Both the position numbers and the translations under genes were made by a program. The notes below the pieces were generated by a model that was not told the origin of the DNA, did no database searches, and was given only the letters and a program-made list of their open reading frames with translations. From positions 1-59,788 of the forward strand of contig CALXRQ010000007.1 of assembly GCA_944390895.1 (NCBI GenBank): a stretch of DNA of 59,788 nucleotides. Reading direction: 5' to 3'. Of the stretch, positions 1 through 59,788 are shown one piece after another (the stretch's first letter is position 1; every line of letters begins with the position of its first letter). The DNA is from an uncultured Alphaproteobacteria bacterium. Lineage in GTDB: Bacteria > Pseudomonadota > Alphaproteobacteria > RF32 > CAG-239.

Positions 1-180
1 CGCCCACGTTGAGTCACTCCGGGCTTGACGAACGTAAACTGTCATCCTGAACGAAGTGAAGGATCTCAGCCGTATACCGTTACTCCGGGCTTGACCCGGA
101 GTTTAGGTAGGTAAGGAATCAATATTAGACCTGGATTCCGGTTCAAGGACAGAATGACAATAAAAATGAAAAGACCAAAA
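1..180. repeat. Interspersed repeat island A (partial, runs off the left edge)
   Basis: Noncoding stretch built of modules that recur at 7408-7799. A 30-base module at 41-70 (begins gtcatcctgaacgaagtgaa) matches 7603-7632 with one difference. An 8-bp perfect hairpin (ACTCCGGG / CCCGGAGT, 82-102) follows. The stretch at about 103-157 (taggtag, then a ctggattc... module ending agaatgac) parallels 7492-7550. The first bases (cgcccacgtt) match 7691-7700. No open frame here looks real. Probably a dispersed noncoding repeat family; the copy is cut by the window edge. Confidence 0.7.
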
Positions 181-280
181 TGACATAAAGAAAAAACTGT
201 ATGAACGCGCGGTGTATTTTTTAATGTGCCGACAACGGAGGCCGTGAAACAGCTAACTGAAGCCCCCGGGTGCTGCCCGG

Positions 281-2362
281 TTAGCCGGCAAGATAGGTTT
301 TGACGGCATTATCACGTTCAAAGAGGTAGAGGAGCGTGCGCAGAGCCTGTCCCCGTTCGGAAGTAAGGTCGGGGTCGAGTTCCATAATCAGTTTGGCGTC
401 TTTGGAAGCCGTCAGCAGCAGATTTTTGTGGACGGAAAGATCCGCCAGCCGGAATTCGGCAAAGCCGCTTTGCCGGGTACCGAGCATTTCGCCGCCGCCG
501 CGGAGTTCAAGATCTTCTTCGGCGATGCGGAAGCCGTCTTCGGTTTCTTTCATAATGTTCAATCTTGCGCGCGAATGTTCGCTCAAGGGATAAGAATACA
601 GTAAAATGCAGGTGGAAGCCTGATAGCCGCGCTTAATGCGTCCGCGCAGCTGATGAAGCTGTGCGAGGCCGAAACGTTCGGCGTGTTCAATGACCATAAT
701 TGTCGCCTCGGGAACGTTAACGCCGACTTCAATGACGGTGGTGGCGACCAGAAGTTTGATTTCTCCTTTTTTAAAACGTTCCATAACGGCGTCTTTTTCG
801 GCTTCTTTCATTTTGCCGTGTACCATTCCGACCTCGGCGCCAAAATAGCGTTTAAGGCTTTCAAAACGTTCTTCGGCGGCGGCCAAATCTATTTTTTCCG
901 ATTCTTCAACCAGCGGACAAACCCAATAAGCCCTCGCGCCGTCTTTAATTTTCCTTTGCAGAGCGGCAACGATTTCGCCGATTTTTTCAACCGGCATAAC
1001 GCGGGTGTCAACCGGCTTGCGGCCGGCGGGAACCTGATCTATTTTGGAATATTCCATATCACCGTATGCGGTTAATACCAATGTGCGCGGAATGGGCGTG
1101 GCGGTCATAACCAGAATGTCGGCTTTGTTTCCTTTGTTGGAGAGGTTGAGGCGTTGGTGCACGCCGAAGCGGTGCTGTTCGTCAATAACCGCATAAGCCA
1201 GGTCTTTGAATACCACGTTTTCCTGAAACAGGGCATGAGTGCCGATGATGATGTCTGTTTTGCCGGAGGCCAGGTCTTCCAGAATTTGGACACGTTTTTT
1301 GCCTTTGGTGCGTCCGGTTAAAAGCTCGCAGCGAATGCCGATTTCCTCACATAGCGGGGCAATGGTTTCCAAATGCTGTTTGGCCAGAATCTCGGTCGGC
1401 GCCATAATGGCGGCCTGTGCGCCGCATTCAACGGCGTTGAGCATGGATAAGAAAGCGACAATTGTTTTGCCGCTGCCCACGTCTCCCTGCAACAGGCGCA
1501 GCATCCGGCAGGGTGCTGCCTGGTCGGCAAAAATTTCTTTCAAAACCCTTTCCTGAGCTTCCGTCAGTTTAAAAGGCAACTTGTCCAATGTTTTTTTGCG
1601 CAGCAGGCCGTTGCCTTTGAGCTCGCGCCCCGGTTGTTTTTTTACCTTTTGCCGGACGATTGCCAGCGCCAGCTGATTGGCAAGCAGTTCGTCATAAGCC
1701 AGACGACGGCGTTCCGGTGCGTTGGGGTCCAGGTCTCCCGGCCGGCGGGGACGGTGGGCAAGTTCCGCCGCCGTGTAAAAATCGGGAAAAGATTCCGCGG
1801 TCAGAAATTTTGGATCCTGCCATTCGGGAAGATGAGGCAGCCTCAGCAGCGCCTGTTTAATCCATTTATTGAGCATTTTGTTGGAAATGCCCGCCGTCAG
1901 CGGATAAACCGGCTCAATGCCGGCAATCTGCGCCGCTTCGTCCTCTTTGACGATATAGTCGGGGTGACTCATTTGCAGCATATTGTTAAAGCGTTCGATT
2001 TTGCCGCTGACAATGCGGATTTCGCCGACCGGGAGATTTTTGCGGATAGATTCCGGATAGGCTTTGAAAAAACTTATGGTCATCTGGTCGGTGTCGTCTT
2101 CGACAAGCACTTTGTAAGGCTGCGCTTTTCTGGCCGGAGCGATATGCTCGACCACCCGGACTTTGACCGTGGCGATAACGCCGGTTCTGGCTTCGGCCAG
2201 TTTGGGGGTATAAGTGCGGTCAATCAGGCCGGCGGGCAGATGCCAGATTAGGTCGATGACTTTGCCGATGCCGAGGTTTTGCAGCAGTTTGGCGCTTTTT
2301 TCGCCCAAACCGCCGATGGTGGTAACGTCCGCAAACAGCGGGAACAATATTTCCGGCCTCAT
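281..2362 (-). CDS. recG: ATP-dependent DNA helicase RecG
   Basis: RecG is the cytoplasmic branch-migration helicase that reverses stalled replication forks and processes Holliday junctions. The 693-residue length is normal. The N-terminal wedge/OB region covers roughly residues 1-230 and includes a fold reading VRVVEHIAPARK. The helicase core follows, with Walker A GDVGSGKT near residue 294 and a DEQH motif II near residue 394. Motif III (TATPIPRT) comes next, and the motif VI region LRGRIKRG lies near residue 575; the usual family text here is QLRGRVGRG, so 'IKRG' is a small deviation. The gene is divergent from mfd with 87 bases between the start codons. A GCTAAC/GTTAGC stem at 252-285 encloses the stop codon but has no T-run. 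In many alphaproteobacteria sdhE sits between recG and mfd; it is absent here. Confidence 0.97.
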   Translation of the reverse strand: MRPEILFPLFADVTTIGGLGEKSAKLLQNLGIGKVIDLIWHLPAGLIDRTYTPKLAEARTGVIATVKVRVVEHIAPARKAQPYKVLVEDDTDQMTISFFKAYPESIRKNLPVGEIRIVSGKIERFNNMLQMSHPDYIVKEDEAAQIAGIEPVYPLTAGISNKMLNKWIKQALLRLPHLPEWQDPKFLTAESFPDFYTAAELAHRPRRPGDLDPNAPERRRLAYDELLANQLALAIVRQKVKKQPGRELKGNGLLRKKTLDKLPFKLTEAQERVLKEIFADQAAPCRMLRLLQGDVGSGKTIVAFLSMLNAVECGAQAAIMAPTEILAKQHLETIAPLCEEIGIRCELLTGRTKGKKRVQILEDLASGKTDIIIGTHALFQENVVFKDLAYAVIDEQHRFGVHQRLNLSNKGNKADILVMTATPIPRTLVLTAYGDMEYSKIDQVPAGRKPVDTRVMPVEKIGEIVAALQRKIKDGARAYWVCPLVEESEKIDLAAAEERFESLKRYFGAEVGMVHGKMKEAEKDAVMERFKKGEIKLLVATTVIEVGVNVPEATIMVIEHAERFGLAQLHQLRGRIKRGYQASTCILLYSYPLSEHSRARLNIMKETEDGFRIAEEDLELRGGGEMLGTRQSGFAEFRLADLSVHKNLLLTASKDAKLIMELDPDLTSERGQALRTLLYLFERDNAVKTYLAG

Positions 2363-2449
2363 TTATACCCTGCATACCATAAAAAACAGTTGCTATCACC
2401 TCTATATTGTATATATTTTATTTCATAAGTAAACGATTGAATTATAATA

Positions 2450-5400
2450 ATGCAGTACGATCTCAACAAACTGAAAAACAAGACCCTCTCTTCGGTGCCC
2501 GATGGCTATGACGCGGTTTTGCTTGACCGCTTCAGCCGCAAGTCCAAGGAAATTTTGTATGTGGTAAGCGACGGCGTTTCGCTGGAACGTACGGCTGATA
2601 TGTTGCGGTATCTTAATCCCAAACTGGATGTTTTGAAGTTTCCAGCCTGGGATACGGTGCCCTATGACCGGGTTTCGCCGAACGTCAATATCGTGGCGCA
2701 GCGGGTCGAGACCCTGACCGAGATTGTAACCAACCCCAATCCTAAAAAGCCGCGGGTGATTATCGCCAGTATCGGTTCCCTGATTCAGAAGCTGCCGCCG
2801 CAGAAAATATTTTTGAATTCGGTGCGGCTGGTAAAGGTCGGCGGCAAACTCAGCTTCAACGACTTTATTCATTATGCGGCGCTGAACGGCTACAACCGCG
2901 TGGAACAGGTGATAGAACCCGGAGAATATGCGGTGCGCGGCGACATTATTGACATTTTTCCGGTCGGAACCAACGAGCCGCTGCGCATTGACCTGTTTGA
3001 CGACGAGGTTGAGCGTATTCGCACCTTTGACGCCATGACCCAGCGCACCACCGGCGAGCTGACCCATTACAGCTTTCAGGTCATGGGCGAAGTGGCGCTG
3101 GATGAAAACACCATCCGCTCTTTCCGTTCCAAATATCGTGAGGCTTTCGGTGCGGCGTTCAAAGACGATGAAATCTATGCCGATATTTCCGAAGGAATAA
3201 AACATTTGGGCATGGAAAACTGGCTGCCGTTTTTTTACGAAGACCCGTTGCCGGATCTGTTTTCCTATCTGCCTTCTGCCGACATTGTCATCGGCCGCAG
3301 TTTTGACGAGGCGCTGAAAGCCAAATGCGACGGCATTGCCGACTATTATCAGGCCAGGCTTGAAGCCTTAAACATAAAATCGGCCGCCGAACAGGATGTC
3401 TATCGTCCGGTGAAACCCGAGCTTTTGTATCTGAACGAAAAACAGGTTTATGAAATTCTCGCTAAAAGACAGGCGGTTAAATTTACAAATTTGAGCATTG
3501 AAAGCACCGAAGAGATTATTGATGCCGAGGTCGTGCCCGGCCGCAGCTTCGCCCATGCCAAAAATGTCAATCTGGGGCAGGTATATACGGATTTGGCGGC
3601 CTACCTGCGGGAAAATCAAAAACTGAAACGGGTGATATGCTGTTATTCCGAAGGATCGCGCGACCGTGTCTTTTCTCTGATGTCCGAACATGAGATAAAA
3701 GATTTAAGCTTCGCCGACAATTGGGACGAAGCGCAGGAAAAGGATCTTTCCAAAACCGTGATGGTGGTTTTAAATCTGAGTCAGGGTTTCAGGGGCGACG
3801 GTTTGTGCTTCATCTCCGAACAGGATATTCTGGGCGAACGCCAGCATCGCAAAACTGTCCGCAAGGCTTCTTCCAAAGACTTTATTGCCGATGTCGGTTC
3901 CTTGAACGTCGGCGAACTGGTGGTGCATATTGAACATGGTATCGGCAAATTCTTGGGGCTGGAAAACATCACCGCCGGCGGTGCCCCGCACGATTGTCTC
4001 AAAATTTTGTATGCCAACGATGCCAAGCTTTTTGTCCCGGTTGAAAACATTGACGTCTTGTCCCGCTACGGCATAGAGGACGACAACATCCAGCTTGATA
4101 CGCTGGGCGGCATGGCTTGGCAGGCCAAAAAGGCCAAAGTTAAACAGAAAATCCGCGACATTGCCGAAAAACTGATACAGATTGCGGCGCAGCGGCACCT
4201 CAAAAAAGCCGATGCCTTTGTTCCGCCGCAAGGGCTTTATGACGAATTTTGTTCACATTTTCCTTATAATGAAACCGATGACCAGCTCAATGCCATTGCC
4301 GATGTTATGCAGGATCTCGGACAGTCCGTGCCGATGGACAGACTGGTCTGCGGCGACGTCGGGTTCGGCAAAACCGAGGTCGCGCTGCGGGCTGCGTTTG
4401 CCGTGGCGGCCAGCGGAGCGCAGGTGGCGCTGATTGTGCCGACCACGCTGTTGGCGCGCCAGCATTATATGAACTTTAAGCAGCGAATGGAAGGTTTTCC
4501 GGTCAGGGTTAAGATGCTCTCCCGCCTGGTAACGCCCAAAGAGGCCGAACAAACCAAAAAAGGTCTGGAGGACGGTTCGGTCGAAATCGTCATCGGCACG
4601 CACGCGCTGCTCTCAAAAGACATTAAGTTTTGCAATCTGGGGCTGCTGATTATTGATGAAGAACAGCATTTCGGCGTGGCTCACAAGGAAAAGCTGAAAG
4701 CCATCAAGTCTGACGTCCATGTGCTGACCCTCACGGCAACGCCGATTCCTCGGACGCTGCAATTGTCTTTAACCGGCGTCAAACAGTTGAGCATTATCGC
4801 CACGCCGCCGGTTGACCGCCTGGCGGCCAGAACTTTCGTCATGCCTTTTGACAAGGTTATGATTAAGGAAGCCATTTATCGCGAAAAGTTTCGTCACGGA
4901 CAGACCTTTTTCGTTTGTCCGCGGGTATCGGATATTTTCGGCGTGGAAAAAGAACTGCGCGAACTGGTGCCTGACGTAAAAATTCTGGTGGCTCACGGAC
5001 AGATGCCGGTCAAACAGCTTGAAAACGTAATGAACGATTTTGCCGACGGCAAGGCCGATCTGCTGCTTTCAACCACGATTATTGAATCCGGCATTGATAT
5101 GCCGAGCGTCAACACCATGATTGTCTATCGTTCGGATATGTTCGGACTGGCGCAGCTGTATCAGCTTAAAGGCCGGGTAGGACGCGGCAAACTGCGCGGC
5201 TATTGCTATTTTACCATTCCCAGACAAAAGGCCTTAAAACCGATTGCCGAGCGGCGGCTGAATATCTTGCAGGCGCTGGATACGCTGGGCGCAGGTTTTT
5301 CTTTGGCCAGTCACGATATGGATATCCGCGGTTCCGGCAACATTTTGGGTGAAGAACAGTCCGGCCATATCAAAGAAGTGGGCATTGCCTTGTATCAGCA

Positions 5401-5923
5401 TATGCTGGAAGAAGAAATCATGCGCCTGAAGACCGGCGAACTGGCCGATGAACGGCAGAAACAGATTTCCGACTGGGCGCCGCAGATAACGACCGGTATT
5501 CCGATTATGATTCCGGAAACCTATGTCCGCGATTTGGGCGTGCGTCTGGGGCTGTATAAACGCATCGGCGACATTGCCGACAAGTCCGGTCTGGATGATA
5601 TCCGCGAGGAACTGATTGACCGCTTCGGCAAACTGCCCGAAGAAGTCGACAATCTGCTCAAAACCGTTGAGATAAAGCAGCTTTGCCGCTCGGCCAATAT
5701 TGAAAAAATAGATGCCGGTGCCAAAGGTGTGCTGATAACCTTGCGCAACAATACTTTCGCGAAGCCCGATAAGCTGATAGATTTTATCAGCCGTCAGTTC
5801 GGTGCGGTTAAAATACGCCCGGACCAGAAAATATTCATTGAGAAAAACCTGGAGAGTTATGCCGTCCGGGTTGAGACGATCAAAAACTTTGTAACTAAGC
5901 TGAACCGGCTGCTGGAAGATTAA
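2450..5923 (+). CDS. mfd: Transcription-repair coupling factor Mfd
   Basis: Mfd is the ATP-dependent translocase that removes RNA polymerase stalled at lesions and recruits UvrA. At 1157 residues it is full length. An N-terminal UvrB-like module (about 1-350) is followed by the RNA-polymerase-interacting CarD-like domain (LNVGELVVHIEHGIGKFLGL, near residue 485). The RecG-like translocase has Walker A GDVGFGKTE near residue 635, motif II DEEQH near 736 and TATPIPRT near 764. Motif VI reads QLKGRVGRG, and the TRCF C-terminal domain completes it. The ATG at 2450 has no strong Shine-Dalgarno. It is followed without a gap by the next gene (TAAATG), so the two are probably translationally coupled. 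Transcription is divergent from recG. Confidence 0.97.
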   Translation: MQYDLNKLKNKTLSSVPDGYDAVLLDRFSRKSKEILYVVSDGVSLERTADMLRYLNPKLDVLKFPAWDTVPYDRVSPNVNIVAQRVETLTEIVTNPNPKKPRVIIASIGSLIQKLPPQKIFLNSVRLVKVGGKLSFNDFIHYAALNGYNRVEQVIEPGEYAVRGDIIDIFPVGTNEPLRIDLFDDEVERIRTFDAMTQRTTGELTHYSFQVMGEVALDENTIRSFRSKYREAFGAAFKDDEIYADISEGIKHLGMENWLPFFYEDPLPDLFSYLPSADIVIGRSFDEALKAKCDGIADYYQARLEALNIKSAAEQDVYRPVKPELLYLNEKQVYEILAKRQAVKFTNLSIESTEEIIDAEVVPGRSFAHAKNVNLGQVYTDLAAYLRENQKLKRVICCYSEGSRDRVFSLMSEHEIKDLSFADNWDEAQEKDLSKTVMVVLNLSQGFRGDGLCFISEQDILGERQHRKTVRKASSKDFIADVGSLNVGELVVHIEHGIGKFLGLENITAGGAPHDCLKILYANDAKLFVPVENIDVLSRYGIEDDNIQLDTLGGMAWQAKKAKVKQKIRDIAEKLIQIAAQRHLKKADAFVPPQGLYDEFCSHFPYNETDDQLNAIADVMQDLGQSVPMDRLVCGDVGFGKTEVALRAAFAVAASGAQVALIVPTTLLARQHYMNFKQRMEGFPVRVKMLSRLVTPKEAEQTKKGLEDGSVEIVIGTHALLSKDIKFCNLGLLIIDEEQHFGVAHKEKLKAIKSDVHVLTLTATPIPRTLQLSLTGVKQLSIIATPPVDRLAARTFVMPFDKVMIKEAIYREKFRHGQTFFVCPRVSDIFGVEKELRELVPDVKILVAHGQMPVKQLENVMNDFADGKADLLLSTTIIESGIDMPSVNTMIVYRSDMFGLAQLYQLKGRVGRGKLRGYCYFTIPRQKALKPIAERRLNILQALDTLGAGFSLASHDMDIRGSGNILGEEQSGHIKEVGIALYQHMLEEEIMRLKTGELADERQKQISDWAPQITTGIPIMIPETYVRDLGVRLGLYKRIGDIADKSGLDDIREELIDRFGKLPEEVDNLLKTVEIKQLCRSANIEKIDAGAKGVLITLRNNTFAKPDKLIDFISRQFGAVKIRPDQKIFIEKNLESYAVRVETIKNFVTKLNRLLED

Positions 5924-6595
5924 ATGACTGAAATTGCCTTCTATAATCTGATTGTCCATCTGGTAAACAACGATACGCTGACCGAAGAAAATGTAGCGCT
6001 GAAAAATATCTGGGGACGCGAGGGCAATATTATGCTGAGCCTTTATTTTTACCGCACCAAAACCTCCCGGGTGATTGACGCCTCTTATGTCCACGATATT
6101 ATGGATATGACCACGGAAAAATATTATACCCGCTGTCAGGATCTGCTCAGAGATTTTGCTTCTTACCGCGATTCTCTGGCTACGGGAGCAGATGCCGCCG
6201 CGGAAGACGATGCGCCGGTTCTCGATTTTAAGCACCTGGAAGAAATCCGCGATGATATTATCATTCTTATATACATAGCCAAATGCATAGATTATTTCTC
6301 CGAGATGAAAAAACGGACGATTTTTGAGTACATCAAAAAACACGCCGATGTTGAAAATTTGAGCTCCCAGTATATTGAAACATATCTGGTGGGATTAAAG
6401 CCGGATATTGAAGAGTTTTATCAGGCGCTGGACAATATCCGCCACAAAACGCCCGAGGCGGCGGAAGATCTGGCGCGGGAAGTCGTAAAAATCTGTGTCA
6501 GCGACGGAATAATGGCCTACAATGAAAAAATTTACATTGCGGAAATTCTGCAAACGCTGCGGGAACACGGTTTGGATCCCGATGTGGGATTATAA
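5924..6595 (+). CDS. Unknown protein coupled to mfd, possible TerB-like C-terminus
   Basis: A 223-residue soluble, acidic, alpha-helical protein with no signal peptide or membrane segment. The ATG is the base after the mfd stop codon, so it is very probably cotranslated with mfd. I do not recognise the full-length family. The last 45 residues (VKICVSDGIMAYNEKIY then IAEILQTLREHGL) resemble the TerB/DjlA-type pattern, an acidic 'xDG' turn followed by E-K/R and a Leu-rich helix; this is a weak inference. Position suggests a lineage-specific partner of repair or transcription coupling, but nothing in the sequence shows a catalytic motif. Confidence 0.85.
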   Translation: MTEIAFYNLIVHLVNNDTLTEENVALKNIWGREGNIMLSLYFYRTKTSRVIDASYVHDIMDMTTEKYYTRCQDLLRDFASYRDSLATGADAAAEDDAPVLDFKHLEEIRDDIIILIYIAKCIDYFSEMKKRTIFEYIKKHADVENLSSQYIETYLVGLKPDIEEFYQALDNIRHKTPEAAEDLAREVVKICVSDGIMAYNEKIYIAEILQTLREHGLDPDVGL

Positions 6596-6677
6596 AAAAA
6601 ATAGACAAAACAATATTGCCAAGCTTTGCAAAATATGATACTATCATATTGTTTAACAAGTATTATGTATGTCCCGC

Positions 6678-6702
6678 AGCACCTCAGGCAAGTGCTTTTT
6701 TT
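6678..6702 (+). terminator. Possible intrinsic terminator after the mfd operon
   Basis: AGCACCT (6678-6684) pairs with AAGTGCT (6690-6696) with one mismatch, 5-base loop, followed by a T-run to 6702. It lies 83 bases after the upstream stop and 28 bases before the next ATG, so it could also act as a leader attenuator for the 6731 gene. Confidence 0.55.
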
Positions 6703-6730
6703 AGGGATTCACGCCTAAATTATTAAGAAT

Positions 6731-7327
6731 ATGAAAGATTATAGAATTAATCCGTCAGCAACCCTTTGTTATGAAGGAAATTTGTTCATCCCCGAAGGAA
6801 AAAAGAGCTTTAACGTGGTGAAAATCACGGAAGTTCAGGCCTTGACCCTGAAACACCGTAGTGAGCAAAAAAGATATACTTCGTTTGCCGCGGCGCTGGA
6901 GGGGAACAACATTACCAATGCCCAACCCTTGGCGGAAGGAGAGTTCTACAACGGTTATGTTGCCGTTTGGAAGGGAAGCTGGATACAGGCCTGCCGTCTC
7001 ATCGGTTCGTTGCAGATTGCAAGTGATCCTCGAAAGTGGATAGGGGCTGATCCGAGGCTGCGTGAATTGTTGCCCAAAGGAGAGCTTCTGGAACCGCACA
7101 CAACCTGGAAAGAAGGCGAAGTCGTACACTGCGGCGCTTTTAAAGAAGTTTCGGCCGTCTGCGGATATTGGGGACATCCTTATCTTCAGGAGCGGGAAAT
7201 CGGCCGCCGCTTGAAAGAAGCCATTCTTAACCATGACGGTATTATTGCGCTGGAAGATGAAGAGGTTAAGGAACTTCTGGATTTTTCAGCCGCGTTTACC
7301 AGCGGAGCGTTGGTTTTGCCGGCATAA
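6731..7327 (+). CDS. Hypothetical protein, 198 residues
   Basis: I do not recognise this protein. It is soluble with no signal peptide; it is rich in Glu/Lys/Trp and has a well-folded composition. A short hairpin plus T-run sits just upstream, and a strong terminator lies 18 bases after the stop, so it looks monocistronic. The Shine-Dalgarno is poor (aagaat). Codon use is like that of its neighbours (GCC, CTG, GAA), which supports a real, resident gene. Two other orphan proteins of similar size (30367 and 36712) share the same monocistronic setting, but I see no convincing sequence relation. Confidence 0.8.
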   Translation: MKDYRINPSATLCYEGNLFIPEGKKSFNVVKITEVQALTLKHRSEQKRYTSFAAALEGNNITNAQPLAEGEFYNGYVAVWKGSWIQACRLIGSLQIASDPRKWIGADPRLRELLPKGELLEPHTTWKEGEVVHCGAFKEVSAVCGYWGHPYLQEREIGRRLKEAILNHDGIIALEDEEVKELLDFSAAFTSGALVLPA

Positions 7328-7344
7328 TCGGTAATTTTTCAACA

Positions 7345-7379
7345 CAAAAAAGGCATCGGAACAACCGGTGCCTTTTTTG
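7345..7379 (+). terminator. Intrinsic terminator
   Basis: Hairpin AAAAAGGCATCGG / CCGGTGCCTTTTTT with a 4-base loop (one G-T pair), 18 bases after the stop of the 6731 gene. Confidence 0.9.
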
Positions 7380-7407
7380 TTATGCCGAACCATATCTAAT
7401 ATAAACT

Positions 7408-7799
7408 GTCATGCTGAATGAAGTGAAGGCGAAACATCCCAGTCAGCCTGCCTCCAGGCGCTGCCCGGTCATGTCGGGCTTGCCCTGGAGTCTAGGTAGA
7501 ATAAAGCATCAACATTTGATCTGGATTCTGGTGTCAAGCACCAGAATGACAAGAGTATTAAAATGTCACCCTGAGCTTGCCGAAGGGTCTCAGTCTTCTA
7601 TTGTCATCCTGAACGAAGTGAAAGATCTCAGCAATATTTAATAAGGCTAAGATGTTTCGCTGCGCTCAACATGACATTAATACGCGCCGCGCGCCCACGT
7701 TGGGTCATGCCGGACTCCCCCTTTATGTCATTCTGGTGCTTGACACCAGAATCCAGGTCAAACATAAAAAACTACTGAGCGTAGCAAAACATCCCGGCC
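7408..7799. repeat. Interspersed repeat island B
   Basis: A 470-base gene-free stretch packed with repeat modules. Copies of the gtcatNctgaNcgaagtgaa type begin at 7408, 7565 and 7603. An inverted copy lies at 7651-7675 and a truncated one at about 7773-7794. Two perfect 9-bp hairpins carry the same ATTCTGGTG / CACCAGAAT arms, with loops of opposite sense (7525-7547 and 7730-7752). The cgcccacgttg module at 7691-7701 matches the first bases of the window. The island abuts the stop codon of the WavE-like gene (7800). No transposase is present and spacing is irregular, so it is neither an IS nor CRISPR; it looks like a non-autonomous dispersed repeat assembled by nested insertion. Confidence 0.75.
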
Positions 7800-8807
7800 T
7801 TATTTATACTTTCTCTCCAGAAAATATTCCAAGATTCCGTTTCTCACTTTTTTGCGCTTTTCTTTGGTGCGGAAGGGCAGGGCGATGATATTGGCAAAAA
7901 AGCGATATTTTCGGTAGGTTTTATAGAATTTGTTCAGCTTATCTCTTTCTTCGTCGCGTTCCGGAAGCTCAACTGCCGGATTAACCCATTTTTTATACAG
8001 TTTTAGCCAGTCATAATGCGTGTAGCAGGTAATGAAACTGTTAGGATGAATCGCCATATCGAAAGTTTTTTTTGTGTATTGCAGGTTAAACTGCTCAAAA
8101 GACAGCAAAACAAAATTTGAAGCAAAGTAGCGCTCCGTGTCCTCAATATTTTCCGGCGTTGCCTGGTTATACAGTTCCAGTTCGGCTTTTTTCCCGTTTT
8201 TTTTCAGACAATTGATAAAAATATACTGCTCGGGAACATATTTATTGCTGATAGGTGTATTGAAGGAAAAATAAGCTTCTTCTTCAGTCATCAGCGGAAT
8301 GTCAAAAAGATTAATCAAATCTTTGGTCTTTCCGAAAAAAGCCAAATCTGAAATATGAAACGGGTAGGGGCGATTGTCCTGAGGATTGCGGGTAAAATAA
8401 TTACAGGCCAGAATTTTATGATCAAAGACTTTATAATCATTTTCGGCCAGCGGGAATTTATTAAAATAATCAAGAAAATCGTTTCCGGTAATAAAAAAAT
8501 CCGAGCGTAATTTAAATGCATATTCTGTTTTGCAGGCTCTAAGTCCGGCCAGAGTGTTGACAATCTGCCGATTGACATTGTTGAGGTTCTCACCGGGACG
8601 TCTGGAATAATAAAAAAATCCGGGATCCTGAGAAAAAACCACGGCATCGGCACCTTCAATTTTAACACCGCACTCTCCGCAATAAGAAACAATAACCGCA
8701 GCTTGAGGAAAATGTTTTCTTATTTCCGCAATCTGCAGATTGATGTGAGGATAAACCTCTCCTTGGATTATGAATGAGATATTCGTTAATATTTTATTTT
8801 TCTGCAT
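7800..8807 (-). CDS. WavE-like lipopolysaccharide/surface glycan protein (copy 1)
   Basis: 335 residues, predicted cytoplasmic or membrane-associated. The N-terminal strand ISFIIQGEV, the helix IAEIRKHFPQAAVIVS and the later YAFKLRSDFF (residues about 97-105) fit the WavE family, which is named after Vibrio cholerae LPS-core synthesis and has a GT-A-like organisation; the acidic RSDFF plays the place of a DxD-type site (inference). It overlaps the upstream GT8 gene by 22 bases and is the last gene of the operon. The stop codon touches repeat island B. The paralogue at 9840-10784 shares the same landmarks (ITFVVCGKI, YAVRFRTDFE). Base composition is closer to the chromosome average than that of the next two genes upstream. 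Confidence 0.8.
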   Translation of the reverse strand: MQKNKILTNISFIIQGEVYPHINLQIAEIRKHFPQAAVIVSYCGECGVKIEGADAVVFSQDPGFFYYSRRPGENLNNVNRQIVNTLAGLRACKTEYAFKLRSDFFITGNDFLDYFNKFPLAENDYKVFDHKILACNYFTRNPQDNRPYPFHISDLAFFGKTKDLINLFDIPLMTEEEAYFSFNTPISNKYVPEQYIFINCLKKNGKKAELELYNQATPENIEDTERYFASNFVLLSFEQFNLQYTKKTFDMAIHPNSFITCYTHYDWLKLYKKWVNPAVELPERDEERDKLNKFYKTYRKYRFFANIIALPFRTKEKRKKVRNGILEYFLERKYK

Positions 8808-9826
8808 TTTTTGTATATATGCTGAGGAAATGTAAAAATAAGTTTTGTACAGATGACAAAGATATTAAAAAAACTTTTTAACCAATTAACTGCATAATAT
8901 ACAGGTTTTACAGTTCTTTTTATATCTTCTTTCAAAGATAAGTAATCAGATAATAAAATGAAATGATTTTTATAGATAGAGAGAAAATATTTTTTATATA
9001 TTTTATTATACCCTGTTTTAAAATCACTTGTATTCCAAAATTTATGGTGAATAATTACAGGTCTGTCAAAAGCTTTTTTTACATAACTATCGTTTTTTCC
9101 AAATATTTTTAATGTAGATAAAACAAAATTAAATCTTGGAGATAAATACTTAATTTTTCCGTTGCATATATAATTTAACGCATCTTGATCAGGCATTGGT
9201 GTTGGTTGATTTTTTATAATAAACGCAATTAGTTTCTCTTTGATTTTATCTTGTCTTATTTTTTCCAAATTCATTAACAACATGCCTGAATTAAAATAAT
9301 CTGTTATTTTTGGTAATTTGAGAAAACTGAGAATGAAATATTCCCAGTTTTTATAAATATTCGAATTAGGCAAGGTTTCTATATATTGTGTACTTTTGTT
9401 CTTGGCAAAGTCTTCAACAAAACGATCCTGGACAACACCAAGATAGTAATTATCAATATTCTGATTGAATAATTCAGATATATCAGACGCACAAATCATA
9501 TCACAATCAAGATACAAAAGCTTATCTTCATAAACAAAATCACTAAGGAAAATACGATCAAACATAGATTTAGAATTTATATAAGAAACAGTCATAAATT
9601 TTTCTGTTTCTTTAGTTAAATCAACAAAAACAATTTCTGAATTTGGATATGCTTCAATATTTTCTTTTATGATTTTTAAATTTTTATGTTTAATATTTCG
9701 ATAACAAAAATAAAATTTGAAAAAATAATCTGAACAACTAATATCAAGAATAGATAAAGCTAATGTCAAAGCATGCATAAAATAATTGTTATCAGAACAT
9801 ATTGCGATAGGTATAACTCTTTTCAT
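8786..9826 (-). CDS. Glycosyltransferase family 8
   Basis: A retaining hexosyltransferase of the LgtC/RfaJ type, expected to add a galactose- or glucose-like sugar to a lipid-linked or LPS acceptor at the inner face of the membrane. The N-terminus MKRVIPIAICSDNNYF, the metal-binding DxD in LYLDCDMIC (residues 107-109) and DYFNSGMLLMNL are classic GT8 landmarks. A C-terminal hydrophobic/basic segment (last 45 residues) may dock on the membrane. I start it at 9826, not 9838, because GGAG at 9832-9835 is placed 5 bases before that ATG. The gene is strikingly A+T-rich with AAA/ATA/TTT codons, unlike recG or mfd, which suggests transfer. Confidence 0.9.
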   Translation of the reverse strand: MKRVIPIAICSDNNYFMHALTLALSILDISCSDYFFKFYFCYRNIKHKNLKIIKENIEAYPNSEIVFVDLTKETEKFMTVSYINSKSMFDRIFLSDFVYEDKLLYLDCDMICASDISELFNQNIDNYYLGVVQDRFVEDFAKNKSTQYIETLPNSNIYKNWEYFILSFLKLPKITDYFNSGMLLMNLEKIRQDKIKEKLIAFIIKNQPTPMPDQDALNYICNGKIKYLSPRFNFVLSTLKIFGKNDSYVKKAFDRPVIIHHKFWNTSDFKTGYNKIYKKYFLSIYKNHFILLSDYLSLKEDIKRTVKPVYYAVNWLKSFFNIFVICTKLIFTFPQHIYKKCRKIKY

Positions 9827-9839
9827 TAATATCTCCATA

Positions 9840-10784
9840 CTAAATTATTTTTTGGATTTTTTCTTTTAAAATAGCTAATTTAAGGGCAAAAGTATTTATA
9901 TTAAAATTCTGAGAATACAATTTTAAATATTTTTCATGTTCGAATAATGACTTATCTTTTTTCTCTCTTTTCTTAAATGATGTTTGAAGACCTAATTGTT
10001 TAAAAGATAAAATAAAAAAATTACTTAAGAATATTTTGTAAGTATACTTTATAAATTCCTTATTGGAGTGATCAATATAGCTCTCAGGTATAGGAATATT
10101 TAAAGAGGATGATTTAATAAGGTTAATTAACCGGTATTGCTCCATAGTATATTGAGAATTGGAAGAGTGAGGATTGAAATATGATTTTTTGGGAAAAGAT
10201 GAAGAAAAAAATTCGAGAGTTTCTTTTTCAAGAAAAACACCATTCCATAGTTTTAATAAGTCTTCTGTCATTCCAAAAGCAAAAAGATCTGATGTATCAA
10301 AAGCATATGAACCGCCTATTTTTTCAGGATCTCTTGTATATACCTTAGGAATTAAAATTTTTTGTGAAAAAAATTTTAATTTATCATCATACAGTGGACA
10401 TAGAGTATTTAATTGTATATACATTTTTAAAAAATTAGAATTTTTTAATTCAAAATCAGTACGAAAACGAACAGCATATTTAGATTTAACTTTTTTTAGT
10501 CCGTTAAAAATTGAATACATTTGTAAGTTGAAGCTGTTAAGTTTAAAATTATCGAGATCGACGGAACATCTTATGTCAGTATTGGGGACTTTTGAAGCAT
10601 CATTTAAAATCAACTCATCGTATAAGTCCTTTGAAAAATTAATCTTTTCATTAATCCAAGTCGAAAGTATAATTCTAGAATATGGAAAAAAGCATCTGAT
10701 TGATGAAAGGCATTTTTTTATATTTTTTGTTATTTTTCCGCATACAACAAAAGTAATATTTTGAGGTATAATATTATTAGACAT
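9840..10784 (-). CDS. WavE-like surface glycan protein (copy 2)
   Basis: 314 residues. It shares with the 7800-8807 protein the opening strand (ITFVVCGKI), the helix IRCFFPYSRIILS, and an acidic YAVRFRTDFEL site near residues 103-113. These assign it to the WavE-like family. The two copies are divergent and sit on either side of the GT8 gene, so they probably act on different acceptors rather than being a recent duplication (inference). Composition is very A+T-rich, with long A and T runs. The stop codon lies 13 bases before the GT8 start. Confidence 0.78.
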   Translation of the reverse strand: MSNNIIPQNITFVVCGKITKNIKKCLSSIRCFFPYSRIILSTWINEKINFSKDLYDELILNDASKVPNTDIRCSVDLDNFKLNSFNLQMYSIFNGLKKVKSKYAVRFRTDFELKNSNFLKMYIQLNTLCPLYDDKLKFFSQKILIPKVYTRDPEKIGGSYAFDTSDLFAFGMTEDLLKLWNGVFLEKETLEFFSSSFPKKSYFNPHSSNSQYTMEQYRLINLIKSSSLNIPIPESYIDHSNKEFIKYTYKIFLSNFFILSFKQLGLQTSFKKREKKDKSLFEHEKYLKLYSQNFNINTFALKLAILKEKIQKII

Positions 10785-10804
10785 CTAATTTAATCCAATG
10801 TTGT

Positions 10805-11011
10805 TTAAATATTTACGCCTAAAGTTTTGAGTACTTCAGTCATTTCATCTAACAATTCATCAATATGATCATGAAAGTTTCCGCTTACATTATTGTTTCC
10901 CGGATATGATAATACCCGAGTTAATATCCTGTTCAAAGAATTTAATGATTGTCTGGCTTCAATTTTTTCCTGTTCAGACAAATACTGAGTTTCAATGGTA
11001 TTTTCAGTCAT
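10805..11011 (-). CDS. Small helical protein, 68 residues
   Basis: Unrecognised acidic protein, MTENTIETQYLSEQEK at its start. It is predicted to form two helices separated by a Pro-Gly-Asn-Asn turn and has no membrane segment. A strong Shine-Dalgarno (GAGGAG) precedes the ATG, and it sits in the operon between the cupin gene (12-base gap) and a WavE-like gene (20-base gap), which supports its being real. It could be an acyl-carrier-like or chaperone-like accessory, but it lacks the DSL phosphopantetheine motif of carrier proteins; no function can be given. Confidence 0.75.
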   Translation of the reverse strand: MTENTIETQYLSEQEKIEARQSLNSLNRILTRVLSYPGNNNVSGNFHDHIDELLDEMTEVLKTLGVNI

Positions 11012-11023
11012 AATTTTTCTCCT

Positions 11024-11347
11024 CTAAATCTCGTATTTATCATTATTAGCTCCGGGGATTTTGACCACGACATTGGTGGTATCATCTTCCAGACATTCAA
11101 AGTCTGTTGCTTCGCCGGGTTCCATAACCACGATATCGCCTGCACCATACTCTGTGCCGTTCATCTTAACGCGGCCGGAAATAATGCAGGTATATTCGGT
11201 TGCAATTTTATGATAATGTTTGCCTTCATGGTCGCCTTTTTTATATTTTTTAACGGCAACTTCCACATCGTTGGTTTTAAGTAATGATGGATTAAAGTTC
11301 CCGATAAACCATCCTTTGACCATATCATCAAGCTTGGCGGTTTTCAT
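11024..11347 (-). CDS. Small cupin-domain protein
   Basis: 107 residues forming a single cupin barrel. Motif 1 is recognisable as KGDHEGKHYHKIATEY, with a His-x-His and Glu metal set, followed by GAGDIVVMEPGEATDFECLED as motif 2, in which the usual His is missing. Within a nucleotide-sugar operon such proteins are often sugar-phosphate or nucleotide-sugar isomerases/epimerases, or simply fold-sharing binders; the substrate is not visible. The ATG overlaps the stop of the upstream nucleotidyltransferase by one base (TGATG), a sign of translational coupling. Confidence 0.85.
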   Translation of the reverse strand: MKTAKLDDMVKGWFIGNFNPSLLKTNDVEVAVKKYKKGDHEGKHYHKIATEYTCIISGRVKMNGTEYGAGDIVVMEPGEATDFECLEDDTTNVVVKIPGANNDKYEI

Positions 11348-12081
11348 CAGATGCTTTCCTTTTCTTCTTTCAGCTGCAACATATATTGAGCCAATTGCAT
11401 TTCCGATTTCAGCGGATGAAATTTTGCATTGTCGATTTTATACATACCGACTTTTTTCTGTTTTAAGATCATTTCATTTATGGTCTGGCTCAGATAAAAG
11501 GCGTTGTTGACCGGATTGTCTTTACGAATGACGTCTTTGGCGCTGTTAACAAAATCAGAGCCTTTTTTAAAGTAATAAAAACTGGCCAGTGCGTTTTTGC
11601 TTATCGGGCGCTTTTCAGCCAGTTCGGAAACCATGCCGTTGTTGTCCACTTTTGCAAACGAATAGCGGGGATGCACCGAGGTGAAAGAAACGACGCCGGC
11701 ATCACAGTTCTGTTCCTTGAAATAATCCAATATTTTTTTACCGCTGTCGTCAATAAAGTCATCGATGGCCATAACAATCAATTCTTCACCGTTGTCTATA
11801 TGTTCTGCTGCCAACAAAGCGGAACAGACAGCTCCTTGCGTTTTGTTGTTGATGGTAATGCAGGTTGAATTAGGAACTGCCTGCCGGATAACGTCATCAA
11901 CATGAAAATCTTTAACATCCTCGGATTTTACGCAAAAAAGCACCTGAGAAGGTTTGAGCTCGGATAAGTATTCCGTTTGTTTCTCCAGCACCAGTTTTTC
12001 ATTGATTTCAGCCATATACAGCGGATATTTTCCGTCTTTGTGTTCAACCTTTTCTCCGCCCATTAAAAACAAAACTTTCAT
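11347..12081 (-). CDS. NTP-transferase-fold protein (second nucleotidyltransferase)
   Basis: 244 residues with the fold of sugar-1-phosphate nucleotidyltransferases. It starts MKVLFLMGGEKVEHKDGKYP; a degenerate Gly-rich loop lacks the usual GxGxR, with a lysine in GKYP. TQGAVCSALLAAEHI and a DDF acidic site (VMAIDDFIDD, near residue 105) follow. It shares gross plan with the 13354-14112 protein. It would activate a phosphorylated small molecule or sugar as an NDP derivative, or may have lost catalysis because the signature loop is incomplete. One-base overlaps with both neighbours show tight coupling. Confidence 0.8.
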   Translation of the reverse strand: MKVLFLMGGEKVEHKDGKYPLYMAEINEKLVLEKQTEYLSELKPSQVLFCVKSEDVKDFHVDDVIRQAVPNSTCITINNKTQGAVCSALLAAEHIDNGEELIVMAIDDFIDDSGKKILDYFKEQNCDAGVVSFTSVHPRYSFAKVDNNGMVSELAEKRPISKNALASFYYFKKGSDFVNSAKDVIRKDNPVNNAFYLSQTINEMILKQKKVGMYKIDNAKFHPLKSEMQLAQYMLQLKEEKESI

Positions 12082-12728
12082 TACGCCGCTTTCTCCATAC
12101 TATTTGTGCCGTCTATGTCTTTAATGCGGTTGGTGATGTTTTCATAGTTAACTTCATCAACAGATTTAACTGCCAGCAAATGAGCGCCGGATGCAAGAGC
12201 CGCCCGAATGCCGTTTTCATTGTCTTCAACAATCAGACATTCCTCGGGCTTAAGTCCCAGCCGCTGAATTGCCTTCAAATAAATTTCAGGATTAGGCTTG
12301 GGTTGGCTGACGTCTTGATTGCTGAGCGTAAAATCCAGATATTGCTGCAGGTTGGCTTTTTCCATCATCACGTCAATCGTGTTACGGATGGAGTTGGATC
12401 CGACGGCCAGTTTATAGCCCTCGGCTTTAAGCCGGGAGAGGGCATATTCATGATTGAAACGCGGCCGGCAGTAGGTATGAATCATATTCATGGTATATTG
12501 CTGTTTCATCTCATTGATGAAAGAATGCAGATATTCCGGCAGCCCTTTTTCCATTGTCAGTCTCTTGAGTTTGGTCTTGGTCGGCAGACCGTCATAAGAT
12601 GTCAGATGCTCATAACGGCTGATTTCGTATCCAAACAATCCCAGAGCTTTGTTCAGTGCTTCATAATGCCAGTCTTTGGCTTCAATCAAAACACCGTCCA
12701 TATCAAAAATTACAGCTTTAATTGTCAT
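12081..12728 (-). CDS. HAD-superfamily hydrolase (beta-phosphoglucomutase-like)
   Basis: 215 residues. The catalytic motif FDMDGVLIEA gives nucleophile Asp9 and acid/base Asp11. Motif II is the Ser in VGSNSIRN, motif III the Lys in QPKPNPEIY, and motif IV the acidic pair in IVEDNENGI. A helical cap lies between motifs I and II, as in subfamily IA (phosphoglycolate phosphatase, beta-PGM, GmhB-like enzymes). In this operon it probably removes or moves a phosphate on the precursor used by the nucleotidyltransferases (inference). A TTG codon 15 bases upstream would extend it, but the ATG at 12728, two bases after the preceding stop, fits the family start better. Confidence 0.9.
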   Translation of the reverse strand: MTIKAVIFDMDGVLIEAKDWHYEALNKALGLFGYEISRYEHLTSYDGLPTKTKLKRLTMEKGLPEYLHSFINEMKQQYTMNMIHTYCRPRFNHEYALSRLKAEGYKLAVGSNSIRNTIDVMMEKANLQQYLDFTLSNQDVSQPKPNPEIYLKAIQRLGLKPEECLIVEDNENGIRAALASGAHLLAVKSVDEVNYENITNRIKDIDGTNSMEKAA

Positions 12729-12730
12729 GG

Positions 12731-13354
12731 TTAAATTCCCCAATATTTCTTGGCTTCAAGCGGTTTATCCGTACACAACATCAAATCCTCTGAAGCAAAA
12801 TTTTTTACTTTTGAAACGGTTTCCCATTGTTTTTTCGTTTCGCGTTTGTGCAAGTCTGCCGAAACAATGCAGACTTTTTTCCCCTGTTTCAATAATTTGT
12901 CAATAACTTCTGAGCTGTACCAGTCGGATTCGAAGCAATCCAGCCATATGCCGTCTGCATATTGAAGCATAACCGGTTCCGGCATCAGATCGCTCATGCC
13001 GCTGTAGACTTTCAATCCGTGCTCTATTTGTACCACCATGTCCGGAATAGACATATCAAAACAAAAATAATTAGTATGATGATATTTGGCCAACAGCGAT
13101 TTAATCTCTTCCGCTTGGCCGTCGGCCTTAATGTTCAGAGCCAAGGGCAGGTTGCGTCCGTCCAAAAGCTGCAAAACCTCCTCAAAAGAGATTTCGTTGC
13201 CTTGGGGCATATCATGAGAAATAACGATTTTTCCGCAGATGTCGCGCAGGTCGGTTTCCGTGCCCAAACCGGCGTCAAAGGCTCGAATAAAAGATTCTTT
13301 CGTATTTTTTTTCTGCGGATCTTTCCATAATCCTCTGTGAGCAATAACCTGCAT
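12731..13354 (-). CDS. Glycerophosphodiester phosphodiesterase-like protein
   Basis: 207 residues. The GDPD pattern is visible: His6-Arg7 (VIAHRG), the NTKESFIRAF element, metal ligands Glu33 and Asp35 (GTETDLRD) and His47 (ISHD). Family members cleave glycerophosphodiesters to glycerol-3-phosphate plus an alcohol. It is short for the family and has no signal peptide, so it would act in the cytoplasm. In its position between a nucleotidyltransferase and a HAD phosphatase, it may generate or turn over a glycerophospho-substituent for a glycan; this is inference. One-base stop/start overlap with the preceding gene. Confidence 0.85.
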   Translation of the reverse strand: MQVIAHRGLWKDPQKKNTKESFIRAFDAGLGTETDLRDICGKIVISHDMPQGNEISFEEVLQLLDGRNLPLALNIKADGQAEEIKSLLAKYHHTNYFCFDMSIPDMVVQIEHGLKVYSGMSDLMPEPVMLQYADGIWLDCFESDWYSSEVIDKLLKQGKKVCIVSADLHKRETKKQWETVSKVKNFASEDLMLCTDKPLEAKKYWGI

Positions 13355-14112
13355 TATGCCGCCTTTGACTTAACTTTTTCAGATACCGGATGTTTTAGGA
13401 AGAAATCCAAATCTTTGGGGATTCCCAGTCCGTACATTCCGTTATATTCTTCACCGATACCGTAAATACCGAACTTTTGCCCTTTTTTTATCAGATAATT
13501 ATAACAGGGGCAGGTGTAAAACTCATTGTTGACGCGAATGTTGTCCGCAATCATTTGTTCTGCGGCCCAAACCAAGTCTTTTCCCCGCCGAAAATTAAAT
13601 ATCCCGACCGTAGCATCTTCAGAAATTACCTTTTTTTCAGCCGTTTCGACAACCATTCCCTGAGCGTTGGTTTTAGCATAAGACCACTTGGGATCATTGG
13701 CCTTCATCGTCATAATCATTCCGTCGAGATTGTTTTTATCCATTTCCGCCAGATAATCGTTAATGTCGAAATCGATGTATTGGTCGGAATTGGCCGTCAT
13801 TAAAGGCTCGTCGTTATTAATCAGTTCCTTGGCTTTCAAGACGGTGCAGACTTGTCCTTCAGTGATTCCGTCAATACCGATAATTTCAACGTTTTTCGCA
13901 TAGGATTTAAGTTTTTCAGTAAGTCCATAGTCGCGAATATGCTGATTCTGGCAAATATAAATAAAACGGTGTTCGCGTTTGGGCGTCAGATTTTCGGTAA
14001 CGACCTGAATCATCGGTTTCCCGTGAACCATAATCAACGGTTTGGGATCGGTGTAACCGGCTTCTGCAAAACGGCTGCCGCGTCCGGCCATCGGAATAAC
14101 GATATTGAGCAT
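13354..14112 (-). CDS. Sugar-phosphate nucleotidyltransferase-like protein (first gene of glycan operon)
   Basis: 252 residues with the NTP-transferase signature GRGSRF (residues 10-15) and DPKPLI, with Lys24 as the likely phosphate-binding residue. TEGQVCTVLKAK and an acidic TANSDQYIDFD site near residue 105 complete it. It makes an NDP-activated sugar or alditol from its 1-phosphate and CTP/UTP/dTTP; the nucleotide cannot be read from sequence. AAGGAG precedes the ATG, and a promoter (14172-14199) lies about 60 bases upstream, so this is the operon's first gene. Similar proteins sit in capsule and LPS decoration loci of Campylobacter and gut bacteria. Confidence 0.87.
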   Translation of the reverse strand: MLNIVIPMAGRGSRFAEAGYTDPKPLIMVHGKPMIQVVTENLTPKREHRFIYICQNQHIRDYGLTEKLKSYAKNVEIIGIDGITEGQVCTVLKAKELINNDEPLMTANSDQYIDFDINDYLAEMDKNNLDGMIMTMKANDPKWSYAKTNAQGMVVETAEKKVISEDATVGIFNFRRGKDLVWAAEQMIADNIRVNNEFYTCPCYNYLIKKGQKFGIYGIGEEYNGMYGLGIPKDLDFFLKHPVSEKVKSKAA

Positions 14113-14171
14113 AACATCTCCTTAATGTATTTCTTTAAGTTTTTGTCCCGGATCAGGGGCTATGCAGAGGT

Positions 14172-14199
14172 ATAATACCTATTATTTTTAATAATGCAA
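14172..14199 (-). promoter_or_regulatory. Sigma-70 promoter of the glycan operon
   Basis: On the minus strand TTGCAT (14199-14194), 16-base spacer, TATTAT (14177-14172). The -10 is embedded in a 13-base palindrome (aggtataatacct, 14168-14180), which could be an operator. Confidence 0.6.
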
Positions 14200-14263
14200 T
14201 TTAAAAGTGATTTTATTTCAAATAAAAATACAAAATAAAACTAAAAGTAGAATAAAGTATAAT

Positions 14264-14290
14264 AAAAAAGCGCCCCGCAGGACGCTTTTT
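14264..14290 (-). terminator. Intrinsic terminator of the BamE-like gene
   Basis: On the minus strand AAAAAGCGTCC / GGGGCGCTTTTTT with a 3-base loop (one G-T pair), 17 bases after the stop. Confidence 0.9.
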
Positions 14291-14306
14291 CCGAAAATTT
14301 AAGAGT

Positions 14307-14765
14307 TTACATCTGGTCTTTGATGCCCGGGAACGGTGCATAGTTGCCGATACCGCCGAAAAATTTCTCAAAAAATCCGGGCTGATGGCCGAGCGCGTCG
14401 GTTTTTTCCTCGCTGACGGCAACCTCGACGCCGTCTTTTTTGGTCAGGCGTTTAATGTTTTCAACTTTACCTTTGGTATCAAATTCGATTGTCAGAACAT
14501 CTCGGTTGACTTCCTTGGGTGCCATGAAAGCCATGCGTTTAATGTCTGACGACATATATATCCATGTATTCTGGTCTAAAGATACGACGGAAGAGGGGGA
14601 ACCGAGCTGAGAAATAACCTGATTTTTTGAATCGCCGACTTTCACTTTGGCAATCCGTTCGTTGGAAGGCATATTGCCGTTGTGGGTTAAAAACAGGTCG
14701 TTGGAACAGCCGCAGACTGAAAACAGGGCCAGCATTCCGAGAAAACGTATTTTGTTTATTGACAT
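14307..14765 (-). CDS. bamE: BamE/SmpA-family outer-membrane lipoprotein
   Basis: 152 residues. A lipoprotein signal peptide ends in a lipobox-like VCGC, so the lipid-modified Cys is around residue 20. The SmpA/OmlA fold follows: IAKVKVGDSKNQVISQLGSPS is the family signature, followed by DQNTWIYMSS. BamE stabilises BamD within the beta-barrel assembly machine at the inner leaflet of the outer membrane; this would be used by the autotransporter at 51 kb. It is divergent from yceD, the conserved alphaproteobacterial arrangement, which supports the call. Own terminator downstream. Confidence 0.85.
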   Translation of the reverse strand: MSINKIRFLGMLALFSVCGCSNDLFLTHNGNMPSNERIAKVKVGDSKNQVISQLGSPSSVVSLDQNTWIYMSSDIKRMAFMAPKEVNRDVLTIEFDTKGKVENIKRLTKKDGVEVAVSEEKTDALGHQPGFFEKFFGGIGNYAPFPGIKDQM

Positions 14766-14829
14766 ATATAGTTCCTTGCAGTTATATCATTTAAGATTTT
14801 TGTAAATTTATATCATATGGAAAAAATTA

Positions 14830-15348
14830 ATGCAAAATCTTTTTTCTTATCCTATCGTTGTAGACGATCTTCCTTCAACGGAAAGAAAATATCATCTGAA
14901 TGCGGATAAACAAGAGCTGGACTATTTAAAAGGCGTGCTTCAGGTTGAAGACGTGCGTTTTTTCAATGCCGAGATAATGGTTAAGCTGTACAAAAAGGAA
15001 CACCGCCTTGACGTATGGGGACGGGTTGATGCCGAATTGGAGCTGAAAAGCGTTATCAGCCTGGAGAATTTTTACAAAACCTATTCGCCGGAGTTCAAAA
15101 TCAGTTTTGATACCAAGGCCACGCTGAAAGAAATCAAGGAGCTTGAGATTGATTTTAACGACGACGAGCCCGATGTCGTTGTCAACGGACAGATTGACCT
15201 TGGCCAGATTGCCATTGAACAGGTGGCTCTGGTGATGGAAGACAACCCCCGCAAAGAAGGCGAGGTCTTTGTTTTCAAGTCGGAGTTCGACGACGAGGAT
15301 ACGGAAAGTCTGAATCCGTTCAGTGTGTTGAAAAAGCTCAAAAAATAA
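14830..15348 (+). CDS. yceD: YceD (DUF177) family protein
   Basis: 172 residues, acidic. DUF177/YceD proteins are linked to 23S rRNA accumulation or ribosome assembly and are nearly always encoded upstream of rpmF, as here. The family core is visible as DVWGRVDAELELKSVISLENFYKTY, though alphaproteobacterial members usually carry a CxRC-type metal-like pair in that place (bacterial YceD: 'v.v.C.RcL'); here the cysteines are replaced (ELKSVISLEN). The C-terminal half ends in NPFSVLKKLKK, the typical 'NPFavLkkLk' tail. The Shine-Dalgarno is weak. Confidence 0.88.
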   Translation: MQNLFSYPIVVDDLPSTERKYHLNADKQELDYLKGVLQVEDVRFFNAEIMVKLYKKEHRLDVWGRVDAELELKSVISLENFYKTYSPEFKISFDTKATLKEIKELEIDFNDDEPDVVVNGQIDLGQIAIEQVALVMEDNPRKEGEVFVFKSEFDDEDTESLNPFSVLKKLKK

Positions 15349-15535
15349 CCTAAAAGTATATATCTGCGGCATAAAGCGGCATTTTGCCGCAAAAAAGACT
15401 TGCCAAATGCAAAATTTTTATATAAAACGTCAGCTAGAATTCATAAACCTTGTTTTATTAGTTGATTTAAAAAACTAATTGGTTTATTAATGGCTAAGAA
15501 AATAAAAGTGTAATTAATTATAAGAGTATAAGAAA

Positions 15536-15727
15536 ATGGCTACACCAAAACACAAAACATCAAAATCTCGTCGCAATATGCGCCGTTCTCATGATGCCTT
15601 AGAAGCAAATTCTTATCATGAGTGCCCGAACTGCGGCGAATTGAAAAGACCGCATAACGTCTGCCCGAGCTGCGGACAGTATGACAGTCGCGAAGTTGTT
15701 GCTAAGAAAGCAGCTACTCAAGAATAA
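15536..15727 (+). CDS. rpmF: 50S ribosomal protein bL32
   Basis: 63 residues. N-terminal [21 protein letters not shown] is the bL32 signature. The zinc ribbon has both Cys pairs (CPNCG and CPSCG), so this is the zinc-binding form. Upstream (15349-15535) there is a GCGGCA/TGCCGC hairpin at 15376-15390 and a possible promoter (TTGCCA 15400-15405, TATAAA 15421-15426, short 15-base spacer). The next gene, plsX, follows in the conserved rpmF-plsX-fabH order. Confidence 0.97.
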
Positions 15728-15790
15728 TTAAAATCATTTGAACATACGAAGTGTGTCTGTGTATGTTCAATTCTATATGGAGCAGGTTTC

Positions 15791-16840
15791 TTGTCTAATA
15801 ATCTGGTCATATCAATAGACGCTATGGGGGGAGATAATTCCCCCAGAGTCGTGATAGAAGGGCTTGCTATCGCTGCCAAAAAAAATCCAGACATACGGTT
15901 TTTGCTGTTTGGCGATGAAAACAAAGTAAATCCCATCCTCAACGCCTATCCGGCTCTGAAAAAAGTCTGCGAAGTGCGTCACGCCAACGAAGTGGTGCAC
16001 AACGAAGATAAGCCATCTCAGGTCATCCGCAATAAAAACACCAGCATGTATATGGCCATTGACGCCGTCCGCAAGGGCGAGGCCAAGGCCGTGGTTTCCG
16101 CCGGCAATACCGGCGCCCTGATGGCTATTTCCAAGATTGTGTTAAGGACAATTACCAAGATTCACCGCCCGGCGATTGTCAGCATCATGCCGCACCGTTA
16201 CGGCCGCTATGTCATGCTTGACTTGGGCGCCAATACGGAGTGTGATGCCGTAAATCTGGCGGAGTTTGCCCTGATGGGAGACATTTTGGCGCGTCATGCC
16301 CTGAATGTGAAAAAGCCGCGGGTGGCGCTGCTGAATATCGGCGCCGAGGAAATGAAAGGCAAGGAAGAGATTCGTCAGGCAGCCAGAATCATGAAGCATT
16401 CCCATATGGACATTGATTTTATCGGCTATATTGAGCCGCACGAAATTCCCAACGGTATTGCCGACGTTATAGTCGCCGACGGTTTCACCGGCAACATTGC
16501 CCTGAAATCGATTGAAGGAACGGCGCGTCTGGTCGTAAGGCTGCTTAAAGACGCCATTAACCATTCTTTTCTGGCCAAACTCGGTCTGCCGTTTATGCTG
16601 GGCGTTATGCTCAAAGTCAAAAAAACGATGGATCCCAGGCTTTACAACGGTGCAATGCTGGTCGGACTGAACGGCCTGTCCGTTAAAAGCCACGGCGGAA
16701 CCGATGCCCTGGGCTTTTCGGTTGCCGTCGGCAATGCGGCAAATCTGGTCCGTCAGGATTTCGTTGCCACCATCCGTTCTGAAGTTGAAAAAGTAGATTT
16801 AGACGAATTATCTCAGGAAGTATTTTATGAAGTGTATTAG
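15791..16840 (+). CDS. plsX: Phosphate acyltransferase PlsX
   Basis: PlsX converts acyl-ACP to acyl-phosphate for phosphatidic acid synthesis, a peripheral inner-membrane step. 349 residues, full length. It starts with a TTG codon: GGAG at 15779-15782 is 8 bases before it, and the first ATG lies inside the conserved SIDAMGGDNSP, so no ATG start is possible. Other family signatures are VSAGNTGALMA, LDLGANTEC and DGFTGNIALKS. The last 14 bases overlap the fabH start, as expected for the plsX-fabH pair. Confidence 0.97.
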   Translation: MSNNLVISIDAMGGDNSPRVVIEGLAIAAKKNPDIRFLLFGDENKVNPILNAYPALKKVCEVRHANEVVHNEDKPSQVIRNKNTSMYMAIDAVRKGEAKAVVSAGNTGALMAISKIVLRTITKIHRPAIVSIMPHRYGRYVMLDLGANTECDAVNLAEFALMGDILARHALNVKKPRVALLNIGAEEMKGKEEIRQAARIMKHSHMDIDFIGYIEPHEIPNGIADVIVADGFTGNIALKSIEGTARLVVRLLKDAINHSFLAKLGLPFMLGVMLKVKKTMDPRLYNGAMLVGLNGLSVKSHGGTDALGFSVAVGNAANLVRQDFVATIRSEVEKVDLDELSQEVFYEVY

Positions 16841-17807
16841 ATCTGAAATTATTGGCCACGGGCATTTTCTGCCTGAAAAAGTTTTAACGAATGATGATTT
16901 GGCGCAGATGGTTGATACCAACGACGAGTGGATCAGCACCCGTACCGGCATTAAAAGCCGCCACGTTGCCGCCGAAAAGGAATATACTTCCGATCTGGCG
17001 TTCAATGCCGCTCAGATGGCGCTCAAAACAGCCGGAATTTCAGCGGCTGAGCTGGATGCCGTGGTTTTGGCGACCGTTACGCCGGATAATACCACGCCGG
17101 CCACTTCTGCCAAAATTGCCGCCCGTCTGGGCGTTAAGGCCGGAACGCCTGCGTTTGACATTTCTGCAGCCTGCTCGGGGTTCGTTTATGCCCTGACCAT
17201 GGCTGACAATATGATTCGTCTGGGACAGGCCAAAACGGCTTTGGTCGTTTGTGCCGAGACATTGTCAAAGATTACCGATTGGACGGACCGCAACACCTGC
17301 GTCTTGTTTGGTGACGGTGCCGGCGCGGTTGTTCTGCGCGCGGCGGAAGGAGAGGGAACGGCGGCCGACACGGGCGTGCTGGCCACTAAGGTTTATGCCG
17401 ATGGTTCCCAGTTTGACAATCTGCTGACCAACGGCGGCGTTTCCACCACGCAGACTGCCGGCCATATCTGGATGAACGGCAAAGAAGTTTTCAAATACGC
17501 AATCAATTCGCTTGCTCAGGGCGCTGAAGACGTTATGTCCATGTGCGGCGTCAAGGCCGAGGATTTAGACTGGTTGATCCCGCATCAGGCCAATATCCGC
17601 ATCATCTCCGGCGTCGGCCAGAAGCTGGGTCTGCCGGAAGAAAAAGTCGTCGTTACCGTCGACCACCACGGCAACACGTCGGCTGCGTCCATTCCGCTGG
17701 CTCTGTCCGAATGCATGGAAGCCGGAAAAATCAAGAAAGGCGATTTGGTTGTGTTTAACGCCATGGGAGCCGGCTTTACCTGGGGCGGCGCTTTAGTGCG
17801 GATTTAA
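16827..17807 (+). CDS. fabH: 3-oxoacyl-ACP synthase III (FabH)
   Basis: FabH condenses acetyl-CoA with malonyl-ACP to start type II fatty-acid synthesis. 326 residues with the Cys-His-Asn triad: Cys near residue 116 in ISAACSGFVY, His near 253 in LIPHQANIRI, and Asn near 283 in HHGNTSAAS. The N-terminal dimer element reads WISTRTGIKSRH. The ATG overlaps the 3' end of plsX by 14 bases. Part of the yceD-rpmF-plsX-fabH-ihfA-merR block. Confidence 0.97.
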   Translation: MKCIRSEIIGHGHFLPEKVLTNDDLAQMVDTNDEWISTRTGIKSRHVAAEKEYTSDLAFNAAQMALKTAGISAAELDAVVLATVTPDNTTPATSAKIAARLGVKAGTPAFDISAACSGFVYALTMADNMIRLGQAKTALVVCAETLSKITDWTDRNTCVLFGDGAGAVVLRAAEGEGTAADTGVLATKVYADGSQFDNLLTNGGVSTTQTAGHIWMNGKEVFKYAINSLAQGAEDVMSMCGVKAEDLDWLIPHQANIRIISGVGQKLGLPEEKVVVTVDHHGNTSAASIPLALSECMEAGKIKKGDLVVFNAMGAGFTWGGALVRI

Positions 17808-17905
17808 ATAAATCTGGATAAAACGCCATCACGGACTTGTCACGGACTCTGATTTGATATAAGTCTGTCAAAGTAAAAATAAGTAAATAATAGAGGTATT
17901 AAGAA

Positions 17906-18190
17906 ATGAAGACAATTACTCGTGCAGATGTTGCAGAGACAATTTATGAAGAAATTGGTCTTTCCCGTAAAGATTCTACAGATATTTTGGATATGATTCT
18001 TGATGAAATTGTTCAGGAACTCACTTCCGGAAACGATGTCAAACTGTCGTCTTTCGGCACCTTTTCTTTGAGGGATAAGAAAGCCCGTGCCGGCCGCAAT
18101 CCGAAGACCGGTGTTGAAGCTGTTATTTCTTCCCGTCGCGTCATTTCTTTCAAGCCTTCTCAAACCATGAGAAAAATTATCAACGCCTAA
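17906..18190 (+). CDS. ihfA: Integration host factor subunit alpha
   Basis: 94 residues of the HU/IHF family; nucleoid protein that bends DNA as a heterodimer with IhfB. TRADVAETIYEEIGLSR matches the alpha-subunit N-terminus, and the beta-arm contains RAGRNPKTG with the intercalating Pro. The C-terminal helix reads FKPSQTMRKII. The position between fabH and a merR gene is the conserved alphaproteobacterial order. AGAGGT at 17892-17897 is a good Shine-Dalgarno for this ATG. Confidence 0.96.
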   Translation: MKTITRADVAETIYEEIGLSRKDSTDILDMILDEIVQELTSGNDVKLSSFGTFSLRDKKARAGRNPKTGVEAVISSRRVISFKPSQTMRKIINA

Positions 18191-18210
18191 ATCTTCTTCG
18201 TGAGGCATAA

Positions 18211-18618
18211 ATGGTTGTAAACAAAAGCAAAGCAGCGTTCAGAACAATTGCCGAAGTGGCTGAAGAGCTCGGAGTCGCAACGCATGTGCTGCGTTTTTGG
18301 GAAACCAAATTCCCTCAGATAAAGCCGATGAAGAGAAACGGCGGCCGTCGTTATTATCGTCCCGACGACGTTGAAATCGTCAAAATCATAAAAACTTTTC
18401 TCTATGAAAAACGCTATACGATTGAAGGTGTTCAAAAGCTATTTAAAGAAAAGGGATTAAAAAATTTACTGGGCGAAGAAATCCAGAAAGATTTTTTTGA
18501 GGAGACGGTGCCGGAGGTTCAACTCGATTTGCAAAGCCGTGAGTTCATCACTTCCCTTATTGCGGAGTTGAAAGAAATGCGCAATGAACTCCAGTTGGCG
18601 GTTGATAAGGTCAAATAA
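18211..18618 (+). CDS. MerR-family transcriptional regulator downstream of ihfA
   Basis: 135 residues. The winged helix-turn-helix is seen in [30 protein letters not shown], then [15 protein letters not shown], typical of the short MerR-like proteins that follow ihfA in alphaproteobacteria. The C-terminal half is a helical dimerisation region without the cysteines of metal sensors. Ligand and targets are unknown. It lies 20 bases after ihfA and ends in a strong bidirectional terminator. Confidence 0.92.
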
Positions 18619-18619
18619 A

Positions 18620-18651
18620 TAAAAAAAGCGGTAATTTTACCGCTTTTTTTA
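18620..18651. terminator. Bidirectional intrinsic terminator
   Basis: AAAAAAAGCGGTAA / TTACCGCTTTTTTT, loop of 2 bases, between the convergent merR and DNA-glycosylase genes. Confidence 0.92.
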
Positions 18652-19170
18652 TACTTGAGACAAAGCCTCCTGCCAACGTTTCAGTTTTTCGTCAAACGGG
18701 ATGGACGCATTGGCCGGACTGGTAGACGGCAAAATATAATACTCGTATTTTTCCAACAGCGCCGGATGAAATCTTTTGAAAAACTTGTAAGACTGCTGAC
18801 CGTTGAATAAAAAGCGCTTCAGGACAGGATAGCGGATACACAGCGCTTCAAAATCGTTCGGTTCGGCGTTTTTTATATCACTGTCCAGACTGCCGCTGCG
18901 TTCGCAGCTGTGCAAATTGTCCCAGAGACCGATGCCTCTTTGCAGCAGACAGGCTAATTTTTCTTCATAATCGGCAAATTCCCGGTCGGAATTATAGAGC
19001 CGTGCCATAATTTTCCACAAGGCATTATGCTTATACGCATAATATTCGTTGGCGGCAAGAGACGCTTCTCCGGGCATGGTGCCGATAATCATCATCTGGG
19101 TATCGGGGGCGATAACCGGTTCAAAACAGCGCAGAATATTTTCACTTTTTTTCATAGCCTTAATCTTCAT
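18649..19170 (-). CDS. DNA-deoxyinosine glycosylase (UDG superfamily, HDG type)
   Basis: 173 residues of the uracil-DNA-glycosylase fold. Motif 1 reads MIIGTMPGEAS, then NEYYAYKHNALWKIM, both as in the hypoxanthine/deoxyinosine glycosylase (family 6) group. Motif 2 is the C-terminal LPSTSPANAS. These enzymes excise deaminated adenine (hypoxanthine) to start base-excision repair. A second in-frame ATG at 19155 gives MKKSEN and is an equally plausible start; the 19170 start overlaps the end of the ferredoxin gene by 11 bases, so the two are coupled. Confidence 0.88.
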   Translation of the reverse strand: MKIKAMKKSENILRCFEPVIAPDTQMMIIGTMPGEASLAANEYYAYKHNALWKIMARLYNSDREFADYEEKLACLLQRGIGLWDNLHSCERSGSLDSDIKNAEPNDFEALCIRYPVLKRFLFNGQQSYKFFKRFHPALLEKYEYYILPSTSPANASIPFDEKLKRWQEALSQV

Positions 19171-19915
19171 TCAGATATTCTTCCGAAAACATATAGCGCT
19201 GCTTGCCTTTGGTATAGCGCCCGTACTGAATGGCTGCCGTCGGACATACGCTTAAGCAGGCCTGACACATTTCGCAGCGGCTTCCCCATTGCGGAAAAGG
19301 GGTAAGGCGGATGTTGTTTACCGGACATATTTCCGCGCATTTGCCGCATTTGACGCATTTGTCCCTTTCGACGCGGAAGCCCTTTGCCGTCATATGTTTC
19401 TGAAACAGGGGCGCAATCAGACTGAGAAGTTTTGAACCTCTGCGCAGGTCAAATTTTGAAGTGCGCCGGGATATGTCCGCCGCAATGTCTTTGAGACGCG
19501 TTTGTGCGTTGCGCAGAAGTTTGTTTCTTTTTTGCGGCGCATCGGTTTTAACAAAGGGCGCCAGCAAATAGTTGTTGGGCATCCGAACCGAAAAACCGGC
19601 GTCACACTGCCAGCCACGGGCCGCCAGAGCTTTTTTCATTATGCCGTCGATGTTTCCGGTCTGGCTGTGACAGGTGGCGATGAAGTAACAGAAATTGTTT
19701 TGATAATTGTCAAACTGCACGGATTTTATGAATGCCGTTACGCAGGCGGGCGGTGCCCAGGCATAAATCGGAAAAACAAAGCCGACAGGCTCATTGTCCC
19801 GGAGCTTGCAGATTGTTCCGGCACGGGGAATGAAAACGGCGCGGTCTCCGGTCAGTCTGGCTGTTTCTAAAGCTACCCAGCGCGAATTTCCCGTACCTGA
19901 AAAATAAAAAATCAT
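19160..19915 (-). CDS. EFR1-type flavodoxin/ferredoxin protein
   Basis: 251 residues. An N-terminal flavodoxin-like domain (IFYFSGTGNSRWVA binds FMN phosphate) is joined to a C-terminal 2x[4Fe-4S] ferredoxin: CVKCGKCAEICPVNNI and CEMCQACLSVCPTAAI. It carries electrons between low-potential donors and an unknown acceptor in anaerobes. It is common in Clostridia and Bacteroides and rarer in Alphaproteobacteria, so it supports an anaerobic lifestyle. It lies upstream of the glycosylase gene with an 11-base overlap and nine bases downstream of the MerR gene. Confidence 0.9.
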   Translation of the reverse strand: MIFYFSGTGNSRWVALETARLTGDRAVFIPRAGTICKLRDNEPVGFVFPIYAWAPPACVTAFIKSVQFDNYQNNFCYFIATCHSQTGNIDGIMKKALAARGWQCDAGFSVRMPNNYLLAPFVKTDAPQKRNKLLRNAQTRLKDIAADISRRTSKFDLRRGSKLLSLIAPLFQKHMTAKGFRVERDKCVKCGKCAEICPVNNIRLTPFPQWGSRCEMCQACLSVCPTAAIQYGRYTKGKQRYMFSEEYLNED

Positions 19916-19924
19916 GGGCGGTTC

Positions 19925-20362
19925 CTAGTGTTGTTCGTTTCCGTAAACCCGTTCTTTTTCTTTTAACAGTTCGGGGTCGTTTTGCACCAGAGCCAGACTG
20001 CCTTTTTCAACCGCTTTGGAATAGAGGTTGATTTTATAGTTGATTTTGTTCATGTGTTTTTGCAGCTGCGCCATTTGCGCTTCCAGACTGGCCTTCTGTT
20101 CTTTGAACATTTGCAGACGTTTTTCAAGCGTTGAATCTCCTTCGATAAACCAGTCTATGTATTGTTTAATGCCTTTCAGCGGCATTCCGACGCCTTTCAG
20201 GCACTCGATCATCTGCAGCCAGCCGATGTCGCTGTCGGAAAAGACGCGCAGGCCGGAACCGCTTTTCTTAACAAAGGGCAATAGTCCTTCTTTTTCGTAA
20301 TACCTTAGTGTGTGTGCCGTCAAGCCGGTCATTTGGGCGGCCTGACCAATTGAATATCCCAT
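19925..20362 (-). CDS. MerR-family transcriptional regulator
   Basis: 145 residues. The DNA-binding domain reads YSIGQAAQMTGLTAHTLRYYEKEGLLPF, followed by a helical coiled-coil dimer region (LEKRLQMFKEQKASLEAQMAQL). No Cys is placed as in SoxR or metal sensors, so it belongs with the small-molecule/aldehyde-type MerR group (AdhR-like). I start at ATG 20362 because GGAGGT sits 6 bases before it; an upstream frame extension to 20398 lacks support. It is divergent from the cupin/flavin-reductase pair, which it probably activates through the 19-base-spacer promoter at 20425-20455. Confidence 0.92.
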   Translation of the reverse strand: MGYSIGQAAQMTGLTAHTLRYYEKEGLLPFVKKSGSGLRVFSDSDIGWLQMIECLKGVGMPLKGIKQYIDWFIEGDSTLEKRLQMFKEQKASLEAQMAQLQKHMNKINYKINLYSKAVEKGSLALVQNDPELLKEKERVYGNEQH

Positions 20363-20424
20363 AATTTTACCTCCGTTGTTAGCTATAAAAAAGCACAAAA
20401 TTTGCCTCGAGTCAAGAAAAAAGC

Positions 20425-20455
20425 TTGACTTAAAGTTAACTCTAAAGATTATGAT
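20425..20455 (+). promoter_or_regulatory. MerR-type promoter with 19-base spacer
   Basis: TTGACT (20425-20430) and TATGAT (20450-20455) are separated by 19 bases, the over-long spacer typical of MerR-activated promoters. The spacer holds an imperfect dyad centred at 20438/20439 (arms about 20429-20448, consensus CTTAAAGTTAACTCTAAAG). It faces the cupin gene and lies next to the MerR gene. Confidence 0.8.
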
Positions 20456-20497
20456 GATAACAGACTCGGAATTTAACTTTTGCGGAGTATTGAAATA

Positions 20498-21121
20498 ATG
20501 ATGACCTATGCTGAACTGTTTTTGATTTTGAGCTGCTCGGTGCTGCTGTTTTGCCGTGCCGGAAATTCAGGCTCGAGCCTTCTGAAAAAATCTTTGCCTT
20601 TTGCTGTGTGCATATTGGCGGCCTGTCTTCCTGCGTCTGCATCTTTGGGCGCGGACCGCGTTCAAACGCCGCCGGAATCTGCAGTTTTAAACCCAACGAT
20701 GAAAAATGGAGAAAAAGAAATGAAAAAAGCCCCGATTGACACTGTTTTTGCGCAGGGAGAACCCAATCCCTACGGTCAGTTTTTTACCGGACAGACCTAT
20801 CTCACCAGACTGAGCGCCAACGACGATGTTTGGCATTCTTCGCTGGCAAACGTCACGTTTGAGCCCGGTGCCCGCACCAACTGGCACAAACACAGCGGCG
20901 GACAGATCCTTTTGGTTTTGGACGGAGAGGGACGCTACCGTGAAAGAGGCGGAGAAATGAGAATCTTGCATAAAGGCGACGTCGTCCGCATTGCGCCGGA
21001 TGTTGAGCACTGGCACGGAGCCGCGCCCGATGCCTGGATGGCGCATATTTCGGTTGAGACCAATCTTCCGGACAATCAGACGACCTGGCTGGAGCCGGTG
21101 GCTGATGAAGAATATGAATAA
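20498..21121 (+). CDS. Cupin-domain protein with N-terminal hydrophobic segments
   Basis: 207 residues from the ATG at 20498; GGAG at 20483-20486 lies upstream. Two hydrophobic stretches (about residues 5-17 and 30-46, the second ending in ASA) suggest export or membrane anchoring. The C-terminal cupin has NWHKHSGGQILLVLDGEGRY (two His, Gln) and HKGDVVRIAPDVEHWHGA (His). Homologues of this cupin usually sit beside MerR regulators and carboxymuconolactone decarboxylases or flavin reductases in anaerobes and are thought to handle aldehydes or quinones; that role is inference. It is cotranscribed with the next gene. Confidence 0.85.
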   Translation: MMTYAELFLILSCSVLLFCRAGNSGSSLLKKSLPFAVCILAACLPASASLGADRVQTPPESAVLNPTMKNGEKEMKKAPIDTVFAQGEPNPYGQFFTGQTYLTRLSANDDVWHSSLANVTFEPGARTNWHKHSGGQILLVLDGEGRYRERGGEMRILHKGDVVRIAPDVEHWHGAAPDAWMAHISVETNLPDNQTTWLEPVADEEYE

Positions 21122-21154
21122 TGACCGTTTTTATGCAGAATGAAAGGATTTGAT

Positions 21155-21697
21155 ATGAGTAAAAAAGTGCTGGTTTTGTCGGGAAGTTTTCGCAAACACG
21201 GCAATTCCGATTTGTTGTGCGACGAATTTATCCGCGGTGCGAAAGAGGCCGGAAATCAGGTTGAAAAAATTTATGTGAATGACCAAAAGATCAACTATTG
21301 CCGCGGATGCGGCGTCTGCAACACGACGCACCGCTGCGTCCAGAAGGACGATATGGCGGCCGTTCTGGATAAAATGGTCAATGCCGATGTTATTGTGATG
21401 GCCACCCCGGTTTATTTTTATACCATGAACGGCCAGATGAAAACACTGATTGACCGCACGGTGCCGCGTTACGAAGAGATCAGCGGCAAAGACTTTTACT
21501 TTATCGTTGCCGCGGCCGACAGCTCGCGCGCCAATATGGAAAAAACGCTGGAAGGCTTCCGCGGCTTTACCGAGGACTGTCTGCCCGGAGCCAAAGAAAA
21601 AGGCGTGATTTACGGTACCGGCGCCTGGAATGTCGGCGACATAAAAGGTATGCCGTCCATGAAAGAAGCCTATGAAATGGGTAAAAACGTAAAATAA
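21155..21697 (+). CDS. NADPH-dependent FMN reductase / flavodoxin-fold protein
   Basis: 180 residues. VLVLSGSFRKHGNSDLLCDEF is the FMN-phosphate-binding loop; ATPVYFYTMNGQMKTLIDR is the isoalloxazine-side loop. The Cys cluster CRGCGVCNTTHRC matches the iron-sulfur flavoprotein (Isf-like) arrangement, so it may carry a small cluster or redox thiols. It likely reduces quinones, nitro compounds or oxygen species. The start at 21155 is chosen because AAAGGA is 6 bases upstream; an in-frame ATG at 21140 lacks a ribosome site. Second gene of the MerR-controlled module. Confidence 0.88.
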   Translation: MSKKVLVLSGSFRKHGNSDLLCDEFIRGAKEAGNQVEKIYVNDQKINYCRGCGVCNTTHRCVQKDDMAAVLDKMVNADVIVMATPVYFYTMNGQMKTLIDRTVPRYEEISGKDFYFIVAAADSSRANMEKTLEGFRGFTEDCLPGAKEKGVIYGTGAWNVGDIKGMPSMKEAYEMGKNVK

Positions 21698-21724
21698 ACC
21701 GAATTTCGAAAACGTAAAAAGAAT

Positions 21725-21757
21725 GCGGCCGCAGGAGTTTTCAGCGGCCGCGTTTGT
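21725..21757 (+). terminator. GC-rich hairpin, likely terminator of the flavin-reductase operon
   Basis: GCGGCCGC (21725-21732) and GCGGCCGC (21744-21751), each self-complementary, with an 11-base loop and a weak T-run (gtttgtt). The right arm overlaps the 3' end of the convergent lysozyme gene. Confidence 0.55.
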
Positions 21758-22589
21758 TGACGGAAACCTGAGAATATAATATTTCCGAAGGTTTTTGTGC
21801 ATTTTCCGGCATAAAAATGTCTTTGACTCTGGTGCCGTATCCGAACCAGGCGAATTTTTCGGTTTTTTCCCGGCTGGGCGCCTGCATACATATTTTCTTG
21901 ACATAATCGAGCTTGGCCCGGCTGAAGTCCGGCTTGCCGTTTTTTATCAGATAAGAAGAAGCCAGTTCGCCGTAACTGCAAATGTAAAAGTCGGAAAAAT
22001 CCAGCAGTCCTTTGTACAAAGCCGCTTCCATATAGCGGCGTACGGCCAGCCCTTTATTGTATTTTCCTCCGGCATAGCAGTATTTCATAAAACATTTCTC
22101 AATTTCGGGTTGGTTGCCGTGGTTGATGGCCAAAGCCAGCTTCGTCGGGCCTTTGTCCGTTCCCAGCGCTTCGGGGCCGCAGTTGTAGACAAGGCTGGTG
22201 AGAGCCGCTCTTTGCTTGCTGTTAAGCTTTGCCGAAATATATTTTTCAATTGCCGGATTAACTTCCGTTTCCAAGTGATAGTCCGTTGCTTCTTTGGCTT
22301 CGGAAAAGGAGCGGATGGTGTCTTTCTCCGTCACGGCTTTGCCGCCGGGAAGTTTTGTCATGCCGATGGCATTGGTCCATATACCGACGCAGTCCCGATA
22401 TGGCACCTTGGAAAATCCTTCAAAAAAGATAAGCGCGGACATAATGTCTTTTTCATCGTTACGGATAGCCGGCAATTCCGTTTTTGCGTCGGAGTCGCCC
22501 AAATTAAAATCCTGCCGCGCCGATGTGTTCAGGCTTAGGCTGTTGGCGGCAATGACGCCGCCGAGAATGAGCGTTTTCTTGTAAGACAT
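21741..22589 (-). CDS. Exported GH24 (T4/P21-type) lysozyme-like protein
   Basis: 282 residues. The N-terminus (MSYKKTLILGGVIAANSLSL) is a plausible signal peptide. The glycoside hydrolase 24 triad is intact: E-x8-D-x5-T in FFEGFSKVPYRDCVGIWT. AALTSLVYNCG is the second family block. It would cleave peptidoglycan in the periplasm or outside the cell. It is about 120 residues longer than phage lysozymes, with a C-terminal extension bearing several Cys, and no phage genes are nearby, so I read it as a domesticated cellular or effector-like enzyme. The 3' end overlaps the hairpin at 21725-21751. Confidence 0.88.
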   Translation of the reverse strand: MSYKKTLILGGVIAANSLSLNTSARQDFNLGDSDAKTELPAIRNDEKDIMSALIFFEGFSKVPYRDCVGIWTNAIGMTKLPGGKAVTEKDTIRSFSEAKEATDYHLETEVNPAIEKYISAKLNSKQRAALTSLVYNCGPEALGTDKGPTKLALAINHGNQPEIEKCFMKYCYAGGKYNKGLAVRRYMEAALYKGLLDFSDFYICSYGELASSYLIKNGKPDFSRAKLDYVKKICMQAPSREKTEKFAWFGYGTRVKDIFMPENAQKPSEILYSQVSVNKRGR

Positions 22590-22684
22590 CGTTTTTCCTT
22601 TGTTTTTTTACATAATAGCATATAAAGAAACGACTGTAAACAAATCTGATTTTCAAAAAAAATTATAAAAGCGTAAAAAATTTC

Positions 22685-22713
22685 TTGCCTAATTTTTATC
22701 TTCTTTATATTCT
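22685..22713 (+). promoter_or_regulatory. Sigma-70 promoter of the small peptide/amidoligase operon
   Basis: TTGCCT (22685-22690), 17-base spacer, TATTCT (22708-22713). Predicted transcription start near 22720, just before the Shine-Dalgarno of the 39-codon frame. Confidence 0.6.
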
Positions 22714-22738
22714 GATACAAGTTTTGTAAGGGAATAAA

Positions 22739-22858
22739 ATGTTTAATTTGGACCAAAACATATTGTCTGATATGGCCGCTGATAAAATCCGCGGTGTTTT
22801 GGCCTATGCGCTTCCCCTTATTCTTATTCTCATTTCCCTCCTCATTATCAGTCTCTGA
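22739..22858 (+). CDS. Short hydrophobic leader peptide or small membrane protein (39 residues)
   Basis: ATG at 22739 with a good Shine-Dalgarno (AAGGGA, 22728-22733) and a promoter 25 bases upstream. The first 20 residues are polar and charged (MFNLDQNILSDMAADKIRGV); the last 15 are almost all Leu/Ile (LPLILILISLLIISL), ending at TGA 22856-22858. It could be a single-span membrane peptide, or a leader peptide whose Leu/Ile run regulates the amidoligase gene 102 bases downstream. Its last codons form one arm of the nested inverted repeat at 22844-22948. Too short for routine gene calling. Confidence 0.6.
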   Translation: MFNLDQNILSDMAADKIRGVLAYALPLILILISLLIISL

Positions 22859-22948
22859 GCATTTCCGTCCGTTTTTTTATAAAGTGTGGGTGCTCAGGGA
22901 GAATAAAGCGACACACTTTAGCCAGCCAAACGGATTAAAACTGATAAT
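22844..22948 (+). promoter_or_regulatory. Nested inverted-repeat leader before the amidoligase gene
   Basis: Three nested perfect stems: ATTATCAG (22844-22851) with CTGATAAT (22941-22948); TCCGTTT (22868-22874) with AAACGGA (22928-22934); TAAAGTGTG (22880-22888) with CACACTTTA (22912-22920), around a 23-base loop. The outer left arm lies in the last codons of the 39-codon frame; the outer right arm ends 2 bases before the AGAGGA ribosome site of the amidoligase gene. A competing short hairpin (TCAG tct CTGA, 22848-22858) uses the same bases. There is no T-run, so translational control is more likely than termination. Confidence 0.65.
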
Positions 22949-22960
22949 TAAGAGGAAAAA

Positions 22961-24679
22961 ATGTCATCAAATCAAAATTTAGAAAACAGCGTTAAAGAAT
23001 GTAACTCATTGTTTGCCGATTATTTTTCAACCATCGGCGGAAGAAAGTTCAAACAGTTTTACTATGACTGGCATATAGACAATATGCTGGCGCCGTTCGC
23101 CGGGCTGGCCGAATATTTTAACGAACAGTACGGGACGGAAGCGCCGCGCATGTTTCATGAATTTGTCGAAGATATCCGTACTTCCGTCAGCGTTTACAAT
23201 GTCGACAAGCCGCAGCTCAGCGTTTTGAAAAATTCCAAATTTTCAAAATCGGGGGACGGAACGCTGTCATCGCTGATTGACGGTGTGGAGACTTTTGGTT
23301 TTGAGTTTCGGCAGTTTATGTATAATTTTGCCGACAAAAATGACCATGACAAAGCTTTCAGCGGCTGGCCGATAAAGACCAATATGCCTTATTCGATGCT
23401 CTACGGAATGATGGCTGCCGAGGATATTCTGCGTTTTCTGGATAAAAACTATCAGAAATTGGTTCAGGGCGAAAACTGTTATGAAAGAGCGTTATATGCC
23501 GCCGATTGCTTTATGCGCGAGAAAATGGCCGGAGCATATCGCTATGACGGAAGTTACAATTTCAAAACCCGCCGCCGGTTTATGGAAGGTATGGCAGCGA
23601 TGAAAGAACGTCTTTATCAGGACTACACGCGGGCAGGTGCTGCAAGTCCGGCCATGAAAAACCTGTTTCAGACCGAAGAAGCGCGGCCCGGAAAAACTTC
23701 CGGCGGTTACTGGCCCAGCGGTTTTGAACTGGAATTCTACGTGCCTGAAGAATATAAGGATTATGGCCGTCTGATAGATTATCTTAAAGATAAAAACGGC
23801 TGGAAAAAACTTTATTCGACCAATAAAGACGCAGCGGTTTATCATGATGAAAATTCTGCCGGCGTCATCATGCGCGACGAAAGTCTGGTCCGCTACAATA
23901 AACTGGCGGCCGTGGAATATGCCAGCCGTATTTTGAAAAGCCGGGAGGATGAGGAATCCTGCCTCAAAATTCTCGATTCCTTTGAGCAGGGACATGTCAA
24001 CGCCCATTGTTCGCTTCATCAGCATTTGTCGGCGGACGGATTTGACCTTGACGTTTACAAAAGATTGGTTAAACGGATGATGCAGCATGAAGAGGAAGTA
24101 GTTGCCGCTTTTGCCGCGCCGGAAAGACGGGAAAACAGGCTGTTGTATGCCACTTACATCAGCCGCAATCTGAGTGATGACGGCAAAAGAGATTATCCGT
24201 TTTTGTGCGTCATGGCCGAACAGTGTGAAGACAAGCGCGAATTGCAGGAATTCACCTCTTTCGGGCACAAGTACAAAACCTTGAACATAATGCCCGAACA
24301 TACGGTGGAAATGCGCTTTATGAACGCCAACTTCAACAAAAGCTTTGTCCGCGGTTTTTTGCAGTTTAACCGTGAGTTTGTAAAATCTGCGGCGGAAAAC
24401 AGTTCAGATCATGTAAACCGTCAGCTGTTGAACAAATATTCTTGGCGTCAAAACCGGCAGACGGATACCAAAACCGTTATGCATGCGCTGCCGTATTTCT
24501 ATCAGTATGAGTATGATTCTTTCCACCCCCGGAAAAAGACAGTTTCAAAAGATGTCATCGAGCAGGAGCAGAAATGCTGGCTTTTGATAATGCACGCCTT
24601 AAACGAAACCGGTAAAATGCCTTATGTTAACGCCGGTTTTAACAAGAAATTTATGGAGATGAAAAGAAATGGCCGCTGA
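22961..24679 (+). CDS. Glutamine-synthetase-like amidoligase family protein
   Basis: 572 residues, cytoplasmic. Landmarks of the GS/glutamate-cysteine-ligase-like amidoligase fold are GFELEFYVP near residue 254 (metal/ATP Glu pair), AHCSLHQHLS near residue 350 (His-x-His) and EHTVEMRFMNANFN near residue 445 (Glu-x-Arg). A roughly 240-residue N-terminal helical region precedes the catalytic fold. Such enzymes make ATP-dependent amide or peptide bonds to Glu-like substrates. The next gene overlaps by 11 bases and encodes an N-formylglutamate-amidohydrolase-family enzyme, a pairing described in comparative genomics of amidoligases; the substrate here is unknown. AGAGGA is a strong ribosome site. 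Confidence 0.75.
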   Translation: MSSNQNLENSVKECNSLFADYFSTIGGRKFKQFYYDWHIDNMLAPFAGLAEYFNEQYGTEAPRMFHEFVEDIRTSVSVYNVDKPQLSVLKNSKFSKSGDGTLSSLIDGVETFGFEFRQFMYNFADKNDHDKAFSGWPIKTNMPYSMLYGMMAAEDILRFLDKNYQKLVQGENCYERALYAADCFMREKMAGAYRYDGSYNFKTRRRFMEGMAAMKERLYQDYTRAGAASPAMKNLFQTEEARPGKTSGGYWPSGFELEFYVPEEYKDYGRLIDYLKDKNGWKKLYSTNKDAAVYHDENSAGVIMRDESLVRYNKLAAVEYASRILKSREDEESCLKILDSFEQGHVNAHCSLHQHLSADGFDLDVYKRLVKRMMQHEEEVVAAFAAPERRENRLLYATYISRNLSDDGKRDYPFLCVMAEQCEDKRELQEFTSFGHKYKTLNIMPEHTVEMRFMNANFNKSFVRGFLQFNREFVKSAAENSSDHVNRQLLNKYSWRQNRQTDTKTVMHALPYFYQYEYDSFHPRKKTVSKDVIEQEQKCWLLIMHALNETGKMPYVNAGFNKKFMEMKRNGR

Positions 24680-25412
24680 TGTGTTTAATATCGTTAATGA
24701 AAATTCCGAACATAGCCTGATTCTGACTTGTGAGCACGCTTCGGCCCGCATCCCCGGCGAATATTGCAATCTCGGATTATCGGAGCAAGCGTTGGATACG
24801 CACATTGCCCGCGATAAGGGGTGTAAAGAAGTTACGCAGAAACTGGCGGAGCGGCTGGGATGTTTTGCCGTAATGGGCGGATATTCGCGCCTTTTGATAG
24901 ACCTTAACCGCGCTGTTGACGAAGACGAACTGATTGTGGCGGAAAGCGACAAGATTCCGGTTCCCGGCAATCGGTCGTTGTCGGCGGAAGAAAAGGAAAA
25001 ACGCGTCAGCCGCTATTATCGTCCTTATTATGCGGAAATTGAAAAGCAGATATCCAGACTGCAAAAGATGGGAAAGCAGCCGGTTATTTTTTCCGTTCAC
25101 AGTTTTACGCCGCAGCTTCAAGGCGGAAACTATCGTCCGTGGCAAGCCGGAATTTTATATCACCGGCCGCAAAAACTGGCTTCTTTTATGTACGAAGAAC
25201 TGTGCAAATCCGATAAACGGATCGGTGAAAACGTTCCCTATGATTTGCGCGCCTATGATACCGGTGCGGCTGTCTTCTGCGGAGAACGCAAAGGATTTGA
25301 CTACGCCTTAATAGAAATCCGCGACGACGAGTTTGACAATCTGGAGCAGGGAGCGGAAGAATGGGCTGACCTGCTGGAAAAAATTCTCAGCCGATACCTG
25401 GCCGAAAGTTGA
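24669..25412 (+). CDS. N-formylglutamate amidohydrolase family protein
   Basis: 247 residues. Family signatures are LTCEHASARIPGEY, LLIDLNRAVDEDE, FSVHSFTPQL (His) and the C-terminal LIEIRDDEF. In histidine degradation this family (HutG) deformylates formylglutamate, but no hut genes are present here. The 11-base overlap with the amidoligase gene indicates a matched pair, in which the hydrolase probably trims or recycles an N-acyl or amide product of the ligase (inference). It is convergent with the next gene, with a 5-base gap and no visible terminator. Confidence 0.88.
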   Translation: MAADVFNIVNENSEHSLILTCEHASARIPGEYCNLGLSEQALDTHIARDKGCKEVTQKLAERLGCFAVMGGYSRLLIDLNRAVDEDELIVAESDKIPVPGNRSLSAEEKEKRVSRYYRPYYAEIEKQISRLQKMGKQPVIFSVHSFTPQLQGGNYRPWQAGILYHRPQKLASFMYEELCKSDKRIGENVPYDLRAYDTGAAVFCGERKGFDYALIEIRDDEFDNLEQGAEEWADLLEKILSRYLAES

Positions 25413-25417
25413 ATGCC

Positions 25418-26287
25418 TTATTGAAAGGAGTATTTGCACTCGGGAAGAGCAAATAAAAAGTCGTTGGCTTTTTTCTGCGCCGTTCGAATTTGTTCCAAAA
25501 TTTCAAAATCATAGGCGTCTCCCTCGGGCATAGCCGTTTTTTCAAGCAATTTGGCATATTCTTCTTTGGAAGCGTCCGTAAACGAACAGGTTACGGAAAT
25601 TGTCTGGTCTTTAATGAAATCTTTCATCTTTTGATATTCTGCTTCGCCCAAAAGCATTTTCATATTTTCAACGGACGGCGCTTTTTTGTATATTGTATAA
25701 TTATAGCGGCAAACGCTGCCTTGTTTTCCGATGATCTGCATGGAAATTTTTCCGTTTTCTTTCAGATCAACATTTGTCGAATATGTTTCGCACTTTTTCA
25801 GCTTTTGCCGCAATTCCTTTGTCGGGTCATAGGCTGACCGCCTGCTGCTGCACTTTTCTTCGTCAAGCATCATTCCGGAAGCTATCAGATAATTTTCATT
25901 CGTCAAAATTTCCTGCAAAGATTTGGCGTTGTCCATCAATTTTCGCACTTTTTTCTGACTGTCTGTAAATATTTCCAGATCTTCTCGGTCAAATTTACAT
26001 GAGGTCGTTACAGAAAAACCGCTCATTTGAGAAGAACTCTCCAAAACGCATTTACCGTTGCCGTTAAAACCCTTAAGTTCATAAACAACGTCTGCCCCCA
26101 TTTCCTGACGCGTTTCCGTAAAAGGGGAACAGTTCGGCAGCGCCGCTAAAAATTTGTCTGAAAAACCGAGATCTTTTGAAATCTTCTTGGTGTTGGCCAG
26201 AACCATTTCTTCAAAATCAGCCTGTGCCTGAGAAACAAACGTAAAAGAACAGACCAGCCCCACAGAAAAAAACTTTTTTATATTCAT
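25418..26287 (-). CDS. Secreted protein of unknown function
   Basis: 289 residues from ATG 26287, chosen because GAGGTG lies just upstream and the protein then opens with a clean signal peptide (MNIKKFFSVGLVCSFTFVS, cleaved after QAQA). The mature part is Lys/Glu-rich with about eight Cys, e.g. in LPNCSPF, GKCVLES, TTSCKF, EEKCSS and KKCETY, fitting disulfide bonds in the periplasm. I do not recognise a family. It ends ALPECKYSFQ. No operon partner; 255 bases upstream to the tRNA. Confidence 0.85.
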   Translation of the reverse strand: MNIKKFFSVGLVCSFTFVSQAQADFEEMVLANTKKISKDLGFSDKFLAALPNCSPFTETRQEMGADVVYELKGFNGNGKCVLESSSQMSGFSVTTSCKFDREDLEIFTDSQKKVRKLMDNAKSLQEILTNENYLIASGMMLDEEKCSSRRSAYDPTKELRQKLKKCETYSTNVDLKENGKISMQIIGKQGSVCRYNYTIYKKAPSVENMKMLLGEAEYQKMKDFIKDQTISVTCSFTDASKEEYAKLLEKTAMPEGDAYDFEILEQIRTAQKKANDFLFALPECKYSFQ

Positions 26288-26506
26288 AAAACACCTCGGC
26301 AATAATATCAGATAATCCAAAATAAATCCTACATTATTAATTTTAAATTAAATTTACAAATAATTTTTACGAGAAAAAATGCTAAGCAAAAATGACTCTG
26401 ATGTTATTTTTGTCTGCAAGCTCCTGGGAATATGTTAGCGAAGCCCAAGGAATAATCCTCTGCCGGTTTGATGAGTAAAAACGGTGTCCCGTTTGAAAAT
26501 AATCGT

Positions 26507-26539
26507 AAAAAAAAGCCTGCTTTTGAGCAGGCTTTTTAT
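26507..26539 (-). terminator. Terminator of tRNA-Pro
   Basis: On the minus strand AAAGCCTGCT / AGCAGGCTTT with a 4-base loop and a long T-run, directly downstream of the tRNA. Confidence 0.9.
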
Positions 26540-26542
26540 ATC

Positions 26543-26619
26543 TGGTCGGGACGAGAGGATTCGAACCTCCGACATCTTGCACCCCATGCAAGCGCTCTAC
26601 CAGGCTGAACTACGTCCCG
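26543..26619 (-). tRNA. tRNA-Pro (anticodon GGG)
   Basis: 77 bases. The acceptor stem CGGGACG/CGTCCCG is perfect. The anticodon stem CTTGC/GCAAG holds loop ATGGGGT, which places U33, anticodon GGG and G37, the pattern of tRNA-Pro reading CCC/CCU. The T-loop is TTCGAAT, and the 3' CCA is encoded (26543-26545). It is a single gene with its own terminator; no integrase or att-like repeat beside it. The presence of ProRS in the same window is coincidental as far as I can see. Confidence 0.95.
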
Positions 26620-26651
26620 AATGACAAGAAACTATATAAAACTATCCATAC

Positions 26652-27218
26652 TTAAATGCAAGCACTTTTTTTCTTATCGGGCACAGTTTCAATCCATACC
26701 CGGCATTCTTTATGTCCGTCTGTAACTGCCGGTTCGATTTCCTCGCCGCCGTATTCGCGCATAACGGAAGTCATGGCCAAATAAGAACCGATGTTTTCTT
26801 CTTCGCAGGTGAGAAGCGCGCGCTCAAGCTTCAGAACTTCCCGCACATAACTTAAAGCCAGTTTCAGTCCGGCTTTGACAAAGCCCTTGCGGCGCCGTGA
26901 CGGAATAATCTGATAACCGATATGTGCGCCGCTTTTTTCCAGTTGCGGCGTAAGCTTATGGCGAATGTCGAAAGAGCCGATATAATTTCCGTCGTCAACC
27001 AGCCATAGGCTTGTTGACGGAACATGTCCGGGAATAAGGTTTATACCCGTTCGCTGGTTTTCGACATACTCAAAATAACCTTCAAAATTACTGTCGGCAA
27101 ATTCAATCAGTTTTCGAATGGCATGAATATCAAACGGCGACGGGTGCGCTTTATATTCTTCAACGGCGGCTTTGACGGATTCTGTATATTGGGGGGAGGG
27201 CAGAACTAATTTTAACAT
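26652..27218 (-). CDS. GNAT-family N-acetyltransferase
   Basis: 188 residues. The acetyl-CoA-binding region of the fold is SGAHIGYQIIPSRRRKGFVKAGLKLAL (R/Q-x-x-G-x-G/A variant), preceded by the beta-bulge LWLVDDGNYIGSFDIRH. RimJ/L-type or antibiotic-type substrate cannot be told. The start is placed at the second ATG (27218), because AAGGAG (27226-27231) is immediately against the first one and 6 bases from the second. It is divergent from another acetyltransferase gene, with 77 bases between starts. Confidence 0.87.
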   Translation of the reverse strand: MLKLVLPSPQYTESVKAAVEEYKAHPSPFDIHAIRKLIEFADSNFEGYFEYVENQRTGINLIPGHVPSTSLWLVDDGNYIGSFDIRHKLTPQLEKSGAHIGYQIIPSRRRKGFVKAGLKLALSYVREVLKLERALLTCEEENIGSYLAMTSVMREYGGEEIEPAVTDGHKECRVWIETVPDKKKSACI

Positions 27219-27243
27219 TTTCATCTCCTTTACAAATTATTTA

Positions 27244-27272
27244 TTGCACAATAAACAATTAAAATCTAGTCT
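27244..27272 (+). promoter_or_regulatory. Promoter of the second acetyltransferase gene
   Basis: TTGCAC (27244-27249), 17-base spacer, TAGTCT (27267-27272). The predicted start of transcription (about 27279) falls after the ATG at 27275, which excludes that codon and supports the ATG at 27296. Confidence 0.55.
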
Positions 27273-27295
27273 TAATGAAAAAGAGGAGAAATTTT

Positions 27296-27856
27296 ATGCT
27301 GAATCCGCCAGAAACAATTACCGGAACCAGAATTATTTTGAAAAAAGCCGACAAGACATTCAAACAGGCGCAGATTTCCCTGGCGGAAGTTGATGCCAGC
27401 CGGGCCGAGCTTTATCCCTGGCTGGGCTGGGCCTCGCCGTCATACGGACTTGAAGACGCCTATGAATATCTGCAGGGCTGTGATAAGGAGTGGAAAGAAG
27501 GAAAAGGATATAATTATATGCTTTGCGATTTGTCCGGACAGTTTATGGGGATGATTTCCGCACTGAATGTTAACGAAGATTATAAATCTCTGGAAATCGG
27601 CTATTGGATATCAACGCGTTTTGCCGGCCGCGGCTTTATGAAAGAAGCGGTGCGCCTGATTGAAAAAGAGTTTTTTGCGTTGGGAATTAACCGTATTGCG
27701 ATTCATACGGACGTATTGAACGTCAGGTCGGCCAATGTTCCGCAGAAACTGGGCTACCGGCTGGAAGGGATTCTTCGTCAGTCGTCCTGGAACCGGGCCG
27801 AAGACAAGTTTCGCGACATTAATGTTTTTGCCAAATTGAAAGGTGAGTATAAATAA
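27296..27856 (+). CDS. RimJ/RimL-type GNAT acetyltransferase
   Basis: 186 residues. TITGTRIILKKADKT at the N-terminus, LEIGYWISTRFAGRGFMKEAVRLI for the acetyl-CoA loop and VRSANVPQKLGYRLEGILRQ at the end are the classical pattern of ribosomal-protein Ser/Ala N-acetyltransferases and related small-molecule acetylases. The ATG at 27296 has AGAGGAG 7 bases upstream. No other gene in its transcript; a strong terminator follows. Together with 26652-27218 it forms a divergent acetyltransferase pair, though the two proteins are not close in sequence. Confidence 0.92.
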   Translation: MLNPPETITGTRIILKKADKTFKQAQISLAEVDASRAELYPWLGWASPSYGLEDAYEYLQGCDKEWKEGKGYNYMLCDLSGQFMGMISALNVNEDYKSLEIGYWISTRFAGRGFMKEAVRLIEKEFFALGINRIAIHTDVLNVRSANVPQKLGYRLEGILRQSSWNRAEDKFRDINVFAKLKGEYK

Positions 27857-27889
27857 AAAATCCCCGTCGGAGAACGGGGATTTTTTTTT
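27855..27889. terminator. Bidirectional intrinsic terminator
   Basis: AAAAATCCCCGTC / GAACGGGGATTTTT, between the acetyltransferase gene and the convergent cold-shock gene. Confidence 0.93.
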
Positions 27890-27901
27890 AACGGGTTTGG
27901 C

Positions 27902-28105
27902 TTAGGCTTTTTTCAGATTTCCGGCCGAAACTTTTCCTTTTTCGCTGATAAGGTCAAAAGCGATCTTGTCATTTTCGTTCAATGTCCGAAAGCCGGCTTT
28001 TTCAACGGCGGAAATATGGACAAACACGTCGGCGCCGCCGTTATCGGGGCAAATAAAGCCGAAACCTTTGGCCGGGTTAAACCATTTTACGATACCTGTA
28101 GTCAT
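27902..28105 (-). CDS. Cold-shock domain protein (CspA family, copy 1)
   Basis: 67 residues, a single OB-fold cold-shock domain. RNP1 is KGFGFI and RNP2 is VFVHIS, both intact. It binds single-stranded RNA/DNA and acts as an RNA chaperone. It is closely similar to the protein at 38190-38393 (both ...[26 protein letters not shown]...). A 156-base leader sharing three elements with that of copy 2 lies between promoter and ATG, which suggests post-transcriptional control of the kind known for enteric cspA. Confidence 0.96.
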
Positions 28106-28298
28106 TTTGAAAATCCTTTATAAAGAAACAGGTTAAAAACAAACCAAGGCCCAATGCCTTGATACGATAAACTAGATTAATGTGGGGAACGATGTTTCTT
28201 CAAAATATAAGGATAAAAATCATTAGATAAAGAGTCACTCTTAGACCACAGAGTTTAGTTACGGATTTATATATAATCGCAAATAGACGGTTAGGCAA
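28106..28298 (-). promoter_or_regulatory. Promoter and long structured leader of cold-shock gene copy 1
   Basis: Minus strand. Promoter TTGCCT (28298-28293), 17-base spacer, TATATA (28275-28270). At the predicted start begins TAACTAAACTCTGTGGTCT (28261-28243), matched at 38050-38068 with four differences. A small palindrome AAGAGTGACTCTT follows. TTAACCTGTT (28136-28127) lies 21 bases before the ATG and is identical to 38161-38170. A hairpin AAGGC/GCCTT is at 28145-28160. Resembles the cold-box-plus-leader layout of cspA mRNAs; function is inferred. Confidence 0.65.
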
Positions 28299-28403
28299 GG
28301 GGGATTCTTAATTATTTCTGTTTTTGTTGCGAAAACCGGAAGTAAAAGTATTTAAAGACCGGGCATAAAGACTACATATTAAGCTGATTTATGGAGGAAC
28401 AAT

Positions 28404-29081
28404 ATGTTTGGACAACACCGCTACTTTTTTCATCGCAGCCGATTTAAGCGCTTTTTGAAACACTGTTGGGACTTTCTGACCAGCAAAACCGGAGCCTTTC
28501 TGATAGGTGTTTCGGCCATTCTGGTCGGCTCTTACCAGTTTTATATCAATCGTCCGATACTGGAATATGTCACATCAACCAATAACATCATATCTTCCAA
28601 CAATAAGAATGACTTCAAAATCATTGTCAAATCGGAAGAATATAAAGACCTGTATCAAACCGATGTCACCTTGATAAACAGCGGCGAGCAGGCGCTGGCC
28701 GGAGCCGACGTTTCCAAAATCGGCCACGATCCGATCCGCATCGTCATTCCCAAGGGAGCGGGCGTTACCCATTATACCATAGACAATAATCAGACTTCGC
28801 CGGCCGTAACGGCCGAGCTTGAAGATATCGGCAGTGCCATCGTCATAAAATTTGACTTTTTGAATCCCGGTAACCAGATAACCGTGACGGTTCTGCACAA
28901 AAACAATACGCCGGACTTCAAGATTGTCGGTTCGGCCGTCAATGTCAATGAAATTACCAGAGCTTGGAGCCGTCAGCAGATTCTGACAGCGGTCACCGGT
29001 TCTCTGGGCGTAATCTGTCTGTTGCTGGTTCTTAACTTGTGGCGCCGCAGCAGAAAGCATTATCGCATAAATAAACTTTGA
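28404..29081 (+). CDS. Two-span membrane protein of unknown function
   Basis: 225 residues. One membrane helix near residues 30-47 (GAFLIGVSAILVGSYQFYI) and another near 198-215 (ILTAVTGSLGVICLLLVLNL) bracket a soluble domain of about 150 residues rich in beta-prone segments, probably periplasmic. The termini are basic (HRSRFKRF, WRRSRKHYR), so both should be cytoplasmic. The soluble part (VTLINSGEQALAGADV, IRIVIPKGAGVTHY) looks like an immunoglobulin-type beta sandwich; I do not recognise the family. GGAGG is well placed before the ATG. Confidence 0.82.
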   Translation: MFGQHRYFFHRSRFKRFLKHCWDFLTSKTGAFLIGVSAILVGSYQFYINRPILEYVTSTNNIISSNNKNDFKIIVKSEEYKDLYQTDVTLINSGEQALAGADVSKIGHDPIRIVIPKGAGVTHYTIDNNQTSPAVTAELEDIGSAIVIKFDFLNPGNQITVTVLHKNNTPDFKIVGSAVNVNEITRAWSRQQILTAVTGSLGVICLLLVLNLWRRSRKHYRINKL

Positions 29082-29106
29082 CATCGCAAAAATCTTCTTC
29101 TAAACT
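29078..29106 (+). promoter_or_regulatory. Promoter of the phosphodiesterase-family gene
   Basis: TTGACA (29078-29083), 17-base spacer, TAAACT (29101-29106). It overlaps the stop codon of the upstream gene, so the two are transcribed separately. Confidence 0.65.
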
Positions 29107-29139
29107 TTCTGTCGGAATAATTTATTTAGGCATAAGAAG

Positions 29140-30264
29140 ATGAAGCAGAAGATTTTTAAACCCGATTATCAAAATTCGCTGGTCAGTTTGTCAAACTCAA
29201 TATTAAAACACTACGGACTTCCCGCCCGGCATCAGACACTGCCGGAACTGGACGCTGCTTTGGCGGAAAAAAATCCGCGCACGGTTATTCTTTTGGTATT
29301 GGACGGCATGGGGATCGATATGCTGGAGCACAATCTTCCCGAAAACAGTTTTCTCCGTTCGCATATCATAAAGCCGATTTCTTCTGTTTATCCGCCGACC
29401 ACCGCGGCCGCCACCACCAGCATTTATTCCGGTTTGCCGCCACTGGAACACGGCTGGGCCGGCTGGCAGTGCTACTTTGAGGAATACGGCCGCTGTGTTG
29501 AACTGTTCCGCAATTTTGACTATTACACCCAGCAACAGCTGTCAACACCTTCGCCGGAACAGATAATGGGCTTTAAGCGTTTGAACGAGCAAATCGCCGA
29601 GAGCGGTGCGGCCGAAGGATACGGCGTGGCTCAGCCCTGGGGAAATTTTGAGGTGAAAAGCTTTGACGACATATGCCGCATTTTGGAAAAACTGTCGCGC
29701 AAAGACGAAAAGAAGTTTGTGCTCGCCTACTGGAAAAATCCTGACGGCATCATGCACAAAACCGGCTGCTACAGCGAAGAAACCAAAAACTGCATCACTT
29801 CGCTGAATGCAAAGCTTGAGGCGCTTTATCAGGCGCTGGAAGATACTACGCTGATTATCACGGCCGACCATGGACTGCTTGACATTAAAGATTCTGTCTT
29901 GCTGAATGAAATCAAAGAGCTGGATGACTGCCTGCGTCTGCCGCCGGCGGTTGAACCCCGGACGATCGCGCTTTATGTCAAACCGGGGAGGGAGGCGGAA
30001 TTTGAAAGTTTGTTCCGCGAACGTTTCGGCCAAGACTATATCCTGCTCAAGACGGAAGATTATATTGCGGAAGGTTATGCCGGCACCGGCAGAATACATC
30101 CGCGTTTCCGCGGCTTTATGGGAGATTATGTCGCGCTGGCCGTCGGCGATATCATCATTCAGTATCAAACGCCGGACGGTGTCGAACCGGTTAATTTTGT
30201 GGCACACCATGCCGGTTTGAGCGAAAAGGAAATGCTCGTCCCGTTGATTGTTTGCGAAAAATAA
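29140..30264 (+). CDS. Alkaline-phosphatase-fold protein (type I phosphodiesterase/nucleotide pyrophosphatase family)
   Basis: 374 residues. VILLVLDGMGIDML gives the first metal Asp; YPPTTAAATTSIYSGLPP carries the nucleophile Thr; LIITADHGLLD carries the Asp-His pair, and NFVAHHAGLSEKEM the last His. These are the landmarks of the family (pfam type I phosphodiesterase). There is no signal peptide, so it acts in the cytoplasm, unusual for extracellular nucleotide pyrophosphatases; homologues of this layout are often annotated simply as 'alkaline phosphatase family protein'. Substrate unknown. Confidence 0.88.
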   Translation: MKQKIFKPDYQNSLVSLSNSILKHYGLPARHQTLPELDAALAEKNPRTVILLVLDGMGIDMLEHNLPENSFLRSHIIKPISSVYPPTTAAATTSIYSGLPPLEHGWAGWQCYFEEYGRCVELFRNFDYYTQQQLSTPSPEQIMGFKRLNEQIAESGAAEGYGVAQPWGNFEVKSFDDICRILEKLSRKDEKKFVLAYWKNPDGIMHKTGCYSEETKNCITSLNAKLEALYQALEDTTLIITADHGLLDIKDSVLLNEIKELDDCLRLPPAVEPRTIALYVKPGREAEFESLFRERFGQDYILLKTEDYIAEGYAGTGRIHPRFRGFMGDYVALAVGDIIIQYQTPDGVEPVNFVAHHAGLSEKEMLVPLIVCEK

Positions 30265-30292
30265 TAATTTATATTGAATTTTGTCCAAAAAT

Positions 30293-30325
30293 ATGCTAAT
30301 TGATAAACATATCGTCAATTAGCAT
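30293..30325. promoter_or_regulatory. Perfect 11-bp inverted repeat
   Basis: ATGCTAATTGA (30293-30303) and TCAATTAGCAT (30315-30325) with an 11-base spacer, 28 bases after one stop and 41 bases before the next ATG. It may terminate the phosphodiesterase transcript (a weak gtttgtta follows) or be an operator for the 30367 gene. Confidence 0.5.
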
Positions 30326-30366
30326 GTTTGTTATTAAAATATTATATCACTCTAAAATGTAAATTT

Positions 30367-30888
30367 ATGAACATCAAAGTTTACAATGCAAGTTCGTTTT
30401 TCCAGGAAGAAGGGCTTGACGCCAACGGTATTTTCCGTCTGTTGTATAATGCCGTGGTCAGAGACTATTATGCAAACCAGCCGATTGTTTCAGGCTGCGG
30501 AATCCACGACGAATTGTCCAATGTGCTCGTTTTGGCCGGCAAGGACGATTTCTTGAGAGTAACGATGTCCGTAGCGATCAAAGCTTTCAAGCCGGATATC
30601 CCCGCCGCCGAGAACAGAATCAGCCAGTTTCACCGGGATCATCAGCGCCATAAGGAGATAAACGCGGAGCTCTCGGAAATCAGCCTCTGGAACTATTTCT
30701 TCCGCCGCACGCCGAGAATGAAAAAGCTGATTTCGGAACGCGTGGAGCTTGAAACCATGCAGATTTCGCTGCTTGAGCTTATCAACGTGGCCTGCTGCAA
30801 GTTTGTAAAGGGAAAGCTCGGAAACGAAGAAGACTTTGTCCGCGCTTATCGCGAATTTTTTACCGAACGTGAGGAAAATGAACGATAA
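30367..30888 (+). CDS. Hypothetical protein, 173 residues
   Basis: Soluble, alpha-helical, no signal peptide. I begin it at ATG 30367 (MNIKVYNASSFFQ), not at the TTG codon 39 bases upstream, which lies right behind the inverted repeat. Central sequence is rich in His/Arg/Glu (ISQFHRDHQRHKEI; FFRRTPRMKKLISERVELE), with two adjacent Cys in INVACCKFVKG. I recognise no family. Preceded by a perfect inverted repeat and followed by a terminator, it is a single-gene transcript. Confidence 0.78.
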   Translation: MNIKVYNASSFFQEEGLDANGIFRLLYNAVVRDYYANQPIVSGCGIHDELSNVLVLAGKDDFLRVTMSVAIKAFKPDIPAAENRISQFHRDHQRHKEINAELSEISLWNYFFRRTPRMKKLISERVELETMQISLLELINVACCKFVKGKLGNEEDFVRAYREFFTEREENER

Positions 30889-30911
30889 CCGCGCTCATGA
30901 AGATTTGAACG

Positions 30912-30937
30912 GCCGCCGCAACGACGGCTGTTTTTTT
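30912..30937 (+). terminator. Intrinsic terminator
   Basis: GCCGcCG / CGaCGGC stem with one mismatch and a CAA loop, then seven T (30931-30937). Confidence 0.8.
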
Positions 30938-30954
30938 ATGCGTAAATAAAAGCT

Positions 30955-30982
30955 TTGACATTCGGGCAAAAATCTCTATTTT
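30955..30982 (+). promoter_or_regulatory. Promoter of ppa
   Basis: TTGACA (30955-30960), 16-base spacer, TATTTT (30977-30982); start of transcription near 30989, RBS AAGGA close to the ATG at 31016. Confidence 0.65.
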
Positions 30983-31015
30983 AGTCCTTAATTGACAACA
31001 AAAAGGAATTGAATA

Positions 31016-31567
31016 ATGCTGCATCCATGGCACGGTGTTGAAACCGGCAAAAATATGCCCGAAATCATTACGGCGATAATTGAAGTCCCCAAAGGTTCCA
31101 AAACCAAGTATGAGCTTGACAAGCTAAGCGGCCTGCTTAAAGTTGACCGTATTTTGTACAGTGCCGTTCATTATCCGGCCAATTATGGTTTTATTCCCAA
31201 AACCTATTGCGATGACAATGACCCGTTGGATATTTTGGTTCTGGGGCAGGAGGCCGTGGTTCCGCTGTCCATCGTGCGCGCCAAACCGATCGGCGTTATG
31301 AAGATGATTGATCAGGGCGAGGCTGATGACAAAATCATTGCCGTCCATGTAGACGATCCCGAATATGCGCAGTACAAATCGATTGACGAGCTTCCCCAAC
31401 ATGTTTTGAAAACGCTGCAACGCTTTTTTGAAGACTATAAAGTGCTGGAAAACAAAGAAGTCAAAATCGAGGCTTTCTTAGGCCCCGAAGAAGCCAAAAA
31501 GGCCGTTGTCGATGCCTGCCGCCTCTATGAGGAATGCAAAACCACCTTGGCCGGCTACGGAGGATGA
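31016..31567 (+). CDS. ppa: Inorganic pyrophosphatase (family I)
   Basis: 183 residues. It hydrolyses PPi to two phosphates and so drives biosynthesis. Active-site blocks are [42 protein letters not shown] (the D-x-D-P-x-D metal motif is DDNDPLD), and [13 protein letters not shown]. Family I with Mg2+ is expected. It follows its own promoter, has a good Shine-Dalgarno (AAAAGGA), and ends in a hairpin terminator at 31579. Membrane-bound pyrophosphatase is not seen in this window. Confidence 0.97.
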
Positions 31568-31578
31568 CATACATTCCG

Positions 31579-31607
31579 GGAGATGAGAAATATCATCTCC
31601 TTTTTTT
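31579..31607 (+). terminator. Intrinsic terminator of ppa
   Basis: GGAGATGA / TCATCTCC, perfect 8 bp, 6-base loop, then seven T. Confidence 0.93.
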
Positions 31608-31678
31608 ATAATCTGATTGACAATGCCTTATTATTACATAACAATACTTAAAAGTCTTGATAACATTGGAAAAACAAT

Positions 31679-32848
31679 ATGAATCTGACAAAAAAACTGA
31701 CCGGCTGGCAGCAGCAGAACCTAATTACGGCTTCTCAGGCCGAGGCCATTCTGGCTTATGAACAAAAATGCCGTAAACCGATGTTTATGTATTCGTTTTT
31801 GGCACTGGCCGTTTTTTGCATCGGGTTGGGTATCATCTCGTTGATATCGGCCAACTGGCAGCTCATTCCGGGCGGCGTAAAGCTCTTTTTTGACTTTGTC
31901 TTTCTTATTGTTCTGGCAGTTGCGGCGTACCGCTTTGCCCGTAACGAAAAAACGCTTTGGTTTGAGACGGCGATAGTGCTTTATGCCGTAATGATTCTGG
32001 CCAGCATCGGACTGATTGCGCAAATATATCAGATCCAGCCGGACGGCTATAAGGCATATTTCGTCTGGTCCTTGCTGACCGCGCCGCTTTTGTTCTATAC
32101 GCAGAAACTGGTGTTGCCGATTGTCTGGTTTCCGGTTTTTACCGCTTCGACGATTGACCTGCTGACCCACATAAGCTGGATTGACCGTATTTTGGGCATT
32201 GTAGAACAATCTTTTCCGTTTGCCATTTCCATTACCGGCATCTTGATTCTGTCGTTTGTTTATCGCCTGCTGGCCATTCATTTCCGCACCAGGCTGGCCG
32301 CGGTTGTAAAAGCGTTGAAATTCTGGCTGGTGTTTGATATTGTCGTCTTGGTGCTGATGATGGATTTCGGCGCCGGTAATCCCTTTGTCTCAAGTATGTT
32401 CGGCCGTATGCATTCCGCCGGCAGTTATGTGTCTTCAATCGTCATATCGCTTCTGGTGGTTACGGTTGCGGGCTTCGGCTATTTCAGCCACAAATACAAC
32501 TATTCCCGCCTTTTGACCTGCATTCTGGCCATTCTGCTCGGCTTTTCCTTTATATACACCAGCCTTCCGCACAATACCGACGTTTTGGACATCTGGGGCT
32601 TTCTGCTTTCCATGTCGGCTTTGAGCTGCCTTTGTGCCTATGCTCTGATCAAGGGGCGGCACAAGCTGCTTAACCTGGCTACCGGATTGATGGCGTTGCG
32701 TTTTTTCATTGTCTATATACAGGTTTTCGGCAGTCTGCTGACAACCGGCATCGGGCTGATTGTTTCGGGCTTTGTTTTCCTCGGCATCATCTGTCTGTGG
32801 AAACGCCTGCATATTGAAAAGTTTATAGATGTGAGGGAACCCAAATAA
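31679..32848 (+). CDS. DUF2157 membrane protein
   Basis: 389 residues. The N-terminal cytoplasmic helix KLTGWQQQNLITASQAEAILAYE is the DUF2157 signature; about ten membrane helices follow. The family function is unknown. Its stop codon overlaps the start of the next gene by one base (TAATG), and that gene encodes a GDYXXLXY-domain protein; this pair is found together in many Gram-negative bacteria and probably forms a membrane complex. GGA lies 8 bases before the ATG. Confidence 0.9.
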   Translation: MNLTKKLTGWQQQNLITASQAEAILAYEQKCRKPMFMYSFLALAVFCIGLGIISLISANWQLIPGGVKLFFDFVFLIVLAVAAYRFARNEKTLWFETAIVLYAVMILASIGLIAQIYQIQPDGYKAYFVWSLLTAPLLFYTQKLVLPIVWFPVFTASTIDLLTHISWIDRILGIVEQSFPFAISITGILILSFVYRLLAIHFRTRLAAVVKALKFWLVFDIVVLVLMMDFGAGNPFVSSMFGRMHSAGSYVSSIVISLLVVTVAGFGYFSHKYNYSRLLTCILAILLGFSFIYTSLPHNTDVLDIWGFLLSMSALSCLCAYALIKGRHKLLNLATGLMALRFFIVYIQVFGSLLTTGIGLIVSGFVFLGIICLWKRLHIEKFIDVREPK

Positions 32849-33264
32849 TGAAGAAAAAAATTCTGCTTATGGCGGCTTTGGCCTTACCGATAATTTTTCT
32901 GGCGGTTTGGGCCGCTTCGGTCGAATATAAAATCAATCATGCTCGGGAAATAACGATCAGAGCCGAAGGATTTGATCCCCGCAGTCTTATTTCGGGGCAT
33001 TATCTGAGCTTGCGGTTGAACTGGCAGGAAACGGACTGTCGCCAGTTTAGTGACAGCCTCTGCCATCCCAGCCGTTTTCAGAGCGTTTATAACTACTATC
33101 TCCCGGAAGACGACGCCATATATCTGGACAAGGTTATCCGTAGGGAAAATCTGACGCTGGAGCTGGTTTTTGCTTATCCGGCCGACAAGCAGCCGCATTT
33201 GAAACATCTGCTGATAAACGGGCAGAATTGGGAACAATGGCTGCAACAAAACCGCAATTGGTAA
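32848..33264 (+). CDS. GDYXXLXY-domain membrane-anchored protein
   Basis: 138 residues. An uncleaved N-terminal anchor (ILLMAALALPIIFLAVWAAS) is followed by a periplasmic domain. The name-giving motif appears as SGHYLSLRLNW, so the first residues are GHY rather than GDY. The C-terminal part has FAYPADKQPHLKHLLINGQNWEQW, where many family members keep an AE-x-x-Y motif. One-base overlap with DUF2157 gene, same transcript. Role unknown. Confidence 0.85.
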   Translation: MKKKILLMAALALPIIFLAVWAASVEYKINHAREITIRAEGFDPRSLISGHYLSLRLNWQETDCRQFSDSLCHPSRFQSVYNYYLPEDDAIYLDKVIRRENLTLELVFAYPADKQPHLKHLLINGQNWEQWLQQNRNW

Positions 33265-33289
33265 AAAAACCGCCGAAAGGCGGTTTTTT
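33263..33289. terminator. Bidirectional intrinsic terminator
   Basis: AAAAAACCGCC / GGCGGTTTTTT with a 4-base loop, between convergent genes. Confidence 0.92.
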
Positions 33290-33306
33290 CGTAAAGAATG
33301 CTTTTC

Positions 33307-33708
33307 TTACATATTCTTTTTTATGGTATTGGCAATTTGAGAGGCGATGTCTTTTAACAGATTGTTGACGCTGCCCACATATTCGTCTTCAGTAATGCTC
33401 CCTTTGCCGTCGGCGTCTATCTTGTCAAAAATTTCCGCCTGCTTTTTCTCAAGATTTCTGAGACGGTAACTGACAAACTCTTCTTTGCTGACTTTTCCGT
33501 CCTGATTGGCGTCCATGGCGGAGAACTGTCTTCTTAAATCTTCCTTCATTTTTGCGCGAGCCGCATCCTGAGCCTTGGCAAACGCTGCGCGCTGCTGCTG
33601 AGCCATACATTCGGGGCTTTGGTCTCCGTCGGAGCACTCTTGTCCGTATGCGGTTCCGAAAGAAGCCATAATGGCGGCAACGGCGATTGTTAACGTTAGT
33701 TTGTTCAT
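33307..33708 (-). CDS. Exported EF-hand protein (133 residues)
   Basis: The signal peptide MNKLTLTIAVAAIMASFGTAYG is cleaved before QECSDGDQ. Two EF-hand loops: DANQDGKVSKEE (canonical, all ligand positions acidic or Gly as expected) and DADGKGSITEDE. These should bind calcium in the periplasm. The helices flanking the loops (RRQFSAMD and EIFDKID) are canonical. The gene lies 11 bases downstream of a larger EF-hand protein with the same module, so the two are an operon. AAGGAT is placed 7 bases before the ATG. Confidence 0.9.
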   Translation of the reverse strand: MNKLTLTIAVAAIMASFGTAYGQECSDGDQSPECMAQQQRAAFAKAQDAARAKMKEDLRRQFSAMDANQDGKVSKEEFVSYRLRNLEKKQAEIFDKIDADGKGSITEDEYVGSVNNLLKDIASQIANTIKKNM

Positions 33709-33719
33709 TGGTCATATCC

Positions 33720-34898
33720 TTACTGTTGAGGAACTTTTGGCTGTTTTATATAATTTTCAATCATTTTGTTCATCAAAATGCCGTATTCGTATTCCGAGAG
33801 CAGGCCGTTGCTGTTGCGGTCGACGCGTTTAAATATTTCTTTGGCAATTTTGCGCGCTTCTTCGGTTTTGTAGGTGACAAATTCTTCTTCGGAAACCATT
33901 CCGTCATGGTTGGCATCCATTTCGTCATATTTCTTTTTCATCAGCATTTTGACACGCTGCTCGGGAGAAATTTCAATCGTTTTGTTGAGCAGAGTCGGGG
34001 CAAACCCGGAATCGCCCAAGAGTTTTGCGGGAATAGGGGCGTCTTTGCTCAAAGCGTAGGGGCCGGCCGGTATTTGCGCATGAATGGCATCCTGCAGGCT
34101 GGAAGTCTCATCACCGTCGTCCGTATCTGCCTCTTTATCGTTTGTTTCTGCCGGCGGAGTTTCCTCTGCGACAGTTTTTTCCTCAGCGCTTTCCTTCTGC
34201 AGCGGTTCTGTCGGAGCAGTCTTTTCTTCGGCAGAGACAGCCGCCGCCGGTTCCTTTGGTTCGGGCAGATTTTCCTGCGGAGCGGAGGCCGAAGTCTGGT
34301 TTCCTTCGGAATGGGAAGAAACTTCATCTTTTGGTTTGGCTTGTGCTGGAGATGTTTCTGAATTTTTTGTGCTTGCTTCCGATTGCGCAAGGGGCGCCGG
34401 GACTGGAGCTTTAAGTTCTTCTTTCGGAGTTTGAGGTTCTGTCGGTTCGGCGGCGGGAACGGTTTCATGATCCGGCGCTTCTGCGGGGGCCGGAACCGCG
34501 GCGGGCTGTTTTATGTCGGAAAACGTCTCGGGGACGGCAGCATTTTCAGACGGCGCGGTGTTGCTGTCCTGAGGCTGCGGCAAAACCGGATCTCTTGGTT
34601 TGGGAAATTCGGCCGGCGTTTCTTCGGCCGTATCGTCGCCGATGAGCGACGTGGCCTTCAGCTCGTTGTCTTCGTCACTTTCTTCCGCTTGTAAAACTTC
34701 TTCGGGCAAAACGATAAAACTTTCGTTGTCTTCTTCGGTTTGTTGTGCGGGCTGAAGCGGACGGGGAAAATCTGCCGTCGGTTCTTCCAGCGTTTTTTCG
34801 ACTGCCGGTTTGGGAAACGATCCTGCGTTTTCCTGCGCTGTTGCGGCGGCTGTCGTGCATAGAAGCCCCCAGGCCAAAGAGTACCAAAGTTTTTTCAT
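33720..34898 (-). CDS. Exported Pro/Glu-rich protein with C-terminal EF-hand pair
   Basis: 392 residues from ATG 34898, chosen because it opens with a signal peptide (MKKLWYSLAWGLLCTTAAA, cleaved after ATA); the longer frame to 35168 has no ribosome site and runs through the proS terminator. After about 250 residues of low-complexity Pro/Glu/Ala/Ser (e.g. PAPAEAPDHETVPAAEPT) comes an EF-hand pair: DANHDGMVSEEE and DRNSNGLLSEYE, with helices like those of the adjacent small protein. The long disordered part probably spans the periplasm or peptidoglycan. Calcium-dependent structural role is inferred. Confidence 0.85.
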   Translation of the reverse strand: MKKLWYSLAWGLLCTTAAATAQENAGSFPKPAVEKTLEEPTADFPRPLQPAQQTEEDNESFIVLPEEVLQAEESDEDNELKATSLIGDDTAEETPAEFPKPRDPVLPQPQDSNTAPSENAAVPETFSDIKQPAAVPAPAEAPDHETVPAAEPTEPQTPKEELKAPVPAPLAQSEASTKNSETSPAQAKPKDEVSSHSEGNQTSASAPQENLPEPKEPAAAVSAEEKTAPTEPLQKESAEEKTVAEETPPAETNDKEADTDDGDETSSLQDAIHAQIPAGPYALSKDAPIPAKLLGDSGFAPTLLNKTIEISPEQRVKMLMKKKYDEMDANHDGMVSEEEFVTYKTEEARKIAKEIFKRVDRNSNGLLSEYEYGILMNKMIENYIKQPKVPQQ

Positions 34899-34965
34899 TC
34901 TGTTTTCTCCTTTGTTTACAGCAGAGAGTCTATTGTAAATGGAATACATAGTCAAAATAATAATC

Positions 34966-34997
34966 AAAAAAAGCCCCAGAGTTTTTGGCTCCGGGGC
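34966..34997 (-). terminator. Intrinsic terminator of proS
   Basis: On the minus strand GCCCCGGAG / CTCTGGGGC (one mismatch), 7-base loop, followed by TTTTTTT; 20 bases after the proS stop. Confidence 0.9.
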
Positions 34998-35017
34998 AAT
35001 GTGTCCGTTCTCCGCAA

Positions 35018-36535
35018 TCAGTAAGAACGCGCATAAATGACGTCGATTGTGGCCGGTTTTCCGGTCAGAAGGCATTTTCCTTCTTTTCCGTCCTGATCGA
35101 AGGGAATGCAGCGAATGTTTATTTTCAACTCTTTGAGCAGGGCTTCGCTGTTTTCGTCGCCGCTCCATTTGCCGCGGACGAAAGCGACTTTGCCTTGCTT
35201 GCCGTCTTCTATCCAGGCGTTGGACTGGCTGAAATATTCCCTGAAAGCTTCCGGCGTATCAATGTCGGTGCGGATGTTGGCTTCCAACATTGCCTTGGCT
35301 TTGTTGAACATGGCTTTCTGTATGCCTTCCAAACGGGCGGCAATGGTTGCGGCAAAAGCATCTTTGCCCACGGTTTCTTTGCCTTCGGGAGTACCGAGTT
35401 TCAGGCGTTCTTTAACCATCAGGCCGCCGTTCTCGACATCGCGCATACCGACTTCGCAGATAACCGGAGCGCCTTTCTTGGTCCATTCCCAGAATTTGTC
35501 AACGCTCTTGCGGTCGCGTTTGTCAATTTTAATGCGGATTTTTTCGCCGAACGGAGTTTGTGTTTTGAGCTGTTTGGCCAGTTCATTGATATAGGCCGTC
35601 ACGGTTTCTTCGTCTTCGGCTTTTTTCACTACCGGAATAATAACGACCTGATAAGGGGCAATTCTCGGCGGAACGACCATTCCCTCGTCATCGGCATGCG
35701 TCATGATCACGCCGCCGATGAGGCGGGTAGAAACGCCCCATGAAGACGTATAGGCAAATTCCGGCTGGTTGTTGGCGTTGATGAATGAAATATTGGCCGA
35801 TTTTGCAAAATTCTGTCCCAGGAAATGAGAGGTTCCGGCCTGCAGGGCTTTGCCGTCCTGCATCATGGCTTCGACGCAATAGGTGTCGACCGCACCCGGA
35901 AACTTGTCAAACTCGGGTTTGCGTCCTTTAATCACCGGCATGGCCAGTGTATCTTCGCACAACTCGCGATATGCCTCAAGCATTCTGGTTGTTTCTTCTT
36001 CTGCTTCTTTGGCCGTTGCATGAGCGGTGTGTCCTTCCTGCCATAAAAATTCGCGTGTACGCAAAAAGAGGCGGGGACGCATTTCCCAGCGAACGACGTT
36101 GGCCCATTGGTTAATCAGAACCGGCAGGTCGCGATAAGATTTAACCCATTTTGAAAAAGAGTCGGCAATGATGGCTTCGCTGGTCGGCCGCACGATCAAC
36201 GGTTCGTCCAGTGCGGAAGAAGGAACCAGTTTACCGTCTTCCATCGCCAGACGCGAATGGGTAACAACCGCCATCTCTTTGGCAAAGCCGTCTACGTGCT
36301 CAGCCTCTTTTTGAAAGAAAGAAAGCGGAATAAACATCGGAAAATAACAGTTTTCATGATCTGTTTCTTTGATTTTCTCGTCAAAAACGTCGCGGATGCG
36401 TTCCCAGATGCCGTATCCCCAAGGTTTGATCACCATACATCCCGGGCTGGATGAGTTTTCCGCCATGTCTGCTTCGGCTACAACGTTTTGATACCATTCA
36501 GGATAATTTCCTGCTCTTGTGTTTTTCAGTGTCAT
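35018..36535 (-). CDS. proS: Prolyl-tRNA synthetase, archaeal/eukaryote type
   Basis: 505 residues from ATG 36535. It charges tRNA-Pro. The class II core has the short YPEWYQNVVAEADM start, MVIKPWGYGIWERI (motif 1), VRPTSEAII, then FLRTREFLWQEGHTAHAT (motif 2) and SSWGVSTRLIGGVIMTHADDEGMVVPP (motif 3). The anticodon domain continues into an added C-terminal zinc-less extension ending DVIYARSY, characteristic of the archaeal/eukaryotic ProRS. Standard alphaproteobacterial ProRS is the short bacterial form of about 440 residues without this tail, so the gene probably came by transfer. A hairpin lies in its leader (36575-36600). Confidence 0.95.
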   Translation of the reverse strand: MTLKNTRAGNYPEWYQNVVAEADMAENSSSPGCMVIKPWGYGIWERIRDVFDEKIKETDHENCYFPMFIPLSFFQKEAEHVDGFAKEMAVVTHSRLAMEDGKLVPSSALDEPLIVRPTSEAIIADSFSKWVKSYRDLPVLINQWANVVRWEMRPRLFLRTREFLWQEGHTAHATAKEAEEETTRMLEAYRELCEDTLAMPVIKGRKPEFDKFPGAVDTYCVEAMMQDGKALQAGTSHFLGQNFAKSANISFINANNQPEFAYTSSWGVSTRLIGGVIMTHADDEGMVVPPRIAPYQVVIIPVVKKAEDEETVTAYINELAKQLKTQTPFGEKIRIKIDKRDRKSVDKFWEWTKKGAPVICEVGMRDVENGGLMVKERLKLGTPEGKETVGKDAFAATIAARLEGIQKAMFNKAKAMLEANIRTDIDTPEAFREYFSQSNAWIEDGKQGKVAFVRGKWSGDENSEALLKELKINIRCIPFDQDGKEGKCLLTGKPATIDVIYARSY

Positions 36536-36574
36536 AAGTTTATTCCTATTTTTTTGTTTAATATCGCAATTAAA

Positions 36575-36600
36575 AGCCCGCGCCCCCAATGGCGCAGGCT
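36575..36600 (-). promoter_or_regulatory. Leader hairpin of proS (possible attenuator)
   Basis: On the minus strand AGCCTGCGCC / GGCGCGGGCT pairs at 9 of 10 positions with a 6-base loop and is followed by TTTTAATTG. It lies 40 bases before the proS ATG. It may be an attenuator or a leftover terminator. Confidence 0.5.
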
Positions 36601-36652
36601 CACAAAAGATAACAGAACAAATCGCGGTTGTAAATACACAATATTTTTTTTC

Positions 36653-36681
36653 TTGCAATTTTGTCTAAAACATTGTATAAC
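36653..36681 (+). promoter_or_regulatory. Promoter of the 36712 gene
   Basis: TTGCAA (36653-36658), 17-base spacer, TATAAC (36676-36681); predicted start near 36688, 24 bases before ATG 36712. Confidence 0.65.
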
Positions 36682-36711
36682 GTCAAAGTTAATTTTAAAA
36701 ATATTCACATT

Positions 36712-37329
36712 ATGAAACAAATTATTAAAGCCGTCTCTAGAGAAGAAGCTCTCAAGGGATTTGTGATTACACTCGGCAACGGAGAAAAAAGTTTTGTCTG
36801 CGACGGAGAGCTTAACGGTTATCCGTTGTTGGTCGGTTCTTATTTTTGCGCCAACTTCAACAAGACGGCCAAAGGCAAGCATCTTCAGTACTGCATTTTG
36901 GATGATCAGCGTTTGGTCAAGGCGCCGCAGTACCCGTTCAGAAGCTATGAAGAAGCCTTGCTTTATGCCGGACTTCCGCGCCTGCTGCGTCATCTGGCCG
37001 CAATGGTAAAGGTTCAGAACGCTTCTTGCACCGTTTTTCCCGTGCCGGAGATAACCTATCTTCTCAATGCCGTCTGGCAGATGTCGCAGCGCGGCGGAAC
37101 GGAACTGCCCAGACTGAGCGGCGAAATCGTCCGCCTGTTCCCCGAAGTCAATAAAAACGAGGTGGAGGCGTTTCTGACTTGTCTGGCCGTCAGGGTTGAG
37201 GAAGACAAGGGAGACGGATGTCTGGACAAGGAGAATATCGACAAGTCTGCCGTGTTCGGCTACTTTGCCGAAAGGTTTCCCCGGATCTGCTTTGACCGCA
37301 GGCGATACGGGAAGTCGTTTCTCCGTTGA
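36712..37329 (+). CDS. Hypothetical protein, 205 residues
   Basis: Begins MKQIIKAVSREEALKGF; a longer frame using a TTG at 36661 overlaps the promoter and is excluded. A mixed alpha/beta protein, basic at its C-terminus (RICFDRRRYGKSFLR), with no signal peptide, membrane segment or catalytic motif I can name. DDQRLVKAPQYPFRSYEEALLYAGL and LSGEIVRLFPEVNKNEVEAFLTCLA suggest two domains. Has its own promoter and a strong terminator, so it is a single-gene unit. Confidence 0.8.
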   Translation: MKQIIKAVSREEALKGFVITLGNGEKSFVCDGELNGYPLLVGSYFCANFNKTAKGKHLQYCILDDQRLVKAPQYPFRSYEEALLYAGLPRLLRHLAAMVKVQNASCTVFPVPEITYLLNAVWQMSQRGGTELPRLSGEIVRLFPEVNKNEVEAFLTCLAVRVEEDKGDGCLDKENIDKSAVFGYFAERFPRICFDRRRYGKSFLR

Positions 37330-37352
37330 ATGGATTTTTCCGCATCTGATTA

Positions 37353-37390
37353 AAAACAGTCCCCGAAATTTTTTCGGGGACTGTTTTTTT
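37353..37390. terminator. Bidirectional intrinsic terminator
   Basis: AACAGTCCCCGAAA / TTTCGGGGACTGTT, then TTTTTT; between convergent genes. Confidence 0.94.
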
Positions 37391-37406
37391 GGGAGTTTAC
37401 AAAGAA

Positions 37407-37901
37407 TTAGTCGTCGAGAATTTTTCTGACGGCTTTAACGGCTTTACGGTTGTCTTTTTCAGCCTTTGCCGCAGCCTTGAATCCGTCGGCGTTTTTACGC
37501 GCGTTCCAGTGCTTTTTCATCAGATCGCTGCGGTCCTGAAGCTGTTTTGTCATCAGATCCCGATTTTCTGCGGCCTGTTTAAGCAGCATATTTTTCTGAT
37601 CCTGATTGAATGATGATTTATTGATTTTCTTAACGGCCTTGTCATAGTTTTCGGCAATTTCTTTTTGCTCTTCTTTCATTTTATGTTCCGGAGAGTGTTT
37701 TTTCTTCATCTGGTCCATTTTTTTTGAAACGCCGTCTTTCATGTCGTGCATGGCTTCTTTGGTCTTGTCGGCCGCCTTGTCATAGGTTTCGGAAATTTGG
37801 GTCGATACGTCTTTTTTTGTATGGTTGGCTCTTTGGGCCTGAGCGTTTGCGCTCAGAATCAGGGGCAGGGCGAGAGCCGTCGCCAGCAAAAGTTTTTTCA
37901 T
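37407..37901 (-). CDS. Exported coiled-coil protein, 164 residues
   Basis: The signal peptide MKKLLLATALALPLILSANAQA is clear. The mature protein is almost wholly Lys/Glu/Asp/Ala helix (ISETYDKAADKTKEAMHDMKDG; AENYDKAVKKINKSSFNQDQ), without Cys. It would form a coiled coil in the periplasm, perhaps as a chaperone or LEA/Spy-like protein; it contains the ENRDLMTKQLQDRSDLMKKH stretch and is rich in Met, as in metal- or misfolding-buffering proteins. Family not recognised. GAAAGGAT is the ribosome site. Confidence 0.85.
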   Translation of the reverse strand: MKKLLLATALALPLILSANAQAQRANHTKKDVSTQISETYDKAADKTKEAMHDMKDGVSKKMDQMKKKHSPEHKMKEEQKEIAENYDKAVKKINKSSFNQDQKNMLLKQAAENRDLMTKQLQDRSDLMKKHWNARKNADGFKAAAKAEKDNRKAVKAVRKILDD

Positions 37902-38014
37902 GTGATATCCTTTCTCAGTCTGTTGTTTGGAAGTAAACCGAAACAGATATAATTACGATTGCGGCAAAGACAACATATACATTCGTTGCAGATAAAAAAG
38001 TAATCAAAAACCAC

Positions 38015-38189
38015 TTGCAAATTAATTTAGTTATATTAGACTCAAACCATAACTAAATTCGGTGGTTTTAAAAGTTAAGTCTTTTAATGTTGATACCATA
38101 ACAAAATTTGTCTTGGCCAAGCAGCTTAACCACATCTTGAATAGTTATATTTAAAATGGATTAACCTGTTAATGCAAAGGATAAAAGTT
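38015..38189 (+). promoter_or_regulatory. Promoter and long structured leader of cold-shock gene copy 2
   Basis: TTGCAA (38015-38020), 16-base spacer, TAGACT (38037-38042). The conserved element TAACTAAATTCGGTGGTTT (38050-38068) begins at about +1, followed by AAAAG/CTTTT hairpin (38070-38085). Later come AACCAC (38128-38133), able to pair with GTGGTT (38062-38067), and TTAACCTGTT (38161-38170), 19 bases before the ATG. The first and last elements recur in the copy 1 leader at matching places. Confidence 0.62.
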
Positions 38190-38393
38190 ATGGCAACAGG
38201 AACGGTAAAATGGTTTAACAACAAAAAGGGTTATGGTTTTATTACCCCTGATGAAGGCGGCAACGATGTATTTGTACATATTTCCGCAGTTCAGAAAGCC
38301 GGTCTGAGAAGTTTGGATGAAGGCGCAAAAATCGCTTACGAACTTTTGACCGAAAGAGGAAAGACCGTAGCCGGCAATTTGAAGTTGGCTTAA
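38190..38393 (+). CDS. Cold-shock domain protein (CspA family, copy 2)
   Basis: 67 residues starting MATGTVKWFNNKKGYGF. RNP1 KGYGFI and RNP2 VFVHIS are intact. It opens a single OB-fold that binds single-stranded nucleic acid. I start at 38190 rather than the in-frame ATG at 38172, because AAAGGA (38175-38180) then becomes the ribosome site. About 60-65 percent identical to copy 1 by eye. Its leader shares the elements described in the preceding entry, indicating shared regulation, presumably by temperature or growth phase. Confidence 0.96.
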   Translation: MATGTVKWFNNKKGYGFITPDEGGNDVFVHISAVQKAGLRSLDEGAKIAYELLTERGKTVAGNLKLA

Positions 38394-38414
38394 ACGTTGT
38401 TCCGTATTACTTTC

Positions 38415-38452
38415 AAAAAAGCCTCCGGTGGTGCCATCGGAGGCTTTTTTTA
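38415..38452 (+). terminator. Intrinsic terminator of cold-shock gene copy 2
   Basis: AAAAAAGCCTCCGgtgGTGCCaTCGGAGGCTTTTTT: GCCTCCG / CGGAGGC stem with T-run. Confidence 0.93.
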
Positions 38453-38534
38453 GAAAAAATTGACAAAAGCGGTTGATTTATATTCAAAAATAGTATATTA
38501 TGACACTCAATAAACAGGATGGAGACCCAAGGTT

Positions 38535-40055
38535 ATGGATGTTAAAGACGCAATACAACTGATAGAAAGCGACCGCCTGAACGAATTGGACATTGAAGTT
38601 TTGTGGCAGATTAAGGATGTTCTTTCTTCTTCCAACGATCCGCAGGCTTTGCAGTATCTGGTCATTTTTCAAAATACGGCGGCCGGGCAGGGGCTGTCTC
38701 AAAAGTCTTTGGAAATGCAGACTGTCATCAACAATAATATGGCAGCCGTAAAGGCCGTGGAGCAAAGTATCGGACTGATTTCCCGGAAAAACAAGGAGCC
38801 GGACTTCAGTCTTTTTAACTTTGATATGCTGGAGCGCCCGCTGCAAAAGTCACTGTTGCCGGTTTTCAATTTTTATAAGCGCGTTGAAGTGGAGAACAAG
38901 CCTTCGGCCGAGCCTGTCAAAGCGGAAAATCTGTTTGCGCAGAACGCTGAAATCGCCCGCGTCAGCGCTTTAAAGGAAATCTGCCTGAATAAAAATTTTG
39001 CCAGACTGAAACCGGAGGAGCAGAAAGACGCCTATGCCAAAGCCTTTGTTATGGCTATGGAAGAAAACGCTTTTGTCATGGTTTCCAACCAGATTGTCGA
39101 AAACGTCTCGCGTACCAAGCACAGCCAGCTCTCCATTCAGGAAAAGGCCAGAATTGCCAATGAGGTTGAAAAGCGTTTTGAGGCGATTATCAATCCGAAC
39201 AATAAAGCCAAGTTTAAGTTGAGCAACGTCAACATCATCGGCACTCAGGTTGCCGAGGTAAACCGTCTGGACAACGCCGCTTCCCAAATGCGGGAGCATA
39301 CCGCCTCCAAAGCCCTGACCGAAAAGGTCTCGCTGCTGGATAAAAAGCTTTCCAAAACATACCCTGATGCCTTTATGGTTTTGCGTCCGTTGGCCAAAGC
39401 GCCGAATATGGGAGTCATCGCCGGCAACGTGGGCGTCAGCTCCTACGCCGCATCCAACATTGCGCAGGCCGTACATAACAATAATCCGGCGGCAAAAGTC
39501 AAGGCGCCGTCATTATTCCGTTTCTTGAAAGAGCAGCCCAAAGCGCTGAAAACATTTAAAGAAAATCTGCTCGGCTCTCTGAAAAAGGTTTATCGCTCGG
39601 TCGTTACGTTCATTGATTTGGGATATCTGAACAGCAAAATATCCCTGAGCTGGAAAAAGCTGGCGCGTCATTTTGCCAAGCCGGTTGATAATGCCAAACT
39701 TTCCGAAAACAGCCCTTATAAGAACCTGACCCAGAAACTGGTCAACAGCAATCTCTCGGTAATGAGCGCCCAGGTCAGCCAGGCTTTGAACGAACCGGAC
39801 GATGCCAAACGCCTGTATGTCTGGAAAGATTTTCATAAAAAATTTATCGCCAGTCCGATCGGACAGGTTCTGAACGCCGAACGCTGTCTGTTGGTTCCGG
39901 AGGATCCGAAAGACTATACCAAAGAAGTAAAAATCGTTCTGCCGAAAAACGAAAAGGCAGCGGACAAGGCTTCTCCCGCCAAAGGGTTGGCGGACAGACT
40001 GCTCAAACCGTTGCAAATTGTCCGTGCCGCCAATCGGGGCAATGCCGGAAAATAA
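38535..40055 (+). CDS. Large helical protein of unknown function, 506 residues
   Basis: No signal peptide and no membrane helix. Predominantly helical with many Lys/Asn/Ala and heptad-like Leu (LNELDIEVLWQIKDVL; VEQSIGLISRKNK). Central GVIAGNVGVSSYAASNIAQAVHNNNPAAKVKAP is small-residue-rich and may be a flexible or pore-forming-like segment. I do not recognise it. Monocistronic with a terminator 4 bases past its stop. Codon use is like the housekeeping genes. The size and lack of motifs suggest a lineage-specific structural or effector-like protein; that is speculation. Confidence 0.82.
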   Translation: MDVKDAIQLIESDRLNELDIEVLWQIKDVLSSSNDPQALQYLVIFQNTAAGQGLSQKSLEMQTVINNNMAAVKAVEQSIGLISRKNKEPDFSLFNFDMLERPLQKSLLPVFNFYKRVEVENKPSAEPVKAENLFAQNAEIARVSALKEICLNKNFARLKPEEQKDAYAKAFVMAMEENAFVMVSNQIVENVSRTKHSQLSIQEKARIANEVEKRFEAIINPNNKAKFKLSNVNIIGTQVAEVNRLDNAASQMREHTASKALTEKVSLLDKKLSKTYPDAFMVLRPLAKAPNMGVIAGNVGVSSYAASNIAQAVHNNNPAAKVKAPSLFRFLKEQPKALKTFKENLLGSLKKVYRSVVTFIDLGYLNSKISLSWKKLARHFAKPVDNAKLSENSPYKNLTQKLVNSNLSVMSAQVSQALNEPDDAKRLYVWKDFHKKFIASPIGQVLNAERCLLVPEDPKDYTKEVKIVLPKNEKAADKASPAKGLADRLLKPLQIVRAANRGNAGK

Positions 40056-40085
40056 AAAAAAGCCTCTCAAACGAGAGGCTTTTTT
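40053..40085. terminator. Bidirectional intrinsic terminator
   Basis: AAAAGCCTCTC / GAGAGGCTTTTTT with a short AAAC loop, between convergent genes. Confidence 0.93.
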
Positions 40086-40101
40086 CATGTTCCTTCCTAA
40101 A

Positions 40102-40644
40102 TTAGAATTCCTGTTCCTGCAACTGGAAGAAATAAGCCTGCGGGTGATCGCAAACCGGACATTTGGCCGGAGCTTTCGGAGATTCTACGCGGTGACCGCA
40201 GTTGCCGCATTCCCAGATAACTTTGGTCGGGCGTTCAAAAATTTTGCCTTCGCACAGGGAGTCCAACAGAGCCTGATATCTTTCTTCATGGCCTTTTTCA
40301 ATTTCGCCGACAGCTTTGAACAGATAGGCGATTTTGGTAAAGCCTTCTTCTTCGGCTTCTTTGGCCATACGGGCATACATATCGGTCCATTCGTAGTTTT
40401 CGCCGGCAGCGGCGTCTTTCAGATTGGTGATGGTGTCGGGAACTTCATTATTGTGCAGCAACTTGAACCACAGTTTGGCGTGTTCTTTTTCGTTGTTTGC
40501 CGTCTGCTCAAATTTGTCGGCAATAATGTTGTAGCCTTCCTTTTTGGCCTTGGAAGCATAATAGGTGTATTTATTGCGGGCCATAGATTCGCCGGCAAAA
40601 GCGTCCATAAGGTTTTTTTCGGTTTTAGAGCCTTTAAGTTCCAT
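40102..40644 (-). CDS. Rubrerythrin
   Basis: 180 residues from the ATG at 40644, with GGAG upstream (a TTG 15 bases further is not needed). An N-terminal ferritin-like diiron domain ([61 protein letters not shown]) is fused to a C-terminal rubredoxin-type site with two CxxC pairs (CGNCG, CPVCD). It reduces hydrogen peroxide in the cytoplasm of anaerobes. Downstream of and cotranscribed with the PerR-like gene (22-base gap). Confidence 0.97.
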
Positions 40645-40666
40645 TATTTTTTTCTCCAAATAAAAG

Positions 40667-41050
40667 TTAGTTAAAATTCTTGCGGCATTCTTTGCAAATT
40701 CCTTTGAAAGAGACGTCGCAGCTTTCCGCAGTCAGGCCGGTCTGCTCATAAAGCTTTTCGGCCGGATTGGGCGCAACTTCATAAGGTACATCATATACCT
40801 TATTACACTTTGTGCAAATGAAATGATAGTGGGGGTGGATAGAATGGTCAAAATGCACGCTTCCGTCCAGTCCCGATATTTTGTTAATAATTCCGTTTTC
40901 GGCCAATTGGTTCAAGTTGCGGTAAACCGTCGCCAGACTGATGCTGGGCAGTTCTTTTTTCAAAAGCTCATAAACAAAATCGGCAGTCGGATGAACCGGA
41001 TTTTCTCTGAGCGTTTTTAAGATTAATTCCCGTTGTCTTGAATATTTCAT
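40667..41050 (-). CDS. perR: Fur-family regulator, PerR-like
   Basis: 127 residues. Winged helix: [32 protein letters not shown]. The regulatory site [16 protein letters not shown] has His ligands and a CxxC, with a second CKEC at the C-terminus for structural zinc; Asp residues fit PerR-type iron sensing (peroxide-driven His oxidation). It sits between rubrerythrin and the divergent flavodiiron gene, so PerR rather than Fur is favoured; I cannot exclude Fur. The upstream AT-rich inverted repeat is its likely operator. Confidence 0.85.
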
Positions 41051-41069
41051 AGCCTTTTGCTTAAAACTG

Positions 41070-41093
41070 ATAACAATTATTATTATTGTTTAT
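41070..41093. promoter_or_regulatory. Candidate PerR/Fur box
   Basis: ATAACAAT and ATTGTTTAT arms flank TTATTATT, an A+T-rich inverted repeat between the divergent PerR and flavodiiron genes. Placement could repress both directions. Confidence 0.6.
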
Positions 41094-41181
41094 AGTAGAA
41101 AAATATTCTTGTCAACTAACATTTTAAATATTAAAGCTTATATCAACAAATCAATATATTCAGACAACAAGGAGAGCACTG

Positions 41182-42360
41182 ATGAATGCTGTTGAAGTAA
41201 AAAAAGACGTTTACTGGGTCGGTGTAAAGGACTGGAATCTTGTGGAATTTCACGGATATAAGACCCCGCACGGCTCAACCTATAATTCATATCTGATTAT
41301 GGATGACAAAATCACGCTGGTTGACGGCGTCAAACACTATCTGACGGACGAGCAGCTGGCGCGCATTCAGAGCCTGGTTGATTTTTCCAAAATCGCTTAT
41401 ATCGTCGTTAACCACGTTGAGCAGGACCATTCCGGCAGCGTTCCGGCGCTGATGAAACTGGCGCCGCAGGCCAAAATCGTAACCAATGCCATGGGCAAAC
41501 GCGCTTTGGAAGATCATTTTGACACGACCGGCTGGGAATATGTCATTGTCAAAACCGGCGATTCTTTGTCAATCGGCAGGCGCAATCTGGAATTTGTCAC
41601 TACGCCGATGCTGCACTGGCCGGATTCAATGATGACCTATGTCAAAGAAGACAAGCTTTTGCTGTCAAACGACGGTTTCGGCCAGCACTATTGTACCGAT
41701 GCTCTGTTTGTAAAAGACGCCAAGTTTGATGTCGTTATGCGCGAAGCCCAGAGCTACTATGCCAACATTCTGTTTCCTTACGGTGCTCAGGCGGAAAAAG
41801 CCCTGAATACCGCCGGTGACCTTGGTTTGGACATTGAGATGATTGCACCGTCGCACGGTTGTATCTGGTCCGGCGAAAAAGAAGTTTCTGCCATTCTTGC
41901 CGCTTACGGCAAATGGGCAAGCGGCAAAGACGAGGGCAAAGCCGTAATCGTTTATGATACGATGTGGGGAGCCACCGCCACTTTGGCCGATGCCGTAATG
42001 TCCGTATTTCAGGATGCCGGCATTCCGGTGGTCAAATACTGCCTGAGTAACAAAGACGTGTCTGAAGTTATGGTCGATTTTCTCGATGCCAAATATATAT
42101 GCGTTGGTTCGCCGACCCTGAATAACGAGCTTTTCCCGAGAGTTGCCGCTTTTCTGACCTATATGAAAGGTTTGCAGCCGAAAAACAAAAAAGCTTTTGC
42201 CTTTGGGTCTTATGGCTGGAAGCCGGGCGTCGTCAATAATATTCAAGCCGTGTTTGAGGCTTTGGGCTGGGAAACCGTCGCTCCGTTTGAAGAAAAATAT
42301 ACGCCGAAGTCCGACGTGGTCGAAAAAATAAAAGAACGCGTTAAGGAAATGATAGCCTGA
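41182..42360 (+). CDS. Flavodiiron protein (A-type flavoprotein, FprA-like)
   Basis: 392 residues. An N-terminal metallo-beta-lactamase-like domain keeps diiron ligands: NHVEQDHSGS (H-x-E-x-D-H), LHWPDSMMT and the His in APSHGCIW. A C-terminal flavodoxin domain (IVYDTMWGATATLADAV, GSPTLNNELFP, GSYGWKPG) binds FMN. These proteins reduce oxygen to water or NO to N2O in anaerobes. It is divergent from perR-rubrerythrin and shares the probable PerR operator. AAGGAG is well placed before the ATG. Terminator follows. Confidence 0.96.
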   Translation: MNAVEVKKDVYWVGVKDWNLVEFHGYKTPHGSTYNSYLIMDDKITLVDGVKHYLTDEQLARIQSLVDFSKIAYIVVNHVEQDHSGSVPALMKLAPQAKIVTNAMGKRALEDHFDTTGWEYVIVKTGDSLSIGRRNLEFVTTPMLHWPDSMMTYVKEDKLLLSNDGFGQHYCTDALFVKDAKFDVVMREAQSYYANILFPYGAQAEKALNTAGDLGLDIEMIAPSHGCIWSGEKEVSAILAAYGKWASGKDEGKAVIVYDTMWGATATLADAVMSVFQDAGIPVVKYCLSNKDVSEVMVDFLDAKYICVGSPTLNNELFPRVAAFLTYMKGLQPKNKKAFAFGSYGWKPGVVNNIQAVFEALGWETVAPFEEKYTPKSDVVEKIKERVKEMIA

Positions 42361-42375
42361 ACCAACGAAAGAAAT

Positions 42376-42411
42376 AAAAAAGCGGCAGTATTTAATACTG
42401 CCGCTTTTTTT
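42376..42411 (+). terminator. Intrinsic terminator of the flavodiiron gene
   Basis: AAAAAAGCGGCAGTATT / AATACTGCCGCTTTTTT, near-perfect long stem with tiny loop. Confidence 0.94.
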
Positions 42412-42502
42412 GGGGTATGAACGGCAATTTTTTATAAGTAAATTTCATTACCGTATCATGAAGAGCCGAGTGTACAGCGTAATATTATGAGATTGCCTGT
42501 CT

Positions 42503-43867
42503 TTATTTTAATCCGTACAAATTGTCCCGGCGCCGCAGATATACAAACCGGCTGCCGTTTAAAAGCAGGGAAGACGCGCCGCCGCAGGCCAGACCGATAA
42601 TCAGTCCTTTGAGCCCGAGTTCAAGTTGAAAAGCCAGAAGGTAGCAGGCGGAGATTCTTACGCCCAAAAAGGAGATAATCTGAAAAACAGTGGGAATCTT
42701 GACGTCGCTGCGGCCGTTCAGCGTTCCCATAACCGTCAACGGCAGAGCGTCGATAAAAACGTCGGCCATCAGATAAAATATCAGAGCGTGAATGACAACC
42801 ATAACTGTCGGGTCATTGGTAAAAATGCCGAAAATCTGGTCGGGAAAACTCAAAATCAGCGTTTCCAGCACCAGCAGCACCCCCATCATAATGATAAAGC
42901 CGGACAATGCGCCGGTCATAATGCCGTCTTTGTCCCTGCGGCCGAAAGCATTGGCAACAACAATGGATGTGGCCTGCGAGATTGAAAAACAAATCATAAA
43001 CACCATGGTGCTGATGTTGATCATAATCACAAAGGTGGCCATGGTATGCTGCCCCATCCAGCCGGCAAAGGTACTGACCGCGGAAAAGGAACCGTTGGTG
43101 GCGATTGTGGTGATTGCCACGCCGTAGCCGATTTTCCGCGTTGTCCGGCTGTCGTTCCACCAGGTGTCATAGGAACGGTCAAGGCCGAAACGCCTGTTCA
43201 ATTTTGGATTCAGGCGCATCCGCCGGATATAATAGAGCATATAAAGCGCCAGAAAAATGCGGACAATCAGTGTGGAGGTGGCCGAACCCACGGCGCCCAG
43301 TTCCGGAAAACCGAATTTTCCGTATACCAGAACCGGGTTAATTATAATGTTGAGAATGTTGGCCGCCAAAATGGCATACATGGCCACATACGGGCGTTTT
43401 ATCGACTGTAGGAAGAAATTGGCGTTGACATAAATCAGAATAAAGGGAATGGAAAAGACAAACACGCTCAAAACCTTTCCCGCGTGCGCGGCCATATCGG
43501 CGTCCTGTCCGAGCAGTTTCAATATCAGCCGGCCGTTGATGCCGATAAGCGTAAAGATAAACGACAAGACAATCAGATATTTTTTGCCTTCGTTGTAAAT
43601 TTTGCCGCAAGACTTGAATTTGCGGGCGCCGAATTTCTGCGAAGACTTAATCAAAACGCCTTGCAACAGCCCGATGGGAATTGTGAACAAAACCACAAAG
43701 ATAGAATTGGCCAGCCCGATGTAGGCCAGCTGGTCGGTATTGTAGTTACCGACAATCATGGTGTCGACAATCCCCATAATGCCCATGGCGACAAAGGCGG
43801 TGGTAATCGGCAGCGCCAGTTTGGCAATGGCCTTCAAATCTTTCTTTATCAGGTTGTATTCAATCAT
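42503..43867 (-). CDS. MATE-family multidrug/organic-cation efflux protein
   Basis: 454 residues from ATG 43867 with about 12 membrane helices. The duplicated MATE pattern can be seen: AKLALPITTAFVAMGIMGIVDTMIVGNY in the N-half and GLACGGASSLLLNGSRFVYL in the C-half. It exports drugs or metabolites in exchange for Na+ or H+. The start codon lies 2 bases after the hydE stop, so it is cotranscribed with hydE; this neighbourhood gives no hint of the substrate. Confidence 0.92.
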   Translation of the reverse strand: MIEYNLIKKDLKAIAKLALPITTAFVAMGIMGIVDTMIVGNYNTDQLAYIGLANSIFVVLFTIPIGLLQGVLIKSSQKFGARKFKSCGKIYNEGKKYLIVLSFIFTLIGINGRLILKLLGQDADMAAHAGKVLSVFVFSIPFILIYVNANFFLQSIKRPYVAMYAILAANILNIIINPVLVYGKFGFPELGAVGSATSTLIVRIFLALYMLYYIRRMRLNPKLNRRFGLDRSYDTWWNDSRTTRKIGYGVAITTIATNGSFSAVSTFAGWMGQHTMATFVIMINISTMVFMICFSISQATSIVVANAFGRRDKDGIMTGALSGFIIMMGVLLVLETLILSFPDQIFGIFTNDPTVMVVIHALIFYLMADVFIDALPLTVMGTLNGRSDVKIPTVFQIISFLGVRISACYLLAFQLELGLKGLIIGLACGGASSLLLNGSRFVYLRRRDNLYGLK

Positions 43868-43869
43868 CG

Positions 43870-44922
43870 TTATTTGTTTTCCGTATTTTGTTCTTTCAGC
43901 CATTTGGGGCTTTGTCCGGCGCCGCTGCCCACTTTGCGCCCGAGACTTTCTATTTTGGCAATGACTTTTTTCAGACTTTCGTCCGGTGTATATCCGGTCG
44001 TGGTTTTGCCCGGATACAGCTGATAATGCTGGCGGTATGCGGTCAGCGTTACGTTGGGCATAATCACGTTGGCGCCGCCTTGCAGAGCCAGTGTCTGTCC
44101 GTTTGGCGCCAGTGTTTCCATGGCAGTCGTAGCCGGAATGTTAATATCCGGAAGCAGCAGCCGTGTCAAGGCCATAACGCGCAGAGCCGGTTCCAGTTTT
44201 CCGCCTTCGGCATTTTTCAAAGGCGTCATCGGATGCGGAATAAAAGGGCCGATACCGATCATGTCACAGCTTGTTTCCTTAAAAAACAAAATGTCGTCGG
44301 CCAGAGATTCAAGCGTTTGCCCCGGCAGACCGACCAGACATCCGGAGCCGAGCTCAAAGCCGAGTTCTTTCAAATCAAGCATACATTGGCGGCGTTTTTC
44401 CCAGCTCATTCCGGGGTCATTGTCTTCGTAAAGTTTTTTGTCCGTGGTTTCGATGCGGATCAGGAAACGGTCTGCGCCGGCTTTGCGATAGGCCTCGTAT
44501 TCTTCACGGCTTTTCTCGCCGATGCTCAATGTCAGAGCCAGCCCCATGTCCTTGATGCCGCGGATGATTTCAACCATCTTTTCGGTGGAAAACCATATGT
44601 CTTCACCCGATTGCAGAACCACGGTTTTCAGCCCCATGTTCTTGGCATGCGAGGCCAGCTCCAAAATGGTCCGAATGTCAATGCGGTAACGCTGAATCTG
44701 CTTGTTGTCGCGGCGCAGTCCGCAATAAAGGCAGTTGTTCTTGCAGAAATTGGAAAATTCGATTAAGCCGCGCAGATGTATTTCGTCGCCGACATATTTT
44801 TTGCGGACTTCGTCTGCGGCGGACAGCAAATCGGCCAGGGGATATTCGGGCTGCAACATGGCCGTCAGTTCTTCCCGGGTGAGTTCGTGTTTGTTTTTGG
44901 CTTTTTCCAGCAAAATATCCAT
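43870..44922 (-). CDS. hydE: [FeFe]-hydrogenase H-cluster maturase HydE (radical SAM)
   Basis: 350 residues. The radical-SAM cluster motif is CKNNCLYC (C-x3-C-x2-C) in FSNFCKNNCLYCGLRRDN, with EEYEAYRKAGADRFLIRIETTD and GCLVGLPGQTLESLADDILF as further HydE blocks. HydE builds the [FeFe]-hydrogenase diiron subcluster with HydF and HydG. Those genes and the hydrogenase are not in this window, so they must be elsewhere or the gene is orphaned. Its presence predicts hydrogen metabolism. AGGAAG lies ahead of the ATG. Confidence 0.93.
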   Translation of the reverse strand: MDILLEKAKNKHELTREELTAMLQPEYPLADLLSAADEVRKKYVGDEIHLRGLIEFSNFCKNNCLYCGLRRDNKQIQRYRIDIRTILELASHAKNMGLKTVVLQSGEDIWFSTEKMVEIIRGIKDMGLALTLSIGEKSREEYEAYRKAGADRFLIRIETTDKKLYEDNDPGMSWEKRRQCMLDLKELGFELGSGCLVGLPGQTLESLADDILFFKETSCDMIGIGPFIPHPMTPLKNAEGGKLEPALRVMALTRLLLPDINIPATTAMETLAPNGQTLALQGGANVIMPNVTLTAYRQHYQLYPGKTTTGYTPDESLKKVIAKIESLGRKVGSGAGQSPKWLKEQNTENK

Positions 44923-45129
44923 TTCTTCCTCAGCTTAAATTTTGACAAGCTTATGTTTACTCCAGACTTTAAATTAAGGCAATCGAATATATATTTTAGA
45001 TACTGTTTTATACACAGCGTCTTCTCTTGTTTTTTTGTGATAAAAACACAAATATCCGAGGAAACTCAAACCCGTATGGAACAAATCGGAAAAGCGGTGC
45101 GGCCGCGGCCGTCGTCCTGCTGATTTTGA

Positions 45130-45158
45130 TTGACAAAAAAACGTACGAATAGTACATT
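45130..45158 (+). promoter_or_regulatory. Promoter of malQ
   Basis: TTGACA (45130-45135), 17-base spacer, TACATT (45153-45158), near-consensus; a GTAC...GTAC inverted repeat (45143-45155) overlaps it. Rest of the 270-base hydE/malQ intergenic shows no other clear signal. Confidence 0.75.
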
Positions 45159-45196
45159 TTAGACATTGTAAATAACTATTTTGGATTTTTGAAAAT

Positions 45197-47821
45197 ATGA
45201 TACTTGATGAACAAATATGCCGGTTGGCATACTTGTCCGGCATTGAAGTGCGGACAAGTGTCGAAAATAAGGTTTACCTTCTTCAAGCAATGGGAATATT
45301 AAGCAAAGATTTTGATCTGAACGACAAAGACAATATCTTTAACAAAAAACTTCTCGATCAGTTGATTAAAGAGCACAAGGATGCGGACTTTCTGAGCATT
45401 ATGCACCATGTTCCGATTATGCGGCGCAATCGCATAAACGACATAACGATTTCGCTGCCGGAAGGCGTGGACAAAATACACTGGAAACTGATGGAAGACG
45501 GTAAAAACACCTATACCGGAGAAACCTCTGTTGCTGAGTTGGAACAAATCAAAAACGACGGCTGTTCGCGCGAGATAGACGGTGTGGTATATCATAAGTA
45601 CAGATTCCGTTTCCCCTTTGAGGTCAAGCTCGGTTACCATAATATCGAGTTTGCTTATCAAAACCGCGACGGAAAGACCGTCAGTCAGAATTCGCGTCTG
45701 ATATCCGCGCCGGAAAAATGTTATGACCGCATCGGCGTCAAAGAAGGCAAAAAAACCTGGGGTGTGCCGGTTCAGCTTTACGAACAGGTTTCCGAAAACA
45801 ACCTGGGCATCGGCAATTACAGCGATCTGGCACAGATCGGCAACATTCTCGGTCGTCACGGCGCCGGCATTCTCGGCGTTAATCCGCTGCACGCCATGCG
45901 CGACGACCAGCCGGAAAATGCCAGCCCCTATGAACCCGACAGCCGGCAGTTTTTTAACTATATCTATGTTGACGTCACGGCAACCGACGAATTCAAGTCT
46001 TCCAAAGAAATTCAGGCTTATTACAACAGTGACGAGTTTCAGAAAAAGATTACCCGCAACCGCCGCAAAGGCTATGTTGACTACGCCACGACCCAAATGC
46101 TGGTAGACGATATCTTAAGCCGTTGTTTTGCCAAATTCATTTCCGACAAAAAAACGGAAGAGTATAAGCGTTTTTGCGTTTTCTGCGACGATTTGGGCGA
46201 TGATTTGGAAAGCTATGCCACGTTTCGCGCTCTCAGTCGTCTGATGTCCAAGCAGGACCCGGCGCCGGTTACCTGGCAACAGTGGCCGCAGGAATATAAG
46301 GACTATAACTCTGATTCAGTAAAGCGTTTCAGAGAACAGAACCGTGATGCCATTAACTACTATAAATATACGCAGTGGGTCGCCAATCACCAGCTGCAAA
46401 AAGTGCAGGAAGCCTGTCTAAACTCGGGCATGAGCATCGGCCTGTATACGGATGCGGCGGTCGGTTGTTCCTGCAAGGGCTTTGAAGCTTGGCGCCACCC
46501 GGAACTCTACCTGCGCGCATCAGCCGGCGCGCCGCCGGACATTTTGAGTCAGAGCGGCCAGAACTGGAACATTTTGGGTTTCAATCCCCGCAAACTTCAG
46601 GAAGCCGGATATGAACCTTACCGCAAAATCTTGGAAGCCAATATGAAATATGCGGGCTGCATCCGTATTGACCATGTTTTGCAGTTGCAACGCCTTTATA
46701 TGATTCCCGAGGGCAAAAACGAACGTGAGGGCACTTTCATTTATTATAACCCCGATGAACTGATGGCTATGGTTGCTTTGGAAAGCCATCTGAACAAAAC
46801 CATGATTATAGGTGAAGATTTGGGCGAACTGCCTCTGGGTTTCCGTGAAAAGCTTGAGGACTTCGGCATTCTTTCGTACCGGGTGCTGCCCTTTGAACGC
46901 GAATGGGGTTTCAAAAGCGGTTACGGCAGCAATGCCATGCACCACCCCGATGAATATCCGCAGGCTTCTGTCTGCGCCACTTCCACGCACGATACGGAAA
47001 CGGTCATGGGACAGTGGAACGTTCAGGGAATTTATCAGAAGAGAAAATATGGTTTCTTGAGCGAGGCGCAGGCCAACGACAAGTTTGAACAATATGCCAC
47101 GCAGCGCGAGGCTTTGAACTGGGCTTTGAGCGAAACCGGAAGCTGGGAGCGGGTAGGCGGACACCCGAGCCGCAATCCGCGAGAAGAGGCCAGTTATATC
47201 CCCGAAAAATACGTTCAGGCTGTGGCCGATTATCTGGGACAAAGCAATTCCGCCGTTATGCTTATTCCTTTTTCAGACATTTTCTGCACCAAAGAAATGG
47301 GGAACATTCCCGGCATTAAGGAATTGGACATTTCCGAACAGGAAACCCCGCTGTGCATATTGGGTGACAAGGCTTATCCCAACTGGCGCAAGAAAATGCA
47401 CATTCCGGTCGAGCATATGGAAAAGGTTCCCGAGTTTCGGGAAATCACCTCCATCATTAACGGATATCGCCCCGACGGCAACAACGGCAAAGGCCGTTTC
47501 TATCAGTTCCACCGCATGGGCGAAGAGAAAGAATCCGTCATCGATTTTGAACACTATCAGCGGATATACAACATCATTAAAAACCGTCAGGATTATGAGT
47601 TCAGCAATCTGATAGAAGCCCGCTACAGTGAAAAGTCGCGCGAGCGGCTGGAACGGAGGAGGCTGGAAACGCAGCGCCGCTATCAGGAGCAGAAGGAAGC
47701 TTTTTCCCGGCACAAACGCGAAATGCGGGAGAAAAATCTTCCGATAGTTCATCTGGATGAAGATCAGAGTCGGAATATGTCATCCTATCTGATTTTACAG
47801 CGGCGAAACAAAATCATATAG
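45197..47821 (+). CDS. malQ: 4-alpha-glucanotransferase (GH77, MalQ-like) with C-terminal extension
   Basis: 874 residues; typical MalQ is 500-700. An N-terminal module (about 1-190) precedes the GH77 barrel, beginning WGVPVQLYEQVSENNLGIGNYSD. Catalytic residues are Asp492 (CIRIDHVLQL), Glu540 (IIGEDLGEL) and Asp599 (TSTHDTETV). It disproportionates alpha-1,4-glucans in the cytoplasm. The extra C-terminal stretch after YQRIYNII (last about 70 residues) is charged (RERLERRRLETQRRYQEQ), coiled-coil-like and unusual. No glycogen or maltose genes lie nearby. The Shine-Dalgarno is weak. Confidence 0.95.
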   Translation: MILDEQICRLAYLSGIEVRTSVENKVYLLQAMGILSKDFDLNDKDNIFNKKLLDQLIKEHKDADFLSIMHHVPIMRRNRINDITISLPEGVDKIHWKLMEDGKNTYTGETSVAELEQIKNDGCSREIDGVVYHKYRFRFPFEVKLGYHNIEFAYQNRDGKTVSQNSRLISAPEKCYDRIGVKEGKKTWGVPVQLYEQVSENNLGIGNYSDLAQIGNILGRHGAGILGVNPLHAMRDDQPENASPYEPDSRQFFNYIYVDVTATDEFKSSKEIQAYYNSDEFQKKITRNRRKGYVDYATTQMLVDDILSRCFAKFISDKKTEEYKRFCVFCDDLGDDLESYATFRALSRLMSKQDPAPVTWQQWPQEYKDYNSDSVKRFREQNRDAINYYKYTQWVANHQLQKVQEACLNSGMSIGLYTDAAVGCSCKGFEAWRHPELYLRASAGAPPDILSQSGQNWNILGFNPRKLQEAGYEPYRKILEANMKYAGCIRIDHVLQLQRLYMIPEGKNEREGTFIYYNPDELMAMVALESHLNKTMIIGEDLGELPLGFREKLEDFGILSYRVLPFEREWGFKSGYGSNAMHHPDEYPQASVCATSTHDTETVMGQWNVQGIYQKRKYGFLSEAQANDKFEQYATQREALNWALSETGSWERVGGHPSRNPREEASYIPEKYVQAVADYLGQSNSAVMLIPFSDIFCTKEMGNIPGIKELDISEQETPLCILGDKAYPNWRKKMHIPVEHMEKVPEFREITSIINGYRPDGNNGKGRFYQFHRMGEEKESVIDFEHYQRIYNIIKNRQDYEFSNLIEARYSEKSRERLERRRLETQRRYQEQKEAFSRHKREMREKNLPIVHLDEDQSRNMSSYLILQRRNKII

Positions 47822-47839
47822 TTTTATGTCTGCCCGAAG

Positions 47840-47869
47840 AGCGCTTCATTTAGTGAAGCGCTTTTTTTT
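47840..47869 (+). terminator. Intrinsic terminator of malQ
   Basis: AGCGCTTCA / TGAAGCGCT, 5-base loop, eight T. It lies inside the longer upstream frame of the next gene and so excludes a start at 47826. Confidence 0.94.
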
Positions 47870-47978
47870 GCAGAATTTTCAAAAAATACGGTCGAACCCC
47901 TTGACACGGCAGAAGAAAGTAGTATTCCTACACCCCGGAAAATATAAAATAGAAAAATCAAGAAAGAAGAAAAAAGAA

Positions 47979-49733
47979 ATGTTTGCGTTGTTTAATCGTT
48001 TTACCGCGTTCTATGGTAAAAATTTTGCCCCTAAAATATTTGAAGTATTGAAAAAAGGCTATACAAAGGAAGAGTTTCGCCGCGATGCCGTCGCCGGATT
48101 GACGGTTGCGGTTATCTCGATTCCGCTGGCTCTGGCTTTGGCCATCGCTTCCGGCGTAACCCCAGCTCAGGGGCTGTATACGGCCATCGTCGCCGGATTT
48201 TTTATTGCCTTTTTGGGCGGAAGCCGTTATCAGATCGGTGGTCCCACCGGTGCCTTTGTGGTCGTCATTTTCGGCGTCATTCAGCAGTTTGGCTACCCGG
48301 GCTTGGCCATGACCATGCTGGTTGCCGGCCTGGTGCTGATTATCGCCGGTCTGCTCCGCTTCGGAACTTATATCAAATATATTCCTTATCCGGTTGTAAT
48401 CGGTTTTACCGCCGGTATCGGCCTGCTTCTGATTACAACGCAGATTAAGGATATGCTCGGTCTCAAGATTGAAAATCTTCCGGCGGAATTTCTGCCCAAA
48501 TGGCGCGCTTATCTGAGCAATTTGAACACGTTTAGTTTTTCTTCCCTGCTGATAGCTGTTTTGTCGTTCGGAATCATTTTTTATGTCAAAGCCAAATACC
48601 CCAAGCTTCCGGGCTATCTGCTGAGTGTGGTCGGAACCACGTTTCTGGTCGGCGTTCTGAGCGTCTTTGGCGTTCATGTCGATACCATCGGCAGCCAGTT
48701 CGGCGGCATTCCGCATTTCATTCCCATGCCTGAAATTCCCGAATTTGATTTGGATTTGTTTTTGAAAGTTGTTCCGAGCGGTTTGACCATCGCTTTTCTG
48801 GCCGGCGTTGAATCGCTGTTAAGCGCAACGGTTGTCGACGGTATGAGCGGTGACAACCACAATTCCAATGCCGAACTGATCGGCGAGGGACTGGCCAATA
48901 TTATCTGCTCGTTTTTCACCGGCGTGCCGGCTACCGGCGCCATTGCCCGCACCGCAACCAACTTTAAGGCCAATGCCTATTCTCCGGTTGCCGGAATGAT
49001 GCAGTCGGTCTTTTTGCTGCTGTTCATGCTCTTGTTGTCACCGCTGGCAAAATACATTCCTTTGGCCTGCCTGTCTTCGATTCTGATTATTATCGGCTGG
49101 AATATGCTTGGTTTTGATAAAATGTATAAACTTATTTTAGGACCGCGCGGCGACCGTTATACCTTGATTGTCACCGTGCTCCTGACCGTTTTGGTCGATT
49201 TGAACACCGCCATCAGCGTCGGATTCATTATGGCCAGCATTATCTTTATGCACCGCATGAGCCGCGAAATTGAAATCGAGACTGATGAAACTACGCTTGA
49301 AAATGTCGGCGGCGGCCGTGATTTGACCGAAGTTCTGCATCAACAGGGCGTCGTTTCGCTGCGTTTTTCCGGTCCCTTGTTTTTCGGTGTTGCTTCGCAG
49401 ATTTCAAACTTTTTCAAAAAGCTGAACCTGCCGCACCAGCATCCGAAAGTCGTTATTCTGCGTATGGGTTATGTTCCGGTGGTTGATGCCACCGGCGCCA
49501 ATGTTATTGTCGAATTTGTAAAAAAGCTTAAAAAATATAATACCAAGATTATATTTTCTAATGTCAAGAAACAGCCGCGCCGCGTTCTGCACGAAGCGCT
49601 GAACGAGGAGGGCATTGACAGTTCCTGCATTTCGACGGCTTCCACCTTTGAAAATGCGCTGAAAATGACCAGGCGCTATCTGAAAAATATGGAAGACGAA
49701 GCCGGAACCGGCGGCGTTTCTGATAAGTCTTAG
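47979..49733 (+). CDS. SulP-family anion transporter with STAS domain
   Basis: 584 residues starting MFALFNRFTAFYGKNF. The SLC26/SulP core is VAGLTVAVISIPLALALAIASGVTPAQGLYTAIVAGFFIAFLGGSRYQIGGPTGAFVV, the classic substrate-binding half-helices, with about 12-14 membrane helices. A C-terminal STAS domain (GVVSLRFSGPLFFGVAS; MGYVPVVDATGANVI) follows. Expected substrates are sulfate, bicarbonate or dicarboxylates. I start at 47979, because a terminator fills the region of the longer frame; ribosome site there is only A/G-rich. Confidence 0.95.
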   Translation: MFALFNRFTAFYGKNFAPKIFEVLKKGYTKEEFRRDAVAGLTVAVISIPLALALAIASGVTPAQGLYTAIVAGFFIAFLGGSRYQIGGPTGAFVVVIFGVIQQFGYPGLAMTMLVAGLVLIIAGLLRFGTYIKYIPYPVVIGFTAGIGLLLITTQIKDMLGLKIENLPAEFLPKWRAYLSNLNTFSFSSLLIAVLSFGIIFYVKAKYPKLPGYLLSVVGTTFLVGVLSVFGVHVDTIGSQFGGIPHFIPMPEIPEFDLDLFLKVVPSGLTIAFLAGVESLLSATVVDGMSGDNHNSNAELIGEGLANIICSFFTGVPATGAIARTATNFKANAYSPVAGMMQSVFLLLFMLLLSPLAKYIPLACLSSILIIIGWNMLGFDKMYKLILGPRGDRYTLIVTVLLTVLVDLNTAISVGFIMASIIFMHRMSREIEIETDETTLENVGGGRDLTEVLHQQGVVSLRFSGPLFFGVASQISNFFKKLNLPHQHPKVVILRMGYVPVVDATGANVIVEFVKKLKKYNTKIIFSNVKKQPRRVLHEALNEEGIDSSCISTASTFENALKMTRRYLKNMEDEAGTGGVSDKS

Positions 49734-49799
49734 AAATTTATTGCTTTTTGTGAACGAAAGGCGATAATAAACTGAAATTTTAATAAAGAGGATTTTAAT

Positions 49800-50336
49800 A
49801 TGGCTTGTATATTAATTTTAATGTTCGTTACCGCCTTTAGTTTCAATGCCTGGGCCAATCCGGCCTGCGCTGTCTGCACCATTGCCGTCGGCGCTTCTTT
49901 GGAAATAGCCCGCCAGTTCGGGGTCGATGACAGCGTCGTCGGCGTTTGGGCCGGCGCCTTTTTGGCTTTGCTCGGATATTGGTGCATTGTCTGGTTCGAT
50001 AAAAAGGGCTGGAATTTTAAAGGCCGCGATGTCCTGCTGATTGCGCTTTCCGTCGCCATGATCGGTTTTATGTATGTCAGCAAAATGACCTATGAGCCGA
50101 TTTCTATCTTGATTTTTTACATTGATCCGTTTTTGTTCAGTGTCATTGTCGGCGCTCTGGCTCTGATTTATTCTTCCAAATTTTATCAGTGGATGAAAGC
50201 CCGAAACGGCGGTCATGCGCATTTCCCGTTTGAAAAGGTTTTTGTCCCGGTTGCCGCATTGGCGTTAATCAGTACCTGGTTTTATTATAATCCGCTGTGC
50301 GCCCGTGCCGATGATTTGTTGAATTTTATGGAGTAA
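49800..50336 (+). CDS. Unknown membrane protein with N-terminal CxxC
   Basis: 178 residues, about four membrane helices. After the N-terminal ILILMFVTAFSFNAWA (signal or first helix) comes NPACAVCTIAVGASLEIARQFGVDDSVVGVWAGAF, with a CxxC that might be redox-active or bind metal. Then helices LALLGYWCIVWF, LIALSVAMIGFMYV and ILIFYIDPFLFSVIVGALALIY. Related proteins are seen as unknowns in Alphaproteobacteria; I give no function. The next gene begins 4 bases after its stop, so they form an operon. AGAGGA precedes the ATG. Confidence 0.85.
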   Translation: MACILILMFVTAFSFNAWANPACAVCTIAVGASLEIARQFGVDDSVVGVWAGAFLALLGYWCIVWFDKKGWNFKGRDVLLIALSVAMIGFMYVSKMTYEPISILIFYIDPFLFSVIVGALALIYSSKFYQWMKARNGGHAHFPFEKVFVPVAALALISTWFYYNPLCARADDLLNFME

Positions 50337-50340
50337 TATC

Positions 50341-50922
50341 ATGAACAAAGCCAAAAACGTAAAAGAGTTTGTTGAAAGAATAGACAGCTCCAAAAAAGTT
50401 AATCCCAAAGATTTGTCTTCGGATCAGGATCTGACCATTGCGATTATGAATCTGATTTCGATTGAGGAACATTTGGTCTTTTCCGGCGCCAAAACCGGAA
50501 AGACGGCTTTTTATGATCTGATTGAAGAAGTCCGCGAAAAGCGCAAGACCCTGATGCAAAAAATCATTCCGTCTTATGAAGGGGAGGTCTGGTGCATCTC
50601 CAAACATCTGCTGGCTTCTTCCATGCGTCTGATGGAGGTCGGAACCAAACAGCAGAGCCTCGGCCATAAGGAAGCCGCGTATGACTTGTTTAATCAGGCT
50701 TACGAGTTGTATTGCCTGTTCTGGGGACTGAATATGAATATGCTCAACATTGATGATGTCAAATGGATTGAAGACAATGTTGACGACGTAAAAAAACTGA
50801 CGGCTAAAGTTAACGAAGCCGTTGCCGCGGTTCCGCCTGCAGATGAAGAAAAGGCGCCGCAGGGAGCCCTGGCCAAAATGAAAGCTTTTGTCCGCAAAGC
50901 CGTGGACTGTTGTATTGAATAA
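50341..50922 (+). CDS. Soluble protein paired with the 49800 membrane protein
   Basis: 193 residues, helical, with no membrane segment. The N-terminal half (ISSDQ... as LSSDQDLTIAIMNLISIEEHLVF; FYDLIEEVREKRKTLMQKII) resembles a four-helix bundle. Residues Glu/His in SIEEHL and KHLLASS are reminiscent of ferritin-like sites, but the pattern is incomplete. Ends in VDCCIE, giving two vicinal cysteines at the C-terminus. Cotranscribed with the CxxC membrane protein; a redox or metal-transfer partnership is inferred only from the cysteines. Confidence 0.82.
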   Translation: MNKAKNVKEFVERIDSSKKVNPKDLSSDQDLTIAIMNLISIEEHLVFSGAKTGKTAFYDLIEEVREKRKTLMQKIIPSYEGEVWCISKHLLASSMRLMEVGTKQQSLGHKEAAYDLFNQAYELYCLFWGLNMNMLNIDDVKWIEDNVDDVKKLTAKVNEAVAAVPPADEEKAPQGALAKMKAFVRKAVDCCIE

Positions 50923-50938
50923 TATGTTATACGGGCAG

Positions 50939-50973
50939 AAAAAAGAGGAAGCAGTACTGTTTCCTCTTTTTTT
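50939..50973 (+). terminator. Intrinsic terminator
   Basis: AAAAAGAGGAA / TTCCTCTTTTTTT with a 10-base loop, 17 bases after the 50341 gene. Confidence 0.92.
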
Positions 50974-51009
50974 GTTGTCACATCTTAAAGTAGTGTTTTT
51001 TATACAATG

Positions 51010-51038
51010 TTTACATAATGTTAATACGTATATATTAT
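51010..51038 (+). promoter_or_regulatory. Promoter of the ubiquitin-autotransporter gene
   Basis: TTTACA (51010-51015), 17-base spacer, TATTAT (51033-51038); predicted start near 51045. Confidence 0.55.
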
Positions 51039-51076
51039 TAGTTAAATGTGGCAATTGACAAAATATGGAGAGCTTT

Positions 51077-53710
51077 ATGAAATATTCCCGCACCGCCTTA
51101 AAGGTATTGACTTCAAAATATCGTTCCGTTTTAAAAAAATGCGCGTTGATTAATGCCGGATTGTTTGCTGTAATGATACTTAGTGCCGGAGATGCATCAG
51201 CAATGCAGATTTTTGTAAAAACGCTGAGCGGCAAGCATATTACCCTTGAAGTCGAGCCGACAGACAGAATTGAAGATGTTATGGCCAAAATATATGACAA
51301 AGAAGGTGTTTTGCCGGAAAATCAGTTGTTGAATTTTGCCGGTAGAAGTTTGACGGCGGGCAATACGCTTCAGGATTATTCCATCCAGAAAGACAGTACT
51401 CTGCATTTGGTTTTAAGCCGGGATGTGAACACAGACAACGGAAAAAATTTTCCTCTTCTGGTACAAAACGGTACGGAAAAAATTAATTTGACCGGCAATA
51501 TAACTTTAGAAAATAATATTGAGGGGCAGAGTGCAGATGTCTTAATTGTCAACGGAAACGGTCATTCCATAAATGGCAACAGCAAAACCGGTTTTGTTAT
51601 AAATAGCGATAAAGAGCTTATCCTTAAAAATATCGGTAATTCTGCTGATGAGAAAAGCGGTTTATATAATTTTGTCAGCAACAGGGATAACGGGGTAATT
51701 TTTAATAATGAAGGCGGTTCCCTGAAAATTTTTGATTCTTCTATTTCAGGCAACAGCTTAAGTGGTGGAGCGGTTTATGCTACGATTACAAACCGTGGAA
51801 CGATGGAGTTAAATAGGGTCGTTATGACCGGTAATTCTGTCAATGCCAGTTTTATGGCTTTGGGTGGGGCTATCTTTACGGGAGGCAATGCTGAAACAAA
51901 CATTAAAAACAGCTTTTTTTATAACAACCAAGCATCGGGAGGAAGCTTTGCACCGACCGGTGGTGTTGCTCATAATCAGGGGACGATGAATATTTCCGGC
52001 AGCCGTTTTGAAGAAAATTCCGCCGGGGAGGGCGGCGCTATATATAATGAACACACTCACGGCAGTCGGTTGGAAATTTCTGATTCTGTTTTTATAAATA
52101 ATAAAGCGTCATTAAAAGGTGGTGCTATTGGGGGAGCTGGAAATTCATCGCTGACTTTGAGCGGAAATAACATTTTTCAGGGAAATACCGCCGCCGGAAA
52201 ACTAAACGATATTCATAATGATTCCATGTTGACTATTTCATCCGGACATACATCTTTTACCGGCGGTATAGATGGCAACGGAGAAATAAATGTCAACGAT
52301 GCCGAAGTTACACTGGCATCGACAGCTTCGGTCTCCGGCGGTTCGATTAGCTTTAATGGCAATTCCAAACTGAATGTCGGTATCAAAGACACTTCTGAAT
52401 ACGCTTCGATAAAAGCCGATGAACTGAACATTGAAGATGGTGCCAAGCTTAATCTGATAGTTAATTCCGATACGGAAATCGGCAGTTATGACATCTTGCA
52501 AAGCGGTCATATTGAAGGAAAATTTGACGTAAGCAATAATCTTTACAATTTTGCGCTGAACGATGACGGTTCATTACTCTACAGCGGTAAGAAAACAGAG
52601 ACGGAAATAGCAGGCGCTTTAAATACGAGCAAAAACAATGCCGGCCTCATCAATGCTTTTACCAACGGTCACGGTTCCAATCAGAGTTTTAACGATATTG
52701 CGGACTATATAAATACTTCGCTTCAGAACGGAAGTGACAGCGGAAAAATAGTCGATGGAGCCTATGCTCTGGCTCCCGATGCCGCGCCGTTAGCCAGAAC
52801 GGCTGCCACCGAGCATAGTTCTCAGGTCTTTAATGCCGTATCGTCAAGGCTGTCGGGCGGCGTTGTTTCCGGCATTTTACCCGGTATGTCTGCCGGAGAC
52901 GGAATTTTTGATAAAGGAGCCTCCTGGGTGCAGATGCTGGCGAACAAATCAAAACTTGACGATAATTCTAAAACGCACGGTTTTGATGTAAAATCCGGCG
53001 GTGTGGCCATGGGATTTGAAAAGGCTGTCGGAGACAATCGCAAAGCAGGTGTGGGCTATGCATATACCCAAAGCGACGTTGAGGGTTTTTTACGTGATAC
53101 GGACATTGATACGCATACGATTTTTATTTACGGAGAATATAAACCGTCAAAGTGGTATCTCAATGCCGTCGCATCATACAGCTTCGCTGGCTATAAAGAA
53201 CATAAAAATGCTTACGGCCGCATTGTCAAATCTAAATATGATACGGATACGCTGGGACTGCAATTGATGAGCGGTTATGAACTGAATGTCGGCAATGTTG
53301 ACGTCACGCCGGAAGGAGGAATGCGCTATGCCCGCATCGACCGCGATGCGTATACGGATACGCTGGGGCAGGAGGTGTCTTCCCGTACGATGGACGTCTT
53401 AACGGCAGTTGCCGGTGCCAGAGTTGCAAAAAACTTTACAACCTGCGGCGGAACCAATTGGCAGCCCGAAGCACGGCTGGCCTTAACTTATGATATTATT
53501 TCCGATACCGATAATGCGTTAGTCGGCTTAAGCAACAATTCGTCATACGTCATCAACGGTGATCGGCTCCATCGTTTGGGGCTGGAAATAGGTGCCGGAT
53601 TTTCGGTCGAAGTCAATGATCGCATAGAAGCGGAATTTGGTTATGAAGGACAGTTCCGGCAGGATTATCAGAACCATACCGGCATGATTAACGCAAAGTA
53701 TCGTTTTTAG
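51077..53710 (+). CDS. Type V autotransporter with N-terminal ubiquitin domain
   Basis: 877 residues from ATG 51077 (GGAG 6 bases upstream; an ATG at 51065 would add four residues). A long basic signal peptide (residues 1-42; hydrophobic [12 protein letters not shown], end GDASA) resembles the extended signals of autotransporters. Residues 43-113 are a ubiquitin fold. The passenger (about 114-600) is a right-handed beta-helix with repeated GGA[IV]-type turns ([24 protein letters not shown]), as in Pmp-like adhesins. The barrel (about 613-877, from [12 protein letters not shown] to KYRF) has the terminal aromatic residue for BAM recognition. Predicted to present ubiquitin at the cell surface, or release it. 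Single gene with terminator. Confidence 0.93.
51203..51415 (+). other. Ubiquitin-like domain within the autotransporter
   Basis: Codons for 71 residues, beginning [19 protein letters not shown] and continuing through [14 protein letters not shown]. Fifty of the 71 positions equal human ubiquitin 1-71 by my hand count. Retained: Lys6, 11, 29, 33, 63, Leu8, His68, Val70. Changed: Lys27 to Met, Lys48 to Arg, Arg42 to Leu, Ile44 to Asn. From position 72 the sequence reads SRDVN, so the RLRGG tail is absent and the domain runs straight into the passenger. The Met1 codon follows the signal-peptidase site (Ala-Ser-Ala), so the mature chain should start at ubiquitin Met1. Confidence 0.97.
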
Positions 53711-53746
53711 CGGCAAACATGGCGCCTCTGCGGACCGGAGGCTTAA

Positions 53747-53779
53747 CAAAAAACCGCTCCCGGAAGAGAGCGGTTTTTT
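53747..53779 (+). terminator. Terminator of the autotransporter gene
   Basis: ACCGCTC / GAGCGGT with 8-base loop and seven T. A second small hairpin (GCCTC/GAGGC, 53724-53742) lies just before it. The hairpin also suits the convergent ppiD gene. Confidence 0.9.
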
Positions 53780-53796
53780 TCAGCTGTTCTTTTAGA

Positions 53797-55680
53797 TTAG
53801 ATATCGCTTAAACCGGCGTTTTTATAATCCACCGTAATTTTATAATTAGAGCCGTATGCATTAACCAGCTGATTGGCAGCTTCTTGAGTCAGATCGGAGA
53901 CAACTTTCATCTTCATGGCATTTGCTTCCTCGGAAGAAATGTTTTTGCTGTCGTTGACAATCTGCGTATTGACGGCAACGATTTGGACATTGCCCAGAGA
54001 ATAAAGCTTGGGCATATTCATTTGTTCCTGAAAGAGCTCTTTTACCTGAGCATTGCTGAGGTTGGCGAACGTCTCGTTCCTCTTGAGCGGTTTGGTTACA
54101 TTCAGGCTGAGTTTGAATCTCCGGGCAACTTCGTCAATGCTGTCGCCGTTTTCCAAATCATGAGTAACGTCGTTAATGATTTCCTGAGCAATGGCGCTGC
54201 GCTCGTTTTCTTCCCACAGTTCTTCAATCTCGGATTTTACCTCGGCTATCTCTTTGGGGTGCGCGTCGGTAACGGCGTCAACGCGAACAATGACAAAACC
54301 GTCTTCTTCTTCAATAACCTGACTGATTTCGCCGATGTTGTAAGAAAAGACCGTGTCCAGAAAGTCGTTGGATTTCAGCAGTTTTTTATGTTCTTCGGGC
54401 ATGGATCCGGCTTGTCCGTCGTCGCTGAGCGCCTTAACCTTATAAATCCGGACTTTGTTTTCTTTGGCAATATCTTCCAAAGATTTTCCGGCGCCGATCT
54501 GGTCTTCAATCTGGGAGACGGTCTCGTAAGCCTCGTCATAAGCCTTTTCTTTTCTGATTTCGTCAATGATTTTCTTGCGGGCTTCGGCCTTAGGCATCTC
54601 GCTTTTGGCTTTAATGCCGGTGACTTTCATAATGTGCCAGCCCATCTCGGATTTGACCGGTCCGGCCGTTTCGCCGTTTTTCAGGCTGAATATTTTCCCG
54701 CCCATATCGGCAATCAGCTGATCCTGAGCAACCCATCCCAGCTCGGTGGCGCTTTTATCTTGTTTGGCCTGAGTTTTGGCAACCTTGTAAAAGTCTTCGC
54801 CGGCCTTAAGTTTTGCGGCCGCAGCTTCGGCATCGCTTTCCTGGTCAAAAACCATCTGCAAAACGTTTCTTTTTTCAGGGGTAACAAACTGGCTTATATT
54901 TTCCTCATAATAAGCGTTGATTTCGTCTTCTTCGGGTTGGAAACGTGCGGCTATGTCATCCGTTTTCAAAACGACGAAAGAAGCGTCTCTTTTCTCCGGT
55001 TCGACGAACTGCGGTGCAAAGTCCTGATAATATTGTTCCAGTTCGTCTTGGGAAATTTTGCGGTCAATCGGCAGTTTATCGGTGTTAATGGTAATATATT
55101 TGAACACTTTCCGCTGATTGTTGATTTTTTCCAGATACGGCGTCATAAACTTCGGAACGTTGAAGTTTTCGACCAAACCGTGAATCAGATGCTGTTTGAT
55201 AACGTCTTCTTTCAGGGTTTGGATGTATTTTCCTTCGCTCCAGCCGGAAGCGCTCAAAAGGCGTTTGAATTTTTCGGGGCTGAAACGTCCGTCCGCGTCC
55301 AGAAATTCGGACTGTGAAAAAATGATTTGTCTGACATAGTCGTCACTGATGCTGACCCCCAGATCGTCCGCTGTTTCCTGCATAATGGCGTTCATCAGTT
55401 CTTTTTGGATAATTCCCTGCAGCAGGGCGCTCCGCATTGACTCGTTAATGTCGAGATTCTCGCCGAACAGGTTCTTTGCCATCTGCATTTCGTGATTAAA
55501 CTGGCTGTTGATGTCGGCCTGAGATATGTTTATGCTTCCGACGCTGATGACCGGTTTGTTTTTCCCGGCGCTGCCGATATAACCCGTAATGCCGAACAAA
55601 GACACGAAACTCAGGGCGGTTAAAATCAATAATAGCTTGATAATCCAAGAATCCTTGATTTTTGTCAGTTTGGTAATCAT
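53797..55680 (-). CDS. ppiD: Periplasmic folding chaperone PpiD-like (SurA_N + parvulin)
   Basis: 627 residues. One N-terminal membrane anchor (IIKLLLILTALSFVSLFGITGYIG) with the rest in the periplasm. The SurA_N-like region (ISVGSINISQADINSQFNHEMQ, about 45-170) is followed by the parvulin domain (ITPEKRNVLQMVF..., GEDFYKVAKTQAKQDKSATELGWV, PVKSEMGWHIMKVTGI, about 260-360). A second PPIase-like half covers the C-terminus. It assists outer-membrane-protein folding at the Sec translocon exit, relevant for the neighbouring autotransporter. It is divergent from tpiA, as in most alphaproteobacteria. Confidence 0.93.
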   Translation of the reverse strand: MITKLTKIKDSWIIKLLLILTALSFVSLFGITGYIGSAGKNKPVISVGSINISQADINSQFNHEMQMAKNLFGENLDINESMRSALLQGIIQKELMNAIMQETADDLGVSISDDYVRQIIFSQSEFLDADGRFSPEKFKRLLSASGWSEGKYIQTLKEDVIKQHLIHGLVENFNVPKFMTPYLEKINNQRKVFKYITINTDKLPIDRKISQDELEQYYQDFAPQFVEPEKRDASFVVLKTDDIAARFQPEEDEINAYYEENISQFVTPEKRNVLQMVFDQESDAEAAAAKLKAGEDFYKVAKTQAKQDKSATELGWVAQDQLIADMGGKIFSLKNGETAGPVKSEMGWHIMKVTGIKAKSEMPKAEARKKIIDEIRKEKAYDEAYETVSQIEDQIGAGKSLEDIAKENKVRIYKVKALSDDGQAGSMPEEHKKLLKSNDFLDTVFSYNIGEISQVIEEEDGFVIVRVDAVTDAHPKEIAEVKSEIEELWEENERSAIAQEIINDVTHDLENGDSIDEVARRFKLSLNVTKPLKRNETFANLSNAQVKELFQEQMNMPKLYSLGNVQIVAVNTQIVNDSKNISSEEANAMKMKVVSDLTQEAANQLVNAYGSNYKITVDYKNAGLSDI

Positions 55681-55881
55681 TCTCTCGTAATCCTATCCAT
55701 ATATTTATTAATTGTGCTGATTATAATGCATTTTTATAATATGTCTGCACATAATTTAAAATAATGCACGAAAATCTTAAATAATATTAGTGTTGAAAAG
55801 TTTTTTTGTCTGGAATATTTTTTTTTGTTATGTTAAATAGGAAACAAATTTGTTTTTTTTAATATTGTTGAGGAAGTAAAA

Positions 55882-56643
55882 ATGGCTAGAAAAACTCTGA
55901 TTGCCGGCAACTGGAAGATGAACGGTCTTTTGGAAGACGGCGTGGCCTTGGCAAAAGGCGTTGCTGCGGAAGTAAAGAAAATGGGAAAACCGGAATGCGA
56001 GTTTCTGGTCTGTCCGCCGTTCACGTTGCTGACCTCGGTTAAAAAAGCGCTGCGCGGCGCAAAAGTCGCCCTCGGTGCTCAGGACTGCCATTTTGCGGAG
56101 AAGGGCGCTCATACCGGCGATGTCAGCCCGGTTATGCTGAAAGATGCCGGCTGCCAGTATGTCATTACCGGCCACTCCGAACGCCGCGCCGACCATGGCG
56201 AGAGCAACGAACTGATTTGCAAAAAGTCTCAGGCGGCCTATGATGCCGGTTTGAAAGTCATCATCTGCATCGGCGAAACGTTGGCCGAACGCGATGCCGG
56301 CAAAACCATTGACGTCTGCACCACGCAGATTCTCGGCTCGGTTCCGAATACGGCCACCGCAGTCAACACCGTCATTGCTTATGAGCCGGTTTGGGCCATC
56401 GGCACCGGCAAAACCCCGACTGCGGAAGACGTCGAAGAAGTTCATGCCGCCGTTCGCAAGGTTCTGGCCAAAAAGCTCGGAAAGGGCAATGCCAACAAAA
56501 TGCGCATTTTGTACGGCGGTTCGGTAAAACCGTCCAATGCCAAAGAATTTTTGTCTTTGCCTGATGTCGACGGTGCTCTGATCGGCGGAGCCAGCCTGAA
56601 GGTTGAAGATTTTATAAATATCGCCAAAAACGCCGGTTTCTAA
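55882..56643 (+). CDS. tpiA: Triosephosphate isomerase
   Basis: 253 residues, TIM barrel. Catalytic residues: Lys13 in GNWKMNG, His near 96 in TGHSERR, and Glu near 168 in [19 protein letters not shown]; phosphate loop [10 protein letters not shown] and GGASLK at the end. It interconverts dihydroxyacetone phosphate and glyceraldehyde-3-phosphate. GAGGA precedes the ATG. First gene of tpiA-secG-pyrG order; about 200 bases of A+T-rich sequence separates it from ppiD. Confidence 0.98.
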
Positions 56644-56684
56644 GATTGTCTTGCCGGTAAACTGATTAAAAAGGAAGAATAAAT

Positions 56685-56993
56685 ATGGGAAACGTTTTAT
56701 TGGTAATTCATCTGATTACGGCAATTTTTCTGGTCGCCGTAATTTTGTTGCAGCGTTCTGAAGGCGGCGCTCTTGATGGTTTGGGCGGCGGCAGCGGCGC
56801 CGGCAGCTTTTTAACCGCCAGAGGAACCGGAAATTTCTTGACCAGACTGACAGCCATTTTGGCCACGGTCTTCATTATTACCAGTATCTCACTGTCTATT
56901 TACCACCGAGGTTTTGAGAGAAAATCAGCTTCCATCATTGAAGTCTCCGATACGGCTCCGTCAGAACCTCAGGCTCCGGTTGCCGGTGAATAA
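56685..56993 (+). CDS. secG: Preprotein translocase subunit SecG
   Basis: 102 residues with two membrane helices (LLVIHLITAIFLVAVILLQ and LTAILATVFIITSISLSI) joined by the conserved cytoplasmic RSEGGALDGLGGGSGAGSFLTARGTGNFLTR. It completes the SecYEG channel of the inner membrane. The C-terminal tail is Pro/Ala-rich, common in alphaproteobacteria. It is 41 bases after tpiA and followed by a hairpin terminator. Confidence 0.97.
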   Translation: MGNVLLVIHLITAIFLVAVILLQRSEGGALDGLGGGSGAGSFLTARGTGNFLTRLTAILATVFIITSISLSIYHRGFERKSASIIEVSDTAPSEPQAPVAGE

Positions 56994-57012
56994 TGGATAT
57001 CTTAACGAACAT

Positions 57013-57041
57013 AAAGGCACCTTTTTCGGGAAGGTGCCTTT
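57013..57041 (+). terminator. Hairpin between secG and pyrG
   Basis: AAAGGCACCTT / AAGGTGCCTTT, perfect 11 bp, 7-base loop, but the T-run is short (TTTCTC), so read-through into pyrG is likely. Confidence 0.75.
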
Positions 57042-57067
57042 CTCACTTTAAAACAAGGGAAAATTAA

Positions 57068-58702
57068 ATGTCTGAAAATACAAAATTTATCTTCATTACA
57101 GGCGGCGTCGTCTCTTCTCTGGGCAAGGGGTTGGCTTCCGCGTCGCTGGCGGCAACCCTGCAGGCCAGAGGTTTCAAAGTCCGCATGCGCAAGCTTGATC
57201 CGTACCTGAATGTAGACCCGGGAACCATGAGTCCGTATCAGCACGGTGAAGTCTTTGTAACCGATGACGGTGCCGAAACCGATCTTGACCTCGGTCACTA
57301 TGAACGTTTTTCGGGCGTTTCCTGCCACAAGACCGACAGCGTAACCTCCGGCAAGATTTATCAGCGCGTGCTGGATAAGGAACGCCACGGAGATTATCTT
57401 GGCGCCACCATTCAGGTTATCCCGCACGTAACCAACGAAATTAAAGACTTTATTAAGTCGGATATCAGCGATGAAGATTTTGTTCTCTGCGAAATCGGCG
57501 GCACTGTCGGCGATATTGAGGGACAGCCGTTTCTCGAAGCCATTCGTCAGACGGCTTACGATTTGGGCCGCAGCCGGGTTATGTTTATCCATGTGACCCT
57601 GCTGCCTTTTATTCCGGCCTCCGGCGAGCTCAAAACCAAGCCGACCCAGCACTCGGTCAAACAGCTTCAGGAATACGGTATCCAGCCTGATATGTTGCTT
57701 TGCCGCTCGCAAATGCCGATTCCCGAAAATGAAAAACGCAAGATTGCGCTTTTCTGCAACATCAAGGAAGAAAACGTTATTGCCGCTTTGGATGCGCCGA
57801 GCATTTATGCCGTTCCGCTGGCATATTCGCGTGAGGGGATGGATCGTCAGGTCTGCAAATACTTCGGTCTGGAAGACGGACCGGCTGATTTGAGCAAATG
57901 GGAACACATAGTCGAGACCATCAAACACCCTGAAGGTGAAGTAAAAATCGCCGTTGTCGGCAAATATACGCAGATGCTTGACACCTACAAGTCTTTGGGA
58001 GAAGCTCTGACTCACGGCGGCATTGCCAACAAATATAAGGTTCGTATCAAATGGGTCGATTCAGAAGCTCTGGAAAAAGAAGATATTGCCGCCGAACTGG
58101 GCGATGTCTCCGGCATTTTGGTTCCGGGCGGTTTTGGTGCCCGCGGTACGGAAGGCAAAATCAAAGCCATTCGTTACGCCCGTGAAAACAATATTCCGTT
58201 TTTGGGAATCTGTTTTGGTATGCAGATGGCCGTTATTGAAGCCATGCGCGACCTCTGCGGCGTTAAAAATGCCGGAACCACCGAATTTGCGCCGGACTGC
58301 GAAGCCGTTGTCGGTCTGATGACCGAATGGGACAAAGACGGGGCCAGACAAATCCGTCACAAAGACGGCGACTTGGGCGGCACCATGCGTCTGGGCGCTT
58401 ATGAATGCGACCTTCGGCCGGGTTCTCTGGTCAGCCGGGTTTACGGTGCGGAAAAAATCTTTGAGCGTCACCGCCATCGCTATGAAGTAAACATCAAATA
58501 TGAAAAACAGCTCAACGATGTCGGAATGGTCATCTCCGGAAAGTCTCCGGACGGTCGTCTGCCTGAAATCGTCGAGATTCCGGAGCATCCGTGGTTTATC
58601 GGTGTTCAGTTCCATCCCGAACTGAAGTCCAAGCCGTTTGATCCGCATCCGTTGTTTGTTTCCTTTGTCAGAGCTTCGATTGAAAAATCCCGCCTGATTT
58701 AG
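57068..58702 (+). CDS. pyrG: CTP synthase
   Basis: 544 residues. Synthetase domain: [22 protein letters not shown] (ATP loop), the [22 protein letters not shown] block, and [21 protein letters not shown]. Glutaminase domain (type I): Cys near residue 382 in [10 protein letters not shown], with FHPELKS carrying His and Glu. It makes CTP from UTP, ATP and glutamine. AAGGGA lies before the ATG. In alphaproteobacteria pyrG-kdsA are neighbours; CTP also serves the KDO and nucleotide-sugar pathways. Confidence 0.99.
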
Positions 58703-58705
58703 CCT

Positions 58706-58731
58706 AAAGCCTCCCGTTGCCGGGAGGCTTT
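58706..58731 (+). terminator. Terminator after pyrG
   Basis: AAAGCCTCCCG / CGGGAGGCTTT, perfect 11 bp, 4-base loop; only three T follow. Confidence 0.8.
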
Positions 58732-58814
58732 ACAATTATCTGAACAAAATAACGAAAAATATTGACATATTTTCCTAAAGTGTTAAAAGGACAAATGCCT
58801 AAAAGGAGTACAAT

Positions 58815-59711
58815 ATGGAAAATAAAGTTTTAGAATTCCCCGAAAAACAAAGAGTTGTTGAGATAAACGGCTTGAAAATCGGCAACGATCTGCCGTTATC
58901 CGTTATTTCCGGTCCCTGCCAGATAGAAAGTCGGCAGCATGCGATTGACATTGCCGGCGCAATGATTGAAATTACGCGCAAACTGGGCATTAACTATATT
59001 TTCAAAGCCTCTTTTGACAAAGCTAACCGCACGTCGATTGACGGTCCGCGCGGCGTCGGTCTTGAAGAAGGCATGCGCACTTTTGCCGAAATCAAAAAAC
59101 TCTATAACAACGTTCCGATTGTCACGGACGTGCATGAAGCGAACCAATGCGCAGTTGTGGCCGAATATGTTGATATGCTGCAAATCCCCGCCTTTTTGTG
59201 CCGTCAGACGGATTTGGTCGTTGCTGCGGCCAAGACCGGCAGAATTGTCAATATTAAAAAAGGTCAGTTTTTGGCGCCGTGGGATGTTAAAAATTTGGTG
59301 AAAAAAGTTTTGGCTTCCGGCAATCCTAACGTATGCATTACCGAACGCGGAACCAGTTTCGGCTACAATACTCTGGTAACCGATATGCGCGCTTTTCCGC
59401 AAATGATTCAGGATACGGGCTGCCCCGTCATTTTTGACGCGACCCACTCCGTACAACAACCCGGAGGCTTGGGCGGCTGTTCCGGCGGTCAGCGCGAATT
59501 TGCTCCTGTTTTGGCTCGTGCCGCCGTTGCCGTGGGCGTTGCGGCCGTCTTCATGGAAACGCATGAAGATCCGGATCACGCTTTGTCCGACGGTCCGAAT
59601 ACGATCGCCTTATGCGATATGGAAGCCGTTTTATCCAACTTAATGGAATATGACAGAATAACCAAAGCCTCCAAGCTAGTGCTTTCCACGACCAAGAAAA
59701 AAGCAAGTTAG
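58815..59711 (+). CDS. kdsA: 3-deoxy-8-phosphooctulonate synthase (KDO-8-phosphate synthase)
   Basis: 298 residues. It condenses phosphoenolpyruvate with arabinose-5-phosphate to make KDO-8-P for the LPS core, so the cell should have LPS. ISGPCQIES carries Cys where metal-independent enzymes have Asn, so this belongs to the metal-dependent class (Cys, His, Glu, Asp ligands). Further blocks: KASFDKANRTS, TDVHEANQC, LCRQTDLV, ITERGTSFGYNTLV, VIFDATHSVQQPGG. AAGGAG precedes the ATG. A TTGACA at 58762-58767 could be the -35, but no matching -10 is clear. A terminator follows. Confidence 0.98.
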   Translation: MENKVLEFPEKQRVVEINGLKIGNDLPLSVISGPCQIESRQHAIDIAGAMIEITRKLGINYIFKASFDKANRTSIDGPRGVGLEEGMRTFAEIKKLYNNVPIVTDVHEANQCAVVAEYVDMLQIPAFLCRQTDLVVAAAKTGRIVNIKKGQFLAPWDVKNLVKKVLASGNPNVCITERGTSFGYNTLVTDMRAFPQMIQDTGCPVIFDATHSVQQPGGLGGCSGGQREFAPVLARAAVAVGVAAVFMETHEDPDHALSDGPNTIALCDMEAVLSNLMEYDRITKASKLVLSTTKKKAS

Positions 59712-59734
59712 TTGGGAACTTTTTTATTAAAATC

Positions 59735-59764
59735 AGAGCCGGGTTGAAATCCCGGCTCTTTTTT
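59735..59764 (+). terminator. Terminator of kdsA
   Basis: AGAGCCGGG / CCCGGCTCT with 7-base loop and six T. Confidence 0.94.
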
Positions 59765-59788
59765 AAGCTTAATTCTTTTCCCGTTGAC

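Follow-up and report, generated by a model that had tools for sequence, protein, structure and literature searches.

A gene in the 59,788-nucleotide stretch of DNA analyzed here (hereafter the window), from an uncultured alphaproteobacterium, encodes an autotransporter whose predicted mature N-terminus is a ubiquitin of eukaryotic type. On balance, we favor the reading that this domain is a captured, parabasalid-type ubiquitin that would serve as a conjugation-dead ligand module displayed on the autotransporter. More generally, it appears probable that ubiquitin has become a horizontally mobile surface module of bacteria: it would have been captured at least twice (from a parabasalid, and once or more from eukaryotes with canonical ubiquitin), and in many phyla selection would have fixed it right after the signal peptide of surface proteins that are unrelated to one another, with the Trichomonas-type copies re-purposed to the opposite face of the domain.

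Architecture of the window protein

Pfam placed the ubiquitin family PF00240 on residues 49–119 of the window protein (74 bits, E 8.2e-21, cut-off 25.4), a score that excludes a chance resemblance. By this curated cut-off and by its fold, the domain is a member of the family. It is identical to human ubiquitin (PDB sequence) at 50/71 positions, and the changes include R42L, I44N, K48R, and K27M; the only lysines left are Lys6, 11, 29, 33, and 63. Residue 72 is a serine with no diglycine after it, LRLRGG is absent, and the same frame runs on for 764 residues past the ubiquitin; the mature form is not a free 76-aa protein. The missing diglycine and the loss of R42 and R72 argue strongly that the domain should not be conjugable. 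Genes for E2 enzymes (PF00179) and deubiquitinases (PF00443) were found in 0/7 genomes each, and likewise in none of 14 control genomes, so that the zero counts do not establish their absence.

The coordinates of the parts are collected in Table 1. The probable start is ATG 51077, not ATG 51065, because GGAG lies directly upstream of it (judged by eye). Ubiquitin Met1 follows directly on the signal-peptidase-like AxA site behind a hydrophobic stretch, the cut being predicted by rule. Sigma-70-like promoter matches numbered 11 in the region, against 5.7 expected from shuffles. Toward the C-terminus, PF03797 matched residues 621–861 (157.9 bits, E 5e-46) and TIGR01414 scored 87.5 bits (NCBIfam); in the passenger, a single Chlam_PMP repeat match lay under its Pfam cut-off. 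By its barrel and signal peptide, the protein is a type Va autotransporter, the surface position of its passenger being predicted from family knowledge.

Table 1. Parts of the ubiquitin-headed autotransporter gene and its upstream region, in window coordinates
Feature	Positions	Strand	Basis
Sigma-70-like promoter match, TTTACA-17-TATTAT	51010..51038	+	Consensus match only
ORF, ubiquitin-headed autotransporter	51065..53710	+	881 aa from ATG 51065; ORF list, Pfam, model
Signal peptide (predicted), ending ...AGDASA	51077..51202	+	Hydrophobic stretch, AxA rule
Ubiquitin domain, residues 1–71 of ubiquitin	51203..51415	+	Pfam, alignment, Foldseek, pLDDT
Passenger, many short strands, beta-helix-like	51416..52780	+	Pfam and model, much of the stretch at low model confidence
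Predicted helix preceding the barrel, residues 573–593	52781..52843	+	AlphaFold model
Autotransporter beta-barrel PF03797, ending ...KYRF	52925..53707	+	Pfam, TIGR01414, Foldseek

The AlphaFold model of the whole protein has a low mean confidence (61.6), with pLDDT block means of 76–90 over residues 51–120. Foldseek aligned the ubiquitin part with ubiquitin chains at rmsd 0.7–2.3 Å among the rows listed (3ptf_D, 0.7 over 73 columns) and the barrel part with the barrels of EstA, NalP, BrkA, and EspP. A sequence-only reading of this DNA had placed a ubiquitin, 50/71 identical to the human protein, at 51203..51415, and both the count and the coordinates were borne out. Its further points held as well: Met1 stands exactly at the cut predicted by the AxA rule, I44 and K48 are altered and the tail is gone, the five lysines are kept, activation by E1 is not to be expected given the lost tail, and the carrier is a type V autotransporter.

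Relatives and genomic setting

Within the family, 7/153 genomes from 3/16 genera had a ubiquitin match. Five of the other six genomes combine signal peptide, ubiquitin, and barrel in ORFs of 384–418 aa, in which ubiquitin is the only passenger domain seen. The model of a 387-aa relative (L013; pLDDT 83.4) matched ubiquitin with most rows at 0.4–1.0 Å, and its helix and barrel resembled those of EspP and NalP. At L018 in genome G007, signal peptide and ubiquitin form a 101-aa ORF (5941–6246), and the barrel is encoded separately at 6287–7099, about 40 bases downstream; this arrangement would reflect either a split gene or a form that naturally stands alone. Ubiquitin matches were found in 7/154 genomes of the order and in 6/385 of the class, five of the latter over the cut-off. 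In the one-contig genome G320, a ubiquitin that has diverged strongly precedes a barrel-like protein. This locus (L122) and L120 of G416, from two species of one alphaproteobacterial genus, have a ubiquitin-headed barrel-like protein in common with very different ubiquitin divergence, which offers a chance to follow the decay of the ubiquitin part.

An assembly or binning artefact is exceedingly improbable. All seven family examples are draft genomes, which would leave room for it; however, fusions were found in many separate genomes, including the complete plasmid of Ruminococcus albus 7 and the one-contig G320. A chimera, which had been set beforehand as the refuter of the fusion, fails on the ubiquitin–barrel fusions in five other family genomes, and the artefact explanation was rejected.

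The window gene is the only PF00240 match in its own genome and across the seven genomes of its genus. Ubiquitin-less autotransporter homologues occur in 3/6 of the other genus genomes and as two further genes (paralogues) in the same genome; the homologue in sister genome G006 has a similar signal peptide, alignable to that of the window protein, and then the passenger directly, without ubiquitin. Both flanks of the window gene could be compared in four sister genomes (G001, G002, G004, G006); in G003 and G005, only the PPIase side fell within the 10 kb fetched. In 4/4, the flanking gene at 50341 and the PPIase gene are present with other small ORFs between them and no autotransporter match, which gives the window gene the look of an insertion into a site that is conserved apart from it.

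The gene adjoining on the other side (53797–55680) encodes a SurA/PpiD-type PPIase and is present in 7/7 genus genomes regardless of ubiquitin. A 2023 paper in Nature Microbiology is reportedly about a PPIase target of BfUbb, the secreted ubiquitin of Bacteroides fragilis. The neighboring PPIase was rejected as a BfUbb-like target or immunity gene: it is found in all seven genus genomes, and the same neighbors occur without the ubiquitin gene. Its adjacency looks ordinary, since it is present with or without that gene. Inspection by eye of six loci revealed no recurring immunity or accessory gene beside the ubiquitin genes.

Distribution and carriers of secreted ubiquitins

A scan of genome contigs covering 84,980 species (per the database description) returned 284 relatives, the best 80 of which were analyzed; PF00240 matched in 80/80. 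The scan patterns cover ubiquitin residues 1–8 and 10–17, and conservation there is therefore inflated. By a simple rule for signal peptides, ubiquitin Met1 stands exactly at a signal-peptidase-like junction (hydrophobic stretch, -3,-1 site) in 74/76 judgeable loci; 4/80 had too little upstream sequence, and L015 and L055 failed the rule. L015 (5500–6300, Frisingicoccus caecimuris DSM 28559) has an internal Trichomonas-type ubiquitin about 100 residues behind its signal peptide.

Defining Trichomonas-type ubiquitins as those with at least five of the eight residues that separate this type from human ubiquitin assigned 31/80 to the group, which with the window makes 32 rows. An autotransporter barrel was matched at E 0.001 in 17/80 (5/31 Trichomonas-type and 12/49 other proteins); nine alphaproteobacterial relatives can be aligned to the window barrel, so some real barrels fall below this threshold. 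Ubiquitin heads exported proteins of many unrelated families, other carriers among the best 80 having CBM_X2, InlB-type repeats, SLH, IPTL-CTERM, T9SS tails, Ig-like, and GLUG domains. Six proteins scanned with NCBIfam reached the cut-off of no ubiquitin-type model, the nearest being rad23 with 25–55 bits against 207.

LRLRGG is kept in 6/80. In five loci (L049 from Dyella sp. OK004, L051, L053, L062, and L076), a canonical-type ubiquitin with intact LRLRGG follows a signal peptide; L049 consists of a signal peptide and a complete 76-aa ubiquitin, and the other four run on into a passenger that a deubiquitinase could in principle release. L049 and L082 are stand-alone signal-peptide–ubiquitin genes. 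Two further ubiquitin-headed proteins, L047 and L065 (1115 and 1662 residues from the ubiquitin on), come from one genome (same record prefix) and have ubiquitin DNA identical at 198/213 positions, a probable duplication inside a genome.

A stability or export cap, in which a small and stable domain would head the mature protein, help its carrier, and have no partner of its own, would fit two observations: the secreted carriers belong to many unrelated families and begin with ubiquitin in nearly every judged locus, and six loci showed no recurrent accessory gene. The stand-alone genes L049 and L082 speak against a cap, as do the genus homologues found, which manage without ubiquitin, and we regard it as unlikely.

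Taxon and habitat were taken from record titles, many of them of metagenome bins, and odd names (archaeal, Prochlorococcus) may be misbinned. Record titles also place canonical-type relatives in marine (L038) or pond (L078) settings or under the names of free-living genera, for example Prochlorococcus (L057), which makes a vertebrate host improbable as the general partner. Gut sources, such as goat cecum (L023) or sheep rectum (L031), are given in just some titles of the Trichomonas-type group; a gut habitat of the group beyond these titles is an impression.

As to vehicles, a phage was considered and rejected: 50,697 phage records gave no match and plasmid records gave two, one at 45% identity over 79% of the query. 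Ruminococcus albus 7 has the locus L131 (3923–4663) on its complete plasmid pRUMAL01; it encodes a signal peptide and ubiquitin, is annotated 'ubiquitin family protein', and lies among hypothetical genes and one with dockerin repeats, with a transposase-like gene near. Seven IMG/VR contigs matched, five with a signal-peptide–ubiquitin gene (L125, L126, L127, L129, and L130); three of these are nearly alike and have a short C-terminal sorting-like tail, two have 444 residues from the ubiquitin on, and all five may be either host fragments or mobile elements. GC content gave no trace of recent transfer in 11/12 genes, where the ubiquitin part lay within 0.06 of the rest of the gene; in L015, it was 0.10 lower.

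Origin of the ubiquitin domain

A profile of seven family ubiquitins scored 161.7 bits against PDB 5xy3 chain m, versus about 139 against human monomeric ubiquitin; 5xy3 is described as a Trichomonas vaginalis ribosome entry (PMC8860606, PMC8215155). The window has the Trichomonas state at all eight positions separating this type from human ubiquitin, so that human ubiquitin, with which the sequence-only reading had compared it, is not the closest reference. The ubiquitin of L009, an alphaproteobacterial relative, scored 144.2 bits against 5xy3_m, an exact match in an equal-length chain scored 144.3 (143.7–144.7 when the tail was shuffled), and with the reference tail all 1349 single substitutions stayed at or below 143.9 bits. 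The L009 ubiquitin is thus identical to that of T. vaginalis over 71 residues or within a conservative change of it. The window domain is identical to this Trichomonas-type sequence at 58/71 positions, and 12 of the 13 changes fall in residues 27–52. It has the eight diagnostic residues in common with the T. vaginalis protein (chain m, 132 aa); unlike the latter, it has no diglycine tail and no ribosomal partner, and it is predicted to be exported.

In a tree of 84 rows, a branch with support of 100/97 had on one side the 33 Trichomonas-type rows, among them the window and the T. vaginalis sequence as inferred; the columns that define this grouping were also part of the input to the tree. Built from 72 columns, the tree resolves few forks, its bootstrap had not settled, and T. 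vaginalis is the only protist included. The window paired with [Clostridium] spiroforme An567 (support 91/85), a sequence hint of transfer between phyla. These comparisons point to a parabasalid as the likely donor of window-type ubiquitin; the donor may also have been a different parabasalid, or a eukaryote outside the sampling that has the same ubiquitin. Synonymous sites are near saturation between most Trichomonas-type members (mean pS 0.84, pN 0.14), indicating that most are not recent copies of each other, and separate captures would give this same picture.

Selection and surface conservation

dN/dS was 0.03–0.26 in the 14 closest pairs, with a median of 0.15 in the 34/496 pairs with dS below 1.5. 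Pairs of the same architecture (L013/L016/L021, L009/L014) appear to speak for selection inside bacteria; a low ratio between separately caught copies would partly reflect the donor's selection, as may be the case in distant pairs.

Relative to the Trichomonas sequence, R42 was changed in 24 of the 32 rows, Q49 in 23, V70 in 17, I44 in 12, and residue 72 in 27, whereas Q2, F4, H12, T20, Q57, and K63 were changed in none and D64 in one. As a control for scan bias, the 24 loci matching GKHITLEV all keep Q2 and F4, and the other seven all keep H12. Positions reported as sensitive in yeast are R42, I44, and K48, with V70, I36, and L71 added under stress (PMC4862753); in residues 18–72, outside the scan patterns, yeast-sensitive positions changed more than the others, at 9.67 versus 4.24 parsimony steps (permutation 0.0075). 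The surface at 54–66 changes least, and the kept surfaces 54–66 and 18–21 are as tight as the core, in sets chosen after seeing the data, a pattern that again counts against a cap with no partner. In the Trichomonas-type group, the face used by the ubiquitin machinery (R42, I44, V70, and the tail) has decayed and the opposite surface has been kept. The kept surface argues for a partner of the domain; fold constraint may account for some of the conservation. Of the 49 canonical-type rows, 47 keep I44 and 42 keep R42 (changed in two and seven, respectively). As I44-face decay is confined to the Trichomonas-type group, it does not follow that all groups have one function, and the canonical-type ubiquitins may be younger or used differently.

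Binding of host UIM/UBA-type proteins, which had been suggested for the window domain, looks unlikely with the I44 face decayed in this group. A wider host- or protist-directed mimicry, in which the displayed ubiquitin would bind eukaryotic receptors or extracellular proteins (in adhesion, immune modulation, or grazing resistance), seems doubtful to us. The window group has a parabasalid-type ubiquitin, so that donor and possible neighbor coincide, but a local donor is expected under any function. Extracellular ubiquitin is reported to be immunomodulatory, its 1–74 form binding CXCR4 without activating it and activation by full ubiquitin being contested (PMC10892293), and anti-ubiquitin antibodies are reported to recognize BfUbb (PMC11773492). 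Against this, V70, which belongs to the classical face, differs in 17/32 rows, and some records with canonical-type relatives bear the names of free-living organisms.

Discussion

Starting from what was observed (the sequence, the fusion and its kin, the origin signal, the low dN/dS values, and the surface pattern), we infer a ligand role and a target along the following course. A bacterial ancestor would have captured the ubiquitin of a Trichomonas-like protist, and the captured domain would have been placed directly behind the signal peptide of the window autotransporter. As family knowledge of export and display leads one to expect, Sec would export the protein, signal peptidase would free ubiquitin Met1, and the barrel would enter the outer membrane with the passenger threaded out, so that ubiquitin would come to lie at the outermost end. 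The folded ubiquitin would there bind an extracellular partner via the Q2/F4/H12, E18–D21, and N54–T66 surface, not the classical I44 patch. Counted against this displayed-ligand reading are the missing recurrent accessory gene at the six loci and the separate ubiquitin and barrel ORFs of G007.

As a first guess, by analogy with BfUbb, the ligand might tentatively be assigned a competitor bacterium as its target; a protist or host factor is a questionable candidate. An antibacterial head, released or presented on contact, could then act like BfUbb, a possibility within the displayed-ligand reading. Synthetic 76-aa BfUbb is reported to inhibit 13/40 B. fragilis strains, bovine ubiquitin being inactive, and the data given suggest that BfUbb works without an immunity protein (PMC5705921); bacteriostatic action is also reported for an oyster ubiquitin that lacks GG (PMC10892293). 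However, BfUbb is free and the window domain tethered, with access to a target only presumed, and the PPIase gene at 53797–55680 does not qualify as a linked target or immunity gene, since it occurs whether or not the ubiquitin gene is there. We rank antagonism first, host or protist mimicry second, and a stability cap third; antagonism leads because BfUbb is the one tested analogue.

BfUbb is described as having a signal peptide with Met1 at the cut, having lost the terminal glycine, and being secreted (PMC5705921). Like the window domain, it is a eukaryotic-type, non-conjugable ubiquitin with Met1 at the predicted cut and changed last residues, thought to be horizontally acquired and patchy in its species (PMC3352274, PMC5705921). 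Unlike the window domain, BfUbb is a free 76-aa protein that inhibits conspecifics, whereas the window domain, which is of Trichomonas type and known from sequence alone, forms the head of a protein with a barrel anchor. The BfUbb parallel drawn in the sequence-only reading was apt, but the activity reported for BfUbb, inhibition of B. fragilis strains (PMC5705921), had gone unconsidered. The type Va autotransporters EspP, NalP, and AIDA-I resemble the window protein in their signal peptide, strand-rich passenger, and C-terminal barrel, and differ in that only the window protein has a eukaryotic-type ubiquitin at its mature N-terminus.

Secreted bacterial ubiquitins and autotransporters are both known kinds; the novelty lies in their combination, and its breadth was unexpected. 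The claim that such a fusion is undescribed stood in so far as no description was found among the literature matches listed, all open-licence papers, but the fusion is not unique, given that 17/80 scan loci match the barrel family. BfUbb, from one species, is the only secreted bacterial ubiquitin described among those open-licence matches. A signal peptide followed by ubiquitin recurs as a design across phyla, in most cases at the front of a larger protein that is exported, and a protist donor can be proposed for one group of bacterial ubiquitins. The range of bacteria with products that might cross-react with human ubiquitin also becomes wider; such cross-reaction has already been raised as a question for BfUbb (PMC11773492). 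The role of extracellular bacterial ubiquitin, the reason why Met1 stands at the cut, and the reader of the face that tolerates mutation in yeast can now be tested.
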